From NCBI GenBank assembly GCA_009901575.1, contig WXYP01000001.1, forward strand, positions 496,001-560,000: a DNA stretch of 64,000 nucleotides. Reading direction: 5' to 3'. Shown here one piece after another: positions 1 to 64,000 of the stretch. Source of the DNA: Flavobacteriaceae bacterium R38. GTDB taxonomy: Bacteria; Bacteroidota; Bacteroidia; Flavobacteriales; Flavobacteriaceae. Made by a program: the position numbers and the translations under genes. Below the pieces are notes generated by a model. The model did no database searches. It was not told the DNA's origin and saw nothing but the letters and a program-made list of their open reading frames with translations. How positions within the stretch are numbered: the first letter of the stretch is position 1; each line of letters opens with the position of its first letter.

Positions 1-2995
1 ATTCAAAGGCTTCAAATTTATAGATCAATAACGGATCTTTTTGCTCATGAACTGCTAATTGTACAGATTGTTTCAACTCATCCATTTTTCTTAGATGTGT
101 TTTCCATGAATCGTCAATAATGGCTAAACTGATATTCTTTTCGAAATCGGTTACCAAAGTTTTTCCACTACTTTCGTAGGCTTCTTTTAAATTGGTAACA
201 ACATTTAATGTTTTACTACCATCTGTAAAAGGAACTACAATTCTTTCAAATCGATCTCCCTGGTTTTCGTAAACATTTTTAATAACAGGAAATGCATTAG
301 TCGCGCTTCTCTCTATTTTATTATTATATTGCTCGTATACTGCCGAGTATATTTTTGAAGCAATTTCCTGAGGTGTAGATTTCTTAAAATCCTCTTCGCT
401 AACAGGAGACGTTAATGAAAAATATTTAATAAGCTCAAACTCAAAGTTTTTATAATCGTTAGCAGCTTTATTTGTATCTGCAATAACCTCACAGGTATCA
501 AATATCATGTTGGCGATATCTACCTTAAGACGTTCTCCTTGTAAAGCGTGTCTTCTACGTTTATAAACAACCTCTCTTTGGGCATTCATTACATCATCGT
601 ATTCCAATAAACGTTTTCTAACACCGAAGTTATTTTCTTCTACCTTTTTCTGAGCACGTTCTATAGATTTGGTCATCATAGAATGTTGAATAACCTCTCC
701 CTCTTTTAAGCCCATTCTATCCATCATTTTAGCTACTCTGTCTGAACCAAAAAGTCGCATCAGGTTATCTTCAAGAGATACATAGAATTGAGAGCTACCC
801 GGATCTCCCTGTCTACCAGATCTACCCCTTAACTGCCTGTCTACACGACGAGAATCATGTCTTTCTGTTCCGATGATGGCCAAACCTCCGGCATCTTTAA
901 CCTGGTCACTCAATTTAATATCGGTACCCCTACCAGCCATATTGGTTGCTATAGTTACAACTCCTGCATTCCCGGCTTCTGCTACAATATCAGCCTCTTT
1001 TTTATGAAGCTTAGCGTTTAAGACGTTATGAGGAACCTTTCTCAGGGTCAACATTCTTCCTAAAAGCTCAGAAATCTCTACTGAAGTTGTACCGATTAGC
1101 ACTGGTCTTCCGGCTTTGGAAAGTTCTGTAACTTCTTCTATAACTGCGTTGTATTTCTCTCTTTTAGTTTTGTAAATAAGATCTTGTCTGTCGTCTCTTG
1201 CGATTGGTCTGTTAGTTGGGATTTCCATAACATCCATCTTGTAGATTTCCCAGAATTCTCCTGCTTCTGTAATTGCCGTACCTGTCATTCCTGAAAGCTT
1301 TCGGTACATTCTGAAGTAATTCTGGAGTGTTACCGTAGCAAAAGTCTGAGTAGCATCTTCAATTTTTACATTTTCTTTTGCTTCAATAGCCTGGTGTAAT
1401 CCGTCAGAATAACGCCTTCCGTCCATAATACGTCCGGTTTGCTCATCTACAATCATTACCTTATTGTCTATAACTACATACTCGACATCTTTTTCAAATA
1501 AAGTATATGATTTTAATAATTGATTTAGCGTATGAATACGTTCGCTTTTTACACTAAAATCCTTAAACAGACTTTCTTTGAGTTCTGCTTCTTTTTCTAT
1601 GGGTAAATTCTGATTTTCTATTTGAGCGATCTCTATTCCTATATCCGGTAAAACAAAAAAGTTAGGGTCTGTATCTCCAGATAAATGTTCTACCCCTTTG
1701 TCTGTAAGATCAATCTGGTTGTTTTTTTCATCGATTACAAAAAGTAATTCTGCATCTACCTGGTGCATTTCCCTGTTGTTATCCTGCATGTAGAAGTTCT
1801 CTGTTTTTTGTAACAGTTGTTTAACTCCTTCTTCACTTAAAAACTTAATAAGCGCTTTATTCTTCGGTAACCCTCTGTATACTCTTAAGAGCAGGAATCC
1901 ACCTTCTTTGGTATCTCCTTGTGCGATAAGCTTTTTAGCTTCAGCCAGTACTCCTGTCAGATATTGACGCTGTTTGGTAACTATATCTGAAACTTTAGGC
2001 TTTAGTTCTGTAAACTCATGCTGATCACCTTGTGGAACCGGTCCGGAAATAATTAAAGGAGTTCTGGCATCATCCACTAATACAGAATCTACCTCATCTA
2101 CAATGGCGTAATTGTGTTTTTTTTGCACTAAATCATTCGGAGAATGTGCCATATTATCTCTTAGATAATCAAAGCCGAATTCATTGTTGGTACCATAAGT
2201 AATATCTGCTTCATACGCTTTTCTTCTGGCATCAGAATTTGGCTGATGGTAATCAATACAATCAATACTTAATCCGTGAAACTGGAATAGAGGTCCCATC
2301 CATGCACAGTCACGTTTTGCCAGATAATCGTTCACAGTTACCAAGTGTACCCCGTTTCCTGTTAAGGCATTTAGATATACAGGTAAAGTAGCAACCAGTG
2401 TTTTCCCTTCTCCGGTTTGCATCTCTGCAATTTTTCCCTGGTGCAGGGCAATTCCGCCTATAAGCTGAACATCATAATGAATCATATCCCAGGTAACTTC
2501 TTTTCCTGCAGCATCCCAGGAATTTTTCCAGATAGCTTTTTCTCCGTCCAAGGTTACAAAATCATTTGACCCCGATAATTCCCTGTCAAATGCGCTGGCA
2601 GTAACAGCAATAGTTTCATTATTGGTAAATCGTTTTGCAGTTTCTTTGACAACGGCAAACGCTTCCGGTAATATGTCCATCAAAGTTTTTTCTGAAGCTT
2701 CGTAAGCTTCATCATTCAACTTATCAATTTCTGTATAAATATCTTCTTTTCGATCTATATCTTCAGTCGAATCTGCTTCTTGTTTTAAAGCAAGGATTTT
2801 TTCATCAAAAGAACTACGACTATCATTTATGGTTTTCTTAAAGGTAATTGTTTTTTCACGTAATTCATCATGAGATAATTGAGATAAGGTACTTTCGAAT
2901 GTTTTTACCTTATCTACTAAAGGTTGTATTGCCTTGATATCTTTCTTCGCCTTATCGCCTACAAATGCTTTAAGTACTGAATTTATTAAACTCAT
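1..2995 (-). CDS. secA: SecA preprotein translocase ATPase (3' end beyond window)
   Basis: ATP-driven motor that pushes unfolded preproteins through SecYEG at the inner membrane. The reading frame starts at the ATG at 2995 ([11 protein letters not shown]) and is open to base 1, giving about 998 codons. The Walker A motif TGEGKT lies near residue 195 and the DEAD-like box VDEVDS near residue 299. The helicase C-half motifs [19 protein letters not shown] and [13 protein letters not shown] follow. Bacteroidota SecA proteins are about 1,100 residues, so roughly the last 100 residues, with any C-terminal zinc motif, lie outside the window. A 17-nt-spaced promoter and no other gene sit directly upstream, so it is probably transcribed on its own. 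Identification is certain. Confidence 0.97.
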
Positions 2996-3017
2996 AATAT
3001 TTTTTAATTAATTGTTT

Positions 3018-3045
3018 CAAAATTAAACAAAAAAAAAGCCTCCAA
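3018..3045 (-). promoter_or_regulatory. Putative secA promoter
   Basis: On the minus strand a TTG (3045-3043) is followed after 17 nt by TAATTTTG (3025-3018), a perfect match to the Bacteroidota -7 consensus TAnnTTTG. This would start transcription near 3011, about 15 nt before the secA ATG. The -33 TTG overlaps the loop of the terminator of the upstream gene. Confidence 0.55.
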
Positions 3046-3056
3046 TGAGACTTTTT
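3029..3056 (-). terminator. Intrinsic terminator after the DUF2795 gene
   Basis: Read on the minus strand, AAAAAGTCTC, a four-base loop ATTG, and GAGGCTTTTTTTTT form a hairpin with one G-U wobble, followed by a long U run. It sits 24 nt after the stop codon of the DUF2795 gene and just before secA. Confidence 0.6.
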
Positions 3057-3079
3057 ATGTTTTAAAATGTTAACGGTTG

Positions 3080-3301
3080 TTAATATTCATCTTCGTTCCA
3101 TAGGTAATCCTCTTCCGTAGGATAATCCGGCCAAATCTCTTCGATTGATTCATAAATCTCTCCTTCATCTTCCATTGATTGTAAATTTTCCACAACCTCC
3201 AGAGGAGCACCTGTTCTAATAGCATAGTCAATTAGCTCATCTTTAGTTGCTGGCCAGGGTGCATCACTTAAATAAGATGCTAGTTCTAATGTCCAATACA
3301 T
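3080..3301 (-). CDS. DUF2795 family small protein
   Basis: A 73-residue acidic cytosolic protein with no signal peptide or membrane segment. The pattern 'LxxAPWPATKDELIDYAIRTGAP' followed by a strongly acidic tail ending DEY matches the DUF2795 family, in which a short helical domain of unknown role recurs in small proteins. Flavobacteria commonly keep this gene beside secA. It has its own consensus promoter (3326-3355) and terminator (3029-3056), so it appears to be a single-gene unit. The function is unknown. The family call rests on recognised sequence pattern only. Confidence 0.8.
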   Translation of the reverse strand: MYWTLELASYLSDAPWPATKDELIDYAIRTGAPLEVVENLQSMEDEGEIYESIEEIWPDYPTEEDYLWNEDEY

Positions 3302-3325
3302 GCGCTATTCAGTTTAGTTTTTTTG

Positions 3326-3355
3326 CAAAAATAATTTTTTAAACGAAAAAGTCAA
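3326..3355 (-). promoter_or_regulatory. Promoter of the DUF2795 gene
   Basis: On the minus strand TTG (3355-3353), a 19-nt spacer and TATTTTTG (3333-3326) match the Bacteroidota sigma consensus exactly. The predicted start of transcription lies about 20 nt upstream of the ATG at 3301. Confidence 0.65.
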
Positions 3356-3449
3356 GTAAAAATCACATTAATTATATATAATTTCTAAGAACGTACTTTT
3401 TTCAAGGTTGAATGACGATTCCAGATAAAATTACAATATGATTAAATAT

Positions 3450-4025
3450 TTAATTCGTCTTTTCCGGGACCCATTTAATTTCTTCAGCCTGAAGATCATA
3501 AGACAACTTCCGTGCCAATACAAATAAGTAATCGGAAAGCCTGTTCAAATACTGGAGTACAAGTTCGTCAAAAGGCTCATTTTCATTGAGTTCGGATGCT
3601 AATCGTTCTGCTCTTCTGCATACACACCTGGTGATGTGACAGAATGACACAGACTGATGCCCTCCTGGAAGAATAAAATGCGTCATAGGAGGTAAATCAT
3701 CGTTCATCTTATCCATTTCAGTTTCCAGAAGTTCAATATCTTTTATTGATATTTTAGGGATGTTTAACCGTTCTTTTCCACTTTTTAAAATAGCTTTTTC
3801 CGGATCTGTTGCCAAAATGGCACCTAGAGTAAACAATCGGTCCTGAATATGAATAAGCGTTTCTTTGGTATTATGATCAACAGCCTGATCACGTATAAGG
3901 CCTATCCAGGAGTTAAGTTCATCGACAGTTCCGTAACTGTCAATACGAATATGATGTTTGGAAACCCTGGTTCCTCCAAATAATGCAGTTGTTCCTTTGT
4001 CTCCTGTTTTAGTGTATATCTTCAT
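3450..4025 (-). CDS. pduO: PduO-type ATP:cob(I)alamin adenosyltransferase
   Basis: Transfers the 5'-deoxyadenosyl group of ATP to cob(I)alamin, making coenzyme B12 for enzymes such as methylmalonyl-CoA mutase. The 191-residue protein has the family N-terminus MKIYTKTGDKGTTALFGG, which binds ATP, then YGTVDELNSWIG, and near residue 135 the conserved RCVCRRAERLA helix. The length is normal and the start ATG is fixed by the conserved first residues. It lies 23 nt downstream of a small membrane-protein gene and may be cotranscribed with it and the methyltransferase above. No other cobalamin gene is nearby, so B12 salvage cannot be judged from this window. Confidence 0.93.
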   Translation of the reverse strand: MKIYTKTGDKGTTALFGGTRVSKHHIRIDSYGTVDELNSWIGLIRDQAVDHNTKETLIHIQDRLFTLGAILATDPEKAILKSGKERLNIPKISIKDIELLETEMDKMNDDLPPMTHFILPGGHQSVSFCHITRCVCRRAERLASELNENEPFDELVLQYLNRLSDYLFVLARKLSYDLQAEEIKWVPEKTN

Positions 4026-4048
4026 TTATGTGTACTTATTTCAAGAAG

Positions 4049-4195
4049 TTACTTTCTATTTCTTTTTTTTAAATAATTGTCTCCAAAACTATTTCTGTTT
4101 CTCTTTTTTAATTTTTGGACATTCTTTTTATGGTTGTATAAAACAAGGTAAAAAAGAATACCGATACCAATAATAACTAAAACCCAACGAGACAT
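4049..4195 (-). CDS. Small single-pass membrane protein, 48 residues
   Basis: A short open frame begins at ATG 4195 (MSRWVLVIIGIG) and ends at TAA 4051-4049. Residues 4-20 are a hydrophobic segment; the remainder is strongly basic and hydrophilic with a lysine/arginine-rich end (KKRNRK), so the tail should face the cytoplasm. It fills most of the space between the methyltransferase (ends 4236) and the adenosyltransferase (starts 4025) on the same strand, with 40 and 23 nt gaps, which fits an operon. I do not recognise a family. The composition and position make it a credible gene, but chance cannot be excluded at this length. Confidence 0.5.
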   Translation of the reverse strand: MSRWVLVIIGIGILFYLVLYNHKKNVQKLKKRNRNSFGDNYLKKRNRK

Positions 4196-4235
4196 TTTAT
4201 ATGTTTTAAAAAGTTTACCTGTTTATTATATTAAA

Positions 4236-5009
4236 TTATATCCGGATTACAAAATCTTCTTTTACTTGTTCTTTTCTGAAGAATACAAATCCCCATTGAA
4301 AAGTATCTATAGTTACTGAAACTTCCGGATGTTTTTTTATAGTTTTCCATGCCGCTTCCATTTCTGCAGACCAATGGATATCATCAAAAATAAAGACAGT
4401 ATTATTATGACGATGCTTTAATAATTGATTAAAGTAGCGAAGTGTAGCCTCTTTTTGATGATTTCCATCTACATAAACGATATCAAAAATTTGATCTGTT
4501 AATGTGGGTAATGCATTTTCAAAAGTATCATTAATGAGTTTGATATGGTCTAAATGAAAAGAATTAAAGTGATTTTTGGCCACTTTTGCTGTTTCCGGAC
4601 ACCCTTCTACAGTGGTGATTTTTACTTCCTTATTATCTATGGCCATTGCAGCTGTTCCTATTCCAACAGAAGTTCCGAGTTCCAGGATAGCTGTAGCATT
4701 TAAATATTTTACCAGTCTATTTAATAATTGCCCTCTTTTAAGACTAATTCCTGCATTTTTTGCAATGGCAGAAACCTTTCTTTTATCCGATTTAAAAACC
4801 CTGGAGCCGGCCCCAAAATCTGAAACCTTGATATGATCATGATTATCTAATAACTGATTTTTGTATGCTGATAGAGTTGTATACGCTTCTTGCTTTTTGT
4901 TGTTGTAAAAACATTTGGTAACCAGATCATAAACAAAGGGAGAATGAACATCGTGTTGATTGGTTGATTTTACAATGAATGAAAAATATGCTTTTATCAG
5001 GTGCCACAT
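4236..5009 (-). CDS. Class I SAM-dependent methyltransferase (O-methyltransferase-like)
   Basis: A 257-residue soluble protein. The SAM-binding motif I ILELGTSVGIGTAAMA lies at about residues 108-123, followed by an acidic residue in TTVEGCPETAK, and the Asp motif DIVYVDGNHQKEATL near residue 175, then FIFDDIHWS. This 'VDGNH/DDIHW' pattern is seen in Methyltransf_24/O-methyltransferase-like proteins. The substrate is unknown. Its ATG overlaps the stop codon of the ABC-F gene by one base (TAATG), so the two are translationally coupled. The first 100 residues are helical and less conserved. Confidence 0.8.
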   Translation of the reverse strand: MWHLIKAYFSFIVKSTNQHDVHSPFVYDLVTKCFYNNKKQEAYTTLSAYKNQLLDNHDHIKVSDFGAGSRVFKSDKRKVSAIAKNAGISLKRGQLLNRLVKYLNATAILELGTSVGIGTAAMAIDNKEVKITTVEGCPETAKVAKNHFNSFHLDHIKLINDTFENALPTLTDQIFDIVYVDGNHQKEATLRYFNQLLKHRHNNTVFIFDDIHWSAEMEAAWKTIKKHPEVSVTIDTFQWGFVFFRKEQVKEDFVIRI

Positions 5010-6883
5010 TAATTTTCAATTTTATCTGATAACTCAAACCAACGTTCGGTTTTTTCATCTATAGTTTCAATTACTTCCTGTAGTTTAGCAGAATGTTTAT
5101 TGATTTCGTCTTCGTTTAAACTACTATCAGAAAAAATAGCTTCTATCTCTTTTTTCTCTTCTTCCAGTTTTTTAATGTCTTTTTCAAGTCTGTTGTATTC
5201 TTTTTGTTCGTTAAACGTGAGCTTATTGCTATCGTTTTTATTCTTCCAGTTGTTTTTGTTGGTATCTGAAGCAGAAGTTTTAAGTTCTTTTTTCTCTGGA
5301 ATACTACTATTCTCGTAACTCCTGAAATCTGAGTAATTTCCTGGGAAATCTTCTATAGTCGCATCACCTCTAAAAACAAAAAGATGATCTACGATTTTAT
5401 CCATAAAATAGCGATCGTGAGAAACGACAAGTAAACACCCCGGAAAGTCAAGTAAGAAGTTCTCCAATACGTTTAATGTAACAATATCCAGATCGTTGGT
5501 AGGTTCATCTAGAATTAGGAAATTCGGATTTTGAATCAAAACAGTACAAAGGTAAAGCCTCTTCAATTCTCCCCCACTTAACTTTTCTACGAAATCGTAT
5601 TGTTTTTTCCTGTCAAATAGAAAACGTTCTAAGAGCTGAGCAGCAGATATCTGTCTTCCTTTTGTTAATGGAATAAATTCTCCGAATTCTTTTATGACTT
5701 CAATTACTTTTTGCCCGGGTTTTATTTGAATTCCGCGTTGGGTATAATATCCGAATTTTACAGTTTCTCCAACTATAATTTTTCCTGAGTCTGGAGAAGT
5801 AGTTTGAGTAATTAAATTGAGAAAAGTAGATTTACCGGTACCATTCTTCCCAATAATACCGATACGCTCTCCTCTTTTAAAAACATAATCGAATTTATCC
5901 AGTATTTTTTTCTCTTTAAAAGATTTAGAAACATTGTGAAGTTCTAAAATTTTACTGCCAAGGCGCTCCATATTAATTTCTAACTGAACCTGATGATCAT
6001 TTCTGCGTTGATGTGCTTTTTCTTTTATGATATAAAAATCATCAATTCTGCTTTTGGATTTCGTAGTTCTTGCTTTGGGTTGTCTGCGCATCCAGTCAAG
6101 TTCTTTCGTGTAAAGATTTTTAGCTTTTTCTACAGAAGCCTTTTCAGCTGCAATACGAGCTTCTTTTTTCTCCAGGTAATACGAATAGTTTCCTTTATAA
6201 TTATATAATTTACCGTTCTCTAGTTCAATAATTTCACTGCATACCCGTTCCAGGAAAAAACGGTCGTGAGTGACCATGAATAGTGTAATGTTTTCTTTTG
6301 CGAAGTAGTTTTCCAACCATTCTATCATCTCCAGATCGAGATGATTAGTAGGCTCATCAAGAATTAAAAGGTCAGGTTTATTGATCAAGATTGTAGCTAG
6401 AGCTAATCTCTTTTTTTGCCCTCCGGATAAAGAAGTTACTTTTTGTGCCAGGTTTTCAAGTTTTAACTTAAAGAGGATTTGTTTGTATTGTGTTTCAAAA
6501 TCCCAGGCATCATTAGCCTCCATTTTTTCAAAAGCTTTTTGATAAGCTTCAGAATCGTCAGGATTATTTAAAGCTGTTTCATATTCCCGGATGATTTTCA
6601 ATATTTTATTGTCGGATGCAAAAATGGTTTCTTCTATAGAAAGATGGTTGGCTAAATCAGGTTCTTGCGATAAAAATGCAACGTTTAATCCGTTTCTGGT
6701 AACCACCTGCCCGGTATCTGCTTCATCTTTTCCTGAAACTATATTTAAAAGAGAAGTTTTTCCTGTACCGTTTTTAGCAACAAAAGCGATTTTTTGATCT
6801 TTATTAATACCAAATGAAATATTAGAAAACAAAACGCGTTCTCCATAAGATTTTGATATATTTTCTACTGATAAGAAGTTCAC
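5009..6883 (-). CDS. ABC-F family ATPase (ribosome-associated type)
   Basis: Two ABC ATPase domains on one chain without membrane segments, the layout of ABC-F proteins that act on ribosomes. Domain 1 has Walker A KNGTGKTS, signature LSGGQKKR and Walker B ILDEPTNHLDL; domain 2 has GKNGTGKST, LSGGELKR and LDEPTNDLDI. An interdomain linker contains RRQPKART, and the last 80 residues are a charged coiled coil. A TTG start at 6901 is possible, but relatives begin 'MNFLSVENISKSYG', which fits the GTG at 6883 (624 residues); a -7-like CTTTG element also overlaps the TTG. Closest in form to Uup. Whether it has a resistance role cannot be told. Confidence 0.9.
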   Translation of the reverse strand: MNFLSVENISKSYGERVLFSNISFGINKDQKIAFVAKNGTGKTSLLNIVSGKDEADTGQVVTRNGLNVAFLSQEPDLANHLSIEETIFASDNKILKIIREYETALNNPDDSEAYQKAFEKMEANDAWDFETQYKQILFKLKLENLAQKVTSLSGGQKKRLALATILINKPDLLILDEPTNHLDLEMIEWLENYFAKENITLFMVTHDRFFLERVCSEIIELENGKLYNYKGNYSYYLEKKEARIAAEKASVEKAKNLYTKELDWMRRQPKARTTKSKSRIDDFYIIKEKAHQRRNDHQVQLEINMERLGSKILELHNVSKSFKEKKILDKFDYVFKRGERIGIIGKNGTGKSTFLNLITQTTSPDSGKIIVGETVKFGYYTQRGIQIKPGQKVIEVIKEFGEFIPLTKGRQISAAQLLERFLFDRKKQYDFVEKLSGGELKRLYLCTVLIQNPNFLILDEPTNDLDIVTLNVLENFLLDFPGCLLVVSHDRYFMDKIVDHLFVFRGDATIEDFPGNYSDFRSYENSSIPEKKELKTSASDTNKNNWKNKNDSNKLTFNEQKEYNRLEKDIKKLEEEKKEIEAIFSDSSLNEDEINKHSAKLQEVIETIDEKTERWFELSDKIEN

Positions 6884-6960
6884 AAATTCATTTTTTTGCA
6901 AAGTAACATAAATTGAGTAGATTGTAGGGACACTAAATTTTATTATTGAGGTTGAAAAAC

Positions 6961-6968
6961 TATATTTG
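6961..6968 (+). promoter_or_regulatory. -7 element ahead of the polysaccharide locus
   Basis: TATATTTG matches TAnnTTTG exactly and ends 18 nt before the wza ATG. No TTG occurs at the usual 17-20 nt upstream distance; the nearest are 6-12 nt away, so the promoter may be weak or activator dependent. It is the only convincing promoter element I see for the 27-kb operon-like array. Confidence 0.45.
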
Positions 6969-6986
6969 CTAATAAAGTTATAAACT

Positions 6987-7787
6987 ATGCACTTGCGACA
7001 CCTTTTTTATCTTTTATTAACTTCATTATTCTTTCAATCTTGTATCTCCAATAAAAAACTAATATACCTCCAGGAAGGTGAAGGTAATACAGTGTCAGAT
7101 TCTACCTCAATAACGGCTTTGACAAAGCCTTATAAAGTACAGGTGAACGATATTTTGTATATAGATATCAAAGCGAATGACCCTGGTCTGGTCGCAATTT
7201 TTAATACAACTGAAAGTGAAAATAACAATCTGGGAAATAATCCGGGAGCTTTATATTTTAACGGATATACAATAGATATTCATGGTAATATCAGGATTCC
7301 TATTTTAGGAGAGATTAATGTTTTGGGCTACACCACTGATGAGATTCGAAAAATTGTTGAAAAGAAATTATTAGAAGAATATTTAAAAGAGTCGGCGAAT
7401 CCATTTGTCACAGTTAAATTATCTGGATTAAATTACAGTGTAACAGGAGAAGTTGCAAACCCGGGGCAAAATGTATTGTTTCAGGAACGGGCTACTATTT
7501 TAGAAGCACTTGCTAGTGCCGGTGATGTTACAGTAACTGGTAATAGAGAAGATGTCTTGATCATAAGACAGTATCCTGACGGGAAAAAAATTCATTCTGT
7601 TGATTTAACCAAAAAAAGCTTATTGAATTCTCCTTATTTCTATATTCAACCCAATGATCAGATATATGTAAAACCACTAAAACAGAAGAGTTGGGGAACC
7701 GGAACTACTGGGTTTCAAACATTCACAACTATTTTTTCTGTAGTTTCTGTAATTACCAGTACTGTTTTATTAATTCAAAACTTATAA
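6987..7787 (+). CDS. wza: Polysaccharide export lipoprotein, Wza/OPX type
   Basis: Outer-membrane polysaccharide export protein that forms the exit channel for capsule or exopolysaccharide. Residues 1-18 are a lipoprotein signal peptide with the lipobox FFQSC, making Cys19 the lipidated residue. A Poly_export domain follows (about residues 45-140; YKVQVNDILYIDI, GNIRIPILGEI), then an SLBB domain (VTGEVANPGQ). The last 25 residues are hydrophobic, a C-terminal anchor common in Bacteroidota OPX proteins. At 266 residues it is shorter than E. coli Wza (about 380), also normal for this phylum. It is the first gene of the locus, 12 nt before the kinase gene with which it should form a trans-envelope complex. 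Confidence 0.92.
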   Translation: MHLRHLFYLLLTSLFFQSCISNKKLIYLQEGEGNTVSDSTSITALTKPYKVQVNDILYIDIKANDPGLVAIFNTTESENNNLGNNPGALYFNGYTIDIHGNIRIPILGEINVLGYTTDEIRKIVEKKLLEEYLKESANPFVTVKLSGLNYSVTGEVANPGQNVLFQERATILEALASAGDVTVTGNREDVLIIRQYPDGKKIHSVDLTKKSLLNSPYFYIQPNDQIYVKPLKQKSWGTGTTGFQTFTTIFSVVSVITSTVLLIQNL

Positions 7788-7799
7788 ACTTGCTATCTA

Positions 7800-10253
7800 A
7801 TGCTTGAAGAAGATTTAGACATAAAAGACATACAGAGTTCGTTTGATGTAAAAGGATTTTTCTTTAAAATTATTCATTACTGGTACATATTTGCCATTTC
7901 TGTAATTTTAGCATTAGGAGCTGCATATTATATTAATATTCGTGCCGAAAAACAATATCGTCTTTCCGCATTAATTACCATTAAAGAAGAACAAAATCCT
8001 TTTTTTACCAGTACACTGAATCTAACATTCAATTGGGGAGGAGCTAGCGATAAGGTAGAAACTATTCGTACTATTTTAGGATCGCATGCTCATAATGAAG
8101 AAGTAGTCCGGATATTACAGTTATATGTACATTATCTAAAAGAAGGGCGTTTTAGAAAAGAAGATGTATATAAAGAAGTTCCCTTTACTGTCGAATTGGA
8201 TGAGAGTAAACCGCAGTTATTAAATGTTCCGATTAAAGTTGTTTTTGATGGGAACAATTCTTATACCTTATCTTATGAGGTAGAAGATGCTGATGCAGAA
8301 CTTATTAATTATACAAAAAATGAAACTGAAAATATAGATAATTTACCCTTAAAATATAGTGAATCATATACTTTAAACTCATTAGTTGATAAAGATTTTA
8401 TCAATTTTAGAATACGCCCTATTGAAGATAAAACGATTAAACCTGGTCAAGAGTTTTTTATAAAATTTACTACAATCAATAAAGAGATAGAAACTTTTAA
8501 AAAAGTATCTGTTACACTTAGAACTAGAGGAGCTTCAATGCTCGATCTTAGTATAATAGGGAATAATAGAAACATGCTAGCAGATTATTTAAATACCACA
8601 ATAGATCTTCTGGAAATAAAACAACTGGAACAAAAGAATGAATTTGCTACTAATACCATAAAATTTATAGATCAGAGAATAAAAGGGGTTTCAGATTCTT
8701 TAAAACAAGACGAAGACCGGTTGAAAAATTTTCGACAGGAAAACAAAATATTTGATTTATCAACGCAAGGATCTTCTATTTTTGAGAAGATGTCTAATCT
8801 GGAAAGTGAAAAAAATATAGTAGGTATTAAGCATGCATATTTAAATCAGTTAGAGAACTATTTAAGAAATAGCACCAATTATTCAGACCTTCCAGCTCCG
8901 GCTTCTTCAGGGTTGGACGATCCTGCTCTTATTGCCAATGTAGCTGAAATTGTAAAATTATCCGTTCAGCGCTCTACTGTAAAATCACAGGTTAAAAATC
9001 CATTATTCTATGAGCAAATAGATAGAGATATTAATGCCTTAAAAGATGTGATTTTTCAAAGCATTAGAAGTGCTAAAGCTAAAAATGCTATTGAAATGGA
9101 TAATGTGCAACAACGTATAGATCGTTTAAATTTTGAATTTCAAAAACTCCCGGAAGAAGAACAGCAATTGTTTAATATAGAAAGGAGTTATAAATTGAGT
9201 GAAGTCTCTTATAGTACTTTATTAGAAAAACGTAATGAAGCGGGAATAGTCAAAGCTGCTAATGTTTCTGATGTAAGGGTAATTGATCCGGCCAGGAATT
9301 TGAAACAGCCTGCAATTTTCCCTAAATTCAATCAGAATTATCTGATGGCATTGTTTGCGGGGTTATTAATTCCGTTCACTTTTATTTTGGTCTTATCATT
9401 CTTAGATCACAATATACATGGCCCTAATGAAATAGAACAACTTTCCAACATTCCATTATTAGGAGTTGTAGGTAGGAGTAGAGGAAAGAATAACTTGGCT
9501 GTTTATGAAAAACCACGCTCTGCCGTTTCTGAAGCTTTTAGAGCTTTAAGAAGTAGCTTGCAGTATATTTATAGAAATCAATCTGTAGAAGGGAGTAAAA
9601 CAGTGATGATTACTTCATCTGTTAGTGGGGAAGGAAAAACATTTTGCTCTATAAATATTGCTTCAGTTTTTGCATTGAGTTCTAAAAAAACTGTATTGGT
9701 TGGATTGGATCTGAGAAAACCTAAAATATTTGACGATTTTGATATCACAAACGATATAGGCGTGGTCAATTATTTGATAGGTGAAAAAACATTGGGTGAA
9801 ATCAAACAAAAAACCAGACATGAATACCTGGATATAATAACTTCTGGTCCTATACCACCAAATCCTGCCGAATTAATTATAAGTGATAAAATGAAACTGT
9901 TTATCGATGAACTTAAAAAAACATATGATTATATCATTTTAGACACTCCACCTTTAGGATTGGTAGCCGATGCGATAGAGTTAGCAAATTATGCCGATGC
10001 TTCACTATATATAGTAAGGCAGAGCAAAACAAAGAAAGGAATGCTTAATTTTATAAACAATAAGTACAAAAAAGGAGAAATAAAAAACCTCAGTTTTGTA
10101 CTTAATGATTATAGACACAAATCTCAAAATGCTTATGGTAATAGCTATGGTTACGGTTATGGCTATGGAGGTTATGGTAATGGTTATCATGAAGATGGGA
10201 ATGACCTTTCATTTTTTAGTAAAATCAGGAATAGATTCAGGAAAAAAATATAA
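7800..10253 (+). CDS. wzc: Polysaccharide co-polymerase / BY-type tyrosine kinase (Wzc-like)
   Basis: Inner-membrane regulator of chain length and export that autophosphorylates on tyrosines. The 817-residue protein has a first membrane helix near residues 28-46, a long periplasmic Wzz/GNVR part with coiled coils, and a second helix near residues 515-535. The cytosolic kinase domain has Walker A SSVSGEGKT near residue 605, Walker A' VLVGLDLRKPK near 640 and Walker B YIILDTPP near 714. The C-tail holds a cluster of eight tyrosines separated by glycines, the expected autophosphorylation site. It follows wza by 12 nt. The tail is encoded by TAY-GGN repeats that could change length. Confidence 0.94.
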   Translation: MLEEDLDIKDIQSSFDVKGFFFKIIHYWYIFAISVILALGAAYYINIRAEKQYRLSALITIKEEQNPFFTSTLNLTFNWGGASDKVETIRTILGSHAHNEEVVRILQLYVHYLKEGRFRKEDVYKEVPFTVELDESKPQLLNVPIKVVFDGNNSYTLSYEVEDADAELINYTKNETENIDNLPLKYSESYTLNSLVDKDFINFRIRPIEDKTIKPGQEFFIKFTTINKEIETFKKVSVTLRTRGASMLDLSIIGNNRNMLADYLNTTIDLLEIKQLEQKNEFATNTIKFIDQRIKGVSDSLKQDEDRLKNFRQENKIFDLSTQGSSIFEKMSNLESEKNIVGIKHAYLNQLENYLRNSTNYSDLPAPASSGLDDPALIANVAEIVKLSVQRSTVKSQVKNPLFYEQIDRDINALKDVIFQSIRSAKAKNAIEMDNVQQRIDRLNFEFQKLPEEEQQLFNIERSYKLSEVSYSTLLEKRNEAGIVKAANVSDVRVIDPARNLKQPAIFPKFNQNYLMALFAGLLIPFTFILVLSFLDHNIHGPNEIEQLSNIPLLGVVGRSRGKNNLAVYEKPRSAVSEAFRALRSSLQYIYRNQSVEGSKTVMITSSVSGEGKTFCSINIASVFALSSKKTVLVGLDLRKPKIFDDFDITNDIGVVNYLIGEKTLGEIKQKTRHEYLDIITSGPIPPNPAELIISDKMKLFIDELKKTYDYIILDTPPLGLVADAIELANYADASLYIVRQSKTKKGMLNFINNKYKKGEIKNLSFVLNDYRHKSQNAYGNSYGYGYGYGGYGNGYHEDGNDLSFFSKIRNRFRKKI
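10134..10187 (+). repeat. TAY-GGN hexanucleotide repeat in the wzc tail
   Basis: Imperfect 6-bp repeats of TAT/TAC followed by GGN, with two interruptions (AATAGC and AATGGT), encode the Tyr-Gly rich tail of the kinase. Changes in copy number would keep the frame and alter the number of tyrosines. Confidence 0.75.
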
Positions 10254-10262
10254 GATAAAGAA

Positions 10263-10850
10263 GTGCTTAACAAGAATGCGTTTTTAATAAAAAGAATTTT
10301 TGATTTATTGTTGAGCTTTATCTTATTAATAATTTTTAATGTTCCCATGTTGCTTATTGCACTCATGGTATTAATTGATACCAGGGAATCCGGCTTTTAC
10401 AGGCAAGAACGTATTGGTCGCAATAAGAAAAAGTTTTATTTGTTTAAATTTAGAACACTAAAAGGAAACCGGTTGTATGATTTAAATGAAATAAAAAAAT
10501 ATGAATCTACATTGGGCAGATTCCTTAGAAAAACTAAATTAAATGAACTTCCACAACTTTATAATATACTCATAGGAGATATGAGTTTTGTAGGGCCCAG
10601 GCCAGACGTAGAAGGGTTTGCAGATCAATTGGAGGGTGACGATAAGATTATTTTAGATGTTCGCCCCGGATTAACAGGACCAGCTACCCTTAAATATAGA
10701 AATGAAATGGATGTATTGAGTAAAGAAGAAAATCCTGATAAATACAATCGGGAAGTAATCTGGCCGGATAAAGTCAAAATAAATAGAGAATATGTCACGA
10801 ACTGGTCTTTTAAGAGAGATATCTATTACCTTTATAAAACATTGTTTTGA
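10263..10850 (+). CDS. Small monotopic phosphoglycosyl transferase (PglC-like)
   Basis: Members transfer a sugar phosphate from a UDP-sugar to undecaprenyl phosphate, starting a repeat unit. This 195-residue protein has the N-terminal re-entrant helix (about residues 10-35), YRQERIGRNKKKFYLFKFRT, GDMSFVGPRP and RPGLTGPATLKYRNE. The catalytic Asp-Glu pair, usually in 'LDELPQ', reads LNELPQ here: Asn94-Glu95 (codon AAT at 10542). Related Bacteroidota proteins may share this change, but in PglC the Asp is the nucleophile, so activity is uncertain. The start is GTG at 10263; no ATG lies upstream in frame. A second enzyme of this class with the intact pair closes the locus (32892). Confidence 0.88.
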   Translation: MLNKNAFLIKRIFDLLLSFILLIIFNVPMLLIALMVLIDTRESGFYRQERIGRNKKKFYLFKFRTLKGNRLYDLNEIKKYESTLGRFLRKTKLNELPQLYNILIGDMSFVGPRPDVEGFADQLEGDDKIILDVRPGLTGPATLKYRNEMDVLSKEENPDKYNREVIWPDKVKINREYVTNWSFKRDIYYLYKTLF

Positions 10851-10854
10851 ATAA

Positions 10855-11841
10855 ATGAAAAAAGTATTAATAACAGGAGCAGACGGATTTATAGGTTCTC
10901 ATTTAGTAGAAGAAATGATTCAATATGGATATAATGTCCGGGCGTTCTGTTTTTATAATTCGTTTAATTCTTATGGTTGGTTAGATACTTTAAAACCAGA
11001 AATTAAAAATCAAATTGATTTTTATTTAGGAGATGTACGCGATTACCAAAGCGTAAAAAATGCGGTTAAAGATTGTGATACCATTATTCATTTAGCAGCA
11101 TTAATCAGTATTCCTTATAGTTATCAGGCTCCGGATTCTTTTATAAAAACGAATATTACAGGTACTTTAAATGTATTACAAGCAGCTTTAGAAAATGAAT
11201 TGGATAACATAGTGGTAGCTTCTACATCTGAAATTTATGGTACTGCAATGTCTGTTCCCATTGAAGAAATTCACCCTGTTCAACCCCAGTCTCCTTATGC
11301 GGCTTCTAAAGTAGGAGCAGATGCACTAGCGATGTCTTATCATAGAAGTTATGGACTTAATGTTAGTATTGCACGTCCGTTCAATACATTTGGACCAAGA
11401 CAGTCAACTAGAGCTATTATACCTACTATTATCACGCAATTATTAGAAGGTAAAGAAGATATTTTTCTCGGAAGTTTAGTGCCAACACGTGATTTCTTAT
11501 ACGTAAAAGATACAGCAAAGGCTTTAATTGCTATTGCGAAACAACATGATATAGGAGGAGAAGTATTTAATATTTGTAGCGGAAACGAAATATCCATAAG
11601 TGATTTATCTGAAGTATTGATTAAAAAAATAAACCCGAATGCTAGTGTTTCTGAAGACAAACAACGCTTAAGGCCAGAAAAAAGTGAAGTTTTTAGATTG
11701 ATTGGCGATGCTTCCAAACTCACAGCTAAAACATTATGGAAACCAGAGTATTCTTTTGAAAATGCATTACAAAATACTATAGATTGGTTTTCTATTTCCG
11801 AAAATTTAGAAAAATATCAGGCAGATAGATATACTATTTAG
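10855..11841 (+). CDS. legB: UDP-GlcNAc 4,6-dehydratase, LegB-like (SDR family)
   Basis: Extended short-chain dehydrogenase/reductase. GADGFIGSH near the N-terminus is the NAD-binding loop, STSEIYG carries the Ser/Glu pair, and YAASK holds the catalytic Tyr and Lys. PFNTFGPRQS, IIPTIITQ and RLRPEKSEVFRL closely match what I recall of Campylobacter LegB, which turns UDP-GlcNAc into the 4-keto-6-deoxy intermediate of legionaminic acid. The length of 328 residues is normal. It sits 4 nt after the small phosphoglycosyl transferase gene, about 9 kb from the other nonulosonic acid genes. No PLP aminotransferase (LegC) accompanies it, so the fate of its product is open. Confidence 0.85.
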   Translation: MKKVLITGADGFIGSHLVEEMIQYGYNVRAFCFYNSFNSYGWLDTLKPEIKNQIDFYLGDVRDYQSVKNAVKDCDTIIHLAALISIPYSYQAPDSFIKTNITGTLNVLQAALENELDNIVVASTSEIYGTAMSVPIEEIHPVQPQSPYAASKVGADALAMSYHRSYGLNVSIARPFNTFGPRQSTRAIIPTIITQLLEGKEDIFLGSLVPTRDFLYVKDTAKALIAIAKQHDIGGEVFNICSGNEISISDLSEVLIKKINPNASVSEDKQRLRPEKSEVFRLIGDASKLTAKTLWKPEYSFENALQNTIDWFSISENLEKYQADRYTI

Positions 11842-11942
11842 TCCGTTAATAAGTTTATTAAAAACTACCTTCATATTCAATATTAGGTATACTAAAGATT
11901 ATTAAATTTACAACTATTCGGACCCATCAACCTAAAAATACA

Positions 11943-12806
11943 GTGAAGCAAACAAAGAATACCTGGTTGTTTGAGATATCTCCAAAGAAAAACTTATTTG
12001 CCTTTGATTTTAGAGAAATATGGCGTTATCGTGATTTGTTATTATTATTTGTTAAACGTGATGTAATAACTCTCTATAAACAAACTATATTAGGGCCGTT
12101 GTGGTATTTAATACAACCATTGTTAACATCGGTTATATTTACGTTGATCTTTAATTCGGTTGCAGGTATTAAAACAGGAGAAATCCCCCCTTTTCTTTTT
12201 AACCTGACAGGAGTTACAGCATGGAATTACTTTAAAGATTGTTTGACAAATACAGCAGATACTTTCAAAAAAAATGAACATATTTTTAGTAAGGTATACT
12301 TCCCTAGAGTAGTTATGCCTATGTCTGTAGTAATTTCTAATATGTTAAAGTTTGGGATTCAGTTATTAATCTTAACCTTTTTCTACCTGTATTTTGTTTT
12401 TTATCAAGGATATGATATTCAACCCAATATAATGCTTCTGTTTTTTCCGGTTTTAATTATTATCATGGCATTATTAGGGCTAGGTTTTGGAATGATTATT
12501 TCTTCCATGACAACCAAATATAGAGATTTGTCTTTTTTAGTAACTTTTGGAGTTCAGTTATTGATGTATATTTCGGCCGTTGTTTATCCTTTGGAAGTCA
12601 TAAAAGAAAAAGCAGCACAATACGCATGGATTGTGGAGTACAACCCGATGACAACAATTATAGAAACATTTAGATTTATGATGCTGGATCAAGGTGTTTT
12701 TACTTTGAATTGGATTTTATATGCCATCTTGATTTCCGGACTAGTATTTTTAACCGGGCTGCTGGTTTTTAACAGAACAGAGAAAAACTTTATAGATACC
12801 GTATAA
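11943..12806 (+). CDS. wzm: Polysaccharide ABC exporter permease (Wzm-like)
   Basis: ABC-2 type membrane subunit that moves undecaprenyl-linked polysaccharide across the inner membrane. The 287-residue protein has an amphipathic N-terminal part (YRDLLLLFVKRDVITLYKQT), then about six hydrophobic segments, and the family loop LGPLWYLIQPLL. It starts with GTG at 11943 and ends 1 nt before its ATPase gene, so the pair is translationally linked. A 101-nt gap separates it from legB, with no clear promoter. Gene order permease-ATPase is standard for O-antigen and teichoic acid exporters. Confidence 0.92.
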   Translation: MKQTKNTWLFEISPKKNLFAFDFREIWRYRDLLLLFVKRDVITLYKQTILGPLWYLIQPLLTSVIFTLIFNSVAGIKTGEIPPFLFNLTGVTAWNYFKDCLTNTADTFKKNEHIFSKVYFPRVVMPMSVVISNMLKFGIQLLILTFFYLYFVFYQGYDIQPNIMLLFFPVLIIIMALLGLGFGMIISSMTTKYRDLSFLVTFGVQLLMYISAVVYPLEVIKEKAAQYAWIVEYNPMTTIIETFRFMMLDQGVFTLNWILYAILISGLVFLTGLLVFNRTEKNFIDTV

Positions 12807-12807
12807 T

Positions 12808-14115
12808 ATGGATGATATTATTCTAAAAGTAGAAAATATTTCAAAGCAATATCGTTTAGGAGTTATTGGTACAGGTACAATCTCTCATGACTTAAACAGG
12901 TGGTGGAGTAAAATACGAGGTAAGGAAGATCCGTATCTTAAGATTGGAGATACAAACGACAGAAGTGTTAAGGGGAAAAATAATTACGTGTGGGCTCTGG
13001 AAGATATTAGCTTTGAAATAAAGAAGGGTGAAATACTTGGTGTTATTGGAAAAAATGGAGCAGGAAAATCTACTTTGTTGAAAATACTTTCTAAAGTCAC
13101 CAGTCCTTCTACAGGTATTATCAAATCAAGAGGTAGGATAGCATCACTTTTAGAGGTAGGAACAGGATTTCATCCTGAACTTACGGGGAGAGAGAATATT
13201 TTTTTAAATGGAGCTATTTTAGGAATGACTAAACCTGAAATAAAATCTAAGCTAGATGAGATTATAGATTTTAGCGGATGTATGCGTTATATTGACACTC
13301 CTGTAAAGCGATATTCTTCAGGGATGAAAGTACGATTAGCCTTCGCTGTAGCTGCGCATTTAGAACCTGAAATCTTGGTAGTTGATGAGGTATTGGCGGT
13401 TGGGGATGCAGAATTTCAGAAAAAAGCGATTGGTAAGATGCAGGATATCTCTAAAGGAGAAGGAAGGACAGTAATTTTTGTTAGTCATGATATGGATGCA
13501 ATGCTAAAGTTAACAAAGCGTTGCATTTTGTTAGAAAACGGAAGGGTTAAGGAAAATGGAGCTACAGGAAAAGTAGTCAGTAAATATTTATCCGATCAAA
13601 GCGTTGAAAAATCGACGTTACAATGGGAAAAAGAAGATGCGCCAGGAAATCAGTTTGCTAAACTTCTTAAGGTGAGTGTACTAAGTGATGATAATTCTGT
13701 GAAGTTTAATTTTGATCTGACAGAAAAAGTTTTTATTGAGTTTGAATATTTAGATTTAAATGAAGAAAATAAAAATACGGCAATACTTCATATCATAAAT
13801 GAATTTGGAACAACATTATTTGCTTCCAATGAGTTTGATAATCCAGAGTGGGAGTCTTATCATGACCAGAAAACGAGTAAAATTATAACCAAGTGTGCTA
13901 TACCAGGTAATTTTTTATCTGAAGGAATGTATTCGGTTTTAGTAGCGGTAGGAAGTTATAACCCAAGTATGGTGCATGTGAAAATTGAGGGTGCGTTGAA
14001 CTTTAGAATTATAAATAATCCTGACATATTAAAAACACAGAAAAATGTAGGTGGGAAATGGCCGGGTTTAATTAGACCAATGTTAAAATGGACTATTGAA
14101 AAAGAAGGCATATGA
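12808..14115 (+). CDS. wzt: Polysaccharide ABC exporter ATPase with cargo domain (Wzt-like)
   Basis: ATPase subunit of the exporter. Walker A GKNGAGKST near residue 86, signature YSSGMKVRLAFA near 170 and Walker B ILVVDEVLAVGD define the ABC domain, and VSHDMDAM is the H-loop. An insertion of about 35 residues near the N-terminus (HDLNRWWSKIRG) is usual in this family. From about residue 270 to the end a beta-rich Wzt_C domain follows; in E. coli O8/O9a this domain recognises the modified non-reducing end of the polysaccharide before export. Its presence suggests export of a full-length, capped chain. Coupled to wzm (1-nt gap) and overlapping the next gene by 4 nt (ATGA). Confidence 0.93.
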   Translation: MDDIILKVENISKQYRLGVIGTGTISHDLNRWWSKIRGKEDPYLKIGDTNDRSVKGKNNYVWALEDISFEIKKGEILGVIGKNGAGKSTLLKILSKVTSPSTGIIKSRGRIASLLEVGTGFHPELTGRENIFLNGAILGMTKPEIKSKLDEIIDFSGCMRYIDTPVKRYSSGMKVRLAFAVAAHLEPEILVVDEVLAVGDAEFQKKAIGKMQDISKGEGRTVIFVSHDMDAMLKLTKRCILLENGRVKENGATGKVVSKYLSDQSVEKSTLQWEKEDAPGNQFAKLLKVSVLSDDNSVKFNFDLTEKVFIEFEYLDLNEENKNTAILHIINEFGTTLFASNEFDNPEWESYHDQKTSKIITKCAIPGNFLSEGMYSVLVAVGSYNPSMVHVKIEGALNFRIINNPDILKTQKNVGGKWPGLIRPMLKWTIEKEGI

Positions 14116-14732
14116 TTAAAAAGATCATAAAAAAAATAAAGTATAAACTCTTAGGAAATCCTAAGCAAAAGGGAAATGATAATACTGATCTCAGATTCAT
14201 GTCGAAAAACCCTAAATACAATAAATATAATATAGGGGTTGGAACTTATGGGTTTCCTGAAATTTTTGATTGGAATGACAATACTAATTTAACTATAGGG
14301 AATTATTGTTCAATTGCTTCTAAAGTGATGATTTTTTTAGGAGGAGAACATCATAGCAATTGGGTAACTATGTATCCTTTTCAAACACTTTTTAAGAATA
14401 AAAGTAAATTGGGAGTAGATAGAAAATCTAAAGGAGATGTAGTAATAGGACATGATGTATGGATTGGTACAGGTGTTTTAATTCTTTCTGGTGTAAAAAT
14501 AGGTAATGGTGTTGCTATAGGAGCAGGAAGTATAGTTACCGGAGATCTTGATGATTATGGTATTTATGCCGGTAATCCAGCTAAATTGATAAAATATCGT
14601 TTTAATAAAGATGAAATAGAAGCGTTGAATAAAATATCATGGTGGCATTGGGAAGAAGAGAAAATCAAATCGCAATCTGAATTATTGATGAACAATAATA
14701 TAAAAGATTTTATCGAAGCTCAGACCAAATAG
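14112..14732 (+). CDS. Hexapeptide-repeat acyltransferase (CatB/XAT type)
   Basis: A 206-residue left-handed beta-helix acyltransferase. Residues 45-165 show hexapeptide repeats (TIGNYCSIA, VVIGHDVWIG, VKIGNGVAIGAGSIV), the His-rich GGEHHSNWVTMYPF loop with the likely catalytic His, and the end motif YGIYAGNPAKLIKYRF. The XAT group acetylates sugars or small molecules from acetyl-CoA. It overlaps wzt by 4 nt, so it should O- or N-acetylate a sugar of this polysaccharide. It lacks the N-terminal domain of the PglD/NeuD group, so I would not assign the LegH step to it without further evidence. Confidence 0.88.
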   Translation: MIKKIIKKIKYKLLGNPKQKGNDNTDLRFMSKNPKYNKYNIGVGTYGFPEIFDWNDNTNLTIGNYCSIASKVMIFLGGEHHSNWVTMYPFQTLFKNKSKLGVDRKSKGDVVIGHDVWIGTGVLILSGVKIGNGVAIGAGSIVTGDLDDYGIYAGNPAKLIKYRFNKDEIEALNKISWWHWEEEKIKSQSELLMNNNIKDFIEAQTK

Positions 14733-14781
14733 TTAAGAAGACAAATATTTATATATTTTAATAAAATAGAATGGCTTTATA

Positions 14782-15498
14782 ATGAATAGGATAGAATTAA
14801 TTCAAAAACTTATTGACAAAAAGAAATATAAGAAGTACCTGGAGATAGGTACTTATAAAGGCACTTCTTTTTTCCCAATCAGGTGTAAATATAAAGTAGC
14901 TGTAGATCCAAAATTTAATATTCCGCTAAAGCGAAAGTTAAAATGGATATGGAAAAATCCATACAATGCGTTAAATTCTTATTTCGAAGAAACCAGTGAC
15001 TCCTTTTTTGATAATCGACAATCTTATTTGAAGAACCTAAAACAATTAGATATTGTATTTATAGACGGGTTACATACTTTTAAGGCTAGTTTGTACGATG
15101 CTCTTAATTCATTAAACTATGTACAAGAAGATGGAATTATTGTGATGCATGATTGTTATCCACCAACTGAAACTGCTGGAGTTCCGGCTGAATCTTTAGA
15201 GGATGCTGCAAAAATGAACCTGAAAGACTGGACCGGAGAATGGTGTGGAGATGTTTGGAAAACAATTGTTTATTTAAAAGAAAAATATCCCGATGATCTT
15301 GAAGTGTATGTTATTGATACAGACTATGGGTTGGGTGTATTAAAAAAGAAAAATAACCATAAACTAGATTTGCAAATTGATAATGACCTCTATAAGAAAT
15401 GTGATGAAATTGAATATAGCGATATGAAAAATAATCCTTCAGAAGTTTTATCATTAAGAGATATTGATTTTGCAAATAAAATGATTGCAGGTTATTAA
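14782..15498 (+). CDS. Class I methyltransferase-like protein (Methyltransf_24 type)
   Basis: A 238-residue soluble protein. YLEIGTYKGTSFF near residue 20 is a methyltransferase motif I, VAVDPKF supplies the acidic residue after strand 2, and DIVFIDGLHTF near residue 95 and GIIVMHDCYPP near residue 120 match the Methyltransf_24 pattern seen in surface-glycan loci. Residues 50-75 are an extra basic/aromatic stretch. Likely to methylate a glycan hydroxyl, perhaps as a chain cap given the Wzt cargo domain, but this is inference. It follows a 49-nt gap, with no clear promoter. Confidence 0.7.
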   Translation: MNRIELIQKLIDKKKYKKYLEIGTYKGTSFFPIRCKYKVAVDPKFNIPLKRKLKWIWKNPYNALNSYFEETSDSFFDNRQSYLKNLKQLDIVFIDGLHTFKASLYDALNSLNYVQEDGIIVMHDCYPPTETAGVPAESLEDAAKMNLKDWTGEWCGDVWKTIVYLKEKYPDDLEVYVIDTDYGLGVLKKKNNHKLDLQIDNDLYKKCDEIEYSDMKNNPSEVLSLRDIDFANKMIAGY

Positions 15499-15530
15499 AA
15501 AATATTTTGATTATATAATTATAAGTATTT

Positions 15531-16469
15531 ATGCCTAATAATACTAATGTTTTTTCTGTAATAGTAACATACAATGGGATACGTTGGATAAAAAAATGTT
15601 TAGAGTCAATTATTGATCAATGCCAGGTAATCGTAATAGATAATAATTCTCAGGATGATACGGTAGAACTCATTAAAAATGAATTTCCCGAAGTTCAACT
15701 TTTAGAACAATCAAAAAATCTAGGTTTTGGAAAGGCTAACAATTTAGGTATTTCTATAGCTATGCAAAAAGGTGCAGATTATGTGTTTTTATTAAATCAA
15801 GACGCATATGTAGATGCAGCCGCAATTGAAAAACTTTCTCATTTTGCAAACTCGAATAAAGATTATGGAATTATATGCCCGATACATTGTAACTGGGAGG
15901 CAACGCACTTAGAAAGATCATTTTCAGAGTATATTAATTATGCCAATAACAAAGATTTTTATTCAGATTATGTGTTGCAAAAACCAATTAAAACAGTGTA
16001 CGATGTACCATTTGTAGCGGCTGCAGCTTGGTTAATCACTAAAGAATGTATAAATAGAATTGGTGGTTTTGATCCTATCTTTTTTCATTTGGGAGAAGAT
16101 GCTAATTATTGCCAGCGAGTTCTATATCATGGTTTGAAAATAGGAGTACTCCCCGAAGTGAGAATTTATCATGATACCATGAACAGAATCTACCCTCATT
16201 TAGAAAAATATTCTGAACAATATTTTTTTAAGAAAAGCTATCATAATAAAGCCAAGTATGCAGATATCAATTTGAAACAAATTGAAAAGAAAATTCATTA
16301 TCAAAAAAAGCAATTATTAAAAAGCATTGTATTAGCAGCTGTTAAATTAAATAAATTTAATTTTTTAGGTGCTTTAAAAGAGTATAGACAATTTTCTCAG
16401 CAAATGAGAGAGTCGTTAATAAGTAGAGAAAAAAACGTTATAACAGGAAAGCATTATTTAGACCTTTAA
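15531..16469 (+). CDS. GT2 glycosyltransferase (rhamnosyltransferase-like)
   Basis: A 312-residue GT-A fold glycosyltransferase of family GT2. The N-terminus FSVIVTYNG, VIVIDNNSQDDT and LGFGKANNLG are the nucleotide-sugar binding region, and LLNQDAYVD is the metal-binding Asp motif (NQD in place of the commoner NPD of WbbL-like enzymes). GEDANYCQRV near residue 198 carries the likely catalytic acidic residues. The form resembles rhamnosyltransferases, but the donor sugar cannot be read from sequence. No membrane segment is seen. Separated from its neighbours by 32 and 37 nt. Confidence 0.88.
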   Translation: MPNNTNVFSVIVTYNGIRWIKKCLESIIDQCQVIVIDNNSQDDTVELIKNEFPEVQLLEQSKNLGFGKANNLGISIAMQKGADYVFLLNQDAYVDAAAIEKLSHFANSNKDYGIICPIHCNWEATHLERSFSEYINYANNKDFYSDYVLQKPIKTVYDVPFVAAAAWLITKECINRIGGFDPIFFHLGEDANYCQRVLYHGLKIGVLPEVRIYHDTMNRIYPHLEKYSEQYFFKKSYHNKAKYADINLKQIEKKIHYQKKQLLKSIVLAAVKLNKFNFLGALKEYRQFSQQMRESLISREKNVITGKHYLDL

Positions 16470-16506
16470 TAAAAGTTTTGATATTGTTGTTTCCTAATGA
16501 TGAATT

Positions 16507-17772
16507 ATGAAAAAAACGAAAGATGACCATACATTAGGGTATTTGGTAGATCATTTCCCTTCTCTTTCAGAAACCTTTATAATTAATCAAATGGTATCTG
16601 TAGCAGAAAAAGGAGTCTCTATTTGTGTTATTGCCAGAAAAATACAATCTCTAAAAAATAGTAGCCAATCAGGTTTAATTGAAAAATATCATTTACTTAG
16701 AAATACTGAAAGCTATTTACCGGAAATCCCAGTTAAAAGATTGAATAAGGTAATTCGTGCTTTTGCTTTAGTTTTAAAGTTCCCCTTTTTAATAAATGTG
16801 CTTTTAAAGACACTTAATTCTAAAAAATATGGAGCAAAAGGCAGTTCGTTAAAATTGTGGTTTCAGGCTGTACACTTCTATCAATATAAAAATATTGTTT
16901 TTTTTCATGCACATTTTGGTATTAACGGGATACACATTGCTAACATGCAAGAGTTGGGTATTACCAAAGCTAAGTTTGGAGTAACGTTTCATGGTTATGA
17001 TGCACATCCTAGCCAGTACTATGACCTGGAAAAATTAAAAGAAGATTATAGAAGAATGTTTCGAAGGGCAGTTTTTATTTGCGTGAACACAAACTATTTG
17101 AAACAAAGAGTACTTGAATTAGGATGCCCGGAAAATAAGATTTATACTATCCCAATGGGAATAGATGTCGATTTTTTTAGTTATAAAGAACGCGTTGAAA
17201 AAGAAACAGTAAAATTAATTTCGGTAGGTAGATTGATACCATTAAAAGGATATAAATATGCTATAAAAGCAGTTAAAAAACTGATTGATAGAGGGTATAA
17301 AGTTCAATATACCATAGTTGGTGAAGGACCGGATTTTGATTCGTTAGAAAAATTAGTGACTCATTTACATTTAGAAAATGTAGTTACTTTTACTAAAAGC
17401 AAAAATCAAAAAGAAATCCTGGCTTTACTTCATGAAAGTGATGTTTTTTTAATGCCTTCGGTAACAGATATTGATGAGAGAGCAGAAGCGCAAGGGGTCG
17501 TCACAATAGAAGCCCAGGCTACAGGTTTACCGGTGGTGGCTTTTTCATCAGGTGGCGTTCCTGATACCATTGATGACCATAAAACGGGATTTTTAGTACC
17601 GGAAAAAGATTCTTCTCAGATGGCAGAAAAAATAGTATTCTTTATTGTTAATTTTGAAGAACGTAAAATCTTTGGAAGAAGAAGCAGAGCATTTATTCAA
17701 GAGAATTTTGACCAAAGAAAATTAGGAGAAAAAATGATTAAACTATATAAAAAGTTTTATGAGTTCACTTAA
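16507..17772 (+). CDS. GT4 glycosyltransferase (WcaL/AmsK-like)
   Basis: A 421-residue GT-B glycosyltransferase. The N-terminal half has FPSLSETFIINQM and FHAHFGINGIH, typical of the colanic-acid WcaL group. The C-half has ISVGRLIPLKGYKYAI, VGEGPDF and the GT4 nucleotide-binding motif in which two glutamates are seven residues apart (EAQGVVTIE). It should add a sugar, often galactose or mannose in this group, to the lipid-linked intermediate at the cytoplasmic face. It overlaps the following methyltransferase gene by 14 nt. Confidence 0.9.
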   Translation: MKKTKDDHTLGYLVDHFPSLSETFIINQMVSVAEKGVSICVIARKIQSLKNSSQSGLIEKYHLLRNTESYLPEIPVKRLNKVIRAFALVLKFPFLINVLLKTLNSKKYGAKGSSLKLWFQAVHFYQYKNIVFFHAHFGINGIHIANMQELGITKAKFGVTFHGYDAHPSQYYDLEKLKEDYRRMFRRAVFICVNTNYLKQRVLELGCPENKIYTIPMGIDVDFFSYKERVEKETVKLISVGRLIPLKGYKYAIKAVKKLIDRGYKVQYTIVGEGPDFDSLEKLVTHLHLENVVTFTKSKNQKEILALLHESDVFLMPSVTDIDERAEAQGVVTIEAQATGLPVVAFSSGGVPDTIDDHKTGFLVPEKDSSQMAEKIVFFIVNFEERKIFGRRSRAFIQENFDQRKLGEKMIKLYKKFYEFT

Positions 17773-18460
17773 AAAATATTTAAAGAAAACTTGGTTAGGA
17801 AAGCATATAAAGAAAACAATATATAAAAAATTAAAAAAAGAGAAGCCTTTTCCTGGATCAGCAAAATATTGGGAAGAAAGATATTTGTCTGATAGGGATT
17901 CCGGACCGGGAAGTTATGGTCGGTTAGCTAATTTTAAAGCAGAAATTTTAAACTCTTTTGTACAAGACAATGCAGTAAAAACAGTGTTAGAATTGGGCTG
18001 TGGAGATGGTCATCAATTAAGTTTAGCTACTTACCCGCATTATATTGGGTTTGATGTTTCTGAAGAGGCAATTAGATTGTGTAAAAACAAATTTAAAGAA
18101 GATTCAAATAAAGAGTTTTATCTGAGCCAGGATGAAGATAAAAAAAATAGTCAGGCAGAATTAGCATTGTCTCTCGATGTAATTTATCATTTAATTGAAG
18201 ATCATGTTTTTGAAGGTTATATGCAGCGATTGTGTGATTCGGCATCAAAATATATAATCATTTATGCCAGTAATTACGATGATGATAGTATTGATGCACA
18301 TGTAAAATGCAGAAAATTTACAAATTGGATGGGGGCTCATGTTCCTGAAAAATGGAAACTGAAAGAGTGTATTAAAAATCGTTACCCGTATGATGGGGCT
18401 GATCCGAAAAATACCTCAATGTCAGATTTTTATATTTATAAATCAGCAACATCATTTTAG
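17759..18460 (+). CDS. Class I SAM-dependent methyltransferase
   Basis: A 233-residue protein with a very basic N-terminal 30 residues (KKYLKKTWLGKHIKKT), possibly membrane-associating, then YWEERYLS, motif I VLELGCGDGHQLS near residue 81, and YIGFDVSEEAIRLCK. LALSLDVIYHLIEDHVFEGY is motif II/III. The layout is that of Methyltransf_11/25-type small-molecule methyltransferases. It overlaps the preceding GT4 gene by 14 nt and ends directly at the next gene's ATG, which indicates cotranslation. The substrate is probably a sugar of this glycan, inferred only from context. Confidence 0.82.
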   Translation: MSSLKKYLKKTWLGKHIKKTIYKKLKKEKPFPGSAKYWEERYLSDRDSGPGSYGRLANFKAEILNSFVQDNAVKTVLELGCGDGHQLSLATYPHYIGFDVSEEAIRLCKNKFKEDSNKEFYLSQDEDKKNSQAELALSLDVIYHLIEDHVFEGYMQRLCDSASKYIIIYASNYDDDSIDAHVKCRKFTNWMGAHVPEKWKLKECIKNRYPYDGADPKNTSMSDFYIYKSATSF

Positions 18461-19429
18461 ATGAAAGACCTGGTATCCATAATCATTCCCTCATATAATC
18501 GTGGTCATCTTATTCATGAGACTTTAGAAAGTTTACTAGAACAAGATTATACCTATTGGGAGTGTATTATCGTAGACGATGCGTCTACAGATAATACTGA
18601 GGAAGTGGTCAGGTTGTATCAAGAAAAAGATAATAGAATAAAATTCTTTAAGCGCCCGAAAAACCGCCCTAAAGGAGCTAATGCATGTAGAAATTATGGA
18701 TTTGAAAAAAGTAATGGGGCATATATCAACTGGTTTGATAGTGATGATTTAATGCTTCCTGATTTTATTAGTAGCAGGTTAGAAATTTTAATGCATAAAC
18801 AAGAATTACATGCAGTTATAGGTTATGCAATTTATTTTAATGAAGACGGTACAGAAGAGGTGATAAAACCTGAAAATTTAAGTTCAGAAAATGCATTATA
18901 CCGTTTTGTGGTAAGTCAGCTTTTTTTTCCAACCAATGGCCCATTATGGCGAAAAGAATTTTTAGAAAATAAACCGCTTTTTGATGAATCGTTTCAAAAA
19001 GTTCAAGATATAGAGTTTCACTTTAGGATGTTACTGAATGAATTGCATTTTGAATTTTATCAAAAAAAGGCACTTTATAAAATGCGAAGAGCAGGTAATC
19101 GTATTTCTAATAAGGATACGTTATCTCTTGAAAAGTTACAAAATGTGTTAGATTATCACTATTCAACATTTAGAAATAGGGAGGCAATTCATCTCGATAT
19201 AAAAGATGCTTATATAGATGCTACTTCAAAAAAAGTACTTGGAGGGTTTTATGAATTAATGTCTTTTAAAAATACGTTAAAACAACGTATCTCATTATTT
19301 AAAAAGAACAGACCAAAATTAAAAGAAGTTATCGCAAACTATTCACTAATACAGAAAATACAGTTAAATTTAGTACTGATATTAGTGGTATTATTTAAAA
19401 AAGGATTTAAATATTTTGTAAATGCCTGA
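18461..19429 (+). CDS. GT2 glycosyltransferase
   Basis: A 322-residue GT-A glycosyltransferase. LVSIIIPSYNRGHLI and CIIVDDASTDNT form the donor site, and INWFDSDDLMLPDF near residue 90 carries the DxDD metal motif. RPKGANACRNYGFE is a typical GT2 segment. The C-terminal 60 residues are basic with one hydrophobic stretch (LNLVLILVVLF) that may touch the membrane. The gene starts at the base after the previous stop codon and overlaps the next by 8 nt. The donor sugar is unknown. Confidence 0.88.
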   Translation: MKDLVSIIIPSYNRGHLIHETLESLLEQDYTYWECIIVDDASTDNTEEVVRLYQEKDNRIKFFKRPKNRPKGANACRNYGFEKSNGAYINWFDSDDLMLPDFISSRLEILMHKQELHAVIGYAIYFNEDGTEEVIKPENLSSENALYRFVVSQLFFPTNGPLWRKEFLENKPLFDESFQKVQDIEFHFRMLLNELHFEFYQKKALYKMRRAGNRISNKDTLSLEKLQNVLDYHYSTFRNREAIHLDIKDAYIDATSKKVLGGFYELMSFKNTLKQRISLFKKNRPKLKEVIANYSLIQKIQLNLVLILVVLFKKGFKYFVNA

Positions 19430-20528
19430 AACTGTTTTGTTATCACAATACCCGCTTCCTTATCACAAATTAGGTAGTTGGACAACCCTTTATATGAATT
19501 ATTTAAACACAGATCATCAAATAGATCATATAATATGTGAAAAGCCGATAAAATCTCCTTTGTTTAAAAATGTAAATTATGTTACATTCAGGAAATCTTT
19601 TAAATTTAAAGTAATACAAAAAATTACTAAAAATACTCAGTATCAGTATATTAAAAAATTGAAGAAACTTATTAAACCCGGTAATAAATATGTGATTCAA
19701 ATAGTTGATAATTTTAAAATTGTCCCTCAAATAGAAGAGTTAATAACAGCTTATTATCAACGTTCAGATTTTTATATTCAGTTTTTTTATCATAGTTATC
19801 CGCCTTTTCTGAGCAAGGAAAAAGGAATTTCTTTTTTTAAGTTTGTTAATGAGATAGTGCTTTTAACCAAAAGTTCAGCAACGATTCATGAAGACTATTA
19901 CAAAATAAAACCGCACAATTTTTCAATTTTATATAATGGAATTGACAGTCGAAAATTCTTTTCAATTTCTGAAAAAGAGAAAATAATAAGAAAGAATGAA
20001 ATGGGATATAGTGGTAAGAAGATTTTTCTTTGGGTGTCTCAGGATAAACCTAAGAAAGGCTTAGATCTCCTTTTAAAAGTTTGGAAAACTATTTCTGAAA
20101 AATATCCTGATATCTTACTACTGGTAGCAGGGTCTACTAGAGTCATAGAAAGTAATTCGATTCAAATTCTAGGTAAAGTGCCTAATGATATGATGCCGCA
20201 ATATTACCAGATGGCCGATTATTATGTATTTCCTACTCTTTGTGAAGAAGGTTTTCCTATGAGTCTTTCTGAAGCTGTAAAGTGCGGGTGTCATTGTATA
20301 GCATCATCAATAGGTGGAGTGCCTGAAGTTCTTAATTACGGAACATACGGAAAGCTTGTTACAGAACCTTTTTCTGAAATGGCTTGGACAGAAGCCATTG
20401 AAGAAGCGTTGAAATATAAGAAAAATCCATATCTTATCCCTGAAGATATTTATAGTATCAATCAATGGGTAGACGGGATGAATACACTAATTAATAATGC
20501 AAAAATAAAACTTCAAAGAAGTAGTTAA
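19422..20528 (+). CDS. GT4 glycosyltransferase
   Basis: A 368-residue GT-B protein. The N-half is divergent (VLLSQYPLPYHKLGSW), while the C-half is clear GT4: YNGIDSRKFF, FLWVSQDKPKKGLDLL, LLVAGSTR and CEEGFPMSLSEAVKCGC, with the paired glutamates seven residues apart. The final part IGGVPEVL is the usual acceptor-side loop. Overlaps the preceding GT2 gene by 8 nt and is 1 nt from the following gene. The acceptor and donor cannot be stated. Confidence 0.87.
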   Translation: MPETVLLSQYPLPYHKLGSWTTLYMNYLNTDHQIDHIICEKPIKSPLFKNVNYVTFRKSFKFKVIQKITKNTQYQYIKKLKKLIKPGNKYVIQIVDNFKIVPQIEELITAYYQRSDFYIQFFYHSYPPFLSKEKGISFFKFVNEIVLLTKSSATIHEDYYKIKPHNFSILYNGIDSRKFFSISEKEKIIRKNEMGYSGKKIFLWVSQDKPKKGLDLLLKVWKTISEKYPDILLLVAGSTRVIESNSIQILGKVPNDMMPQYYQMADYYVFPTLCEEGFPMSLSEAVKCGCHCIASSIGGVPEVLNYGTYGKLVTEPFSEMAWTEAIEEALKYKKNPYLIPEDIYSINQWVDGMNTLINNAKIKLQRSS

Positions 20529-20529
20529 A

Positions 20530-21180
20530 ATGAAGTCGTATAATATAGCTGTAGAAGCATACAAAAAATTTTCTGGAGTAGAAGGAAATCAGCATATAGC
20601 TTCAGAATATGCCTTAAAAATTATTTTAAATTTAATCAGTAAGTTTAAGGTAAATTCAGTTTTAGAGTTGGGTACAGGTATAGGAACTATTCCATATACC
20701 GTTTTGGAGTATGCCAAAGAAAAGAGAGAGAGAATCGCATATACTTGTACAGAAGCAAATGAGTTTTGTTTGTCTCAGCTAGAAGGGAACCTGGGAGCAT
20801 ATTATGAGAAAATTGAACTCAAGAATAATTTGACAGTATTACAAGACAATACCTTTTTTGATTTAATTATTGTTGATAGTTCTGACGAAAACTTAGAGGC
20901 TATCAAAAAATTTTGTAAGCCGCATAGTATTATTTTTGTGGAAGGTTATCGAATGAGCCAAGTAAATATCATAAGAAAAATATTTCCTAAAGTTAAACAT
21001 GTTACACTCATCAGTACTAATAAAGAACCGGATTATGGGCCAAAACCTAAAGAAAAATGGTCTGGAGGTGGTCAGGTTTTATTCATTAACCCAACCTTTA
21101 AACAATTACTCTTTTGGATCAATCATAAATTTTACACGTCTTTTAAGTATAAAGTAATTAGAAAACTTAAAGAACTATAA
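20530..21180 (+). CDS. Methyltransferase-like protein, unassigned
   Basis: A 216-residue protein. SVLELGTGIGTIPYTVLEYA near residue 40 is a class I methyltransferase motif I, YTCTEANEFCLSQL supplies the acidic residue, and FFDLIIVDSSDENLEAI near residue 113 resembles the Asp-containing strand 4. The C-terminal part (KPKEKWSGGGQVLFINP) is not one I recognise, and the extreme end is basic. It lies just before the nonulosonic acid genes, 1 nt after a GT4 gene. It may methylate the glycan, or be a non-catalytic relative. Confidence 0.6.
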   Translation: MKSYNIAVEAYKKFSGVEGNQHIASEYALKIILNLISKFKVNSVLELGTGIGTIPYTVLEYAKEKRERIAYTCTEANEFCLSQLEGNLGAYYEKIELKNNLTVLQDNTFFDLIIVDSSDENLEAIKKFCKPHSIIFVEGYRMSQVNIIRKIFPKVKHVTLISTNKEPDYGPKPKEKWSGGGQVLFINPTFKQLLFWINHKFYTSFKYKVIRKLKEL

Positions 21181-21190
21181 TAACAAATAC

Positions 21191-22186
21191 ATGTATATCA
21201 TAGCAGAAATAGGGCAAGCGCATGAAGGAAGCTTAGGGATGGTACATGCATACATAGATGCAGTAGCAAAAACCGGGGCTAATGCTATAAAATTTCAGAC
21301 ACATATAGCAGAAGCAGAAAGCAGTGTACATGAACCTTTTAGAGTTAAATTTAGCAAACAAGATAAAACCAGGTTCGATTATTGGAAACGTATGGAGTTT
21401 ACTCCAGAGCAATGGATTGAAATAGGGAAACATTGTAAAGAAGTCGGATTGACATTTATTAGTAGTCCTTTTAGTAACCAGGCTGTAGACGTTCTTGAGG
21501 CTGCTGAGGTAGAAATTTATAAGATAGGTAGTGGTGAAGTATCCAATTTCTTATTGTTGAGAAAAATTATTGAGACTGAGAAAAAGATCATTATTTCCAG
21601 TGGAATGAGTTCCTGGGAAGAGCTTGATAAAACGGTCTCTTTTCTGGAAAAACACAATGCTGACTATTCTATTTTACAATGCACTACCAGCTATCCTACA
21701 AGACCTGAAGAATACGGATTAAATGTGATTAATGAACTTAAAGAACGATATAATGTTCCTATCGGTTTTTCAGATCATTCAGCCAGTATAGCTACAGGGA
21801 TTGCTGCAGTAGCACTTGGAGCAGAAATACTGGAGTTTCACGTGGTTTTTAATAAAGAGATGTTCGGGCCAGATGTTTCTTCTTCACTAACTATGGAAGA
21901 AACCAAAATGTTGATTTCAGGAGTTACATCTGTAAAAGAAGCATTGATGCATCCGATTGATAAGGGAGATAATTCACAATTTAATGAGCTTAAAAATATA
22001 TTTGAAAAATCATTGTCAGTTAATAAAAATGTGTCTAAAGGTCATATAATCACATTTTCAGATCTCGAAGCAAAAAAACCAAAAGGAATGGGGATTTCAG
22101 CTTCAGAATTTGAGACTGTAATTGGCAAAACAATGAAAACTGATTTAAAACAATGGGATTTTTTAAATGAAAAGGACCTAGAATAA
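21191..22186 (+). CDS. neuB: Nonulosonic acid synthase (NeuB/LegI family)
   Basis: Condenses a 6-carbon N-acyl-mannosamine-type sugar with phosphoenolpyruvate to give a nine-carbon sialic, legionaminic or similar acid. The TIM-barrel domain has IIAEIGQAHEGSLG, AIKFQTHIAEAES, ISSPFSNQAVD, KIGSGEVSN, SSGMSSWEEL, CTTSYPTRPEEYGL and GFSDHSASI. The last 60 residues (SLSVNKNVSKGHIIT, GMGISASEFETVIG) are the antifreeze-like SAF domain. The length of 331 residues is normal. The AHEGSLG form is the SpsE-like branch, so the exact product (Neu5Ac, Leg5Ac7Ac or another) cannot be settled by eye. It begins the block neuB-neuC-neuA with gaps of 2 and 0 nt. Confidence 0.92.
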   Translation: MYIIAEIGQAHEGSLGMVHAYIDAVAKTGANAIKFQTHIAEAESSVHEPFRVKFSKQDKTRFDYWKRMEFTPEQWIEIGKHCKEVGLTFISSPFSNQAVDVLEAAEVEIYKIGSGEVSNFLLLRKIIETEKKIIISSGMSSWEELDKTVSFLEKHNADYSILQCTTSYPTRPEEYGLNVINELKERYNVPIGFSDHSASIATGIAAVALGAEILEFHVVFNKEMFGPDVSSSLTMEETKMLISGVTSVKEALMHPIDKGDNSQFNELKNIFEKSLSVNKNVSKGHIITFSDLEAKKPKGMGISASEFETVIGKTMKTDLKQWDFLNEKDLE

Positions 22187-22188
22187 TT

Positions 22189-23349
22189 ATGGCGCAAATA
22201 CGAAAAATATGTGCAGTCATTACTGCAAGACCATCATACAGTAGGGTAAAAACTGCCCTGCAAGCTATTAAAAATCACCCTGGTTTGAAACTGCAATTAG
22301 TGGTTGCAGGTTCGGCTTTATTAGACCGATACGGTAATGCAATTAATTTTATTGAGAAAGATGGTTTTAAAATTGACGAAAAGGTTTTCATGGTTTTAGA
22401 AGGTGAGAATAAAACAGCTATGGCAAAAACTACCGGATTGGGAGTAATGGAATTGGCCAATGTTTTTTATAATCTACAACCAGATGCCGTACTAACTATA
22501 GCAGATAGATTTGAAACAATAGCGACTTCTATAGCAGCATCTTACCAAAATATACCATTAATTCATCTTCAAGGCGGAGAAGTAACCGGAAATATTGATG
22601 AAAAAGTCAGGCATGCGAATACTAAATTGGCAGACATTCATTTTGTAACTTCTAAAGATGCAAAAGAACGGGTAATTAAAATGGGAGAAGATGAAAATTA
22701 TGTGTTTAATACAGGATGCCCTTCTATAGACTTGGCAGCAGAAGCATTAAAAGAACCGTCATTAGATTTTAATCCTGTAGAACGTTATGGAGGAGTAGGT
22801 GGAGATATCTCTGCTGACGAGGATTATCTTGTTGTAATGCAGCACCCGGTAACTACAGAATATCATGAAGCCAGACAAAATGTTATAAAGACATTAAAAG
22901 TTATTCATTCGCTTAATATGCCAACATATTGGTTTTGGCCAAATATAGACGCAGGAGCTGACGGGACTTCTAATGGAATTCGCTCTTACAGGGAAAAATA
23001 TAACCCGACGAATATCCGTTTTTTTAAAAATATGGAACCTTCAGATTTCCTTAAATTATTGATCAATAGTAAATGCTTAATTGGAAATAGTAGTGTGGGA
23101 ATTAGAGAATGTTCTTTTTTAGGTATCCCGGTTGTAAACATTGGTACACGTCAAAACAAGAGATTGAGGGGAGAAAATGTCATAGACGTTTCATATGAAG
23201 AAATTGAAATACAGAATGCGATAGAGAAGCAATTGAATGTTGCTAAGTTTCCTAAAAATAATATTTACGGAGATGGAAATAGCGGAGAAAGAATTGCAGA
23301 AATATTAACTTCTATAAATTTAAGGTTCCATAAAACTATTACGTATTAA
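22189..23349 (+). CDS. neuC: UDP-N-acetylglucosamine 2-epimerase, hydrolysing (NeuC/LegG family)
   Basis: Releases UDP while inverting C2, giving ManNAc from UDP-GlcNAc (NeuC) or the 2,4-diacetamido-6-deoxymannose from the UDP-diacetamido sugar (LegG). The 386-residue GT-B-like protein has VITARPSYSRVKTA, TIADRFETIATSIAA, HLQGGEVTGNIDEKVRHA with the conserved Glu and His, MQHPVTTEY, and the C-terminal signature IGNSSVGIRECSFLGIPVVNIGTRQ. All these are diagnostic for the hydrolysing subgroup. The presence of LegB in the locus favours LegG; absence of an aminotransferase favours NeuC. It overlaps nothing and is 2 nt after neuB. Confidence 0.92.
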   Translation: MAQIRKICAVITARPSYSRVKTALQAIKNHPGLKLQLVVAGSALLDRYGNAINFIEKDGFKIDEKVFMVLEGENKTAMAKTTGLGVMELANVFYNLQPDAVLTIADRFETIATSIAASYQNIPLIHLQGGEVTGNIDEKVRHANTKLADIHFVTSKDAKERVIKMGEDENYVFNTGCPSIDLAAEALKEPSLDFNPVERYGGVGGDISADEDYLVVMQHPVTTEYHEARQNVIKTLKVIHSLNMPTYWFWPNIDAGADGTSNGIRSYREKYNPTNIRFFKNMEPSDFLKLLINSKCLIGNSSVGIRECSFLGIPVVNIGTRQNKRLRGENVIDVSYEEIEIQNAIEKQLNVAKFPKNNIYGDGNSGERIAEILTSINLRFHKTITY

Positions 23350-24042
23350 ATGAGGATATTAGGTATCATACCAGCCAGAGGTGGAAGTAAAGGAATTCCT
23401 AATAAAAATTTAAAACTTTTAAATGATAAGCCCTTATTACAATACACGATTGAAGCTGCTAATAAAGCTAAGTATTTAGATGAGTTAATACTTTCTTCCG
23501 AAGATGAAAATATAATTTCCATTGCAAAAGAACTTGGGGTCAAAGTACCGTTTATACGTCCGCCACATTTGGCAACCGATACTGCTGGTTCTTTAGAAGT
23601 TGTCCAACATGCAATTCATTTTTATCAACAGAAAAAAGAAACTTACGATGCTATTTGCTTACTTCAGGCAACGGTTCCTTTTAGAACATCTGCAGATATT
23701 GATAGGGCTCTCGAAATGTTTATTAAAAAAAAACCTGATGCTTTGATCTCGGTTGAGAAAATTCCTCATCAGTATAACCCGCATTGGGCTTTTAAAGCAG
23801 ACAATGAAAATAATCTTGTGATTGCTACCGGAGATGAAAAAATTATTAAAAGAAGACAAGAATTACCTGAAGCCTATGTGAGAGATGGTGCTATCTATAT
23901 TACAAGGACCGAAGTAATTATGGATCAAAACTCTTTTTTGGGAAATAAAACGGCTTATATTGAACTCAATAACCCCAACAGTATTAATATTGATACTCCT
24001 GAAGATTGGGAACGTGCGGAAGAAATTATAAAAACACTTTGA
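23350..24042 (+). CDS. neuA: CMP-nonulosonic acid cytidylyltransferase (NeuA/LegF family)
   Basis: Activates the nonulosonic acid with CTP to the CMP-sugar used by transferases. The 230-residue protein has the nucleotide-binding N-terminus IIPARGGSKGIPNKNL, DELILSSEDENI, LLQATVPFRTSADID near residue 100, and YVRDGAIYITR and NIDTPEDWERAEEII near the C-terminus. The size fits the single-domain group without the extra C-terminal hydrolase. It begins on the base following the neuC stop codon and ends just before the ATG of the next gene, so the four genes 21191-25410 form a coupled block. Confidence 0.92.
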   Translation: MRILGIIPARGGSKGIPNKNLKLLNDKPLLQYTIEAANKAKYLDELILSSEDENIISIAKELGVKVPFIRPPHLATDTAGSLEVVQHAIHFYQQKKETYDAICLLQATVPFRTSADIDRALEMFIKKKPDALISVEKIPHQYNPHWAFKADNENNLVIATGDEKIIKRRQELPEAYVRDGAIYITRTEVIMDQNSFLGNKTAYIELNNPNSINIDTPEDWERAEEIIKTL

Positions 24043-25410
24043 ATGAAAAAAATATTGCTTTTAGTTCCAGATGGAGTTGGAATAAAAAATTATCTTTTTT
24101 CAGATGTATTCAAAAATGTGAACTATGAAGTTTCACTCTTGCACGATTTTGATGATAAGACATTATTAGATGTCCAACAGACAGTAAATTTTCATAAAAG
24201 CCATAAATTATCATACTACAAAGAATCTCTTAAAGAAAAATTCTTTAGAGAACTGATTCATCTTTCCAGATTAAAATATAATGCAAGGCGTGTTCATAAC
24301 AAGAGTATTTTAAAGAGCTGGAATCCAAAGAAAAAAAACTTTCAAATTGCTCTTTTTTATAAATTGATTCACCTTACTTCTTTAGTAGTGATTCATTATA
24401 AATTTATTCTCTTTCTGGAGAAATATTATCAAAAGTTATTAAAGAAAAACAAATTTTACAATTGGTCTTATAAATTTCTGGAAGAAGAGAAGCCAGACAT
24501 AATTTTTTGCACACATCAAAGAGCTTTAAAGGCCCCAACTATTTTTAATGCTGCCAAAGAATTAGATATAAAAAGCATTACTGTTATCTATTCATGGGAT
24601 AATGTACCCAAAGCCAGATTGGCTTTAAAAGCCGATTATTATTTTGTTTGGTCAAAACATATGTATGAAGAATTGATTCAATTTTACCCCGAAATCGGTG
24701 AAGATCAAATTGAAATAACAGGAACTCCGCAATTTGAATTCTATGCTAAGAACGATAATATCATAGATAAGAACCATTTTTATGATAAATATTCACTGGA
24801 TATTAATAAAAAATTAATTTGTTTTTCGGGAGACGATGTTAAGACATCCCCTTATGACCCGGATTATCTTGAAGATGTAGCAGAATCTATTATAGCTAAT
24901 AATATGGAGAACGATTATCAAATTGTATTTCGTAGGTGTCCTGTAGATATATCCGGTAGATTCGATGAAGTGGTAAAAAAATATAAAAACGTAATAAGAG
25001 AGATACCTCCTTTGTGGAATTTTAATAATGATGGCTGGACTACTGTATACCCTTTACATGACGATGTGAAATTATTAGTGAGCCTATGTTATTATTCTGA
25101 TACGGTGATTAATGTAGGGTCTACCATGGCTTTCGATTTTGGAATGTTTGAGAAGCCTTGTATATTTATAAATTATGATCAGCAAGAGGCAAAAAACTGG
25201 TCTGTAGAAACTATTTATAATTATCAGCATTTTAGAAGCATGCCAGACAAAAATGCGGTGATATGGTTAAACTCCAAAGAGGAAATCAAATCCTCTTTAT
25301 TAAAAGCAATTAGTAAAAATGGAGTCGATATTAAGAGTTGGTTTGATAAAGTAATAGAGGATCCTAATATGGCTTCCCATTTAATTAAGGAAAAACTTAA
25401 AACAATTTAA
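24043..25410 (+). CDS. Unassigned GT-B-like protein, candidate nonulosonate transferase
   Basis: A 455-residue soluble protein I cannot place in a named family. The N-terminus KKILLLVPDGVGIKNYLF resembles a Rossmann start. The middle part DIIFCTHQRALKAPTIFNAA, VIYSWDNVPKARLALKADYY and IEITGTPQFEFY looks like the acceptor/donor cleft of CDP-glycerol transferase or capsule GT-B enzymes. Near residue 360 VINVGSTMAFDFGMFEKPCIF resembles their nucleotide-binding end, where Ser-Thr and an acidic residue contact the nucleotide. Its place, zero bases after the CMP-sugar synthetase gene, suggests it uses the CMP-nonulosonic acid. That is inference from context; no known sialyltransferase motif set was recognised. 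Confidence 0.6.
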   Translation: MKKILLLVPDGVGIKNYLFSDVFKNVNYEVSLLHDFDDKTLLDVQQTVNFHKSHKLSYYKESLKEKFFRELIHLSRLKYNARRVHNKSILKSWNPKKKNFQIALFYKLIHLTSLVVIHYKFILFLEKYYQKLLKKNKFYNWSYKFLEEEKPDIIFCTHQRALKAPTIFNAAKELDIKSITVIYSWDNVPKARLALKADYYFVWSKHMYEELIQFYPEIGEDQIEITGTPQFEFYAKNDNIIDKNHFYDKYSLDINKKLICFSGDDVKTSPYDPDYLEDVAESIIANNMENDYQIVFRRCPVDISGRFDEVVKKYKNVIREIPPLWNFNNDGWTTVYPLHDDVKLLVSLCYYSDTVINVGSTMAFDFGMFEKPCIFINYDQQEAKNWSVETIYNYQHFRSMPDKNAVIWLNSKEEIKSSLLKAISKNGVDIKSWFDKVIEDPNMASHLIKEKLKTI

Positions 25411-26540
25411 TGCATATATGTTTTTTATCAAATGAGTACCCAATATGGGCAACCGGAGGGGTTGGGAGCTTTTTACAGACGTTTAGCAGAGCTGTTGTAC
25501 AAAGAGGGCATAAAGTTACTATTATAGGAATTGGAGAAGAGGAAAAGACAATTACGATAGATGACAAAGGAGTGCAAATAGTTAGGCTTCCTAAACCGAA
25601 ATCTCCCTGGCTGAGGTTCATTGAGAATTTTTCAAAACTCAATAAAAAAATAAAAGAAATCCATTCATTAGACCCTATAGATGTCGTAGAAACACCAGAA
25701 ATGGGATTATCTTTTATTAAAAAAATACCGGGTATTAAATATGTAATACGGTTGCATGGAGGGCATCATTTTTTTGCAGAATCAGAAAATAGAGGAATTC
25801 ACTGGAAGAAAGGTTGGATGGAAAAAAAATCCTTTACGAAAGCCGATGCCTTTATAGCTGTTTCAGATTATGTGAAGAATCATACAGCTAAATATTTATC
25901 ATATAATCAGAAGCAGGTAACAATTATTAATTACCCGATAGATAGCGATCTTTTTAGCCCCAGAGCACATATCAAACCGGAACCTTATAATATTACATTT
26001 GCCGGAACCATATGTGAAAAAAAAGGAATCAGGCAACTCATTGAAGCTGTGATACAGTTACACAAGAAGTATCCAGATTTAAAACTACATGTATATGGGA
26101 GGGATTGGAAATTTGCCAATGGAAAATCTTATCTTGAAATGCTTAAAGAAAAATATACAGAGGGTATAAAAACTTCTGTGATTTTTCATGGTATCATACC
26201 TTACAGGGAGTTGCCTGAAAAATATGCACAGGCAGAAGTATGTGTTTTTCCTTCTCATATGGAGACGCAAGGATTAGTTGCTCCGGAAGCCATGGCTATG
26301 GAAAAGCCTGTAATTTTCACGAAACTAGGTCCGGGTCCGGAGACTATTGAAGATTTTAAAACAGGATTATTATGTGACCCTCATTTACCAGAGGATATTG
26401 CAGAGAAACTTGATTGGATGTTGAGTAATTATGAGGAAAGATCTGGAATGGGTAAAGAAGCGAGAAGTTTTGTGTTAGAGAAATATAATTTGCAAAAAAT
26501 ACTTGATAAAAACATAGCATTTTATAAAGAAATAAGATAA
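25410..26540 (+). CDS. GT4 glycosyltransferase
   Basis: A 376-residue GT-B glycosyltransferase. The N-terminus ICFLSNEYPIWATGGVGSF carries the glycine-rich acceptor loop, followed by VIRLHGGHHFF and AVSDYVKNH. The C-half has ITFAGTICEKKGIRQLI, LHVYGRDW and METQGLVAPEAMAMEKPVIF, with the GT4 glutamate pair. The ATG shares one base with the stop codon of the preceding gene (TAATG), so it is cotranslated with the nonulosonate block. The donor is unknown. Confidence 0.89.
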   Translation: MHICFLSNEYPIWATGGVGSFLQTFSRAVVQRGHKVTIIGIGEEEKTITIDDKGVQIVRLPKPKSPWLRFIENFSKLNKKIKEIHSLDPIDVVETPEMGLSFIKKIPGIKYVIRLHGGHHFFAESENRGIHWKKGWMEKKSFTKADAFIAVSDYVKNHTAKYLSYNQKQVTIINYPIDSDLFSPRAHIKPEPYNITFAGTICEKKGIRQLIEAVIQLHKKYPDLKLHVYGRDWKFANGKSYLEMLKEKYTEGIKTSVIFHGIIPYRELPEKYAQAEVCVFPSHMETQGLVAPEAMAMEKPVIFTKLGPGPETIEDFKTGLLCDPHLPEDIAEKLDWMLSNYEERSGMGKEARSFVLEKYNLQKILDKNIAFYKEIR

Positions 26541-26548
26541 AAAATTAA

Positions 26549-27100
26549 ATGCTGAAACTATTTAAATACGATCTGGCTAAGTATAAAAAATATAGTGATA
26601 AATCCACTATTGTATTATTACTTTTTCAACAAGGGTTATGGGCTTTATTGGTTTACAGGATAAATAATGGTATTTATAATAGTAAGATTTTTAAACCTAT
26701 CAAACTGGCTCTTTTGTTAATAGGTGTACTATGGCAAAAATGGATAGAGATCATAACGGGAATTTCTCTTCCATATTCGGCACAAATTGGGAAAGGTTTT
26801 TACATTGGTCATTTTGGAAACATTATAATTAATGGTAAAGCGATTATAGGAGAAAATTGTAATATCTCACAAGGAGTTACTATTGGTGTAAGTGGAAGAG
26901 GAAAAAAAAGAGGAGTTCCCCTAATAAAAGACAATGTGTATATAGGTGTTAATGCTGTTATAGTCGGAAATATAACCATAGGGACTAATGCAGTTATTGC
27001 AGCAAATTCGTTAGTCGTTAATGATGTAGATGCTGATAGTACATATATGGGAGTTCCAGCCGTAAAAGTTAATAATAATAATTCTGAAGCCTATATTTGA
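26549..27100 (+). CDS. Serine O-acetyltransferase-like hexapeptide transferase
   Basis: A 183-residue protein of the CysE-related group often found in glycan loci, where it acetylates sugars rather than serine. A helical N-terminal part with one hydrophobic segment (ALLLIGVLWQKWIEIITG) is followed by hexapeptide repeats: GKGFYIGHFGNIIIN, IGENCNISQGVTIGV, VYIGVNAVIVGNITIG and VIAANSLVVNDV. The His in IGHFG is the probable catalytic base. The end motif YMGVPAVKV is typical. It lacks the first 80 residues of true CysE. Its stop codon overlaps the next gene's ATG. Confidence 0.84.
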   Translation: MLKLFKYDLAKYKKYSDKSTIVLLLFQQGLWALLVYRINNGIYNSKIFKPIKLALLLIGVLWQKWIEIITGISLPYSAQIGKGFYIGHFGNIIINGKAIIGENCNISQGVTIGVSGRGKKRGVPLIKDNVYIGVNAVIVGNITIGTNAVIAANSLVVNDVDADSTYMGVPAVKVNNNNSEAYI

Positions 27101-28209
27101 TGCGTTTTTTAGTCATTACAAGTGCACCGACTTTAAAAACCGAAAATGGTTATGAAGCATATGGCCCTTATGTTTATGAAATGGATATATGGTTTAAATA
27201 CGCTAAAGAAATAACTATTTTATGCCCAACTTCATATCCTACAGATTTTTTTATTAAACCATTTGAAAATCAATCTATTAATATTATTAAAGCCCCTTAT
27301 TTAGAAACTAAAACCATTACAGGAGTATTGAGCTTAATATGGAAAATTCCTTTTATACTTTTCATTATAACCAGAGAAATGATAAGAGCAGACCATATTC
27401 ATCTTCGTTGTCCGGGAAATATAAGCCTTTTAGGGGCTGTTATACAGGTGTTTTTCCCTAAAAAAAAGAAAACCGCAAAGTATGCCGGAAATTGGGATCC
27501 GAAGTCTAAACAACCCTTATCATATAGGTTTCAAAAATGGATACTGAGTAATACCATCTTAACAAAAAAAATAAAAGTATTGGTTTATGGAGAATGGCCC
27601 GGACAAACAAAAAATATCCTTCCGTTTTTTACAGCATCTTATTGGAAAAGTGAAATGGAAGAAGTAATCCAAAGAGAATACGATAAAAAACTTATATTTC
27701 TTTTCATAGGAACGTTATCAAAAGGAAAAAGACCATTATTAACACTTCAGATTATTCATGAACTTTTAAAAAGAGGAATTAATTGTAAATTAGACGTTTA
27801 TGGAGATGGAGAACAAAAAGAAATTTTAATAGACTTTATTAAAAAAAACAACTTACATACAGCTATTGAACTTCACGGAAATAAGAATAAAGAAGTAGTT
27901 AAAGCGCAATTACAGAAAGCACACTTTTTAATATTGCCTTCAGTTTCAGAAGGATGGCCTAAAGTAATAGCAGAAGCTATGTTTTGGGGATGTATGCCTA
28001 TAAGTAATAGTGTTTCATGTATACCCTGGATGTTAGGAGAAGATGAAAGAGGAGTTTTAATTCCATCAGATTTGGATGAAATAGTTAATACGTTAATAAG
28101 TGAGGTTAATGATACTACGCGATTACAAAACAAGAGTAACGCAGCAGTAAAATGGTCCAGGAAGTATACATTAGACCTGTTCGAAAATAAAATAAAGCAA
28201 ATAATGTAA
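27100..28209 (+). CDS. GT4 glycosyltransferase
   Basis: A 369-residue GT-B glycosyltransferase. The start is the ATG at 27100, inside the preceding stop codon (TGATG); a TTG one codon upstream is less likely. The C-half has FLFIGTLSKGKRPLLTL, LDVYGDGEQKEIL and SVSEGWPKVIAEAMFWGCMPIS, which contains the GT4 glutamate pair. The N-half is divergent, with GPYVYEMDIWFKYA and HIHLRCPGNISLLG. It overlaps the next gene by one base. Donor and acceptor are unknown. Confidence 0.86.
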   Translation: MRFLVITSAPTLKTENGYEAYGPYVYEMDIWFKYAKEITILCPTSYPTDFFIKPFENQSINIIKAPYLETKTITGVLSLIWKIPFILFIITREMIRADHIHLRCPGNISLLGAVIQVFFPKKKKTAKYAGNWDPKSKQPLSYRFQKWILSNTILTKKIKVLVYGEWPGQTKNILPFFTASYWKSEMEEVIQREYDKKLIFLFIGTLSKGKRPLLTLQIIHELLKRGINCKLDVYGDGEQKEILIDFIKKNNLHTAIELHGNKNKEVVKAQLQKAHFLILPSVSEGWPKVIAEAMFWGCMPISNSVSCIPWMLGEDERGVLIPSDLDEIVNTLISEVNDTTRLQNKSNAAVKWSRKYTLDLFENKIKQIM

Positions 28210-29285
28210 TGAGAGTGATTCAGGTTATAGATTCATTACATGCAGGAGGCGCAGAACGTTTAGCTGTAAACTGTGCAAATGCGATGACTAAAGAAGTCGA
28301 TAAATCATTCTTATGTACTACAAGAGAAGAAGGAGCCTTAAAAGAAACCCTATTTGATAATGTGACTTATCTTTTTTTAAATAAAAAACGTACCCTTGAT
28401 ATCTATGCTATAAAGAAATTCATTAATTTTTTAAAAGAAAATAAAATTGATATAGTACATGCACATGCTACATCATATTTCTTTACATTTCTGGCTAAGC
28501 TACTTTATCCAAGATTTAAATTAATTTGGCACGATCACTATGGAAATAGTGAATACATCGATAAAAGAAAAGTATTTTTTTTAAAATTAGCATCATTAAA
28601 ATTTGATGGGATTATATCTGTAAATACTATTTTGTCTGCTTGGGCTAAGAAAAAGCTACATTGTACAAATGTCATTTACTTACCAAACTTTGCTATTTTA
28701 AATGAAAATGAAACTCATGAGACAAGCTTAGGTGGAGTAGATGGTAAAAGAATTGTTTGTTTAGCCAATTTAAGAGCGCAAAAAGATCATATTACTTTAT
28801 TAAAAGCATTTGAATTATTGCTAAATGATTATCCTGAATGGACACTACATTTAGTTGGAAAAGATTTTAATGACGATTATTCTGCACAAGTTAAGAAAAT
28901 GATAAAGAAAGAAGGATTATCAGATCGTGTTTTCTTTTACGGAAGTCGAAAAGATACTGCTCATATATTATCACAATCTACTATAGGATTATTATCTTCA
29001 AAGTCTGAAGGGTTACCTGTTTCTTTATTGGAATACGGATTAGCAGAATTAGCTGTTGTATGTACAGACGTTGGACAATGCTCTGATGTTATTAGTAATT
29101 CAGAATATGGAAATCTTATACCTCCAAAAAATACAAAAGCGTTGATTGGAGCGTTAATAGAATTAATTAAGAATGAAGATTTACGTAAGTTAAAAGCAAA
29201 AAAACTAGCATTAAAAATACAACAAGAGTATTCTCTTGAAAAAAGAATAAGAGATTTAGTCAGTTTCTATGAAACAATCAGGTAA
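28209..29285 (+). CDS. GT4 glycosyltransferase
   Basis: A 358-residue GT-B glycosyltransferase. The N-terminus VIQVIDSLHAGGAERLAVN has the classic GG(A)E acceptor loop of GT4 enzymes, and DIVHAHATSYFF and LIWHDHYG follow. The C-half has VCLANLRAQKDHITLL, LHLVGKDF and SKSEGLPVSLLEYGLAELAVV with the glutamate pair. It shares one base with the gene upstream and overlaps the membrane-protein gene downstream by 17 nt. It belongs to the same general branch as lipopolysaccharide WbdA/PglA-like transferases, but the specificity cannot be told. Confidence 0.89.
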   Translation: MRVIQVIDSLHAGGAERLAVNCANAMTKEVDKSFLCTTREEGALKETLFDNVTYLFLNKKRTLDIYAIKKFINFLKENKIDIVHAHATSYFFTFLAKLLYPRFKLIWHDHYGNSEYIDKRKVFFLKLASLKFDGIISVNTILSAWAKKKLHCTNVIYLPNFAILNENETHETSLGGVDGKRIVCLANLRAQKDHITLLKAFELLLNDYPEWTLHLVGKDFNDDYSAQVKKMIKKEGLSDRVFFYGSRKDTAHILSQSTIGLLSSKSEGLPVSLLEYGLAELAVVCTDVGQCSDVISNSEYGNLIPPKNTKALIGALIELIKNEDLRKLKAKKLALKIQQEYSLEKRIRDLVSFYETIR

Positions 29286-30639
29286 ATATATTAAGCAACA
29301 TAAGTTTGAGTTTGGACTGATAATAATTCATTTGTTATTTGGCGGACTTATCTTTTTTCTTCCTGTATTTTCAAAATTTCTCAGTTTTTTTTCAATTGGG
29401 ATAGCACTCCTGTATATTTTAAAATTTAAAAACAGGAATAATGAAGTTTTACTGGCATGTGCTTATTTTGTTGGAAGTGATGTTTTATTAAGAATGACAG
29501 GAGGGCTCTTTTTCTATGAGCTTACAAAATATTTATTGATACTATTCTTATTCTTAGGGTTTTTGTACAAACAAATGTCTTCTAAGAATATTATCTATAT
29601 CTTTTACATTCTGCTATTAATTCCGGGTATTTTTATTGCCTCCTATACATATAAATATAATATAGATTTAAGGAAATCTATAGCCTTTAATTTGAGTGGC
29701 CCTGTATCATTAGGGGTAATGGCTTTATACTGTTATGATAGAAGAGTGAGTTTTTATTTTGTAAATAAAATCTTGTTCTTTTTTTTACTACCAATCCTTT
29801 CAATGACTGCGTATCTTTTTCTTTATACTCCTAATCTACAGGATGTCATTACCGGTACACAATCAAATTTTGCTGCTTCAGGAGGGTTCGGACCTAATCA
29901 GGTGAGTACTATTTTAGGGATAGGAATGTTTGTTTTATCTGTACGGTTTTTAATTTTTTCACCATCGGTTTTTTGGAAATTTATTAATGGCGGGTTATTT
30001 ATATTGGTATCGTTTAGAGCACTATTGACCTTTTCAAGAGGAGGAGTCCTTACAGCAGTTGTAGCTATTCTTTTTTTTACCATTATGGTTTATTATATTT
30101 CAAGAGGAGTCACTCGAAAACAACTTATCAGAACAATAACAATAAGTTTATTTAGCATAGTAGCTGTATGGTTGTACTCAGTGTATATTTCTAATGGATT
30201 AATAGAAAACAGGTATAGAAATAGAAATGCAGCGGGAGTAGAAAAAGAGGATATTACTACTGGAAGAACAGATCTATTAAATTCTGAATTACAAGCTTTT
30301 TATGAAAATCCGTTTTTTGGGATAGGTGTTGGAAATAATAGATTTTATAGGCAAGATACTACGGGGATTGAATCGGCTACACACAATGAGATAAGCCGAA
30401 TTTTAGCAGAGCACGGGACTTTTGGAATTATTGCCTTTTTGATATTATTTTTTACTCCCATATATCGTTTTTTTGTATTCAAAAAAAATGTTTTTTTCTT
30501 TTCTTTTTTTCTATTTTGGTTTTTAACCATTAACCATAGTGCTATGAGAATTGCTGCACCAGCATTCATTTACGGCTTATCCTTACTAACCATTACCAGT
30601 GAAAAAAATACTATACATAGGAAACAAATTAGAGGGTAA
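29269..30639 (+). CDS. Wzy_C / O-antigen ligase-like membrane protein
   Basis: A 456-residue integral membrane protein with about ten to twelve hydrophobic segments. Between the later helices a periplasmic loop is expected, with FSRGGVLTA on its approach and FFGIGVGNNRFYR, then THNEISRILAEHGTFGIIAF, the conserved region of the O-antigen ligase/polymerase (Wzy_C) family. Such proteins either ligate O-chains to lipid A core (WaaL) or polymerise repeat units (Wzy). Because the locus has an ABC exporter and no Wzx flippase, a ligase role is more likely, though this is inference. It overlaps its neighbours by 17 and 41 nt. Confidence 0.82.
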   Translation: MKQSGKYIKQHKFEFGLIIIHLLFGGLIFFLPVFSKFLSFFSIGIALLYILKFKNRNNEVLLACAYFVGSDVLLRMTGGLFFYELTKYLLILFLFLGFLYKQMSSKNIIYIFYILLLIPGIFIASYTYKYNIDLRKSIAFNLSGPVSLGVMALYCYDRRVSFYFVNKILFFFLLPILSMTAYLFLYTPNLQDVITGTQSNFAASGGFGPNQVSTILGIGMFVLSVRFLIFSPSVFWKFINGGLFILVSFRALLTFSRGGVLTAVVAILFFTIMVYYISRGVTRKQLIRTITISLFSIVAVWLYSVYISNGLIENRYRNRNAAGVEKEDITTGRTDLLNSELQAFYENPFFGIGVGNNRFYRQDTTGIESATHNEISRILAEHGTFGIIAFLILFFTPIYRFFVFKKNVFFFSFFLFWFLTINHSAMRIAAPAFIYGLSLLTITSEKNTIHRKQIRG

Positions 30640-31615
30640 AGGGAAAACTGCAAGCTCTATTGATGTATTAGGTACTTTATTGGAAAATGAAGGCTATACT
30701 GTCTATTATGCTTCTTCTAAGAACAATAAAATTTTTAGATTATTGGATATGCTATTTGCATGTTTCAGGTACAGAAAAAAAGCGGACTTGGTTTTGATTG
30801 ATACTTACAGTACTCAAAATTTTTACTATGCATTGCTAGTGAGCCAGTCGTGTCGGTTTTTTAAATTACCTTATGTCCCGATTTTACATGGGGGAAATTT
30901 AGAAAACAGGCTTGAAAATAATTTAAAGAGTTGTAAAAAGATTTTTAATCATGCTCAGATCTGTGTCGCACCTTCTTTATTTTTAAAGGATGTTTTTAAA
31001 AAATATGGCTTCAAAGAAATTGTACATATCCCTAATCCTATTTCAATAGAAGAATATCAGTTTATAAAGCGTGATAAATTAAAACCTAAACTTTTATGGG
31101 TACGTGCTTTTTCAAAAATTTATAATCCTATAATGGCATTACAAGTAGTAAAACTACTTAATGATATGGGAATTGAAGGTTCTCTGTCTATGGTAGGGCC
31201 TGATAAAGACGGTAGTATGGGGAAAGCAAAAAATGAAGCCGAAAAATTAGGCATTAAAGTAGAGTTTACGGGAAAATTACACAAAGCTGAATGGATAGCA
31301 TATGCTAAAGACTTCGATATTTTTATCAATACTACTAATTTTGATAATACCCCGGTTAGTGTTGTAGAAGGAATGGCACTGGGCTTACCGGTAATTTCAA
31401 CCAATGCAGGAGGAATTCCTTATTTAATTGAACATAGAAAAGAAGCATTATTGGTAGAAAAAGGAGATGCTGAAGCAATGGCCAATGGAATAAAGGAATT
31501 ACTTGAAGCTCCGGAATTAGTTGAAAAACTAACTCAAAACGCAAAAGAGAAAGTAAAATCTTTTGATTGGAAGGTTGTTAAAGTTAAATGGAAAGAGATT
31601 ATAGATGCTCCATAA
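30599..31615 (+). CDS. GT4 glycosyltransferase
   Basis: A 338-residue GT-B glycosyltransferase starting at GTG 30599, which lies 41 nt inside the preceding gene; MKKILYIGNKLEGKG then follows the family start (glycine-rich acceptor loop), supporting this choice. The C-half has LLWVRAFSKIYNPIMAL, LSMVGPDKDGS and FDNTPVSVVEGMALGLPVIS; here the first acidic residue of the GT4 pair is Asp, as in other relatives with the NTPVSVVE form. It overlaps the CapK-like gene by 11 nt. Confidence 0.87.
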   Translation: MKKILYIGNKLEGKGKTASSIDVLGTLLENEGYTVYYASSKNNKIFRLLDMLFACFRYRKKADLVLIDTYSTQNFYYALLVSQSCRFFKLPYVPILHGGNLENRLENNLKSCKKIFNHAQICVAPSLFLKDVFKKYGFKEIVHIPNPISIEEYQFIKRDKLKPKLLWVRAFSKIYNPIMALQVVKLLNDMGIEGSLSMVGPDKDGSMGKAKNEAEKLGIKVEFTGKLHKAEWIAYAKDFDIFINTTNFDNTPVSVVEGMALGLPVISTNAGGIPYLIEHRKEALLVEKGDAEAMANGIKELLEAPELVEKLTQNAKEKVKSFDWKVVKVKWKEIIDAP

Positions 31616-32888
31616 ATTGATTTTTAAAATAGGACAGAATCTTAGGAACCCTTCAATTGATGGGTGGTATTCTTTTTTAAAAAAATCTGAAACCTGGAGT
31701 TTAGAAAAATTAGAAACATATCAATTAGAAAAATTGAAAGAACTTTTGGAGTTTGCTTATGAAAATGTACCGTTTTATAAGCATAGTTTTGAGACTTTAA
31801 AAGTACATCCGAGTGATTTAAAATCATTAAACGATTTATCTAAGTTTCCTGTTTTATCTAAAGAAGATGTAATTAAACACAATCGAGATATTCATGCCAA
31901 TTATAAATTTGAAAAAACGTTTAAAGCCACTACTTCAGGATCTTCCGGAGACTCTCTGATTTTTAAGAGAGATGAAAAAGCAGATTCTTTCAATAGAGCC
32001 GCAATATTTAGAGGGTATTCCTGGCATAATGTAAAACCATGGGAGCGGAATGGTTATTTTTGGGGATTTAATTTTTCTAAAAAAGAGCGATTTAAAATTA
32101 ATATCCTTGATTCCCTTCAGAATAGATTTAGAGTCTTTAGCTATGAAGAAGCTTCATTTAGGAAATTTGTGAAAAAACTAAGAAGAGCAAGATTTATTCA
32201 TGGGTATTCTTCAATGATTTATCAGGCGGCTAAAATCATTAACGAAAAGAAACTGGAAAAACCCAAAAATATAAAACTGGTTAAAGGAACTTCAGAAAAA
32301 ATATTAGAGAGTTATAAAGATGAAATTCAAAAAGCATTTAATGTTCCTGTAATTAGTGAGTACGGAGCAACAGAGTCTGGTATTATTGCTTTTGAATGTA
32401 AAGAAGGGAATATGCATATAACCATGGAAGGCGTGATCGTAGAAGAGACTGATCATGAAATCCTGATCACCAATATACAAATGAGGTCATTTCCAATCAT
32501 ACGTTATAAATTGGGAGATTATATAAAATTGGCAGAAAAAGGTAAAAAATGTAAATGCGGACGAGAACACCTGATTTTAGAAGAGGTTACCGGAAGAATT
32601 GGAGAGAATGTGCATGGATCAAAAAGCATTTACCCAAGCTTATATTTTTATTATATTTTTAAGAACCTGTTAAAAAATCAGGGATTAGCATTAACTTACC
32701 AGGTAGTTCAGAAAGAAAAAGGGAGGCTGACTTTTTATTTAGAAGAAAATCTAAATAATAAAGAAGGAAATTATTTAAAAGAAGAAATCTATAAATATTT
32801 TAAGGATGATATTGCATACGAAATCATAACAAATTCAAAAAAAGAAGTGTTTACAGAAAAATCAAAAAGTTTTATATCCTATATTTGA
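31605..32888 (+). CDS. CapK/PaaK-like adenylate-forming protein
   Basis: A 427-residue member of the phenylacetate-CoA ligase-related family of adenylating enzymes found in many capsule loci (CapK). The adenylation motifs are present: TSGSSGDS near residue 110, EYGATESG near residue 255 and YKLGDYIKL near residue 305. A Cys-x-Cys segment KKCKCGREH near residue 318 is typical of CapK proteins and could bind a metal. The true role of CapK in glycan synthesis is not settled; activating an acid that decorates the sugar is one idea. It overlaps the preceding GT4 gene by 11 nt and is 3 nt before the last gene of the locus. Confidence 0.83.
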   Translation: MLHKLIFKIGQNLRNPSIDGWYSFLKKSETWSLEKLETYQLEKLKELLEFAYENVPFYKHSFETLKVHPSDLKSLNDLSKFPVLSKEDVIKHNRDIHANYKFEKTFKATTSGSSGDSLIFKRDEKADSFNRAAIFRGYSWHNVKPWERNGYFWGFNFSKKERFKINILDSLQNRFRVFSYEEASFRKFVKKLRRARFIHGYSSMIYQAAKIINEKKLEKPKNIKLVKGTSEKILESYKDEIQKAFNVPVISEYGATESGIIAFECKEGNMHITMEGVIVEETDHEILITNIQMRSFPIIRYKLGDYIKLAEKGKKCKCGREHLILEEVTGRIGENVHGSKSIYPSLYFYYIFKNLLKNQGLALTYQVVQKEKGRLTFYLEENLNNKEGNYLKEEIYKYFKDDIAYEIITNSKKEVFTEKSKSFISYI

Positions 32889-32891
32889 ATT

Positions 32892-34286
32892 ATGCCCTCC
32901 AAACCTTATATACATTTCGAGCTATCGGAAAGGAGAACACTTCTACGTGTATTTGATGTAGTTAGTGTGCTTCTTGGGCTATATGCAGTATCTTCTTTAT
33001 TTACCTTCGATTATTTTATGATAGAAGGGGATAATTGGCTCTGGACACTGGTTTTAGTTGTTTATTTAATGTTTTTTGCCAATATCTTTGAATTATACAA
33101 TCTTCAGAAATCGAGTAAGTTCGAACTTATTTTTCCAAGTATTTTAATTGTGTCAACATTAACAGTGTTGATGTATTTACTCACTCCTTTCTTAACTCCG
33201 GTACTGCCTGATAACCGACTTCAGATTGTTTATTTTTTATTTGCGATTACATTTTCTTTATTAATCTGGAGGTGGAGTTATATCTTTTTTATCTCTTCTC
33301 CATTATTTTATAAAAGTTACATTATCATAGGTACTCTAAAAGAGATTTCTGTGATTTATAATGCTGTAGCAGAGACATCAACCAGTTTTAATATTATTGG
33401 GTATTATGATTTGGGTAAAACAGCTAGAATTCCAGATCATTTCCCTAAAATTGAGTCATTAGAAAATCAGTCACTTATTGATGTGGTTAGAGAAAAAGGA
33501 GTTTCAGAAATTATTATTGCCAGTGATGAACATGAAGATTTTTCTAAAGGTTTATTTGAAGATTTAATTCAATTACTGGAAAGTGGTGTTCCGATACGAG
33601 AATATGCTCATGTATATGAAGAACTGACTAACAGAGTGCCCATCCAATATATAGGTAAAGAATTTTATAAATATTTTCCATTCAGCAGGAGTAACACCAA
33701 CAGATTATATCTTTTTTTAAATCGCTTATTTGATATAGTAATTGCGCTAATGGGGATTTTGTTTTGTGTTATGATAATACCTTTTGTTCTTATTGGGAAT
33801 GCCCTTAAAAATAAAGGGCCTTTATTTTATAAACAACGAAGAGTAGGGAAAAACGGAATTCCGTTTACTATCTATAAATTCAGAACAATGGTGGTTAATG
33901 CCGAAAAAAATGGAGCGCAATGGGCGACAAAAAATGATTATCGTATCACTCAATTCGGAAAGTTTTTACGAAAATCACGATTAGATGAGATCCCTCAGTT
34001 TTTCAATATTTTAAAAGGAAGTATGAGCGTTATTGGTCCGAGGCCGGAACGCCCTGAATTTGTAAGTAAGTTGTCAGAAGATTTACCCTTTTATGAAACC
34101 AGGCACATTGTAAAACCAGGTTTAACAGGTTGGGCTCAGGTTAGTTATGAATATGGTTCGTCTAATGAAGACAGTTTGAAAAAACTTCAGTACGATTTGT
34201 ATTATATCAAACACAGAAGTTTTTTTCTGGATGTTAGAATTATCATTAAAACACTAAGTACCATCTTATTTTACAGGGGGCAATGA
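32892..34286 (+). CDS. Polytopic phosphoglycosyl transferase (WbaP/WcaJ type)
   Basis: A 464-residue exopolysaccharide-type polyprenyl glycosylphosphotransferase. Four hydrophobic segments fill residues 20-140, a nucleotide-binding-like middle domain covers about 140-260, a membrane anchor lies near 275-300, and the catalytic domain follows with FYKQRRVGKNGIPFTIYKFRTM, the intact Asp365-Glu366 pair in RLDEIPQ, SVIGPRPERPEF and KPGLTGWAQV. It should transfer a hexose-1-phosphate to undecaprenyl phosphate to start the chain. It is the last gene of the locus and its end overlaps lnt on the opposite strand by 21 nt. With the small enzyme at 10263 it makes two possible initiators. Confidence 0.92.
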   Translation: MPSKPYIHFELSERRTLLRVFDVVSVLLGLYAVSSLFTFDYFMIEGDNWLWTLVLVVYLMFFANIFELYNLQKSSKFELIFPSILIVSTLTVLMYLLTPFLTPVLPDNRLQIVYFLFAITFSLLIWRWSYIFFISSPLFYKSYIIIGTLKEISVIYNAVAETSTSFNIIGYYDLGKTARIPDHFPKIESLENQSLIDVVREKGVSEIIIASDEHEDFSKGLFEDLIQLLESGVPIREYAHVYEELTNRVPIQYIGKEFYKYFPFSRSNTNRLYLFLNRLFDIVIALMGILFCVMIIPFVLIGNALKNKGPLFYKQRRVGKNGIPFTIYKFRTMVVNAEKNGAQWATKNDYRITQFGKFLRKSRLDEIPQFFNILKGSMSVIGPRPERPEFVSKLSEDLPFYETRHIVKPGLTGWAQVSYEYGSSNEDSLKKLQYDLYYIKHRSFFLDVRIIIKTLSTILFYRGQ

Positions 34287-35891
34287 TGATTTCTTAGTGG
34301 TTCTTTTAATAGCAAAAGCATATAAGACGATCAAAATAGAAATTAGAATAGCTATTCTTGCGATATAATCTCCATATATGACATAAAATGTTTTTTTAGT
34401 GTTTACAGAAATTGTTCCTTCAATACTCCCTTTTTTTCCGTAAGCTAAACTTTTTAAGATATCTCCTTTCTGATTTATAAGAGCAGAAATCCCTGTATTT
34501 GCACTTCTGGCTATACTACGCCTGGTTTCTATAGCTCTTAACCTGGCATAGCTTAAATGTTGCTTATGACCCTGAGATTCGTCCCACCAGGCATCATTTG
34601 TGATGATAGCCAGAAAATCGGCGTCTTTTTTTATATAACCTGTCACAAATTCGCCATAAATAGATTCATAGCAAATTACAGGAGCTGCTTTATACTTTTT
34701 GTCAGAAGATGTAAAAACAGCACGTTCTTTTTGTGTACTTCTTGCAGAAACAGTACCGCCTAGGTCCAACATTATATCACCCAATAAAGGTTCGAGTACA
34801 CTTCGAAAAGGAAAAGTTTCAACTCCAACGACTAACTTCGATTTAATATAGAATTGAGTGCTATCGGTTCTATTGATTAGTAGCGCCGCATTGTAAAAAT
34901 CTATCCAATTCCCTTTTGGTGTTTTATTTGCAAATTTATTAGGACGTTCTTCCTGGCGATAAAATCGGTATGAGGCAATCCCGGTTAAGACATTGGTATT
35001 AGGATATTCTCTCAATATTGACTGGAGTATTAGTTTTTCTTGTGAAAAGTTAAATTTATCTATTGGAGAATCTTCAGCTAAGGCGGTTTCGGGGGCAATT
35101 ATAAAATCAGTTTCCGGTTTTATGCTTTCTTGTGCTAATTTTATTAGCTCTGTTGCTGTTTTTGTATTTGTGTTTCCCTTTTTAAATTTTTCCAAATAAG
35201 GATCAACATTAGGTTGTAATAAAACTATATCAACGTGTTCTTTTGGTTCCTCATAATTAGTTAAAATGATATAAGAAGAAATAATAGGGATAGTGATTAT
35301 TAAAATATTCTTTGCAATTCCGGTTGATAGTGCTTTTTTGTTTTTGGTAGAGTGGTAATTTTCATAAACTTTAAAAAGGCCAATGTTAACAACCCAGATC
35401 CAAAGACTACCTCCAAATGTTCCTGTATACTCATACCATTGTATCCATGAAGTATATTCTGAAAAAGCATTTCCAAGATTGAGCCATGGCCATGAAAATG
35501 CCCAGTTTAAATGAAACTTTTCAAAAGCAATCCATATCAAAGGAAGGAAGAGCAAGTAAATTTTTTCCGGAAGCCGTCTTGCAACATGATGGTAAATAAG
35601 AAATACCAGGGCCATTAATAGCGAATTGACTAATATGGCGAAAAACATTCCAAAGGCAGTCGAATACCATAACCACCAGGTTGTGATAAAATTCCAAAGT
35701 AAAAAGCTTAAATATGCAGCAAGTAAAACTTTAACTCCTTTTCTTCTTTTATTACTAAGCCTTATTTTTTTTTCAGCAATGATTAATGGAACAAATGCAA
35801 CGAACAATAAAAGAGGAATTCCATAAATTGGCCAACCTGCTGCTAAAAGTAATCCGGTAACAGCAGCTAAAACTAGATTGTTTTTTTGCAT
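34266..35891 (-). CDS. lnt: Apolipoprotein N-acyltransferase
   Basis: Adds the third acyl chain to the N-terminal Cys of lipoproteins in the inner membrane. The 541-residue protein has six or so hydrophobic segments in residues 5-210 and again at the C-terminus. The nitrilase-like periplasmic domain carries the triad: Glu268 in IAPETALAED, Lys350 in YIKSKLVVG and Cys407 in VICYESIYGE. Spacing and length are as expected. Many lipoproteins in this window (Wza, GldI, the immunophilin fusion, the lipocalin-like protein) would be substrates. Its 3' end overlaps the last polysaccharide gene, convergently, by 21 nt. Confidence 0.93.
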   Translation of the reverse strand: MQKNNLVLAAVTGLLLAAGWPIYGIPLLLFVAFVPLIIAEKKIRLSNKRRKGVKVLLAAYLSFLLWNFITTWWLWYSTAFGMFFAILVNSLLMALVFLIYHHVARRLPEKIYLLFLPLIWIAFEKFHLNWAFSWPWLNLGNAFSEYTSWIQWYEYTGTFGGSLWIWVVNIGLFKVYENYHSTKNKKALSTGIAKNILIITIPIISSYIILTNYEEPKEHVDIVLLQPNVDPYLEKFKKGNTNTKTATELIKLAQESIKPETDFIIAPETALAEDSPIDKFNFSQEKLILQSILREYPNTNVLTGIASYRFYRQEERPNKFANKTPKGNWIDFYNAALLINRTDSTQFYIKSKLVVGVETFPFRSVLEPLLGDIMLDLGGTVSARSTQKERAVFTSSDKKYKAAPVICYESIYGEFVTGYIKKDADFLAIITNDAWWDESQGHKQHLSYARLRAIETRRSIARSANTGISALINQKGDILKSLAYGKKGSIEGTISVNTKKTFYVIYGDYIARIAILISILIVLYAFAIKRTTKKSSLPPVK

Positions 35892-36050
35892 AGTAAACTG
35901 ATATTATTGTTAATTATTGGCTTTGTGCAGTAAAAATAGAAATAGAACGACAGAAAACAATAAAACACGTATATATTAACTTTTAAATAAGTATGCTTAG
36001 CGTAAATTTTTATATTCGCATTATTATTCCAACCTAATACAAATGATCAG

Positions 36051-36821
36051 ATGAAAAAGCAAATTCCGAATTTAATTACCCTTCTTAATTTGCTTTGTGG
36101 TTGTATAGCTGTTGTTTTTGCCGCTTCAAATCAATTGCATATTGCTGCTGCATTTGTTTTTTTAGGAATTCTTTTTGACTTCTTTGACGGATTTGCAGCA
36201 CGTATGTTGGATGTTAAAAGTGAACTGGGACTTCAATTGGATTCTCTTGCAGATATGGTAACTTCCGGAGTTGTGCCGGGTTTGGTTATGTTTCAAATGT
36301 TATCGTCTTTATATCTTGAGGATAATACTGGAATAACAATAAACCTGGAAACCATTTCTTTGAAATTATGGGAACAAGAAGACTTTCGCGTACTTCCTTT
36401 TTTAGGATTTTTAATTACGCTTGGATCTGGTTACAGGCTGGCAAAATTTAATATAGATGAAAATCAAACTTCTTCCTTTATTGGCTTACCAACTCCTGCA
36501 AATACAATACTAATACTATCGTTGCCTTTAATCTTGAAATATCAGGAATTTGATCAAATCAATATGATTATTCAAAACAAATGGTTTTTAATTGGATTAA
36601 CAATATTGAGTGCTATTTTAATGAATGCTAATATTGCATTGTTTGCACTTAAGTTTAAAAACTTCAGTTTTAAAGGAAATGAAATTCGTTATATATTTTT
36701 AATAAGTAGTATAGTATTGCTGGTATTTTTGAAATTTTTAGCCATTCCAATTATCATACTGTTATATATAAGTTTATCAGTACTAAATAAGAATATAGGT
36801 AATAAAAGAAAGGAAGCTTAA
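36051..36821 (+). CDS. pssA: CDP-diacylglycerol-serine O-phosphatidyltransferase
   Basis: Makes phosphatidylserine, precursor of phosphatidylethanolamine, from CDP-diacylglycerol and serine. The 256-residue membrane protein has the CDP-alcohol phosphatidyltransferase signature [29 protein letters not shown] (shown here only as landmarks: DFFDG near residue 43, RMLD, and [11 protein letters not shown] near residue 60), with the spaced aspartates that bind metal and CDP. Seven or eight hydrophobic segments follow. It is the type II subgroup, of usual length. It is flanked by a 159-nt gap after lnt and converges on lptB with a 4-nt overlap. Confidence 0.93.
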
Positions 36822-37558
36822 AAGTCTAATTTTTTCTTTCTAAGCTCAAAGTTTTGACCTAAATAAACCTTTCTAACTATTTCATCGGCAGCTAATTCTT
36901 CAGGCTCTCCAGCTTTTAAAATATTTCCTTCAAACATTAAATAAGAGCGTTCTGTAATGGCTAAAGTTTCCTGAACATTATGATCTGTAATCAAAATTCC
37001 AATATTCTTGTCTTTAAGTTGAGCAACTATACGTTGAATATCTTCAACAGCTACAGGATCTACACCTGCAAATGGTTCGTCTAACAGGATAAATTTAGGA
37101 TCTGTTGCGAGAGCACGTGCAATTTCTGTCCTTCTTCTTTCTCCACCGGAAAGAAGATCACCTCGGTTTTTTCTAATATGATTGAGTCCGAACTCTTCAA
37201 TCAAAGATTCCATTTTCATGTATTGCTCTTTCTTGGAAAGTTTAGTGAGTTGCAGAACACTTAAAATATTATCTTCAATACTTAATTTTCTAAAGACAGA
37301 AGCTTCTTGTGCCAAATAACCTATTCCGTTCTGGGCTCTCTTGTACATTGGGAATTTTGTGATTTCCATGTCATCCAGAAAAATCTTTCCCCCATTAGGT
37401 TTAATTAGCCCTACAATCATATAAAAGGAAGTGGTTTTTCCTGCTCCGTTAGGGCCCAGAAGACCGACTATTTCTCCTCGATTGACTTCAAGAGAAATTC
37501 CTTTTACTACTTGTCGTCCTTTATAGGACTTCATTATTTGATCTGCTCTTAGCTTCAT
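36818..37558 (-). CDS. lptB: LPS export ABC transporter ATPase LptB
   Basis: ATPase that drives LptFG to extract LPS from the inner membrane. The 246-residue protein has Walker [14 protein letters not shown] near residue 36, Q-loop in [12 protein letters not shown], signature [16 protein letters not shown] near residue 138, Walker [14 protein letters not shown], and [10 protein letters not shown] as H-loop. [11 protein letters not shown] and [12 protein letters not shown] are specific to LptB among ABC ATPases. It is in the minus-strand group kpsF-tatC-AhpD-like-lptB, separated from the previous gene by 88 nt, and its stop overlaps pssA. Confidence 0.94.
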
Positions 37559-37646
37559 TATCAGAATTCAAGATGTTAAAAATAGAAAAACAAAATGATT
37601 GTTTTTTTAATTCACAGTCTATTTATAATTTATTTAACCCCTAAAA

Positions 37647-38006
37647 TTAATCAGAGTTTTTTGAGTTGGCTTCGAGAGCATCCCAAAACTCATAAGCTCT
37701 TCTTAGATGCGGAATTACAATTGTCCCTCCAACTAAAGTGGCAATCCCCATAGATTCCATTACCTCTTCACGTGATAATCCAATCTCATGACAGGTTTCT
37801 AAATGATATTTGATACAATCATCACAGCGCAAAACTGCAGAAGCTACCAAACCAAGTAATTCTTTAGTCTTTACGTCTAAAGCCCCTGCCATATAAGCAT
37901 TAGTGTCCAGGTTGAAAATTCTTTTAATAATTTTATTGTTATCGTCCAGAATTCTTTTATTCATCCTGGAACGGTAATCGTCAAATTCTTTAACTAAATC
38001 ACTCAT
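37647..38006 (-). CDS. Carboxymuconolactone decarboxylase / AhpD-like protein
   Basis: A 119-residue protein of the AhpD-like superfamily. The core helix pair has VLRCDDCIKYHLETCHEIGLSREE in outline, with the CxxC redox pair and a following His (CDDCIKYH), near residue 80. AhpD-type proteins reduce partners through the CxxC; other members are decarboxylases without it. The CxxC favours a thiol-redox role. Its start overlaps tatC by 8 nt, so it is made together with the twin-arginine translocase subunit, for reasons not known to me. The length is normal for the small group. Confidence 0.86.
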   Translation of the reverse strand: MSDLVKEFDDYRSRMNKRILDDNNKIIKRIFNLDTNAYMAGALDVKTKELLGLVASAVLRCDDCIKYHLETCHEIGLSREEVMESMGIATLVGGTIVIPHLRRAYEFWDALEANSKNSD

Positions 38007-38823
38007 CTTCTTTTAATTTTTTTTCTTGTCGTTTAATTACAATTCGAGATACACGAATACTTACCTGATATAAGATTAAAATAGGAATAGCCACTACCAC
38101 TTGGCTGGTAACATCGGGAGGTGTAATGATGGCCGATAAAATAAGAACGATTACCAAAGCAAACTTTCTGTATTTTTTTAGAAATTCCGGCGTCACTAAT
38201 CCCATTTTTGTCAAAAAGTAAATAAGAATAGGAAGCTCAAAAATTAAACCTGCTGCTATTACCGATGCTCTGATAGTTGATATGTAAGAGCCAATATCTA
38301 TGTCATTATGAATTGCTGCACTTACTTGGTAGCTCCCAAGAAAATTGATAGATAATGGGGCTATGATATAGTACCCAAAAAGAACTCCTATGAAAAATAG
38401 AAAAGACGCTATAAAAATAAATCCTTTAGAACTTTTGCGTTCTTTTTCATAGAGACCAGGGCTAATAAACTTCCATAATTCATATAAAATATAAGGGAAA
38501 GCAATAATGAATCCGGCCCAGATGGAAGTCCATATATGAGCAGAAAATTGCCCGGCCATGGTACGACTCTGTATTTCAAAAGGAATTTCTCCTGTACAGA
38601 ATGTTTCATCAAAACCTAAGGATTTGGAAATATTACAGAAGAATTCATAAGTGAAAAAATCAGATTTCTTTGGTCCAAGAAGGATAGTATCAAAAATGAA
38701 TGACTTTGCAAAAAAAGCACCAATTCCAACAATAACAACTGCCAGAGTAGATCGAATAAGATGCCATCTTAAATCTTCTAAATGATCTAAAAATGACATC
38801 TCCTGTACTTGCTTTTTTGCCAT
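37999..38823 (-). CDS. tatC: Sec-independent protein translocase TatC
   Basis: Receptor and core subunit of the twin-arginine translocase for folded proteins. The 274-residue membrane protein starts MAKKQVQEMSFLDHLEDLRWHLIRS in outline, with the FLDHLEDLR family motif near residue 10, and has six hydrophobic segments. Further marks are PYILYELWKFISPGLYEKERK near residue 110 and FELPILIYFLTKMGLVT. A Bacteroidota-type insertion (residues 45-85 with FCNISKSLGFDETFC) lies in the first periplasmic loop. The ATG overlaps the stop codon of the isomerase gene by one base. No tatA gene lies in the window. Confidence 0.94.
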   Translation of the reverse strand: MAKKQVQEMSFLDHLEDLRWHLIRSTLAVVIVGIGAFFAKSFIFDTILLGPKKSDFFTYEFFCNISKSLGFDETFCTGEIPFEIQSRTMAGQFSAHIWTSIWAGFIIAFPYILYELWKFISPGLYEKERKSSKGFIFIASFLFFIGVLFGYYIIAPLSINFLGSYQVSAAIHNDIDIGSYISTIRASVIAAGLIFELPILIYFLTKMGLVTPEFLKKYRKFALVIVLILSAIITPPDVTSQVVVAIPILILYQVSIRVSRIVIKRQEKKLKEDE

Positions 38824-39788
38824 TAGATAATTCCTTCTTTAATTAAATCATGTAAATGAATAATCCCGGCATACTTACCATTTTCTTCCACCAGTAGCTG
38901 TGTAATTTCATTTGCTTCCATCATTTCCAAAGCATCAACAGCCATAGCATTTGCTTCTATTCGTTTCGGGTTAGAACTCATGATATCTTTAGCCTTCAAT
39001 TCGCTTATATTATCATGAGCATTTAACATACGCCTGATATCCCCATCAGTAACCACACCAAGAATTTTTTCATCTTCAATAACAGCCGTTACTCCAAGCA
39101 TTTTTTCTGAAATTTCTACAATAGCTTGTTTTACACTGGTTTCTGGTGTTATTAAAGGTTTATTATTATTTGAAGAGATATCACTTACTCTTAAATATAA
39201 TTTCTTACCCAATGCGCCTCCTGGATGGTATTTAGCAAAATCCTTGCTGCTAAATCCTTTCATTTCCAATAGACAAACAGCCAAAGCATCACCTATTACC
39301 AATTGTGCAGTTGTACTGGTAGTAGGAGCGAGGTTATTTGGGCAGGCTTCTTTTTCAACAAATGAATTTAAAGTGAAATTGGCTTGTTGCCCTAAGAAAG
39401 AATTTTTATTTGCTGTAATGGCTATAAGTTTGTTACCTCCGTTTTTTATAAGAGGAACCAGGACTTTAATTTCCGGGGTATTTCCACTTTTGGAAATACA
39501 AATAACTACATCATTAGATTGTATAGTCCCTAAATCACCATGAATAGCATCTGCAGCGTGCATAAAAATCGAAGGGGTTCCTGTAGAATTAAGAGTTGCT
39601 ACTATTTTTGTGGCAATAACAGCACTTTTACCTATACCTGTAATGACAACCCTACCTTTAGAATTGTAGATGTATTCTACAGTTTCTGAAAAGTCTTTAT
39701 CTACTAAAGGAATGAGATTTTTAATAGCGTTGGCCTCTATTTCTATTACTTTTTTAGCAATGTCAATAATCGGAGTTTGATCGCTCAA
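38823..39788 (-). CDS. kdsD: KpsF/KdsD-type arabinose-5-phosphate isomerase
   Basis: Interconverts ribulose 5-phosphate and arabinose 5-phosphate, the first step towards Kdo for LPS. The 321-residue protein has an N-terminal SIS domain (GRVVITGIGKSAVIATKI, STGTPSIFMHAADAIHGDLG, ISKSGNTPEIKVL) and two C-terminal CBS domains (residues about 200-320; MLGVTAVIEDEKILGVVTDGDIRR). The start is TTG at 39788, since no ATG or GTG lies between the upstream stop and the conserved first residues. A -7 element (39843-39850) lies about 55 nt upstream. First gene of the tatC group; its product fits the LPS and LptB context. Confidence 0.92.
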   Translation of the reverse strand: MSDQTPIIDIAKKVIEIEANAIKNLIPLVDKDFSETVEYIYNSKGRVVITGIGKSAVIATKIVATLNSTGTPSIFMHAADAIHGDLGTIQSNDVVICISKSGNTPEIKVLVPLIKNGGNKLIAITANKNSFLGQQANFTLNSFVEKEACPNNLAPTTSTTAQLVIGDALAVCLLEMKGFSSKDFAKYHPGGALGKKLYLRVSDISSNNNKPLITPETSVKQAIVEISEKMLGVTAVIEDEKILGVVTDGDIRRMLNAHDNISELKAKDIMSSNPKRIEANAMAVDALEMMEANEITQLLVEENGKYAGIIHLHDLIKEGII

Positions 39789-39806
39789 AATTTCTGTTTT
39801 TTGTTT

Positions 39807-39835
39807 TTGTATAATTAAAGATTATGTTATCTTTA
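39807..39835 (+). promoter_or_regulatory. Putative recQ promoter
   Basis: TTG (39807-39809), 18-nt spacer, and TATCTTTA (39828-39835), which fits TAnnTTTG in seven of eight positions. The recQ ATG is 37 nt further on. It overlaps the leader of the divergent isomerase gene. Confidence 0.45.
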
Positions 39836-39842
39836 GTTAGTG

Positions 39843-39850
39843 CAAATGTA
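39843..39850 (-). promoter_or_regulatory. -7 element for the kdsD-tatC-lptB group
   Basis: On the minus strand TACATTTG (39850-39843) is an exact TAnnTTTG match. No TTG is present at the usual upstream distance. It would give a leader of about 48 nt before the TTG start codon at 39788. Confidence 0.4.
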
Positions 39851-39872
39851 TGTAAAATAGTAAAACGAAAGA

Positions 39873-42074
39873 ATGAGTTTAGTTGAAATTGACTTACAGG
39901 CATCATTAAAACAATATTTCGGATTTAGCCAGTTTAAAGGATTACAGGAAGAGGTAATTAAAAGCATTGTAAATAACGATAATACTTTTGTTATTATGCC
40001 AACCGGGGGAGGGAAATCTCTTTGTTATCAGCTTCCTGCATTAATAAAAGACGGTACAGCTATAGTCGTATCTCCATTAATTGCCTTGATGAAAAATCAG
40101 GTAGATGCAATACGAGGAATTTCAGATAATGATGGGATTGCTCATGTTTTAAATTCTTCCCTCAATAAAACTGAAGTAAAAAGGGTAATGAGTGATATCA
40201 GATCGGGTGTTACCAAATTACTTTATGTAGCTCCGGAATCTCTTACGAAGGAAGAGTATGTTGAGTTTTTAAGATCTGTCAGTATTTCATTTGTAGCTAT
40301 AGATGAAGCTCACTGTATTTCAGAATGGGGGCATGATTTCAGACCGGAATACAGAAATCTTCGCACCATAATAAAACGTCTTGGAGGTGATATCCCGGTG
40401 ATCGCTTTAACAGCAACAGCAACTCCTAAAGTTCAGGACGACATCCTTAAAAATTTGGGAGTAACTAATGCCAATACGTTTAAAGCCTCTTTTAACAGAC
40501 CTAATCTATTTTATGAAGTACGGCCTAAGACTAAAAATGTAGATGTAGATATTATTCGTTTTATAAAGCAAAACCAGGGAAAGTCTGGGATTGTTTATTG
40601 TTTAAGCAGAAAGCGAGTAGAAGAATTGGCTCAGACATTACAGGTAAATGGTATTAGCGCAGTACCGTATCACGCTGGTCTGGATGCTAAAACACGATCA
40701 AAGCATCAGGATATGTTTCTTATGGAAGATGTCGATGTAGTAGTTGCTACAATAGCTTTCGGAATGGGGATAGACAAACCGGATGTTCGTTTTGTAATAC
40801 ATCATGATATCCCTAAAAGTATTGAGAGTTATTATCAGGAAACCGGAAGAGCAGGAAGAGATGGAGGAGAAGGGCATTGTTTAGCTTTTTACGCTTATAA
40901 GGACATTGAAAAGCTGGAAAAATTTATGTCTGGAAAACCTGTTGCCGAACAGGAAATAGGACATGCACTTTTACAGGAAATAGTGGCTTATGCAGAAACT
41001 TCTATCTCCAGAAGGAAATTTATTTTACATTATTTCGGGGAAGAGTTTGATGAGAAAACCGGTGAAGGCGGGGATATGGACGATAATGTCCGCAACCCTA
41101 AAAAACAAGTAGAGGCTAAAGACGACCTTGAAAAATTACTGACGGTTGTAAGAGATACGAAACAAAAGTTTAAGTCAAAAGAAATAGTTAATGCTTTGAT
41201 TGGAAAAGTTAATGCATTAATTAAATCGCATAAAACAGATGAACGTCCGTTTTTTGGAATCGGGAAAGATAAAGAGGGACGTCATTGGATGGCCTTGATA
41301 AGACAAGCTTTAGTAGCCAAATTGCTTAAAAAGGAGATAGAAACTTATGGAGTTCTCTTTTTAACCAAAGCAGGAGAGGCATTTTTAGAAAGTCCTCAGT
41401 CTTTTATGATGACAGAAGATCATGTTTTTGATGAAGATAATGACGACGGAATTATTACGGCTGGTAAATCCGGAGGAGGGGCAGCAGATGAGAATTTGTT
41501 AAAAGCGCTTAAAGATCTTAGAAAAAGAGAAGCAAAATCTTTTGGAGTACCTCCTTTTGTCGTTTTTCAGGATCCGTCTTTAGATGATATGGCTTTAAAG
41601 TATCCTATCAACATGGCAGAACTGATTAATGTACATGGTGTAGGTGAAGGAAAGGCAAAAAAATATGGAAAACCATTTGTGGCACTTATTGCTAAGTATG
41701 TAGAAGAAAACGATATACTAAGACCAGACGATTTGGTTGTCAAAAGTACAGGAACCAATTCTGCTCTAAAGCTTTATATTATTCAAAGTGTAGACAGAAA
41801 GCTACCTTTAGATGATATTGCAGCTGCTAAAGGACTTGAAATGCCTGATTTTATTAAAGAAATGGAACAGATTGTCTTTAGTGGCACAAAGCTAAATATA
41901 AATTATTGGGTTGACGAAATTTTAGATGAAGATCAACAAGAAGAACTTCATGAATATTTCCTGGAAGCCGAAAATGATAAGATCTCAACCGCTATAGAAG
42001 AGTTTGACGGTGATTATGAAGATGAAGAAATTCGCTTATACCGAATTAAATTTATCAGTGAAGTTGCTAATTAA
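39873..42074 (+). CDS. recQ: RecQ family ATP-dependent DNA helicase
   Basis: 3'-5' DNA helicase for recombination and repair. Of 733 residues, the helicase core has Walker A PTGGGKS at 43-49, DEAH at 144-147, ALTATATPKV, and motif VI YYQETGRAGRDG near residue 325. An RQC region follows from about residue 370 and an HRDC domain at about 540-610. The RQC zinc-binding part, which in E. coli RecQ has four cysteines, reads SRRKFILHYFGEEF, then an acidic loop (GEGGDMDDNVRNPKK), with no cysteine at all. The C-terminal 100 residues are acidic and specific to this branch. Of usual size for Bacteroidota. Confidence 0.94.
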   Translation: MSLVEIDLQASLKQYFGFSQFKGLQEEVIKSIVNNDNTFVIMPTGGGKSLCYQLPALIKDGTAIVVSPLIALMKNQVDAIRGISDNDGIAHVLNSSLNKTEVKRVMSDIRSGVTKLLYVAPESLTKEEYVEFLRSVSISFVAIDEAHCISEWGHDFRPEYRNLRTIIKRLGGDIPVIALTATATPKVQDDILKNLGVTNANTFKASFNRPNLFYEVRPKTKNVDVDIIRFIKQNQGKSGIVYCLSRKRVEELAQTLQVNGISAVPYHAGLDAKTRSKHQDMFLMEDVDVVVATIAFGMGIDKPDVRFVIHHDIPKSIESYYQETGRAGRDGGEGHCLAFYAYKDIEKLEKFMSGKPVAEQEIGHALLQEIVAYAETSISRRKFILHYFGEEFDEKTGEGGDMDDNVRNPKKQVEAKDDLEKLLTVVRDTKQKFKSKEIVNALIGKVNALIKSHKTDERPFFGIGKDKEGRHWMALIRQALVAKLLKKEIETYGVLFLTKAGEAFLESPQSFMMTEDHVFDEDNDDGIITAGKSGGGAADENLLKALKDLRKREAKSFGVPPFVVFQDPSLDDMALKYPINMAELINVHGVGEGKAKKYGKPFVALIAKYVEENDILRPDDLVVKSTGTNSALKLYIIQSVDRKLPLDDIAAAKGLEMPDFIKEMEQIVFSGTKLNINYWVDEILDEDQQEELHEYFLEAENDKISTAIEEFDGDYEDEEIRLYRIKFISEVAN

Positions 42075-42447
42075 TTCTTTTATCTAATGTCATTTCTGTG
42101 AAAACAGGAGTCTATTTCAAGAGAACTAATCATGTTATTTTAAAAAGCATTTTGCATCAAAAACTGATCTTCAAAATAATATAATTATTCCTGGTGCAGA
42201 AGCGATTACAAATTTTTTAAAAATCGCTATTTTATTATAGGTTCAATATTAATTCCATTCCGTTTAACTCAGATACTATAAGATCGGGAACCGGATGACC
42301 TTCCTGAAAACTGAAAAGGTTTTACCATCCTGTATACAGAAATAAAAAAGCAGTAAAAAAGTGAACAGACAATTCTAAGATAGATAAGTTGACGAGATGG
42401 ATTCATTTCATATTGAGAAAATGAAACAAGCTGGAATTTGTTACAAA
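42075..42447. other. Gene-free stretch after recQ
   Basis: About 370 bases between the recQ stop and a bidirectional terminator. All frames on both strands are broken by stops at short intervals. Short codon-like runs can be read on the plus strand (for example MDSFHIEKMKQAGICYK near 42398), so it may be the decayed end of an old gene, but I can name no family. No RNA gene or repeat was recognised. Confidence 0.4.
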
Positions 42448-42480
42448 TAAAAAACTCATCAAATCTGATGAGTTTTTTAT
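42448..42480. terminator. Bidirectional intrinsic terminator
   Basis: AAAACTCATCA (42451-42461), loop AATC and TGATGAGTTTT (42466-42476) form a perfect 11-bp stem, with a T run on the right and an A run on the left. It can end transcripts of both recQ and the convergent immunophilin gene, 19 nt from the latter's stop codon. Confidence 0.8.
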
Positions 42481-42498
42481 TGTGATATTGATGATATT

Positions 42499-43623
42499 TT
42501 ATTGAATACTAACAATTTCTAAGTCAAATACTAAATCTGAATTCCCTGGAATCGGACCATAATCTGCTTCTCCGTAACCCAGGTGAGGAGGAATAAAGAG
42601 TCGTATTTTATCCCCAATTTTCATTAATTGTAATCCTTCTCTAAAACCTGGAATTAATTGAGCATCTGGGCTATAATCCATAGAAACCGGGCTGTAACGC
42701 CTTGCATCTTTTCTTCTTTGATCAAATTTACCATGATCTTTAGCTACACTTTCTATATTGCTGTCAAATAAATTTCCATCAGTAAAATATCCTGCGTAAT
42801 TCACTAAAACTTTATTTCCTGTTTTTGGCTTTTCACCATCTCCTTCTTTGGTAAATAAGATTTTTAATCCGGAAGGTAATTCTTTTGCTTCTTCTTTCTG
42901 AGTACTAAATTCTCCAACTAACTTCTCAGTAACTGCTTTTAGCCTGGCGATTCTTTCTTCTTCTCTTTTAGTAATACCTTCAAAATAATCAGTCATTACA
43001 CGTACAGCATCAAAAGCTTTAGCATCTTTTCCCTGACGTACAATTTTTACAGTATTGATAACTACATCATCAACAGGCTTATTTCTTAGATTTCCTTCAA
43101 TTTTTGTTTCAATATTAGCTATGGTATCAACAACTTCCATACCTTGAACTACTTTTCCGAAAACAGAATACCCTCCGTTTAAAGATGGATAATCCTGGTG
43201 AGTGATGAAAAACTGAGATCCATTAGTATCAGGACCAGCATTTGCCATAGAGATCACACCACGATCATGAACTAAACTGTCTACAATTTCATTATCGAAA
43301 CGATACCCGGGTGTTCCGGCACCAGTACCGGTTGGATCTCCGCCCTGGATCATAAAATCCTTAATTACTCTATGGAAAATAACGCCTTCATAATATTTTT
43401 TACCTTTTAAGCTATCACTTACAAAAGGACTGGTTCCTTCTGCCAGAGTAATAAAATTTGCAACAGTGACTGGAGTAGCGTCTTGAGTGAATTTAATAAC
43501 TATATTTCCTTTATTGGTTTGTATATCTACAAAAAGGCCATTACCTAGCTCTCTGTAATTTGTAGACTTACAACTGACTAATAGTGTAATTAAAATTAAG
43601 GATAAAAGTTTTATACGTTTCAT
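42499..43623 (-). CDS. Cyclophilin-FKBP fusion lipoprotein (dual immunophilin)
   Basis: Peptidyl-prolyl isomerase with two unrelated catalytic domains on one chain of 374 residues. The lipobox LLVSC gives lipidated Cys18. The cyclophilin domain (about 30-195) has FHRVIKDFMIQGGDPTGTG, SMANAGPDTNGSQFFIT with the catalytic-site residues, and YSVFGKVVQGMEVVD. A charged helical linker (about 200-250) leads to an FKBP domain (about 255-374) with NYAGYFTDGNLFDSN, LIPGFREGLQLMKIGDK and IPPHLGYGEADYGPIPGN. It should fold proteins in the periplasm or at the outer membrane. Next gene upstream on the strand is gldI, also FKBP-like. Confidence 0.9.
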   Translation of the reverse strand: MKRIKLLSLILITLLVSCKSTNYRELGNGLFVDIQTNKGNIVIKFTQDATPVTVANFITLAEGTSPFVSDSLKGKKYYEGVIFHRVIKDFMIQGGDPTGTGAGTPGYRFDNEIVDSLVHDRGVISMANAGPDTNGSQFFITHQDYPSLNGGYSVFGKVVQGMEVVDTIANIETKIEGNLRNKPVDDVVINTVKIVRQGKDAKAFDAVRVMTDYFEGITKREEERIARLKAVTEKLVGEFSTQKEEAKELPSGLKILFTKEGDGEKPKTGNKVLVNYAGYFTDGNLFDSNIESVAKDHGKFDQRRKDARRYSPVSMDYSPDAQLIPGFREGLQLMKIGDKIRLFIPPHLGYGEADYGPIPGNSDLVFDLEIVSIQ

Positions 43624-43681
43624 TGTGGTATTATTTGATCAAATAGATTAATTCTAAATATTTAATGTTTCTGTGGATGAG

Positions 43682-44236
43682 TTAATTTGTACCTTCTGCT
43701 ATCTCTACAATATCTAATAGTGTAACTGTACAAATTATCGGAACATTAGTTCCTATTTTATTATTATCTCCATGATAACCATGTGCTAATGCAGATGGGA
43801 AAACAAAAGTCATTGTTTCTCCTTCTTTAATCAATTTTACAGCTGTTCGCAACCCCGGAAAAAGTTCTACTTTATCAACTTTTATGGTTTGTTCACCAAC
43901 ATCTTCTTTGGCATAAATAATAGTATCGTCAATAGTTCTAATTTCATATGACAGTTTAATAACATCATCAGTTTTTGGATAATAATTTGCCGATTCATTT
44001 TTGATGTTATAGTAATAAGAATAACCATTGGGAGAAGAAATATAAGTATGTACCGTATCTCTTTCAATAATAGTACGTATTTGCTCTTCTTCAAAAGCCA
44101 ACAACTGTTTATTTCTGTCAATAGACTCCTGGATAAACGTTGTCCCGGTTTTTACAGATACCGGCCTTCTGGCTTGTGGTTCTCTACAACTAATTAAGAT
44201 TAGAAGTACAGATAGGCTACAAAGTATGTTCTTCAT
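43682..44236 (-). CDS. gldI: Gliding-motility peptidyl-prolyl isomerase GldI
   Basis: FKBP-type lipoprotein needed for gliding and type IX secretion in Flavobacterium. The 184-residue protein has a signal peptide with LILISC and lipidated Cys17, then an N-terminal helical part (IDRNKQLLAFEEEQIRTII) and a C-terminal FKBP domain (about 85-180; LFPGLRTAVKLIKEGETMTFVFPSALAHGYHGD). The family start and CREPQARRP pattern agree with GldI. It overlaps the NrnA-type gene by 20 nt and is followed after 58 nt by the immunophilin fusion, the order seen in other flavobacteria. Suggests the organism glides or uses type IX secretion. Confidence 0.86.
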   Translation of the reverse strand: MKNILCSLSVLLILISCREPQARRPVSVKTGTTFIQESIDRNKQLLAFEEEQIRTIIERDTVHTYISSPNGYSYYYNIKNESANYYPKTDDVIKLSYEIRTIDDTIIYAKEDVGEQTIKVDKVELFPGLRTAVKLIKEGETMTFVFPSALAHGYHGDNNKIGTNVPIICTVTLLDIVEIAEGTN

Positions 44237-45254
44237 TTTGTTGGAGTTGGGGTTTATACTTTTCTATAACTCGTTTAAAATAATTTATTGTTTCATCCAT
44301 AGTTAAATCACTTCTTCCTCCTGCTGCATTGGTGTGACCGCCTCCATTAAAGTAATTACGGGCAAATTCATTAACTGAAAAACTTCCTTTAGAACGAAAA
44401 GATATTTTTATATAATCTTCTGCCTGGTTTTCTATAAAAATTATAGCCACTTTGATTCCTTTCAAAGACAGTCCGTAGTTTACAAAACCTTCTGTATCTC
44501 CTTTTTTGAAATCGTACTGTTGTAATTCAGATTTTGTCAGGGTAATGTAAACGGTATTATATTCTTTAAGCACTACTAAATTTTTCAGAGCACACCCTAA
44601 TAACTGTAATCTACTTAAAGAATTGGTATCGTATAACGCATTGTGTATTTCTGAGTTGTTTGCCCCTTTATCTATCAGATCAGCCACAACCCTGTGTGTC
44701 ACACTTGTAGTAGAAGGGAAGCGAAAGGATCCTCCGGTATCTGTTAAAATTCCGGCATAAAGACAGGTGGCTATATCTTTATCTATTTTTTCGAGATCGT
44801 TCATTTGTTCTATAAAATGATACACCATTTGACAGGTCGAACTCATAGAAACATCAGAATACATATATGTAGCATAATCATCTGGTTGTTGATGATGATC
44901 TATCATAGCAAAAGTAGCATTAATAGCTTCTAAATAAGGTTTCATCTCATCTATTCTGTTAAATGAGTTAAAATCTAAAGTAAAAATGAAATCGGCTTTA
45001 TCGATCAAGGAAATAGCAGTTTCTTTGTCTGAATCAAACTTAACGATAGTTTCCTCTCCCGGCATCCATTTTAAAAATTCGGGATAATCATTTGGAGCTA
45101 TAACCTTTACATTATGATCAAACTTATTTAAATAATGATATAATCCTAATGTACTTCCAATAGCATCACCATCTGGATTTTTATGCGGAATAATAACTAT
45201 ATTCTTTGGAGATGATAACGCTTTTTTTAGATCTTGTATGTCGTTCATTTTCAT
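44217..45254 (-). CDS. nrnA: DHH/DHHA1 phosphoesterase, NrnA-type oligoribonuclease
   Basis: Degrades short oligoribonucleotides (nanoRNA) and pAp in bacteria lacking Orn. The 345-residue protein has the DHH domain with IIPHKNPDGDAIGSTLGLY, FTLDFNSFNRID, the signature MIDHHQQPDD near residue 118 and LYAGILTDTGGSF, then the DHHA1 domain with RSKGSFSVNEFARNYFNGGGHTNAAGG near the end (GGGHTNAAGG being the substrate-binding loop). Length and domain order are as in NrnA. First gene of a minus-strand group with gldI. No consensus promoter was clear in the 80-nt gap to the divergent gene. Confidence 0.9.
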   Translation of the reverse strand: MKMNDIQDLKKALSSPKNIVIIPHKNPDGDAIGSTLGLYHYLNKFDHNVKVIAPNDYPEFLKWMPGEETIVKFDSDKETAISLIDKADFIFTLDFNSFNRIDEMKPYLEAINATFAMIDHHQQPDDYATYMYSDVSMSSTCQMVYHFIEQMNDLEKIDKDIATCLYAGILTDTGGSFRFPSTTSVTHRVVADLIDKGANNSEIHNALYDTNSLSRLQLLGCALKNLVVLKEYNTVYITLTKSELQQYDFKKGDTEGFVNYGLSLKGIKVAIIFIENQAEDYIKISFRSKGSFSVNEFARNYFNGGGHTNAAGGRSDLTMDETINYFKRVIEKYKPQLQQNEEHTL

Positions 45255-45334
45255 TGGCGGCTAAGATACAATTTTATAACATATGATTAATTTTAGATGA
45301 AGTACATTTACACTTTAAATAATAACCTTATACA

Positions 45335-46357
45335 ATGAGAATAAATTACCTTATAGCAATAGCTATGTTTTCTTTAATCAATTCGTGTTTTAGTCAGTCT
45401 GCTAACAAAGAAATACAAGCCGATTTTGTAATTAGTTTTGGATCTTGTAATCGGACAGATCTTGAGAATAAATTGTGGGACGATATCCTGGAAGTTAAGC
45501 CTAACCTGTGGATTTGGGGGGGTGATAATGTTTATGCAGATACAGATGATATGCAGAAAATGCGTGCAGATTATCAGAAACAATTGAATGTTGAAGCGTA
45601 CCAAGAGCTAATAGCAACTACAAATATATTAGGTACGTGGGACGATCATGATTATGGTTTGGATGATGGCGGAACAGAGTTTCATAAAAAGAAAGAGAGT
45701 CAGCAAGAGTTTCTGAATTTTTTAGGAGTTCCTCAGAATGATGTTAGAAGAAAGCGAGAAGGAGTTTATATGTCCCAGATTTTTGAAACAGATAAAGGAG
45801 TAATTAAAATTATTGTTTTAGATACACGATATCACAGGACATCTATTATTAAAAATAAAGAAGGAAAGAAAAGGTATACTCCTAATGAATACGGAGAAGG
45901 TACTGTTTTAGGACAAGCACAATGGAAGTGGTTAGAACGGGAGTTGTATAATTCTGAAGCCGATTTTAATATTGTAGTGAGTAGTGTTCAACTATTATCG
46001 GGGAAGCATGGATGGGAAACCTGGGGGAACTTCCCTCATGAAGTAGATCGTTTTTTAAATTTAGTAAAAGAAAGTAAAGCTAAAGGAGTTGTTGTACTAT
46101 CGGGAGATCGTCATATTTCTGATTTTTCTAAAAAAGAAATTGAAGGGATGGATTATCCTCTGATTGATTTTACTTCAAGCGGACTTACACATTCTGCAAC
46201 TGTTAATAAAGGAGAAGAAAATCCGTATAGAGTTGGGAATCTGGTAAATCAATTGAGCTTTGGAGTTTTAAAATTTAACTTTGATGAACAATCTGTTACC
46301 ATGGAAATGATTGGTGATGAGGGAAAAGTTTATCAAACCATTAAGCAATTGTATTAA
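45335..46357 (+). CDS. PhoD-like metallophosphoesterase, secreted
   Basis: A 340-residue exported protein of the alkaline phosphatase D family. The first 20 residues form a signal peptide; INSC at 15-18 may be a relaxed lipobox. FGSCNRTDLENKLWDDI, LWIWGGDNVYADTDD, ILGTWDDHDYGLDDGG near residue 98 and VVVLSGDRHISDFSK near residue 255 are the metal-binding motifs of PhoD/PhoX-type phosphodiesterase-phosphatases. It should cleave phosphate esters outside the inner membrane, supplying phosphate. Substrate unknown. It stands alone, with a promoter for ndk beginning 3 nt after its stop codon. Confidence 0.88.
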   Translation: MRINYLIAIAMFSLINSCFSQSANKEIQADFVISFGSCNRTDLENKLWDDILEVKPNLWIWGGDNVYADTDDMQKMRADYQKQLNVEAYQELIATTNILGTWDDHDYGLDDGGTEFHKKKESQQEFLNFLGVPQNDVRRKREGVYMSQIFETDKGVIKIIVLDTRYHRTSIIKNKEGKKRYTPNEYGEGTVLGQAQWKWLERELYNSEADFNIVVSSVQLLSGKHGWETWGNFPHEVDRFLNLVKESKAKGVVVLSGDRHISDFSKKEIEGMDYPLIDFTSSGLTHSATVNKGEENPYRVGNLVNQLSFGVLKFNFDEQSVTMEMIGDEGKVYQTIKQLY

Positions 46358-46360
46358 ATC

Positions 46361-46390
46361 TTGCTATTATGATTAAAAGCATTACTTTTG
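46361..46390 (+). promoter_or_regulatory. ndk promoter
   Basis: TTG (46361-46363), 19-nt spacer and TACTTTTG (46383-46390) match the Bacteroidota promoter consensus at every defined position. Transcription would start near 46397, 12 nt before the ATG at 46409. A TTG at 46388 lies inside the -7 box and so cannot be the start codon. Confidence 0.72.
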
Positions 46391-46408
46391 CCCAAAATTT
46401 TTAAGAAG

Positions 46409-46828
46409 ATGGCAACAAATAGAACTTTTACAATGATCAAACCCGATGCTGTTGAAAACGGACACATAGGGGGAATATTAGAAAAAATTACAGCTGCAGG
46501 TTTTAAAATTGTAGCAATGAAATATACACAGCTTAGCAAAAGAGATGCAGAAGCATTTTATGCAATTCATAGCGAGCGTCCGTTTTTTGGAGAATTAGTT
46601 GAATTTATGACAAGAGGACCTATTGTAGCAGCTATTCTTGAAAAAGATAATGCAGTAGAAGATTTTAGAGCTCTTATTGGTGCTACAAATCCTGCAGAAG
46701 CAGCAGAAGGAACTATCAGAAAATTATATGCGACTTCTATTGGAGAAAATGCAGTTCACGGTTCAGACAGTGATGAGAATGCAGCTATAGAAGGTGCTTT
46801 TCATTTTTCTGGAAGAGAAATATTCTAG
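46409..46828 (+). CDS. ndk: Nucleoside diphosphate kinase
   Basis: Moves the gamma phosphate of ATP to nucleoside diphosphates through a phospho-histidine. From the ATG at 46409 the protein has 139 residues, the usual length in this phylum. It has [35 protein letters not shown], and the active site [12 protein letters not shown], with His117 as the phosphorylated residue. The start was chosen by length and by the promoter just upstream; a TTG seven codons earlier overlaps that promoter. Followed by a strong terminator, so it is a single-gene unit. Confidence 0.95.
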
Positions 46829-46851
46829 AACGAATACAGTTTCAATCATAT

Positions 46852-46894
46852 AAAAAACAGCATTAAGAATGATTATTCTTAATGCTGTTTTTTT
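46852..46894. terminator. Bidirectional intrinsic terminator after ndk
   Basis: AAAAAACAGCATTAAGAAT (46852-46870), loop GATT and ATTCTTAATGCTGTTTTTT (46875-46893) form a perfect 19-bp stem ending in a T run on either strand. It ends both ndk and the convergent response-regulator gene, whose stop codon is 3 nt away. Confidence 0.9.
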
Positions 46895-46896
46895 AT

Positions 46897-47613
46897 TTAC
46901 AGGCTTTCTAATTTTTTTAGAACTGCCGCTTTGAAACTTCTGCTGATGGGTAATGCTTTTGTATCAATTTCTACCCATTCATTGGTATACGATGCTATAA
47001 ACAGGTACGAAACTATAAACGACCTGTGTATCCTTAAAAAATCTTTTCCCGGTAGTTTTACTTCAATATTACTAATGGTTTCTCTCGTTATTATAGTTTT
47101 ATTAGTAGTATAAATTTGTAAATAATCCCCAAGACTTTCAATATACTTTATATCATTAAAATTGATCTTAATCATTTTTCGCTCAGACCTGACAAACATA
47201 AATTGTTTAGGAAGGTCATCAACCTTTTCTGTATTGGATGCATTTTGGTGTGAATAAATCTTAAAATACTTACTGATACTTTTTAATAAACGTTCATATG
47301 AAATAGGCTTTAGAAGGTAATCTACTGCCAATAAATCAAAACCATCTACAGCATATTCACGGTATGCTGTTGTAAAAATTACTTTAATCTTTTCATTTAT
47401 AGATTTAGCAAATGATAATCCAGATACTTCCGGCATGTTTATGTCAAGAAAAATCAGATCTATAGCATGTGCATTTATAATATTAAAAGCTTCAATAGCA
47501 TTACTGCAAGACGCGATTAATTTTATGCTTTTGATTTTAGATAAATGTGTCTCCAAAATCTCTCTTGCAACCGGTTCGTCATCAACAATAATACAAGTGG
47601 TTTGTTCAGTCAT
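46897..47613 (-). CDS. LytTR-type response regulator
   Basis: DNA-binding regulator of a two-component pair, 238 residues. The receiver domain has the acidic pair DDEP at 11-14, phospho-acceptor Asp57 in IFLDINMPEVSG, TTAYREYAVDGF and the conserved Lys in LLKPISYERLL. The C-terminal LytTR domain has VRSERKMIKINFNDIKYIES, GDYLQIYTTNKTIITR and FLRIHRSFIVSY. The start overlaps the kinase gene by 8 nt. LytTR regulators of this kind bind direct repeats at target promoters; the target here is unknown. Confidence 0.92.
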   Translation of the reverse strand: MTEQTTCIIVDDEPVAREILETHLSKIKSIKLIASCSNAIEAFNIINAHAIDLIFLDINMPEVSGLSFAKSINEKIKVIFTTAYREYAVDGFDLLAVDYLLKPISYERLLKSISKYFKIYSHQNASNTEKVDDLPKQFMFVRSERKMIKINFNDIKYIESLGDYLQIYTTNKTIITRETISNIEVKLPGKDFLRIHRSFIVSYLFIASYTNEWVEIDTKALPISRSFKAAVLKKLESL

Positions 47614-48682
47614 TTTTATTATTTATAAGATTAATGAAGAGAGAAACTTTAAACGAGCATTCACTATTCTCAATTTTTAATGTATGCCTGTTAGGGTATG
47701 CCAATTCTAATCGTTTTCTTATATTTTTCAGACCTATGCCTTCAGGAGAAATATTTTGTTTTTCGTAACCTTTTACAGAGTTTTCAATAACAAATGCTAA
47801 TGTACTGTCTTTAATTTTTAATTGCATGGTGATATGAAGCTTACCGTCTATAATGCTGCCATGTTTAAAACTGTTTTCTACAAATGGAATGAGAAGCATA
47901 GGTGCAATTTCAAGATGAGTAATAGAACCATTAATTTTAAAATCGGTACATAATGTATTTTGAAATCGCATTTTTTCCAGTGCGATATAATCTTTAATGT
48001 GTTCAATTTCTTCTTCTAAACTAACCATAGGTTTATCTGCCTGGTAAAGTAAATAATCCAATAAATTGGATAGTTTTAAGATCATATCAGGAGTATCTTC
48101 TGCTTTTTTTAATGCAAAACCATAAAGTGTATTTAATGTATTGAACAGAAAATGTGGATGTATTTGCATTTTTAGGTAATAGAGTTCCTGTTCTTTTAAT
48201 TTTAATTGCCCTTCTAACAATTTATTTTTTAATTCTTTGTTTTCTGAAATAGATGAATAGTTATGCTTTAATAATTTGAAAGCGCTAACCAATATCACAA
48301 CGAGATAAACTACAATTAAAATAGAAGGGATATTTCTACTCATAGGAGGCATTTCTTCCAGGCTCAAATCTGATAAGAAAATAAGTCCGTAAAAAATAGA
48401 AAGAACAATAATGAAGCAAGATAAGATTAAAGTATAAATACTATAAAGAATAAAGAGTTTGTATTTTTTTGGAAGTAAATAACCGGGAATCAAATAATAA
48501 TTAACTGTATATGTGGTTCCCATAGTTACAGGCATTAGAAAGCATGAAAAGGTGAAAACATAACTTATGTTAGTACTGTTGTAACCAAAAAAATAAACAT
48601 AAAAAAACAAAATACCTATCCAAAAAATTATATGTAATCCCAATTTTAAAAGAAGGGAATAGAGAAGTTGTTTTTTTACCAT
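47606..48682 (-). CDS. LytS-like sensor histidine kinase (His_kinase family)
   Basis: Inner-membrane kinase of 358 residues. Four hydrophobic segments lie in residues 10-140 with short loops, so it has no large external sensor and may sense membrane state or a small ligand. A coiled coil (about 140-170) leads to the phospho-acceptor His175 in MQIHPHFLFNTLN. The ATP-binding part has the N-box IPFVENSFKHG and the G-box GIGLKNIRKRLELAYP. The upstream 205-nt region is shared with the divergent gene at 48888. Cotranslated with the regulator. Confidence 0.91.
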   Translation of the reverse strand: MVKKQLLYSLLLKLGLHIIFWIGILFFYVYFFGYNSTNISYVFTFSCFLMPVTMGTTYTVNYYLIPGYLLPKKYKLFILYSIYTLILSCFIIVLSIFYGLIFLSDLSLEEMPPMSRNIPSILIVVYLVVILVSAFKLLKHNYSSISENKELKNKLLEGQLKLKEQELYYLKMQIHPHFLFNTLNTLYGFALKKAEDTPDMILKLSNLLDYLLYQADKPMVSLEEEIEHIKDYIALEKMRFQNTLCTDFKINGSITHLEIAPMLLIPFVENSFKHGSIIDGKLHITMQLKIKDSTLAFVIENSVKGYEKQNISPEGIGLKNIRKRLELAYPNRHTLKIENSECSFKVSLFINLINNKND

Positions 48683-48842
48683 ATCTCATACAATATCCGA
48701 ATATTTTTGGAATCGTTGTTCTAATATAGACGAACGACAATTTTAGTGAGGCATTTAACGGAAATTCGTTTTATATTTACATATCTGGTGCTAAACCGGT
48801 TAAAATCATGCTATAAATGGTTGATGGTCGAGAAAAAAACTT

Positions 48843-48868
48843 TTGTAGAATAATGTGCTCTAGATTTG
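48843..48868 (+). promoter_or_regulatory. Possible promoter of the MotA/ExbB-like gene
   Basis: TAGATTTG (48861-48868) is a perfect -7 match. A TTG at 48843-48845 is 15 nt upstream, shorter than the usual 17-20. The ATG at 48888 lies about 20 nt further on. Confidence 0.4.
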
Positions 48869-48887
48869 AACATATTCATTTAAAAAT

Positions 48888-49304
48888 ATGGTTATGATCA
48901 CATTCTTAATACTTCAAAAATCAAAAAGTACACTTACCATTATAAACGACCGATTGCATGAAGGAGGTTTTTTTATAATGTCGCTGATATTAATATGTGG
49001 ACTTATTTCTCTTTTCCTGATTTTTAGAGGCTTCTTGTCTTTAAGGAAATCAGGAAAAAATATTGATAAACATATCCGGTTAATTAATGCTATTGGACTT
49101 TTTGTTTTGGTTTTAGGAGTATTCGGGCAATTGTTAAAATTAATAGTAACCCTGGATAATTTACATTTTCAAGATAATGCAACAGTTAATGAATTAGCAG
49201 GAGGTTTAAAATATACCATGCTGCCAACTTTATTTGGTTGTTTCTTTTTTCTTGTCGGACGCTTTTTTACAATTATCCTGAGCTGGCTTAGTGTGAATAA
49301 ATAA
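48888..49304 (+). CDS. Small membrane protein, MotA/TolQ/ExbB-like
   Basis: A 138-residue protein with three hydrophobic segments (about 28-48, 65-85, 105-130). The segment order, and GGLKYTMLPTLFGCFFFLVGR near the end, resemble the third-helix region of MotA/TolQ/ExbB proton-channel subunits, in which a Thr/Pro-containing helix precedes a small-residue stretch. It is smaller than true ExbB and has no partner ExbD here. It could begin at ATG 48888 or 48894. It lies between a two-component pair and a serine hydrolase and may be controlled by the former. Function uncertain. Confidence 0.65.
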   Translation: MVMITFLILQKSKSTLTIINDRLHEGGFFIMSLILICGLISLFLIFRGFLSLRKSGKNIDKHIRLINAIGLFVLVLGVFGQLLKLIVTLDNLHFQDNATVNELAGGLKYTMLPTLFGCFFFLVGRFFTIILSWLSVNK

Positions 49305-49400
49305 AGTAACCCTTCTCACATAAATGCTTTATTTTCCTCAATCAGACTCTTTAAGAGAAAAATATTTTCTGGATACCCTTCACTTTAAATCTTATAAAAA

Positions 49401-50732
49401 ATGATTAAAAAAACGTTCTTGTTTTGTATGTGCTTGTGTGCTTTTGTTATTAACGCACAACAACTAAATGAATCTAAAATAGATAGCTTACTAAATTTAA
49501 TTGCATCTAAAGATGAGGTTATGGGAAGTATTTCCATATATTCAAACGGAAAAGAAATCTATAACAAGTCTATTGGATTTGCAGATGTAAAAAATCGGTT
49601 ACAAGCAGATGAGTTTACAAAATACAGAATAGGATCTGTTACAAAAACGTTTACTGCTACGGTTATCATGCAACTCATTGAAGAAGGAAAACTAACCCTG
49701 GATACTCCATTAAAAACTTTTTTCCCTTTAATTCCTAATGCAGATAAAATAGATATAGAATCGCTGCTAAAGCATCAAAGCGGATTATTTAATGTAACAG
49801 AAGAAAAAGATTTTTCAACCTGGATGTTGGAACATCAAACCAGAGAACAAATGCTGGCTCGTTTTATCAAGAATGGAACCATATTTGAACCTAAAACAAA
49901 AACGATGTATTCTAATACAAACTTTATCCTGTTATCATATATAGCTGAAGCTATAGAAGATGATAATTTCTCTAATATCATTGATGCGAGAATAGTAAAA
50001 CCTCTTAAATTGAAACGAACGGGAATAGGACAATCAATCCAATCAAAAGATAATGAAGCATTATCTTATGTAAAGCGAGACGGTAACTGGAAACTTTTAC
50101 CGGAAACTAATATGAGTGCTCCGATGGGAGCCGGTGCGATAGTGTCTACTCCAAAAGAGATCAACACTTTTTATGAAAACTTATTTTCCGGAACATTGGT
50201 TTCTAAAACTTCTCTATTGAAAATGAAAGGAGAGCAAGGAGGAGTAGGAATGGGGATGTCTAATTTTTTCATCATGGGGAAAGATTCGTACGGACATGCG
50301 GGTAGGATTGACGGATTTGAATCACTTGCCATTTATTTTCCAAAAAACAAACTTTCTATAGCATTCACTGCAAATGCTTTAAATGTTTCGGTACAGTCTG
50401 TTTTAATTCCGATTTTTGAGTTGATTTTTGGAGAGGATACCAAAAAAGAAAATGAACTTTCGTATCAACTGGCATCGAAAGATCTCAATGTGTATTTAGG
50501 AGTTTATAACAGTTCGGAAACTCCTGTTGAAGTAGTTTTTTCAAAAAATGAGAATACCTTAATCGCAAAAACTCAGGGCCAACCTCCATTTAATTTAACC
50601 CCTATTGGAGAAGATTTTTTTAAATACCCCGTCCTGGGATTAACTTTTAAATTTAATAAGACGACTCAAACCGTAATTATAGAGCAAGGAGGGAGTAATT
50701 CTTTTGAATTAAAAAAAGTTGATAAAAAGTAA
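49401..50732 (+). CDS. Secreted serine hydrolase (class C beta-lactamase-like)
   Basis: A 443-residue exported protein with a signal peptide ending AFVINAQ. The penicillin-binding fold has the nucleophile motif S79-x-x-K82 in GSVTKTF, the Tyr170-x-Asn172 motif in MYSNTNFILL and the third motif HAGRIDGF near residue 300 in place of KTG. Family members include peptidases and esterases as well as beta-lactamases, so resistance should not be assumed. A C-terminal beta-rich domain (about 345-443) of the DUF3471 kind is present. Converges on the DUF721 gene with a 19-nt gap. Confidence 0.88.
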   Translation: MIKKTFLFCMCLCAFVINAQQLNESKIDSLLNLIASKDEVMGSISIYSNGKEIYNKSIGFADVKNRLQADEFTKYRIGSVTKTFTATVIMQLIEEGKLTLDTPLKTFFPLIPNADKIDIESLLKHQSGLFNVTEEKDFSTWMLEHQTREQMLARFIKNGTIFEPKTKTMYSNTNFILLSYIAEAIEDDNFSNIIDARIVKPLKLKRTGIGQSIQSKDNEALSYVKRDGNWKLLPETNMSAPMGAGAIVSTPKEINTFYENLFSGTLVSKTSLLKMKGEQGGVGMGMSNFFIMGKDSYGHAGRIDGFESLAIYFPKNKLSIAFTANALNVSVQSVLIPIFELIFGEDTKKENELSYQLASKDLNVYLGVYNSSETPVEVVFSKNENTLIAKTQGQPPFNLTPIGEDFFKYPVLGLTFKFNKTTQTVIIEQGGSNSFELKKVDKK

Positions 50733-50751
50733 TAGTAGTAGTGTAATTTTG

Positions 50752-51048
50752 TCAACGGAGGATGAGGGTTTTAACTAATTCTTTCCCTAATTCTTCGTTG
50801 ATCATTTTTATAATTTTTTCTTTTCCGTAACTTAATTCTTCACGTAATACAGAAGAAGTAAGATTTACATAAAGCGTGGTTTGTTTTAATTGAATGTCTG
50901 AAGTATAATTATTAACACCACTTCCCATAAGGTTTTTCCAGGCATCTCTTACTTCTATTTTATCGATACCACTTTGTAGTTTATGCTCTTCGATAAAATC
51001 TTTTAAAGCATCGTTGATAGAAATATGATCGTTATTTCTTCTTGCCAT
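50752..51048 (-). CDS. DUF721 (DciA-like) protein
   Basis: A 98-residue basic protein. ISINDALKDFIEEHKLQSGIDKIEVRDAW in outline and WKNLMGSGVNNYTSDIQLKQTTLYVNLTSSVLREEL (landmarks: VRDAWKNLMG near 44, VLREELSYGK near 74) match the DUF721 domain. In many bacteria without DnaC, DciA helps load the replicative helicase, and the gene often lies beside recF, as here. Its ATG shares a base with the stop of the lipoprotein gene upstream. The role in replication is inferred from the family. Confidence 0.85.
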   Translation of the reverse strand: MARRNNDHISINDALKDFIEEHKLQSGIDKIEVRDAWKNLMGSGVNNYTSDIQLKQTTLYVNLTSSVLREELSYGKEKIIKMINEELGKELVKTLILR

Positions 51049-51473
51049 TATTTACTCTCTAAATTTAATTTTTCAAACCTTTTGTAAAAGTACTTTAAAT
51101 TATTCTCATTTATGATGACGAGTTCTTCTTTGTTTAATTTTAGAATTACCTCTTTCCATTCAGATAAGGAATTTTTGTAGTGTAAGGCCTGTTTCTTGTT
51201 ATCCGAATGAATGGTGAATTCCTCAGCATCATCTGAGGTGTAAAAACTTCCATCGAGTTTGGGTTGTAATTTTTTCCGGTAACCTGACGAATCATTTTTT
51301 AATAGTATGTAATCAATACTTTGGCTAATGGTGTATTCTTTTGAGTTTCCATCCGGGAGAATAACCTTTTCAATTTCCCAATATCCTTCAAGCTGTTTTA
51401 AGTCAATAGCCTCTTTTTTAGTACAGGAAACTATTAGTGATGTGATTAATAAGTATAAAAATAATTTTCTCAT
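51048..51473 (-). CDS. Lipocalin-like lipoprotein
   Basis: A 141-residue lipoprotein: signal peptide with LITSLIVSC and lipidated Cys17, then LEGYWEIEKVILPDGNS, the opening strand pattern of lipocalin-like domains (G-x-W), and further beta-strand-like stretches rich in charged residues. No ligand or function can be assigned. It is between recF (12 nt upstream on the strand) and the DUF721 gene (1-nt overlap), so the three are probably cotranscribed. Confidence 0.75.
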   Translation of the reverse strand: MRKLFLYLLITSLIVSCTKKEAIDLKQLEGYWEIEKVILPDGNSKEYTISQSIDYILLKNDSSGYRKKLQPKLDGSFYTSDDAEEFTIHSDNKKQALHYKNSLSEWKEVILKLNKEELVIINENNLKYFYKRFEKLNLESK

Positions 51474-51484
51474 CTGTTTAAAAA

Positions 51485-52564
51485 TTAAAGCTTGAAGATT
51501 TGATATGACTGATGTGTCTCTCTAACTGCGGCTTCTGTTCTTTCGGCATGGGTATCACTTATAAAAAGCTGCCCGAAATCTTCTTTATTTACCATTTTTA
51601 TGATTTGAGTAACACGATTTTCATCCAATTTATCAAAAATATCGTCAAGAAGAAGAATAGGGTTTTCCTTAACAACAGATTTGATAAAATCAAATTGCGC
51701 CAGTTTTAAAGCGATCAGAAAAGATTTTTGTTGCCCCTGGCTACCAAATTTTTTTATAGGATAAGAAGCAATCTTAAAACTTAAATCGTCTTTGTGTATA
51801 CCAACACTCGTATATTGAACAGCCCTGTCTTTCTGAATACTTTTTTCAAGAAGCTCTTTTAAATTTCCTTCAAAAAGATGACTTTCATAAGTAATGTCAA
51901 TAGTTTCCTGATCTCCAGAAATGGTAGCATACCTGCTTTTTAAAATAGGAGCAAAACGTGTTATGAATTTTTCTCTCTCATTAAATATCTCGGTACCTAA
52001 CTGATTGAGCTGTTCATTATAAATAGATAATGTTGCTTCATCAAAAGTATTATTTAAGGCAAAATATTTAAGTAACGAATTTCGTTGCGAGAGTACTTTA
52101 TTGTAATTGATAAGACATGTCAGGTAAGCCTTATTAGATTGAGAAATAACGCTGTCCATAAACTTTCGTCGTGTATCACTTCCTTCGGTAATTAAATCCC
52201 TGTCTGCAGGAGAAACAATAACCAGCGGAACAAAACCGATGTGATCTGAAAGCCTGTCATATGCTTTTGCATTTCGCTTGATTACTTTTTTTTGTCCTTT
52301 TTTAAGGCTGCAGATAATTTTCTCTTCCCGATCCTGTTTTTCAAACTCTCCATCAACTACATAAAAATCTTCTCCATGCCTGATATTTTGAGAAGCAATC
52401 GGATTAAAATAACTCTTCCCGAATGACAACGTATATACAGCATCTAATACATTTGTTTTTCCAATACCATTATTCCCTACGAAACAATTTATTTTACTAT
52501 CAAATTCAAAAGATTGCGATGAAAAGTTTTTATAATTAACAAGAGATAGTTTTTTTAAGAACAT
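51485..52564 (-). CDS. recF: DNA replication and repair protein RecF
   Basis: SMC-like ATPase that marks single-strand gaps and helps load RecA with RecO and RecR. The 359-residue protein starts [14 protein letters not shown] and has Walker [13 protein letters not shown] near residue 33, [16 protein letters not shown], the signature region [19 protein letters not shown] near residue 275 and Walker [16 protein letters not shown] near residue 305. Length and motifs are standard. In Bacteroidota recF is not next to dnaA/dnaN, so this does not by itself mark the origin. Confidence 0.95.
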
Positions 52565-52668
52565 TACTGAATTCTAAATAGATAAGTTAATAGTGCTGTT
52601 TATGCAAAATAATGGTAAATTATTCAAAATTATCAAATAAATTACCTTTCCTTTTTCAAATAAAATTT

Positions 52669-52676
52669 TATTTTTG
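52669..52676 (+). promoter_or_regulatory. -7 element of the TPR-ribH operon
   Basis: TATTTTTG matches TAnnTTTG exactly, 18 nt before the ATG at 52695. No TTG lies at the normal upstream position. Confidence 0.45.
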
Positions 52677-52694
52677 CCGCACAAATTATGAATT

Positions 52695-53459
52695 ATGGCG
52701 ACATATAAGAAAAGAGGGAATAAACCTTCTAAGCAAAAGAAGGAAGAAAATATTTTGGAAGAGCAGAGTACAACTGCAGAAGTTTTCAGTACTTTAGATA
52801 AAAGCGCATCGAAAACCGAAGAATGGGTTGCCAGAAATCAAAAATACATATTAGGTGTTATTGGGGTAGTAGTAGTGGGTATTCTTGGTTTTTTAGGATA
52901 TAACCAATTCATTCAGGCTCCAAAAGAAAAAGAAGCTTCAAATGAAATGTTCCTTGCGCAACAATATTTTGATCAGGCTGTAAATGCAGCAGATAATGAT
53001 TCTCTGTATAACTTAGCTTTAAATGGTGCAGAAGGTAAATATGGATTTATAGATATTATTGATAAATACAGTGGTACTAAGGCTGCTAATCTTGCTAAAT
53101 ACAGTGCAGGAATGGCATATCTTAACATGAATCAGTACCAGGAGGCAGTTTCTTATTTGGGAGATTTTTCTTCAGATGATCTTATCTTAGGAGCTTTAGC
53201 CAAAGGTGGATTAGGAGATGCATTTGTACAGTTGAATCAATTAGATGATGCTCTAGAGTATTACGAGAAAGCGGTTAAACACAGTACAAACGATTTTATA
53301 ACACCAAGATTTTTGTTAAAAGCCGGATTAACTGCTTTAGAGTTGAATCAAAACGATAAGGCATTAAAGTATTTTACAAGAATTAAAGAGGAATTCCCTG
53401 ATACAGAGCAAGGAAGAACTATAGATACTTTTATTGGTAAAGTAGAAGCGCTAAAATAA
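52695..53459 (+). CDS. Single-pass TPR protein (YfgM/YbgF-like)
   Basis: A 254-residue protein with a basic cytosolic N-terminus (KKRGNKPSKQKKEEN), one membrane helix at about 52-74 (YILGVIGVVVVGILGFLGYN), and a periplasmic part with TPR repeats: AKYSAGMAYLNMNQYQEAVSYL and GLGDAFVQLNQLDDALEYYEKAV and TALELNQNDKALKYFTRI in outline. The layout resembles YfgM, a partner of the Sec machinery and periplasmic chaperones. Its stop codon overlaps the ribH ATG by one base (TAATG), a pairing conserved in flavobacteria. Confidence 0.85.
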   Translation: MATYKKRGNKPSKQKKEENILEEQSTTAEVFSTLDKSASKTEEWVARNQKYILGVIGVVVVGILGFLGYNQFIQAPKEKEASNEMFLAQQYFDQAVNAADNDSLYNLALNGAEGKYGFIDIIDKYSGTKAANLAKYSAGMAYLNMNQYQEAVSYLGDFSSDDLILGALAKGGLGDAFVQLNQLDDALEYYEKAVKHSTNDFITPRFLLKAGLTALELNQNDKALKYFTRIKEEFPDTEQGRTIDTFIGKVEALK

Positions 53460-53941
53460 TGGCTACTGAAAATAAAAATTTATCACTTTACGATAAGACG
53501 ACAATCCCAAATGCGAAAAACCTTCGGTTTGGGATTGTCGTTTCAGAATGGAACGAATCTATAACTGAAGGCCTGTATCAAGGTGCAATAGAGGCATTGT
53601 TGGATTGCGGTGCTAAGGAAGAAAATATTGTTCGTTGGGATGTTCCCGGAAGCTTTGAACTCACTTATGGGAGTAAAAAAATGCTTCAGACATTACAGGT
53701 AGATGCTGTTATTGCTATAGGAAGTGTAATTCAGGGAGAAACCAAGCATTTTGACTTTGTATGTAGTGCTACTGCACAAGGTATCAAAGATTTGAATGTG
53801 CAATATGATATCCCTGTAATTTTTTGTGTCCTTACAGATAACACCATGCAGCAAGCCATTGAAAGAAGCGGTGGCAAGCATGGTAATAAAGGCACAGAGG
53901 CCGCTATTGCCGCTATTAAAATGGCAAGCTTAGGAAATTAA
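53459..53941 (+). CDS. ribH: 6,7-dimethyl-8-ribityllumazine synthase
   Basis: Penultimate step of riboflavin synthesis, joining the pyrimidine with 3,4-dihydroxy-2-butanone 4-phosphate. The 160-residue protein has FGIVVSEWNESITEGLYQGA (landmarks: VSEWNE near 30), VPGSFELTYGSKKM near residue 60, AVIAIGSVIQGETKHFDFV near 83 with the catalytic His, and VIFCVLTDNTMQQAIERSG. The length is normal. It follows the TPR gene directly; no other rib gene is near. Confidence 0.95.
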   Translation: MATENKNLSLYDKTTIPNAKNLRFGIVVSEWNESITEGLYQGAIEALLDCGAKEENIVRWDVPGSFELTYGSKKMLQTLQVDAVIAIGSVIQGETKHFDFVCSATAQGIKDLNVQYDIPVIFCVLTDNTMQQAIERSGGKHGNKGTEAAIAAIKMASLGN

Positions 53942-54109
53942 TTCTCTTGTACTTTATTATTTTATGGCATAAAAATTGTTTTATTTATGCTGTAACAGTT
54001 TTCAAATAACTATTTCTGGTAAAAAACAACCTTATTTTTTCAGATCCTTTAAGATATATTTGTTAACATTTTTTAGGATTACTATCAAGGCTGTTTCTGC
54101 TATTTTAAG

Positions 54110-54117
54110 TACTTTTG
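54110..54117 (+). promoter_or_regulatory. -7 element before the mutL operon
   Basis: TACTTTTG is an exact -7 match, 20 nt upstream of the ATG at 54138. No TTG is visible at the usual -33 position. Confidence 0.4.
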
Positions 54118-54137
54118 ATTAATCCATATTTAATATT

Positions 54138-54431
54138 ATGAGACTTCCGACTCTTTTTAAACAGCCTAAAAATAAAAGTTATAATTATACGCCGAGGTAT
54201 TATGACGAGAGAAAAGAACGTATAGAAAACTTAATGAAGCAAAAGGAAGTCAAGACCAATGAAGAATATTTTAATGGATACCGTAGAAAGAGCTATAGAG
54301 ATGACTGGAAATCTGTTAGAGATAAAAAAGCTGATAAAGACGGGCGTTTGCGCTTGTATGTGATAGTTATACTTCTTTTAATGTTTACAGTTGTAGCCCT
54401 TAAATATATTAACCTAGATAAGTTTTTTTAA
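54138..54431 (+). CDS. Small basic membrane protein upstream of mutL
   Basis: A 97-residue protein. The first 70 residues are strongly charged and Tyr/Arg/Lys-rich (NYTPRYYDERKERIENL, YRRKSYRDDW), then one hydrophobic helix (LYVIVILLLMFTVVALKYI) near the C-terminus. It is a tail-anchored or single-pass protein of unknown role. Relatives occur at this place in other flavobacteria. Some databases name such proteins after riboflavin synthase, for which I see no support. It shares one base with the mutL ATG (TAATG). Confidence 0.78.
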   Translation: MRLPTLFKQPKNKSYNYTPRYYDERKERIENLMKQKEVKTNEEYFNGYRRKSYRDDWKSVRDKKADKDGRLRLYVIVILLLMFTVVALKYINLDKFF

Positions 54432-56284
54432 TGGCCGATATTATTCAGCTTTTACCAGATCATGTTGCAAATCAGATAGCTGCAGGTGAGGTGGTACAAA
54501 GACCTTCTTCTGTAGTGAAAGAACTCCTGGAAAATGCTATAGATGCAAAGGCAACTTCTATAAAACTTATTATTAAAGACGGCGGGAAAACCCTTATACA
54601 AGTGATTGATAATGGTATAGGGATGAGTACTACAGATGCCAGGCTCAGTTTTGAAAGGCATGCTACTTCCAAGATTCGGTTTGCCGAAGATCTTTTTCAC
54701 CTTAACACAAAAGGATTTAGAGGTGAAGCCCTCGCCTCAATTGCTGCGATTGCGCATGTAGAAATGAGTACTAATCAGGCCGATGTTGATGTAGGGACTC
54801 AAATAAAAATAGAAGGGAGTACTATAATTTCCCAGGAAGCTATAGTAACACCTAAAGGAACCTCGATAGCCGTTAAAAACCTTTTTTATAACATCCCGGC
54901 GAGGCGAAATTTCTTAAAGTCAGACCAGGTAGAGTTAAGACATATTATTGATGAATTTCAACGGGTAGCATTGGCACATGCAGATATCCACTTTGAAATG
55001 TATCATAATGGAAATGAAATTTTTAATTTACCACTAGCCAATTTAAGGCAACGTATTGTTAGGGTTTTCGGGCCTAAAACGAATGAGCGGTTGGTGCCGG
55101 TAGAAGAGCATACGGAAGTAGTTAAAATATCAGGTTTTATAGGAAAACCTGCCTTTGCAAAAAAGAGTAGGGGAGAACAGTTTTTCTTTGTGAATAACAG
55201 GTTTATTAAAAGTCCGTACCTTCATCATGCTATAATTAATGCTTATGAAGGATTGATTAAAGAACAGACCTACCCTAGTTATTTTCTGTATTTTGAAGTA
55301 GATACTGCTAGCATAGATATCAATATTCACCCTACTAAAACAGAGATTAAATTTGATGATGAGCATACATTATATGCGATATTAAGATCTTCTGTTAAGC
55401 ATAGTTTGGGACAATTTAGTATTAGCCCTGTATTAGATTTTGATAGGGATAAGAATCTGGATACTCCATATGCTTATGCACAAAAAGAAGTACAAACTCC
55501 AACTATACAAGTTGATGCCAATTTTAATCCGTTTCATGGTGAGAAACAGACTGTTTCACCTGGAATGAAAACCAGTTTTAGAAAAGAAAAGTCGACCAAC
55601 TGGGAGAGTTTGTATACAGGTTTAAAAGCAGATGAAGAAGAAACAGGATTTAATGAAATTGAAGTTGAATCGGCTGAGGTAAGTGGTAATTTATTCGAAT
55701 CTGATATCCATGAAGATAAGATCACAAGGACCACGTATCAGATTCATAGAAAATATATAGTAGCTGCCATTAAATCAGGGATGGTAGTTATAGATCAATA
55801 TAAAGCACACCAACGTGTGTTATACGAACAATTTTTAAAGAATATAACAGTAAAAGAAGCATTAAGTCAACAACTTTTGTTCCCTTTGGTTCTGAATTAC
55901 TCAGTAGCTGATATGGCCTTGATTAAAGAATTGAGTGAAACGTTATCACATACCGGATTCGCTTTTTCTAAGATAGAAGATGAAGCATTGGAGATCACAG
56001 GAATTCCTATGAATGTAGCAGAAAGCGAAGTGAGTATTATTTTAGAACAATTGCTGGTCGATTTTCAGGATGGAATTCCGGATAGCGGATTCTCTCAGGT
56101 TGATTTGCTTTCTAAAACATTGAGCAAAACACTAGCTGTAAAACCCGGAGAATTAATGAATACAGGAGCACAAGAAGCACTGGTAAATGACCTTTTTGCC
56201 TGTACAGAACCAGAATTATCACCTTTTAATAGGCCAACGTATACAACAATTACTGTTGAAGAATTAGATAAAAGATTTTTGTAA
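54431..56284 (+). CDS. mutL: DNA mismatch repair protein MutL
   Basis: ATP-dependent coordinator of mismatch repair, 617 residues. The GHKL ATPase domain (1-330) has NQIAAGEVVQRPSSVVKELLENAIDA, VIDNGIGM, RHATSKI, TKGFRGEALASI and PTKTEIKF, all intact. A variable linker (about 345-425) precedes the C-terminal dimerisation domain. There the endonuclease motif DQHA(x2)E(x4)E is altered to DQYKAHQRVLYE near residue 454, and the metal-binding CPHGRP near residue 596 reads SPFNRP. Nuclease activity is therefore doubtful. Begins an operon with the two rhomboid genes; the downstream gene starts directly after its stop. Confidence 0.94.
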   Translation: MADIIQLLPDHVANQIAAGEVVQRPSSVVKELLENAIDAKATSIKLIIKDGGKTLIQVIDNGIGMSTTDARLSFERHATSKIRFAEDLFHLNTKGFRGEALASIAAIAHVEMSTNQADVDVGTQIKIEGSTIISQEAIVTPKGTSIAVKNLFYNIPARRNFLKSDQVELRHIIDEFQRVALAHADIHFEMYHNGNEIFNLPLANLRQRIVRVFGPKTNERLVPVEEHTEVVKISGFIGKPAFAKKSRGEQFFFVNNRFIKSPYLHHAIINAYEGLIKEQTYPSYFLYFEVDTASIDINIHPTKTEIKFDDEHTLYAILRSSVKHSLGQFSISPVLDFDRDKNLDTPYAYAQKEVQTPTIQVDANFNPFHGEKQTVSPGMKTSFRKEKSTNWESLYTGLKADEEETGFNEIEVESAEVSGNLFESDIHEDKITRTTYQIHRKYIVAAIKSGMVVIDQYKAHQRVLYEQFLKNITVKEALSQQLLFPLVLNYSVADMALIKELSETLSHTGFAFSKIEDEALEITGIPMNVAESEVSIILEQLLVDFQDGIPDSGFSQVDLLSKTLSKTLAVKPGELMNTGAQEALVNDLFACTEPELSPFNRPTYTTITVEELDKRFL

Positions 56285-57064
56285 ATGAGAATTACTGAAA
56301 CTGTAAAACATTTAATAATAATAAACGCTCTCTTGTGGGTTGCTACACTTACTATAGGCGCAAACGGAGATTTGTTTAATAATTTATTTGCCCTTCATTT
56401 TCCTAAAAATGACCTTTTTCAGCCTTGGCAAATTTTAACGCATATGTTTATGCATGCTTCTTATATACCTAATGGAGCAGGAGGTACTACTATTTATTTC
56501 CAGCATATTTTGTTCAATATGTTTGCGTTGTGGATGTTTGGAAGCCCTGTGGAGCAAACATTTGGGAAAAAGAAATTTATTTTCTTTTATATCTCTGCAG
56601 GATTAGGAGCAGCACTTATTACTTTGGGAGTAAGTTATTTTCAGTATCAGTCAGGTGTTAATGAATTGGTAGCCAATGGAGCGAGTGTTGGTGAAATTGA
56701 GCAATTATTGAGACAATTAAAACCCGGATACAGTTACACCCAGGGCCCATTAGCTAAGGTTTCTTCTTCTTATATAAGTACAATGGTAGGAGCGTCAGGA
56801 GCAATAATGGGGGTTTTAGTGGCTTTCGGAATGTTATTTCCTGAGTCTAAATTGATGCTTATTTTCTTACCGATTCCTATCAAAGCCAAGTATTTTATAC
56901 CTGCTATTATTGGGTTGGATTTGTTTTCTGCACTTACCGGAGTTTCTGTTTTTAGCCCAAGCAATACCGCTTATATAGCTCACTTGGGAGGAGCTTTTGT
57001 AGGTTTTGTAATGATGTGGTACTGGAAGAGAAATAGTTTTAATAAAAATCGTTGGGACTTATGA
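56285..57064 (+). CDS. Rhomboid family intramembrane serine protease (first copy)
   Basis: A 259-residue six-helix membrane protease. HxxxN (His74, Asn78 in HILFNMFALW), nucleophile Ser171 in VGASGAIMG and general base His233 in AHLGGAFVGF are all present. Between helices 2 and 4 there is a hydrophilic insert of about 45 residues (120-165; ELVANGASVGEIEQLLRQL) that is not part of the E. coli GlpG core. Substrates are unknown. Its stop codon overlaps the ATG of a second rhomboid (ATGA). Confidence 0.92.
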   Translation: MRITETVKHLIIINALLWVATLTIGANGDLFNNLFALHFPKNDLFQPWQILTHMFMHASYIPNGAGGTTIYFQHILFNMFALWMFGSPVEQTFGKKKFIFFYISAGLGAALITLGVSYFQYQSGVNELVANGASVGEIEQLLRQLKPGYSYTQGPLAKVSSSYISTMVGASGAIMGVLVAFGMLFPESKLMLIFLPIPIKAKYFIPAIIGLDLFSALTGVSVFSPSNTAYIAHLGGAFVGFVMMWYWKRNSFNKNRWDL

Positions 57065-57948
57065 GTATTTCTAATGATATAAAATATAAATATGCACGGC
57101 TTTCTATTGCAGAAAAAATTATTGTAATTAATGCAGCTGTTTTTATTTTAAATGTAGTTATCCCTTTTTTGTTCAGGCTTAATTCGAATACTATTGTAGG
57201 GTATTTTGAACTCCCTAAACGCTTTTCAGATTTTATCCAGCAGCCCTGGTCGATTATAACGTATACTTTTTTTCACGCGAATTTGATGCATATTTTTTTT
57301 AATATGCTATTGTTGTTTTACTCCTCACGAATTTTCTTGAACCTTTTTAGTGTTAAACGCTTTATAAATGTTTATTTCTTAGGAGGTATTACAGGAGGAT
57401 TACTCTTCTTATTAAGTTATAACATTTTTCCGGTTTTTTTACAGGTGAATACAGCACTGATTGGGGCGTCTGCAGCAGTTATGGCTGTTTTGATATTTAT
57501 TTGTACTTATCTCCCTAATCAGGAGGTGCGTGTTATCTTTTTTAATGTGAAGCTGTGGTATTTAGGAGCCTTTTTTGTGTTATTGGATTTGGTACAAATT
57601 CCGGTGAGTAATGCAGGAGGACATATCGCGCATTTAGGAGGAGCTTTATTGGGGTTTGTCTATGCAAAGAAATTGCAAGACGGAACAGATATTGGGAAAT
57701 GGTTTGAAAATCTGATTTCCGGGATTGTAAATATGTTTACTCCAAGAAAAAAACGACCATTAAAAACAGTACATCGAAAACCCAATACTTCAACTTCGTC
57801 CAGAACCGGATCATCAAGGGCAAGTACCTTTAATAAAGGTGTTGAACAGCAAAAAATAGATGATATTTTAGATAAAATCAGTAAAAGCGGTTACGATAGC
57901 TTGTCTAAAGAAGAAAAAGATTATTTGTTCAAGACAGGGAAGGATTAA
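57061..57948 (+). CDS. Rhomboid protease with DUF6576 tail (second copy)
   Basis: A 295-residue rhomboid. The start is ATG 57061 within the previous stop; a TTG three codons upstream is unlikely. His77 and Asn81 in MHIFFNMLL, Ser137 in IGASAAVMAV and His191 in AHLGGALLGF keep the catalytic set, though the usual Gly after Ser is Ala. Six helices end near residue 205. A cytosolic basic, Ser-rich linker leads to a C-terminal helical DUF6576 segment (KIDDILDKISKSGYDSLSKEE in outline). It may pair with the first rhomboid. Confidence 0.91.
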   Translation: MSISNDIKYKYARLSIAEKIIVINAAVFILNVVIPFLFRLNSNTIVGYFELPKRFSDFIQQPWSIITYTFFHANLMHIFFNMLLLFYSSRIFLNLFSVKRFINVYFLGGITGGLLFLLSYNIFPVFLQVNTALIGASAAVMAVLIFICTYLPNQEVRVIFFNVKLWYLGAFFVLLDLVQIPVSNAGGHIAHLGGALLGFVYAKKLQDGTDIGKWFENLISGIVNMFTPRKKRPLKTVHRKPNTSTSSRTGSSRASTFNKGVEQQKIDDILDKISKSGYDSLSKEEKDYLFKTGKD

Positions 57949-57960
57949 AGACTAAAGTAG

Positions 57961-58980
57961 GTGAAGAAACTTCGATATATAGGTAAGATCATCTTTTTGA
58001 TGAATGCTGTTTTTGCAACATTATTATTGTTGTCATACATCTTACCTTATGTATTTTCTAAAAGCTTCCCTTTAATTTCTATATTAAGCCTTATCGTTCC
58101 TGTTTTAATCGTTATTAATTTTATATTTTTTATATACTGGGTAATCAGAAGAAAAAGGCAATTCTTGATGTCTTTTTTAATATTGCTGTTAGGATTTCAA
58201 TATATTTCTTCTTTCTATAAATTCTCATCCAAGAAAGAAAATAAGGATAATATTGATTTTTCAATACTTAGCTATAATGTTCGTCTTTTTAATATATATG
58301 AGTGGATAAAAGAAGATGGAATTGATACTAAAATAGGAGATTTAATTCGTAAAGAAAACCCGGATATTCTATGCTTACAAGAATTCTATTATGAGAAAGA
58401 AAGTATGTTTGATTATTATCCGTTTAAATACATAAAATATAAAACGAAGAACCAAAAAACGGGTCAGGCAATTTTTTCTAAATATCCGATAATCACTCAA
58501 GGCTCTTTGGAATTCCCGGATACGGGTAATAATGCCATTTACGCAGATGTAATTAAAGGAAAAGATACGGTGCGTATTTATAATTTACATTTAGAATCTT
58601 TTCATATTGACCCGACGGAAGAAAGCATAAACCAGGAGAATTCAGGGCAGTTGCTTAAGAGAGTTAAAAATTCTCTTGTAGCTCAACAAGAGCAGGCAAT
58701 TATTTTTGATGAACATCAGCAGAAATCTAAATATCAAAAAATAGTTTGTGGGGATTTTAATAATAATCAGTACTCAAATATTTATAAAATGATCAAAGGG
58801 GATATGAAAGATTCTTTTGAAGAAGCAGGAAGCGGTTTTGGAAGAACTTTTCATTTTAAATATTTCCCTATCAGAATAGATTTTATCCTGGTCGATGAAA
58901 ATATCAAGGTAGTATCTCATGAAAATTTTGATATGAGATATTCAGATCATTATCCTGTAGGAGCATCTTTAGCGTTCTAA
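57961..58980 (+). CDS. Membrane-bound endonuclease/exonuclease/phosphatase family protein
   Basis: A 339-residue protein starting at GTG 57961, with three hydrophobic segments in residues 10-85 and then a periplasmic or cytosolic EEP domain. The domain has SILSYNVRLFN, NPDILCLQEFYYEKE with the metal-binding Glu, IYNLHLESFH, VCGDFNNNQYSN and YSDHYPVGASL with the C-terminal Asp-His. All the key residues of the DNase I-like fold are kept. The family includes nucleases and phosphodiesterases, and the substrate is unknown. It ends 12 nt into the convergent DUF6122 gene. Confidence 0.86.
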   Translation: MKKLRYIGKIIFLMNAVFATLLLLSYILPYVFSKSFPLISILSLIVPVLIVINFIFFIYWVIRRKRQFLMSFLILLLGFQYISSFYKFSSKKENKDNIDFSILSYNVRLFNIYEWIKEDGIDTKIGDLIRKENPDILCLQEFYYEKESMFDYYPFKYIKYKTKNQKTGQAIFSKYPIITQGSLEFPDTGNNAIYADVIKGKDTVRIYNLHLESFHIDPTEESINQENSGQLLKRVKNSLVAQQEQAIIFDEHQQKSKYQKIVCGDFNNNQYSNIYKMIKGDMKDSFEEAGSGFGRTFHFKYFPIRIDFILVDENIKVVSHENFDMRYSDHYPVGASLAF

Positions 58981-59289
58981 ATACATAAAAATACAATCTG
59001 AAACATCAGCTAAGATATGTATCAGTAATGCCAATCCAATAAGCCTGGTTTTTTTAATCGCAAAAAGTATTGCATAAATACCAATAGCAATATAGCTATG
59101 TAAAGGATGGAAACCAATACTGCAACGATTGGCGTCAAAAACCGGTGTAGCTAGTAAGTGATCAAAGTCGATGAGCATGCCCAGCAACAGGAGAAAACCT
59201 ATTTTTAAAAAATCTTTTTTGAAAAACAAATAACTTATCAGGAAAGGAAATAGAAAGTGTATGCCGTAATGAACAATAAAACGTAGCAT
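58969..59289 (-). CDS. DUF6122 family membrane protein
   Basis: A 106-residue protein with three or four hydrophobic segments. MLIDFDHLLATPVFDANRC and GFHPLHSY in the middle hold Asp and His residues that recall the metal-dependent membrane hydrolases of the YdjM type. The name DUF6122 comes from the matching pattern; function unknown. It ends the minus-strand block starting with parB and lies directly after the WbqC-like gene (no gap). Confidence 0.8.
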   Translation of the reverse strand: MLRFIVHYGIHFLFPFLISYLFFKKDFLKIGFLLLLGMLIDFDHLLATPVFDANRCSIGFHPLHSYIAIGIYAILFAIKKTRLIGLALLIHILADVSDCIFMYLER

Positions 59290-59913
59290 TTACAAAGATA
59301 TTTGCTGATTTTCTAAGTAACTTATTGCGTTTGTCCCTTCATTAAAAAGAAGATCCAGAATACTTAAGTTTTCTATAAAGCCATGTTTGTCTTGAAATAC
59401 CTGGGTGTACTTTTCAAATGAATAAGTCGTTTCTTTTTTTGCGATTATTAGTTTTCTGAAATCGTGAATTTCTTGAGGCTCTTTTTCGTAAGAAGTTGTT
59501 TTATCAAAGATGAAGTCTAATTGCAGGCATTCTGAAATCAGATCGATGGTTTGAAAATTCAAATCCAGTAAAAAATTGTGTTTTTTTTCAAAAAGTGGCT
59601 GAAGTTCATCTTCATAAAATTCAAAAAAAGGAGAAGTTCTATAAGCAGTTTGAAGCGATTTCCAATGTTGCTTTTGCCAGTCAAAGTTATTTTCAATTTT
59701 TACATCTTTATATTTTTGTCGATTTTCACCACTGTGCTTGATAGGAACAGTTAACACTTGTTTTCCATTAGCTCCGTAAATATAAAGTCGGTTTCTGTAC
59801 GTTTGCTTCTGATAATTATCTTCCATTTCAATCAAAAGCTGATCTGTATTCTTAGCAATCACTACAAAATGTGCTATAGAAGGAAAATAACCAGGGTGAA
59901 TAAGACTTTTCAT
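59290..59913 (-). CDS. WbqC family protein
   Basis: A 207-residue soluble protein. HPGYFPSIAHFVVIAK at the start, YQKQTYRNRLYIYGANGKQVLTVPIKHSG in outline, WQKQHWKSLQTAYRTSPFF near residue 80 and FEFYEDELQPLF are WbqC family marks. The family occurs in glycan loci and, in Bacteroidota, in this housekeeping block after lepB; its biochemical role is not known to me. Starts at ATG 59913, 76 nt after lepB, with no terminator seen between. Confidence 0.84.
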   Translation of the reverse strand: MKSLIHPGYFPSIAHFVVIAKNTDQLLIEMEDNYQKQTYRNRLYIYGANGKQVLTVPIKHSGENRQKYKDVKIENNFDWQKQHWKSLQTAYRTSPFFEFYEDELQPLFEKKHNFLLDLNFQTIDLISECLQLDFIFDKTTSYEKEPQEIHDFRKLIIAKKETTYSFEKYTQVFQDKHGFIENLSILDLLFNEGTNAISYLENQQISL

Positions 59914-59989
59914 TTGCTAATCTGTTTATTCGTTTATTTGTTGAATTAACTATGAAGAAAACTCTTTAACTTCTTTACAAATGAATTAA

Positions 59990-61546
59990 CTAGGCTGCTT
60001 TTCGTTTCTTGCGGAAATAATTAAAAACAAACCATCCCCCTAATGCGATTAGAAAATACCTTAAATAAGATACCGGTTTTCCACTACCTCCAACTGTTGT
60101 GAAAACACGATCCCATCTTACTTTGTTGAATAATCCTTTGGCATCTTTATCAAAACTCATCCATACAAAGACAGGTTTTCCTACTACATGATCATAAGGT
60201 ACATACCCCCACATACGTGCATCCTGAGAATTGTTGCGGTTATCTCCCATCATCCAGTAGTAATCTTGCTTGAACGTATACGAATTGGCTTGCTGCCCAT
60301 TAATCATAATCTGGTTTCCTCGAACACTTAACGTATTATCTTCGTATTCCTCAATAATCCTTTTATACAATGGAAGAACATCAAGGTTTAATTGAACAGT
60401 TTTACCAGCTTCAGGAATATAGATTGGACCAAAATGATCAACATTCCAATTGAAATTAGGGCTATGTGGAAATACCGAAGCATCTTTCTCTCCTTTTTGA
60501 GATTTTGCCCTTTCTATACTTAATATATTGGGGTTGTTTTTCAATTTGGCAACCTCCTCATCGGTTATGTATAAAGCATAGGTTCCTGAGTTATTTAACT
60601 GATGAACACTGTTACTAGAGATTCCGTAACGGTCGTGTAGATAGTTTAAATTTAATAGCCCTCCTTTTGTCTGAGCGATATATGAAAACTGTAATTTAGC
60701 CCTGTCCGGTAGCACATTTTTATTTCCATTGATATATACGTAACCATCTCGTACTTCTAAAGAATCTCCCGGAATACCTACACATCTTTTTACATAATTA
60801 GATCGTTTATCCAGGGGTTTATGACGAACTCCTTTTGAAGGATCGTCAATAACGACTAAAGTGTCTGCCGGCCAGTTGAAAACAACAATATCATTCCGTT
60901 CTATGTTTTCAAATCCGGGTAATCTAAAATAAGGGAGTTGAGGCTTTGGGAGATAAGACATTTTCCCTCCGGTAAACGGAATAGCATCATGGACCATAGG
61001 CATTGAAACTGTAGTCATTGGCGTTTTTGCCCCGTAATGAAATTTACTCACAAAGAGAAAGTCACCAACTAACAGTGTTTTTTCCAGGGAAGGAGTAGGA
61101 ATTACATACGGTTGCATAAAATAGGTATGTACCAAAGTAGCAGCTACTACAGCAAATAAAATAGAACTGATCCATTCTCCTGCATCAGTACGTGGTTTTA
61201 AACTGCGATCTTCTATATATTTAACATCAAGTACATAATTCACATAAAAAATATAAAGCCCTAATGTCACAATTGCCAGTATGGTATCTTGCCTGCTGTT
61301 TCTGCCAAAGCTTCTAATGGTTTCAACCCACAATACCGGAAACATAATCTGATTCACGATGGGAATGAACAATAAAATAACCCACCACCATGGCCTGTTT
61401 ATAATTTTCATTAATACTACAGCATTGTAGACAGGTACTAATGCTTCCCAGGCTTTTCTACCTGCTTTAACATAGAGTTTCCAGGTTCCTAAAAAATGAA
61501 TCAACTGGATTACTAAGAAGAAAATAAGCCATTCCGTCATTGTCAT
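59990..61546 (-). CDS. lepB: Signal peptidase I with N-terminal DUF5684 membrane domain
   Basis: Removes signal peptides from exported proteins. The 518-residue protein is long for the family. Residues 1-110 hold three or four hydrophobic segments of a DUF5684-like domain (LVPVYNAVVLMKI, FIPIVNQIMFPVLW). The S26 domain follows: nucleophile Ser153 in PTPSLEKTLLVGD, Lys near 253 in YVKRCVGIPGD, and MGDNRNNSQDARMWGYVP near residue 430. Between Lys and this box is an insert of about 150 residues (LDHRYGISSNS-like region). A C-terminal membrane helix and a basic tail end the protein. 49 nt after dapB. Confidence 0.93.
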   Translation of the reverse strand: MTMTEWLIFFLVIQLIHFLGTWKLYVKAGRKAWEALVPVYNAVVLMKIINRPWWWVILLFIPIVNQIMFPVLWVETIRSFGRNSRQDTILAIVTLGLYIFYVNYVLDVKYIEDRSLKPRTDAGEWISSILFAVVAATLVHTYFMQPYVIPTPSLEKTLLVGDFLFVSKFHYGAKTPMTTVSMPMVHDAIPFTGGKMSYLPKPQLPYFRLPGFENIERNDIVVFNWPADTLVVIDDPSKGVRHKPLDKRSNYVKRCVGIPGDSLEVRDGYVYINGNKNVLPDRAKLQFSYIAQTKGGLLNLNYLHDRYGISSNSVHQLNNSGTYALYITDEEVAKLKNNPNILSIERAKSQKGEKDASVFPHSPNFNWNVDHFGPIYIPEAGKTVQLNLDVLPLYKRIIEEYEDNTLSVRGNQIMINGQQANSYTFKQDYYWMMGDNRNNSQDARMWGYVPYDHVVGKPVFVWMSFDKDAKGLFNKVRWDRVFTTVGGSGKPVSYLRYFLIALGGWFVFNYFRKKRKAA

Positions 61547-61595
61547 GATTTATATTTTTATGTTTAGTGTCTTATATATGCTTTTGTTACATTTT

Positions 61596-62297
61596 TTAAC
61601 CAAGGTTTAACACATCTTTCATGGTAAATACTCCCGTTTTTCCAATAATCCATTCGGCTGCTACAACAGCTCCTAATGCAAATCCCTGCCTGTTATGCGC
61701 AGTATGTGTTATTTCAATGGTATCTACTTCGCTTTTGTAAGCAATCGTATGTGTACCGGGAACATTCTCTATACGTTTGGCTGTAATCGGAATTTCATTT
61801 TCATCAGCCTTATCCAGTTGCCATCCTGTTTTGGAAGTGTTTTTAATAATTCCTTCTGCCAAAGAAATTGCAGTTCCGCTAGGCGCGTCTAGCTTTTGTG
61901 TATGATGAATTTCTTCCATTTCAATAGTATATTGATTTAGAGTTTTCATCATTTTAGCTAAATATTCATTCAGCTCAAAGAAAACATTAACCCCAAGGCT
62001 AAAATTAGAAGCATAGATAAAAGCCCCTTCATGTTTATTACAAAGTGCTATGGCATTGTCATAATTATCTAGCCAACCTGTAGTTCCCGAAATTACCGGG
62101 ACATTATTTTCAATGCAAAGTTTTATATTGTTAAAAGCTGCAGTAGGGAGACTGAAATCTATGGCCACATCTGCTATCTTGATATCAAAATCGGTATTTT
62201 CCTTATCTATTTTGAGTACAATTTCATGCCCTTTTGCAACAGCAATTTGTTCAATTGCTTTTCCCATTTTTCCGTACCCTAAAAGTGCTATTTTCAT
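61596..62297 (-). CDS. dapB: 4-hydroxy-tetrahydrodipicolinate reductase
   Basis: Lysine and meso-diaminopimelate pathway enzyme, using NAD(P)H. The 233-residue protein is the short Bacteroidota form. IALLGYGKMGKAIE is the nucleotide-binding N-terminus, SGTTGWLDNY near residue 70, SNFSLGVNVFFELN, and the active-site loop EIHHTQKLDAPSGTAIS near residue 130 follow. All catalytic residues (His pair, Lys) are present. A 227-nt non-coding region with a 14-bp direct repeat lies upstream, suggesting its own regulated start. Confidence 0.95.
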   Translation of the reverse strand: MKIALLGYGKMGKAIEQIAVAKGHEIVLKIDKENTDFDIKIADVAIDFSLPTAAFNNIKLCIENNVPVISGTTGWLDNYDNAIALCNKHEGAFIYASNFSLGVNVFFELNEYLAKMMKTLNQYTIEMEEIHHTQKLDAPSGTAISLAEGIIKNTSKTGWQLDKADENEIPITAKRIENVPGTHTIAYKSEVDTIEITHTAHNRQGFALGAVVAAEWIIGKTGVFTMKDVLNLG

Positions 62298-62311
62298 ACG
62301 TTTAAATTTTA
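62298..62311 (+). repeat. 14-bp direct repeat, copy 1 (dapB leader)
   Basis: ACGTTTAAATTTTA lies right next to the dapB start codon (62295-62297) and occurs again at 62436-62449. The sequence is A/T-rich, so chance is possible. Confidence 0.4.
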
Positions 62312-62435
62312 GTAATTGGCTGAATAAAATAATTATAAAATTAAGGACGTATGCAATCGCTACGCTCTCACATTAATAATTTTAAACATTACCTTTTGTA
62401 AATATATTTTTAAAATTTGTTAATATTCGTTTCAA

Positions 62436-62449
62436 ACGTTTAAATTTTA
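62436..62449 (+). repeat. 14-bp direct repeat, copy 2 (upstream of dapB)
   Basis: Second copy of ACGTTTAAATTTTA, 138 nt from the first in the same orientation, in the gene-free region between the DUF5683 gene and dapB. No clear promoter consensus was found between the copies. Confidence 0.4.
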
Positions 62450-62524
62450 TGATTAATTAAATAAGTGAATTAATTATGAAAAATTCAGGTCAAAAGTAAG
62501 AAATTATAAAGGTCAAAACTCATT

Positions 62525-63124
62525 TTAAAACCTAAAAGTAAGTGAGTAGCCGATATTAATCTTGTAGTCTATTTCATTTTGATAAATAAAAGGCTGGAAA
62601 GTAAGATCGTTACTAATGTTAAATTGTTTGAGATGAGCATCGACATTTGCATCTACGATATTTAAAACATATAGGCCAATAGTGACTATTAATGCCAATT
62701 CTCTATTCTCGTTAAAATTCTCTTGTGCATCCTGTAATGCCTGATCACTTATATCCGGATTTCCGGGTTGGATACCGTCTCCGTTAATATCGAAGAATTC
62801 ATCGTCTTCAAAACCAGCTAAACGCCTTCTGAAGGCATCTCTGAACCTGTTGTATTCATTAGTGTTTTGAATGTAAAGTCCTATTCCAACACCTAAAGCT
62901 CCATAGACAATAGGAACCTTCCAGTATCTTTTATTGTATATCTGTCCTAAGCCAGGTAAAACAGCAGAGTAGAAGGCTGCTTTACTGGGAGATAACGGAT
63001 TATAAATACTTTTTTTAAGTCCGATACTATCATTAATAATAATAGTATCTCTTTCTTTTTTTTGAGCAATTGTATAAAAAGAAGAAAAAATAAACACCCA
63101 TATAAGGAGTAATCTGCCAGTCAC
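62525..63124 (-). CDS. DUF5683 family protein
   Basis: A 199-residue exported protein with a signal peptide ending FYTIAQ, starting with GTG at 63124. SPSKAAFYSAVLPGLGQIYNKRYWKVPIVYGALG in outline (landmarks: VLPGLGQIYNKRYWK near 55) is the DUF5683 mark, and two hydrophobic segments flank it. The region between (RFRDAFRRRLAGFEDDEF, then an Asp-rich DINGDGIQPGNPD) may bind calcium. The end is beta-rich. Function unknown. It overlaps the parB stop codon by one base and is followed by a 227-nt gap. Confidence 0.8.
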   Translation of the reverse strand: MTGRLLLIWVFIFSSFYTIAQKKERDTIIINDSIGLKKSIYNPLSPSKAAFYSAVLPGLGQIYNKRYWKVPIVYGALGVGIGLYIQNTNEYNRFRDAFRRRLAGFEDDEFFDINGDGIQPGNPDISDQALQDAQENFNENRELALIVTIGLYVLNIVDANVDAHLKQFNISNDLTFQPFIYQNEIDYKINIGYSLTFRF

Positions 63125-64000
63125 TATTTTAAAAGTTTTTTTATGCGAATAAAATCTTCTTTAGAATGGAAAGGGATCGTTAATTTTCCTTTCCCATTTT
63201 TGGAAACTTTAATTTCTACTTTCGTAGAAAAATAGTCGGTAATTCCGCTTAAACTTTCTTCAACATAATCAGGTAACTTTTCCGATTTGGCTTTTACTGA
63301 TTTAGAAGTGTTTTTTTGAGTTTTTCCCTGGTGCTCTCTAACAAGTGTTTCAGTATCTCTTACAGATAACCCTTCCGAAATTATTTTTTCGTAAATATCG
63401 AGCTGAGAAGACCTGTCATCAATATTAATTAAAGCTCTACCGTGACCCATGCTAACAAAACCATCTCTCATTCCGGTTTGAATAATAGGGTCTAGTTTTA
63501 AAAGTCTTAAATAGTTGGCAATTGTCGATCGTTTTTTTCCAACACGATCACTCAATTGTTCCTGGGTCAATTGAATTTCATCGATTAAACGCTGATAAGA
63601 TAATGCAATTTCAACAGGGTCTAAATCCTGACGTTGAATATTTTCAACTAATGCCATTTCTAAAGATTCCTGGTCATTAGCAATTCTGATGTAAGCAGGG
63701 ATGGTTTCCAAACCAACTAATTTGGAAGCCCTGTATCTACGTTCTCCCGAAACTAACTGATATTTGTCAAATTCTATCTTTCTAACCGTAATGGGTTGGA
63801 TAACTCCTAATTCTTTGATAGAACTGGCTAATTCTTTAAGTGTCTCTTCATTGAAATTGGTTCTTGGCTGAAAAGGATTTACTTCGATAGATGCAACTTC
63901 CAACTCAACAATATTACCAACAACCTTATCTGCATTTTTATCATCAACCGATTTAATATCGTTTTCCGGGTCTTTAAGTAGTGCAGACAACCCTCTTCCT
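63124..64000 (-). CDS. parB: ParB chromosome-partition protein (5' end beyond window)
   Basis: CTP-dependent clamp that loads at parS sites for chromosome segregation. The frame runs past the right edge: the last in-frame residues before the edge read G-R-G-L-S-A-L-L, the usual ParB start region, so the TTG at 63990 is not the start and only a few residues are missing. IEVNPFQPRTNF, GVIQPITVR, VSGERRYRASKL, ALVENIQRQDLDPVE (CTP-binding box), a helix-turn-helix near LSDRVGKKRSTIANYL and a C-terminal dimerisation part (about 230-290) are present. The parA gene is expected just outside the window. Confidence 0.94.
   Translation of the reverse strand, partial: GRGLSALLKDPENDIKSVDDKNADKVVGNIVELEVASIEVNPFQPRTNFNEETLKELASSIKELGVIQPITVRKIEFDKYQLVSGERRYRASKLVGLETIPAYIRIANDQESLEMALVENIQRQDLDPVEIALSYQRLIDEIQLTQEQLSDRVGKKRSTIANYLRLLKLDPIIQTGMRDGFVSMGHGRALINIDDRSSQLDIYEKIISEGLSVRDTETLVREHQGKTQKNTSKSVKAKSEKLPDYVEESLSGITDYFSTKVEIKVSKNGKGKLTIPFHSKEDFIRIKKLLK

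Follow-up and report, generated by a model that had tools for sequence, protein, structure and literature searches.

The window analysed here, a stretch of 64,000 nucleotides from Flavobacteriaceae bacterium R38, carries a gene, designated GTX, whose product very probably transfers a nonulosonate (NulO) from CMP-NulO to a polysaccharide repeat. We infer this donor from the near-perfect co-occurrence of GTX with the synthase NeuB and its operon linkage with CMP-NulO genes, from a GTX tree that follows the donor pathway as the neuB tree does and better than the trees of neighbouring glycosyltransferases, from a polysialyltransferase-like gene that takes the same spot in loci lacking GTX, and from the (K/R)XHP motif in deep relatives. 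Co-occurrence, linkage, tree tracking, replacement and the deep-relative motif thus all support the initial annotation, which had put the gene forward as the best candidate CMP-nonulosonate transferase, possibly of an unlisted family.

GTX lies in an O-antigen-type locus comprising Wzm/Wzt-like export genes, a polyprenyl glycosylphosphotransferase gene, glycosyltransferases of the GT2 and GT4 types, and NeuB, NeuC and NeuA (Table 1). As first annotated, its ATG is the very next base after the neuA stop at 24042; the downstream glycosyltransferase gene starts at position 25410. The claim that no other gene here is an obvious CMP-nonulosonate transferase also stands, in that the seven other glycosyltransferase genes scanned with Pfam are of the GT2 or GT4 type; by NCBIfam, the window glycosyltransferase gene at 30599-31612 is GT4-like.

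Table 1. Features of the window bearing on GTX. Counts out of 144 rows here, and out of 146 rows in the text, mix two sets sharing some genomes (e.g., L060, L123).
Feature	Position	Strand	Remarks
LegB-like 4,6-dehydratase	10855..11841	+	TIGR04180, 455.6 bits, cut-off 475 not reached
NeuB-type nonulosonate synthase	21191..22186	+	Sole PF03102 match found in genome
NeuC-type UDP-GlcNAc 2-epimerase	22189..23349	+	TIGR03568, 398.3 bits against cut-off of 235.9
NeuA-type CMP-nonulosonate synthetase	23350..24042	+	PF02348; PseF-like, below NCBIfam cut-off
GTX, candidate CMP-nonulosonate transferase, predicted GT-B, 455 aa	24043..25410	+	ATG start
SWDN, residues 184-187	24592..24603	+	Every position in at least 143/144 rows
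GTPQF, residues 227-231	24721..24735	+	G and P in 144/144 rows
RRCP, residues 297-300, (K/R)XHP position	24931..24942	+	R297 in 143/144, P300 in 142/144; Cys for His
Ser-Thr, residues 360-361, proposed CMP phosphate site	25120..25125	+	S in 143/144; T in 120 and S in 22 of 144
His396	25228..25230	+	141/144 rows
GT4c, GT4-type glycosyltransferase, conserved partner of GTX	25410..26540	+	Cluster in 60/61 loci

The gene had been described as conserved, and this is borne out by homologues in many genomes and by a 36-row alignment in which 18 columns are invariant while identity falls to as low as 26%. Of 299 genomes from the window's family, 109 have homologues at E <= 1e-10, as do 33 of 395 from the phylum; the window's own genome (one match) is included in both counts, and both sets are draws in which related genomes are not independent. 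One homologue, in Flavobacterium johnsoniae strain CI04 (locus L130), shares 55% identity. The plasmid records and viral contigs searched yielded no relative. In one genome (G205, locus L076) the homologue is divided between two frames, and in locus L171 the frame is broken.

The description of the protein as unrecognised likewise holds, as it has no full-length match in Pfam or NCBIfam and no NCBIfam assignment. The single family cut-off passed among those tested is that of MGDG_synth (PF06925; 27.7 bits, cut-off 25), and this match covers residues 81-229 only. Neither the GT28 C-terminal UDP-sugar domain nor any sialyltransferase family is among the Pfam matches listed for GTX at E <= 10, and no sialyltransferase family is among those of the 36 members at E <= 0.01. 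Glyphos_transf (PF04464) scores 18.2 bits on GTX, below its gathering cut-off of 22.1; of the 36 members, 16 are matched by it at E <= 0.01, the lowest E being 2.7e-7. No PDB sequence matched the GTX protein at E <= 10, and the 36-row profile returned five matches, of which the best are TarL and a clock protein (E 0.031 each). No description of the family was found in open-licence PMC papers.

An AlphaFold2 model built from 67 sequences (mean pLDDT 93.4, pTM 0.90) and its PDB fold matches confirm the proposal that GTX is GT-B-like, with GT-B proteins matching the model across residues 1-455. The matches listed are UDP-sugar 2-epimerases and GT-B glycosyltransferases, including MshA; for the whole model they include NeuC (5xvs, Z 24.2, 3.9 A over 328 residues), TarL (20.9), MGD1 (20.1) and TagF (18.8). 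Modelled alone, the C-terminal half (pLDDT 88.6) gives a similar mix, with trehalose synthases in addition. Known sialyltransferases and Kdo transferases are absent from the best 50 fold matches listed per search, which excludes nothing. The closest folds belong to users of UDP-GlcNAc, CDP-ribitol or CDP-glycerol, which weighs against the donor reading; the GT-B fold itself does not settle the donor of GTX. The initial annotation had named a strong structural match to a family with another donor as evidence against its proposal; epimerases and CDP-polyol polymerases do come out on top, a result that establishes the GT-B fold and leaves the donor unsettled.

NeuB was found in 156 of the 299 family genomes (E <= 1e-20), namely in 108 of 109 genomes with GTX versus 48 of 190 without it (Fisher p 1e-41, treating related genomes as independent). 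The one exception (G071, locus L253), a single contig of 99% estimated completeness, has a GTX-GT4c module and no NeuB match, and counts against the donor reading. The association extends to physical linkage: among 89 of the 110 GTX places for which distance was counted, NeuB shares the contig at a distance of up to 15 kb in 81, and of up to 6 kb in 71. In the remainder NeuB lies on another contig (G031, G042, G181, G257, G263), 25 kb off (G007) or 914 kb off (G141), placements that weigh against the donor reading, and the eighth place (G101) falls outside the distance listing, although its locus (L060) holds neuB.

Gene order was compared in 61 loci, comprising 60 fetched loci and the window, with genes labelled by their best BLAST matches to clusters (labels of the phosphatase-fused type described below are less sure at 36-41% identity, in L206, L210 and L214-L216). 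The neuA cluster is present in 50 loci, neuB in 49, neuC in 48 and GT4c in 60, and a CMP-NulO synthetase cluster, counting the phosphatase-fused type, occurs on the same strand within about 8.5 kb on either side of GTX in 55 of 61. In the six other loci, NeuB is 8.5-23 kb away (between midpoints) on the same contig (L077, L084, L093, L094 and L097) or on another contig (L105). Full flanks are available for 63 of 80 named loci, a set that overlaps the 61 in its genomes, and at least one NulO gene is present in 60 of those 63. The linkage extends beyond the window's family: in L119, which holds a distant relative sharing 25% identity with its best GTX match, the order is neuB, neuC, a dehydrogenase gene, neuA, one ORF and then the GTX relative. 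Close orthologues of GT4c (E <= 1e-60) are found only in genomes with GTX (22/22). Several loci have an asnB-like amidotransferase gene interposed between neuA and GTX, in seven of them immediately before GTX (examples among the asnB-like loci are L072, L073, L083, L090, L103, L107 and L109); its product might yield amidated or acetamidino nonulosonates. The names asnB, 4,6-dehydratase and PseI-like, as applied to these and other loci including L111, are readings of sequence.

Two donor pathways are found in GTX loci: a NeuC-derived pathway (48 loci) and a phosphatase-fused, KDN-like pathway (25 loci). In the latter, the CMP synthetase is joined to a HAD domain resembling KdsC and KDN-9-phosphatase, with a short NeuB adjacent and no neuC in the stretch. 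Examples are loci L099-L102, L116 and L255-L274 (e.g., L101:12097-13254). "KDN-like" is used as a label: the fused phosphatase of L101 scores 123.5 bits with NF058599, for which the cut-off of 180 is not reached, and lies above the KdsC-subfamily cut-off. Judged by these matches, a KDN-like pathway would be present in many genomes of the window's family.

To a degree matched by neuB, the GTX tree separates these two donor types. The donor type changes once on the GTX tree (73 rows; mean over 300 shuffles 21.1, lowest 16) and once on the neuB tree (67 rows; 20.3, 14), compared with 9 times on the GT4c tree (73 rows; 21.0, 15), 6 on the GT4d tree (49 rows; 13.0, 6), 5 on the GT4e tree (45 rows; 10.7, 8) and 5 on the MBOAT tree (29 rows; 9.4, 5), the neuB, GT4d, GT4e and MBOAT trees having fewer rows. 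The GTX count omits 9 of 82 loci that carry no clear donor label, and 20 of the 21 loci added to the first 61 were chosen mostly for a short NeuB frame beside GTX and not for GTX sequence. A repeat with IQ-TREE left the counts for GTX (1) and GT4c (9) unchanged. GTX therefore tracks donor type as closely as neuB does, and the glycosyltransferases on its other side have been reshuffled more. GT4c also follows donor type in part, and better than chance, which weighs against the donor reading of GTX. The tracking by GTX could instead reflect movement of GTX in a cassette with neuB, or recognition of the NulO as an acceptor.

Genomes that contain NeuB and no GTX offer a view of what stands in its place. 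Twenty NeuB loci were fetched from genomes in which GTX was not found; ten of them have a synthetase whose best match is the phosphatase-fused type, and in 6 of these ten it is adjoined by a polysialyltransferase-like gene of PF07388. By genome, PF07388 is present in 17 of 48 with NeuB and no GTX versus 7 of 108 with both (Fisher p 1.2e-5), and in 5 of 143 without NeuB; its presence in the 7 genomes with both counts against the donor reading. A scan of 20 proteins from the GTX-negative loci detected PF07388 in two (L203, L206), and in GTX-negative loci without it other solutions must exist. One GTX-negative locus (L214:11428-13871) encodes, after its phosphatase-fused-type synthetase, a pair of neighbouring proteins that are each about 405 aa long and match nothing in Pfam at E <= 0.01; these are possible further transferases. 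Like GTX, the PF07388 alpha-2,8-polysialyltransferase-like proteins adjoin CMP-NulO genes and have Ser/Thr pairs, but they are about 350 aa long with KTHP or KGHP, whereas GTX has 455 aa and RRCP. An hhalign comparison of GTX with six PF07388-type proteins was not significant (3.5%, E 0.012), a further point against the donor reading.

The (K/R)XHP motif is common to sialyltransferases (families GT29, 38, 42, 52 and 80) and retaining Kdo transferases, according to the portions available of a 2026 paper (PMC12887879), in which the motif His and a Ser pair are placed at the CMP phosphate. In the window protein this feature fails at one position, R297-x-C299-P300. Across 146 rows, residue 299 is Cys in 107, Ser in 13, Ala in 10, Val in 8, Tyr in 4, His in 3 and Asn in 1. 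His is confined to three deep relatives (L117, L119, L241; motifs RCHP, RPHP and RLHP among the three), and the profile built from them matches GTX almost from end to end (E 2.4e-47). This distribution suggests that the motif His was lost within the GTX family, a direction that we infer because the tree was rooted by choice on L117. The initial annotation saw no sialyltransferase motif set, a statement that needs revision, as GTX keeps an S-[ST] pair together with an altered (K/R)XHP (R-X-C-P). The segment it quoted, GSTMAFDFGMFEKP, comprises residues 359-372. Two observations count against the donor reading: the four deep rows with Tyr at residue 299 (L111, L118, L248, L251), and the replacement, in the core GTX family, of the His that matches H227 of KrkA, which the same paper, in the portions available, reports as essential (H227A is inactive).

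Comparison with characterized systems gives a similar picture of partial likeness. Retaining Kdo transferases (GT99, GT107 and KrkA of GT140) use CMP-sugar donors and combine (K/R)XHP with a Ser pair, and KrkA itself has Ser in place of the K/R (PMC12887879, portions available). They differ from GTX, in which the motif His is replaced, and they were not matched in the PDB sequence searches. The best match of the NCBIfam family NF046086 (BFO_1060 family) among the 36 GTX members has E 1.7e-15, and 26 members are matched at E <= 0.05; the window protein itself gives no match at E 0.05 (family cut-off 200 bits), which weighs against the donor reading. Aligned by hhalign with a BFO_1060-type profile of three rows (one member above cut-off and two relatives below), GTX matches in the C-terminal half (96.2%, E 2.4e-9), with RRCP opposite KAHP; the three rows read KAHP, RPHP and RAHP, whereas GTX has RXCP. 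By this profile alignment, GTX and NCBIfam's BFO_1060 glycosyltransferases are distantly related, sharing a homologous C-terminal half. A protein above the NF046086 cut-off occurs in 1 of 295 genomes of the class (450 aa, in L111). In that locus (L111:6202-8940), a NeuB-family gene is followed in tandem by the BFO_1060-family glycosyltransferase and a GTX homologue. An asnB-like gene and another neuA lie at a greater distance, and the locus may make two nonulosonates and have two transferases for them. BFO_ tags belong to T. forsythia 92A2 according to the passages available of PMC7468200, where the one BFO_10xx tag denotes another gene, and BFO_1060 was not found in open-licence PMC papers. 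BFO_1060 is possibly the GtfS / TFUB4_00887 nonulosonate transferase. The T. forsythia gtfS gene (445 aa) lies downstream of pseI (PMC6120980), and upon its deletion the terminal pseudaminic acid derivative and one methyl group are gone (PMC6120980; review PMC6388019), as described in the sections available of these sources.

The donor reading has to be weighed against other explanations of the same data. If the NulO were the acceptor of GTX, which would then add another sugar onto it, the type of NulO would be tracked through acceptor recognition; the co-occurrence and donor-pathway tracking would look identical, and the fold is neutral. This is unlikely, however, because it would leave the locus with no recognised CMP-NulO transferase, given that the other scanned glycosyltransferases of the window are GT2 or GT4, and both the polysialyltransferase-like gene that adjoins the synthetase in 6 of the 10 phosphatase-fused GTX-negative loci and the (K/R)XHP motif of the three deep relatives speak against it. 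It is very unlikely that GT4c is the NulO transferase and that GTX works elsewhere in the repeat. In favour of this, 60 of the 61 loci have the GT4c cluster, as do all 63 fully flanked named loci; close orthologues of GT4c share the restriction to GTX-positive genomes noted above, and its 9 donor-type changes are below the lowest of the 300 shuffles (15). Nevertheless, those 9 changes compare with one for GTX, and no gene of the GT4c cluster was seen in the stretches L111 and L119, although their GTX homologues adjoin NulO genes. Known GT4 donors are UDP-, GDP- or ADP-sugars.

Two further explanations were weighed. TagF and TarL, polymerases that use CDP-polyols (PF04464), share with GTX a GT-B fold and weak sequence similarity in the C-terminal half, and a CDP-polyol donor could be argued from the PF04464 matches to 16 of the 36 members and from the structural scores with TarL and TagF (Z 20.9 and 18.8). 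We regard such a donor as highly improbable, as the window protein is below the PF04464 cut-off and has the KXHP His replaced, and GTX is linked to CMP-NulO genes, with no CDP-glycerol gene among the genes scanned in part of the window. Least probable of all is a role for GTX as a sugar epimerase like NeuC, or as a GT-B protein without catalytic activity, for which its top structural matches, UDP-GlcNAc 2-epimerases headed by NeuC, could be cited. The window, however, already has a NeuC, as do 48 of the 61 loci, and GTX is also found in the 25 loci of the phosphatase-fused type, whose stretches yielded no neuC. No Epimerase_2 is among the Pfam matches listed for GTX, and motifs this close to invariant point to an active site.

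Taking GTX as the CMP-NulO transferase, the products of neuB, neuC and neuA would make CMP-NulO, from which GTX would take the NulO and add it onto the growing repeat of an O-antigen-like polysaccharide. By analogy with CMP-sugar transferases as portrayed in the available portions of PMC12887879, R297 would hold the cytosine and S360/T361 the CMP phosphate. The role of the lost His may have passed to other conserved residues, with H396 a candidate. The sugar of the window would be of the Neu5Ac or the legionaminic type, the choice between them being unsettled; in relatives the sugar seems to be KDN-like. A legionaminic-type sugar may be indicated by the LegB-like dehydratase, which may belong to the donor pathway, together with a LegC-like aminotransferase 409 kb from the window (G000:C3:929243-930289; 383.9 bits, cut-off of 420 not reached).

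For the family as a whole, we lean towards a broader reading, in which these proteins make up an unnamed and large group of CMP-nonulosonate transferases of Bacteroidota that use NeuC-derived and KDN-like donors, descend from (K/R)XHP enzymes, have dispensed with the His and have rebuilt phosphate binding elsewhere. If correct, this would put in question the need for the (K/R)XHP His in transferases of the CMP-sialic acid type, and would give enzymatic synthesis a group of transferases whose natural donors are of two or more types. It would also name the missing sialyltransferase-like enzyme for more than a third of the sampled genomes of the window's family (109/299), the O-antigen loci of which would thereby become readable.
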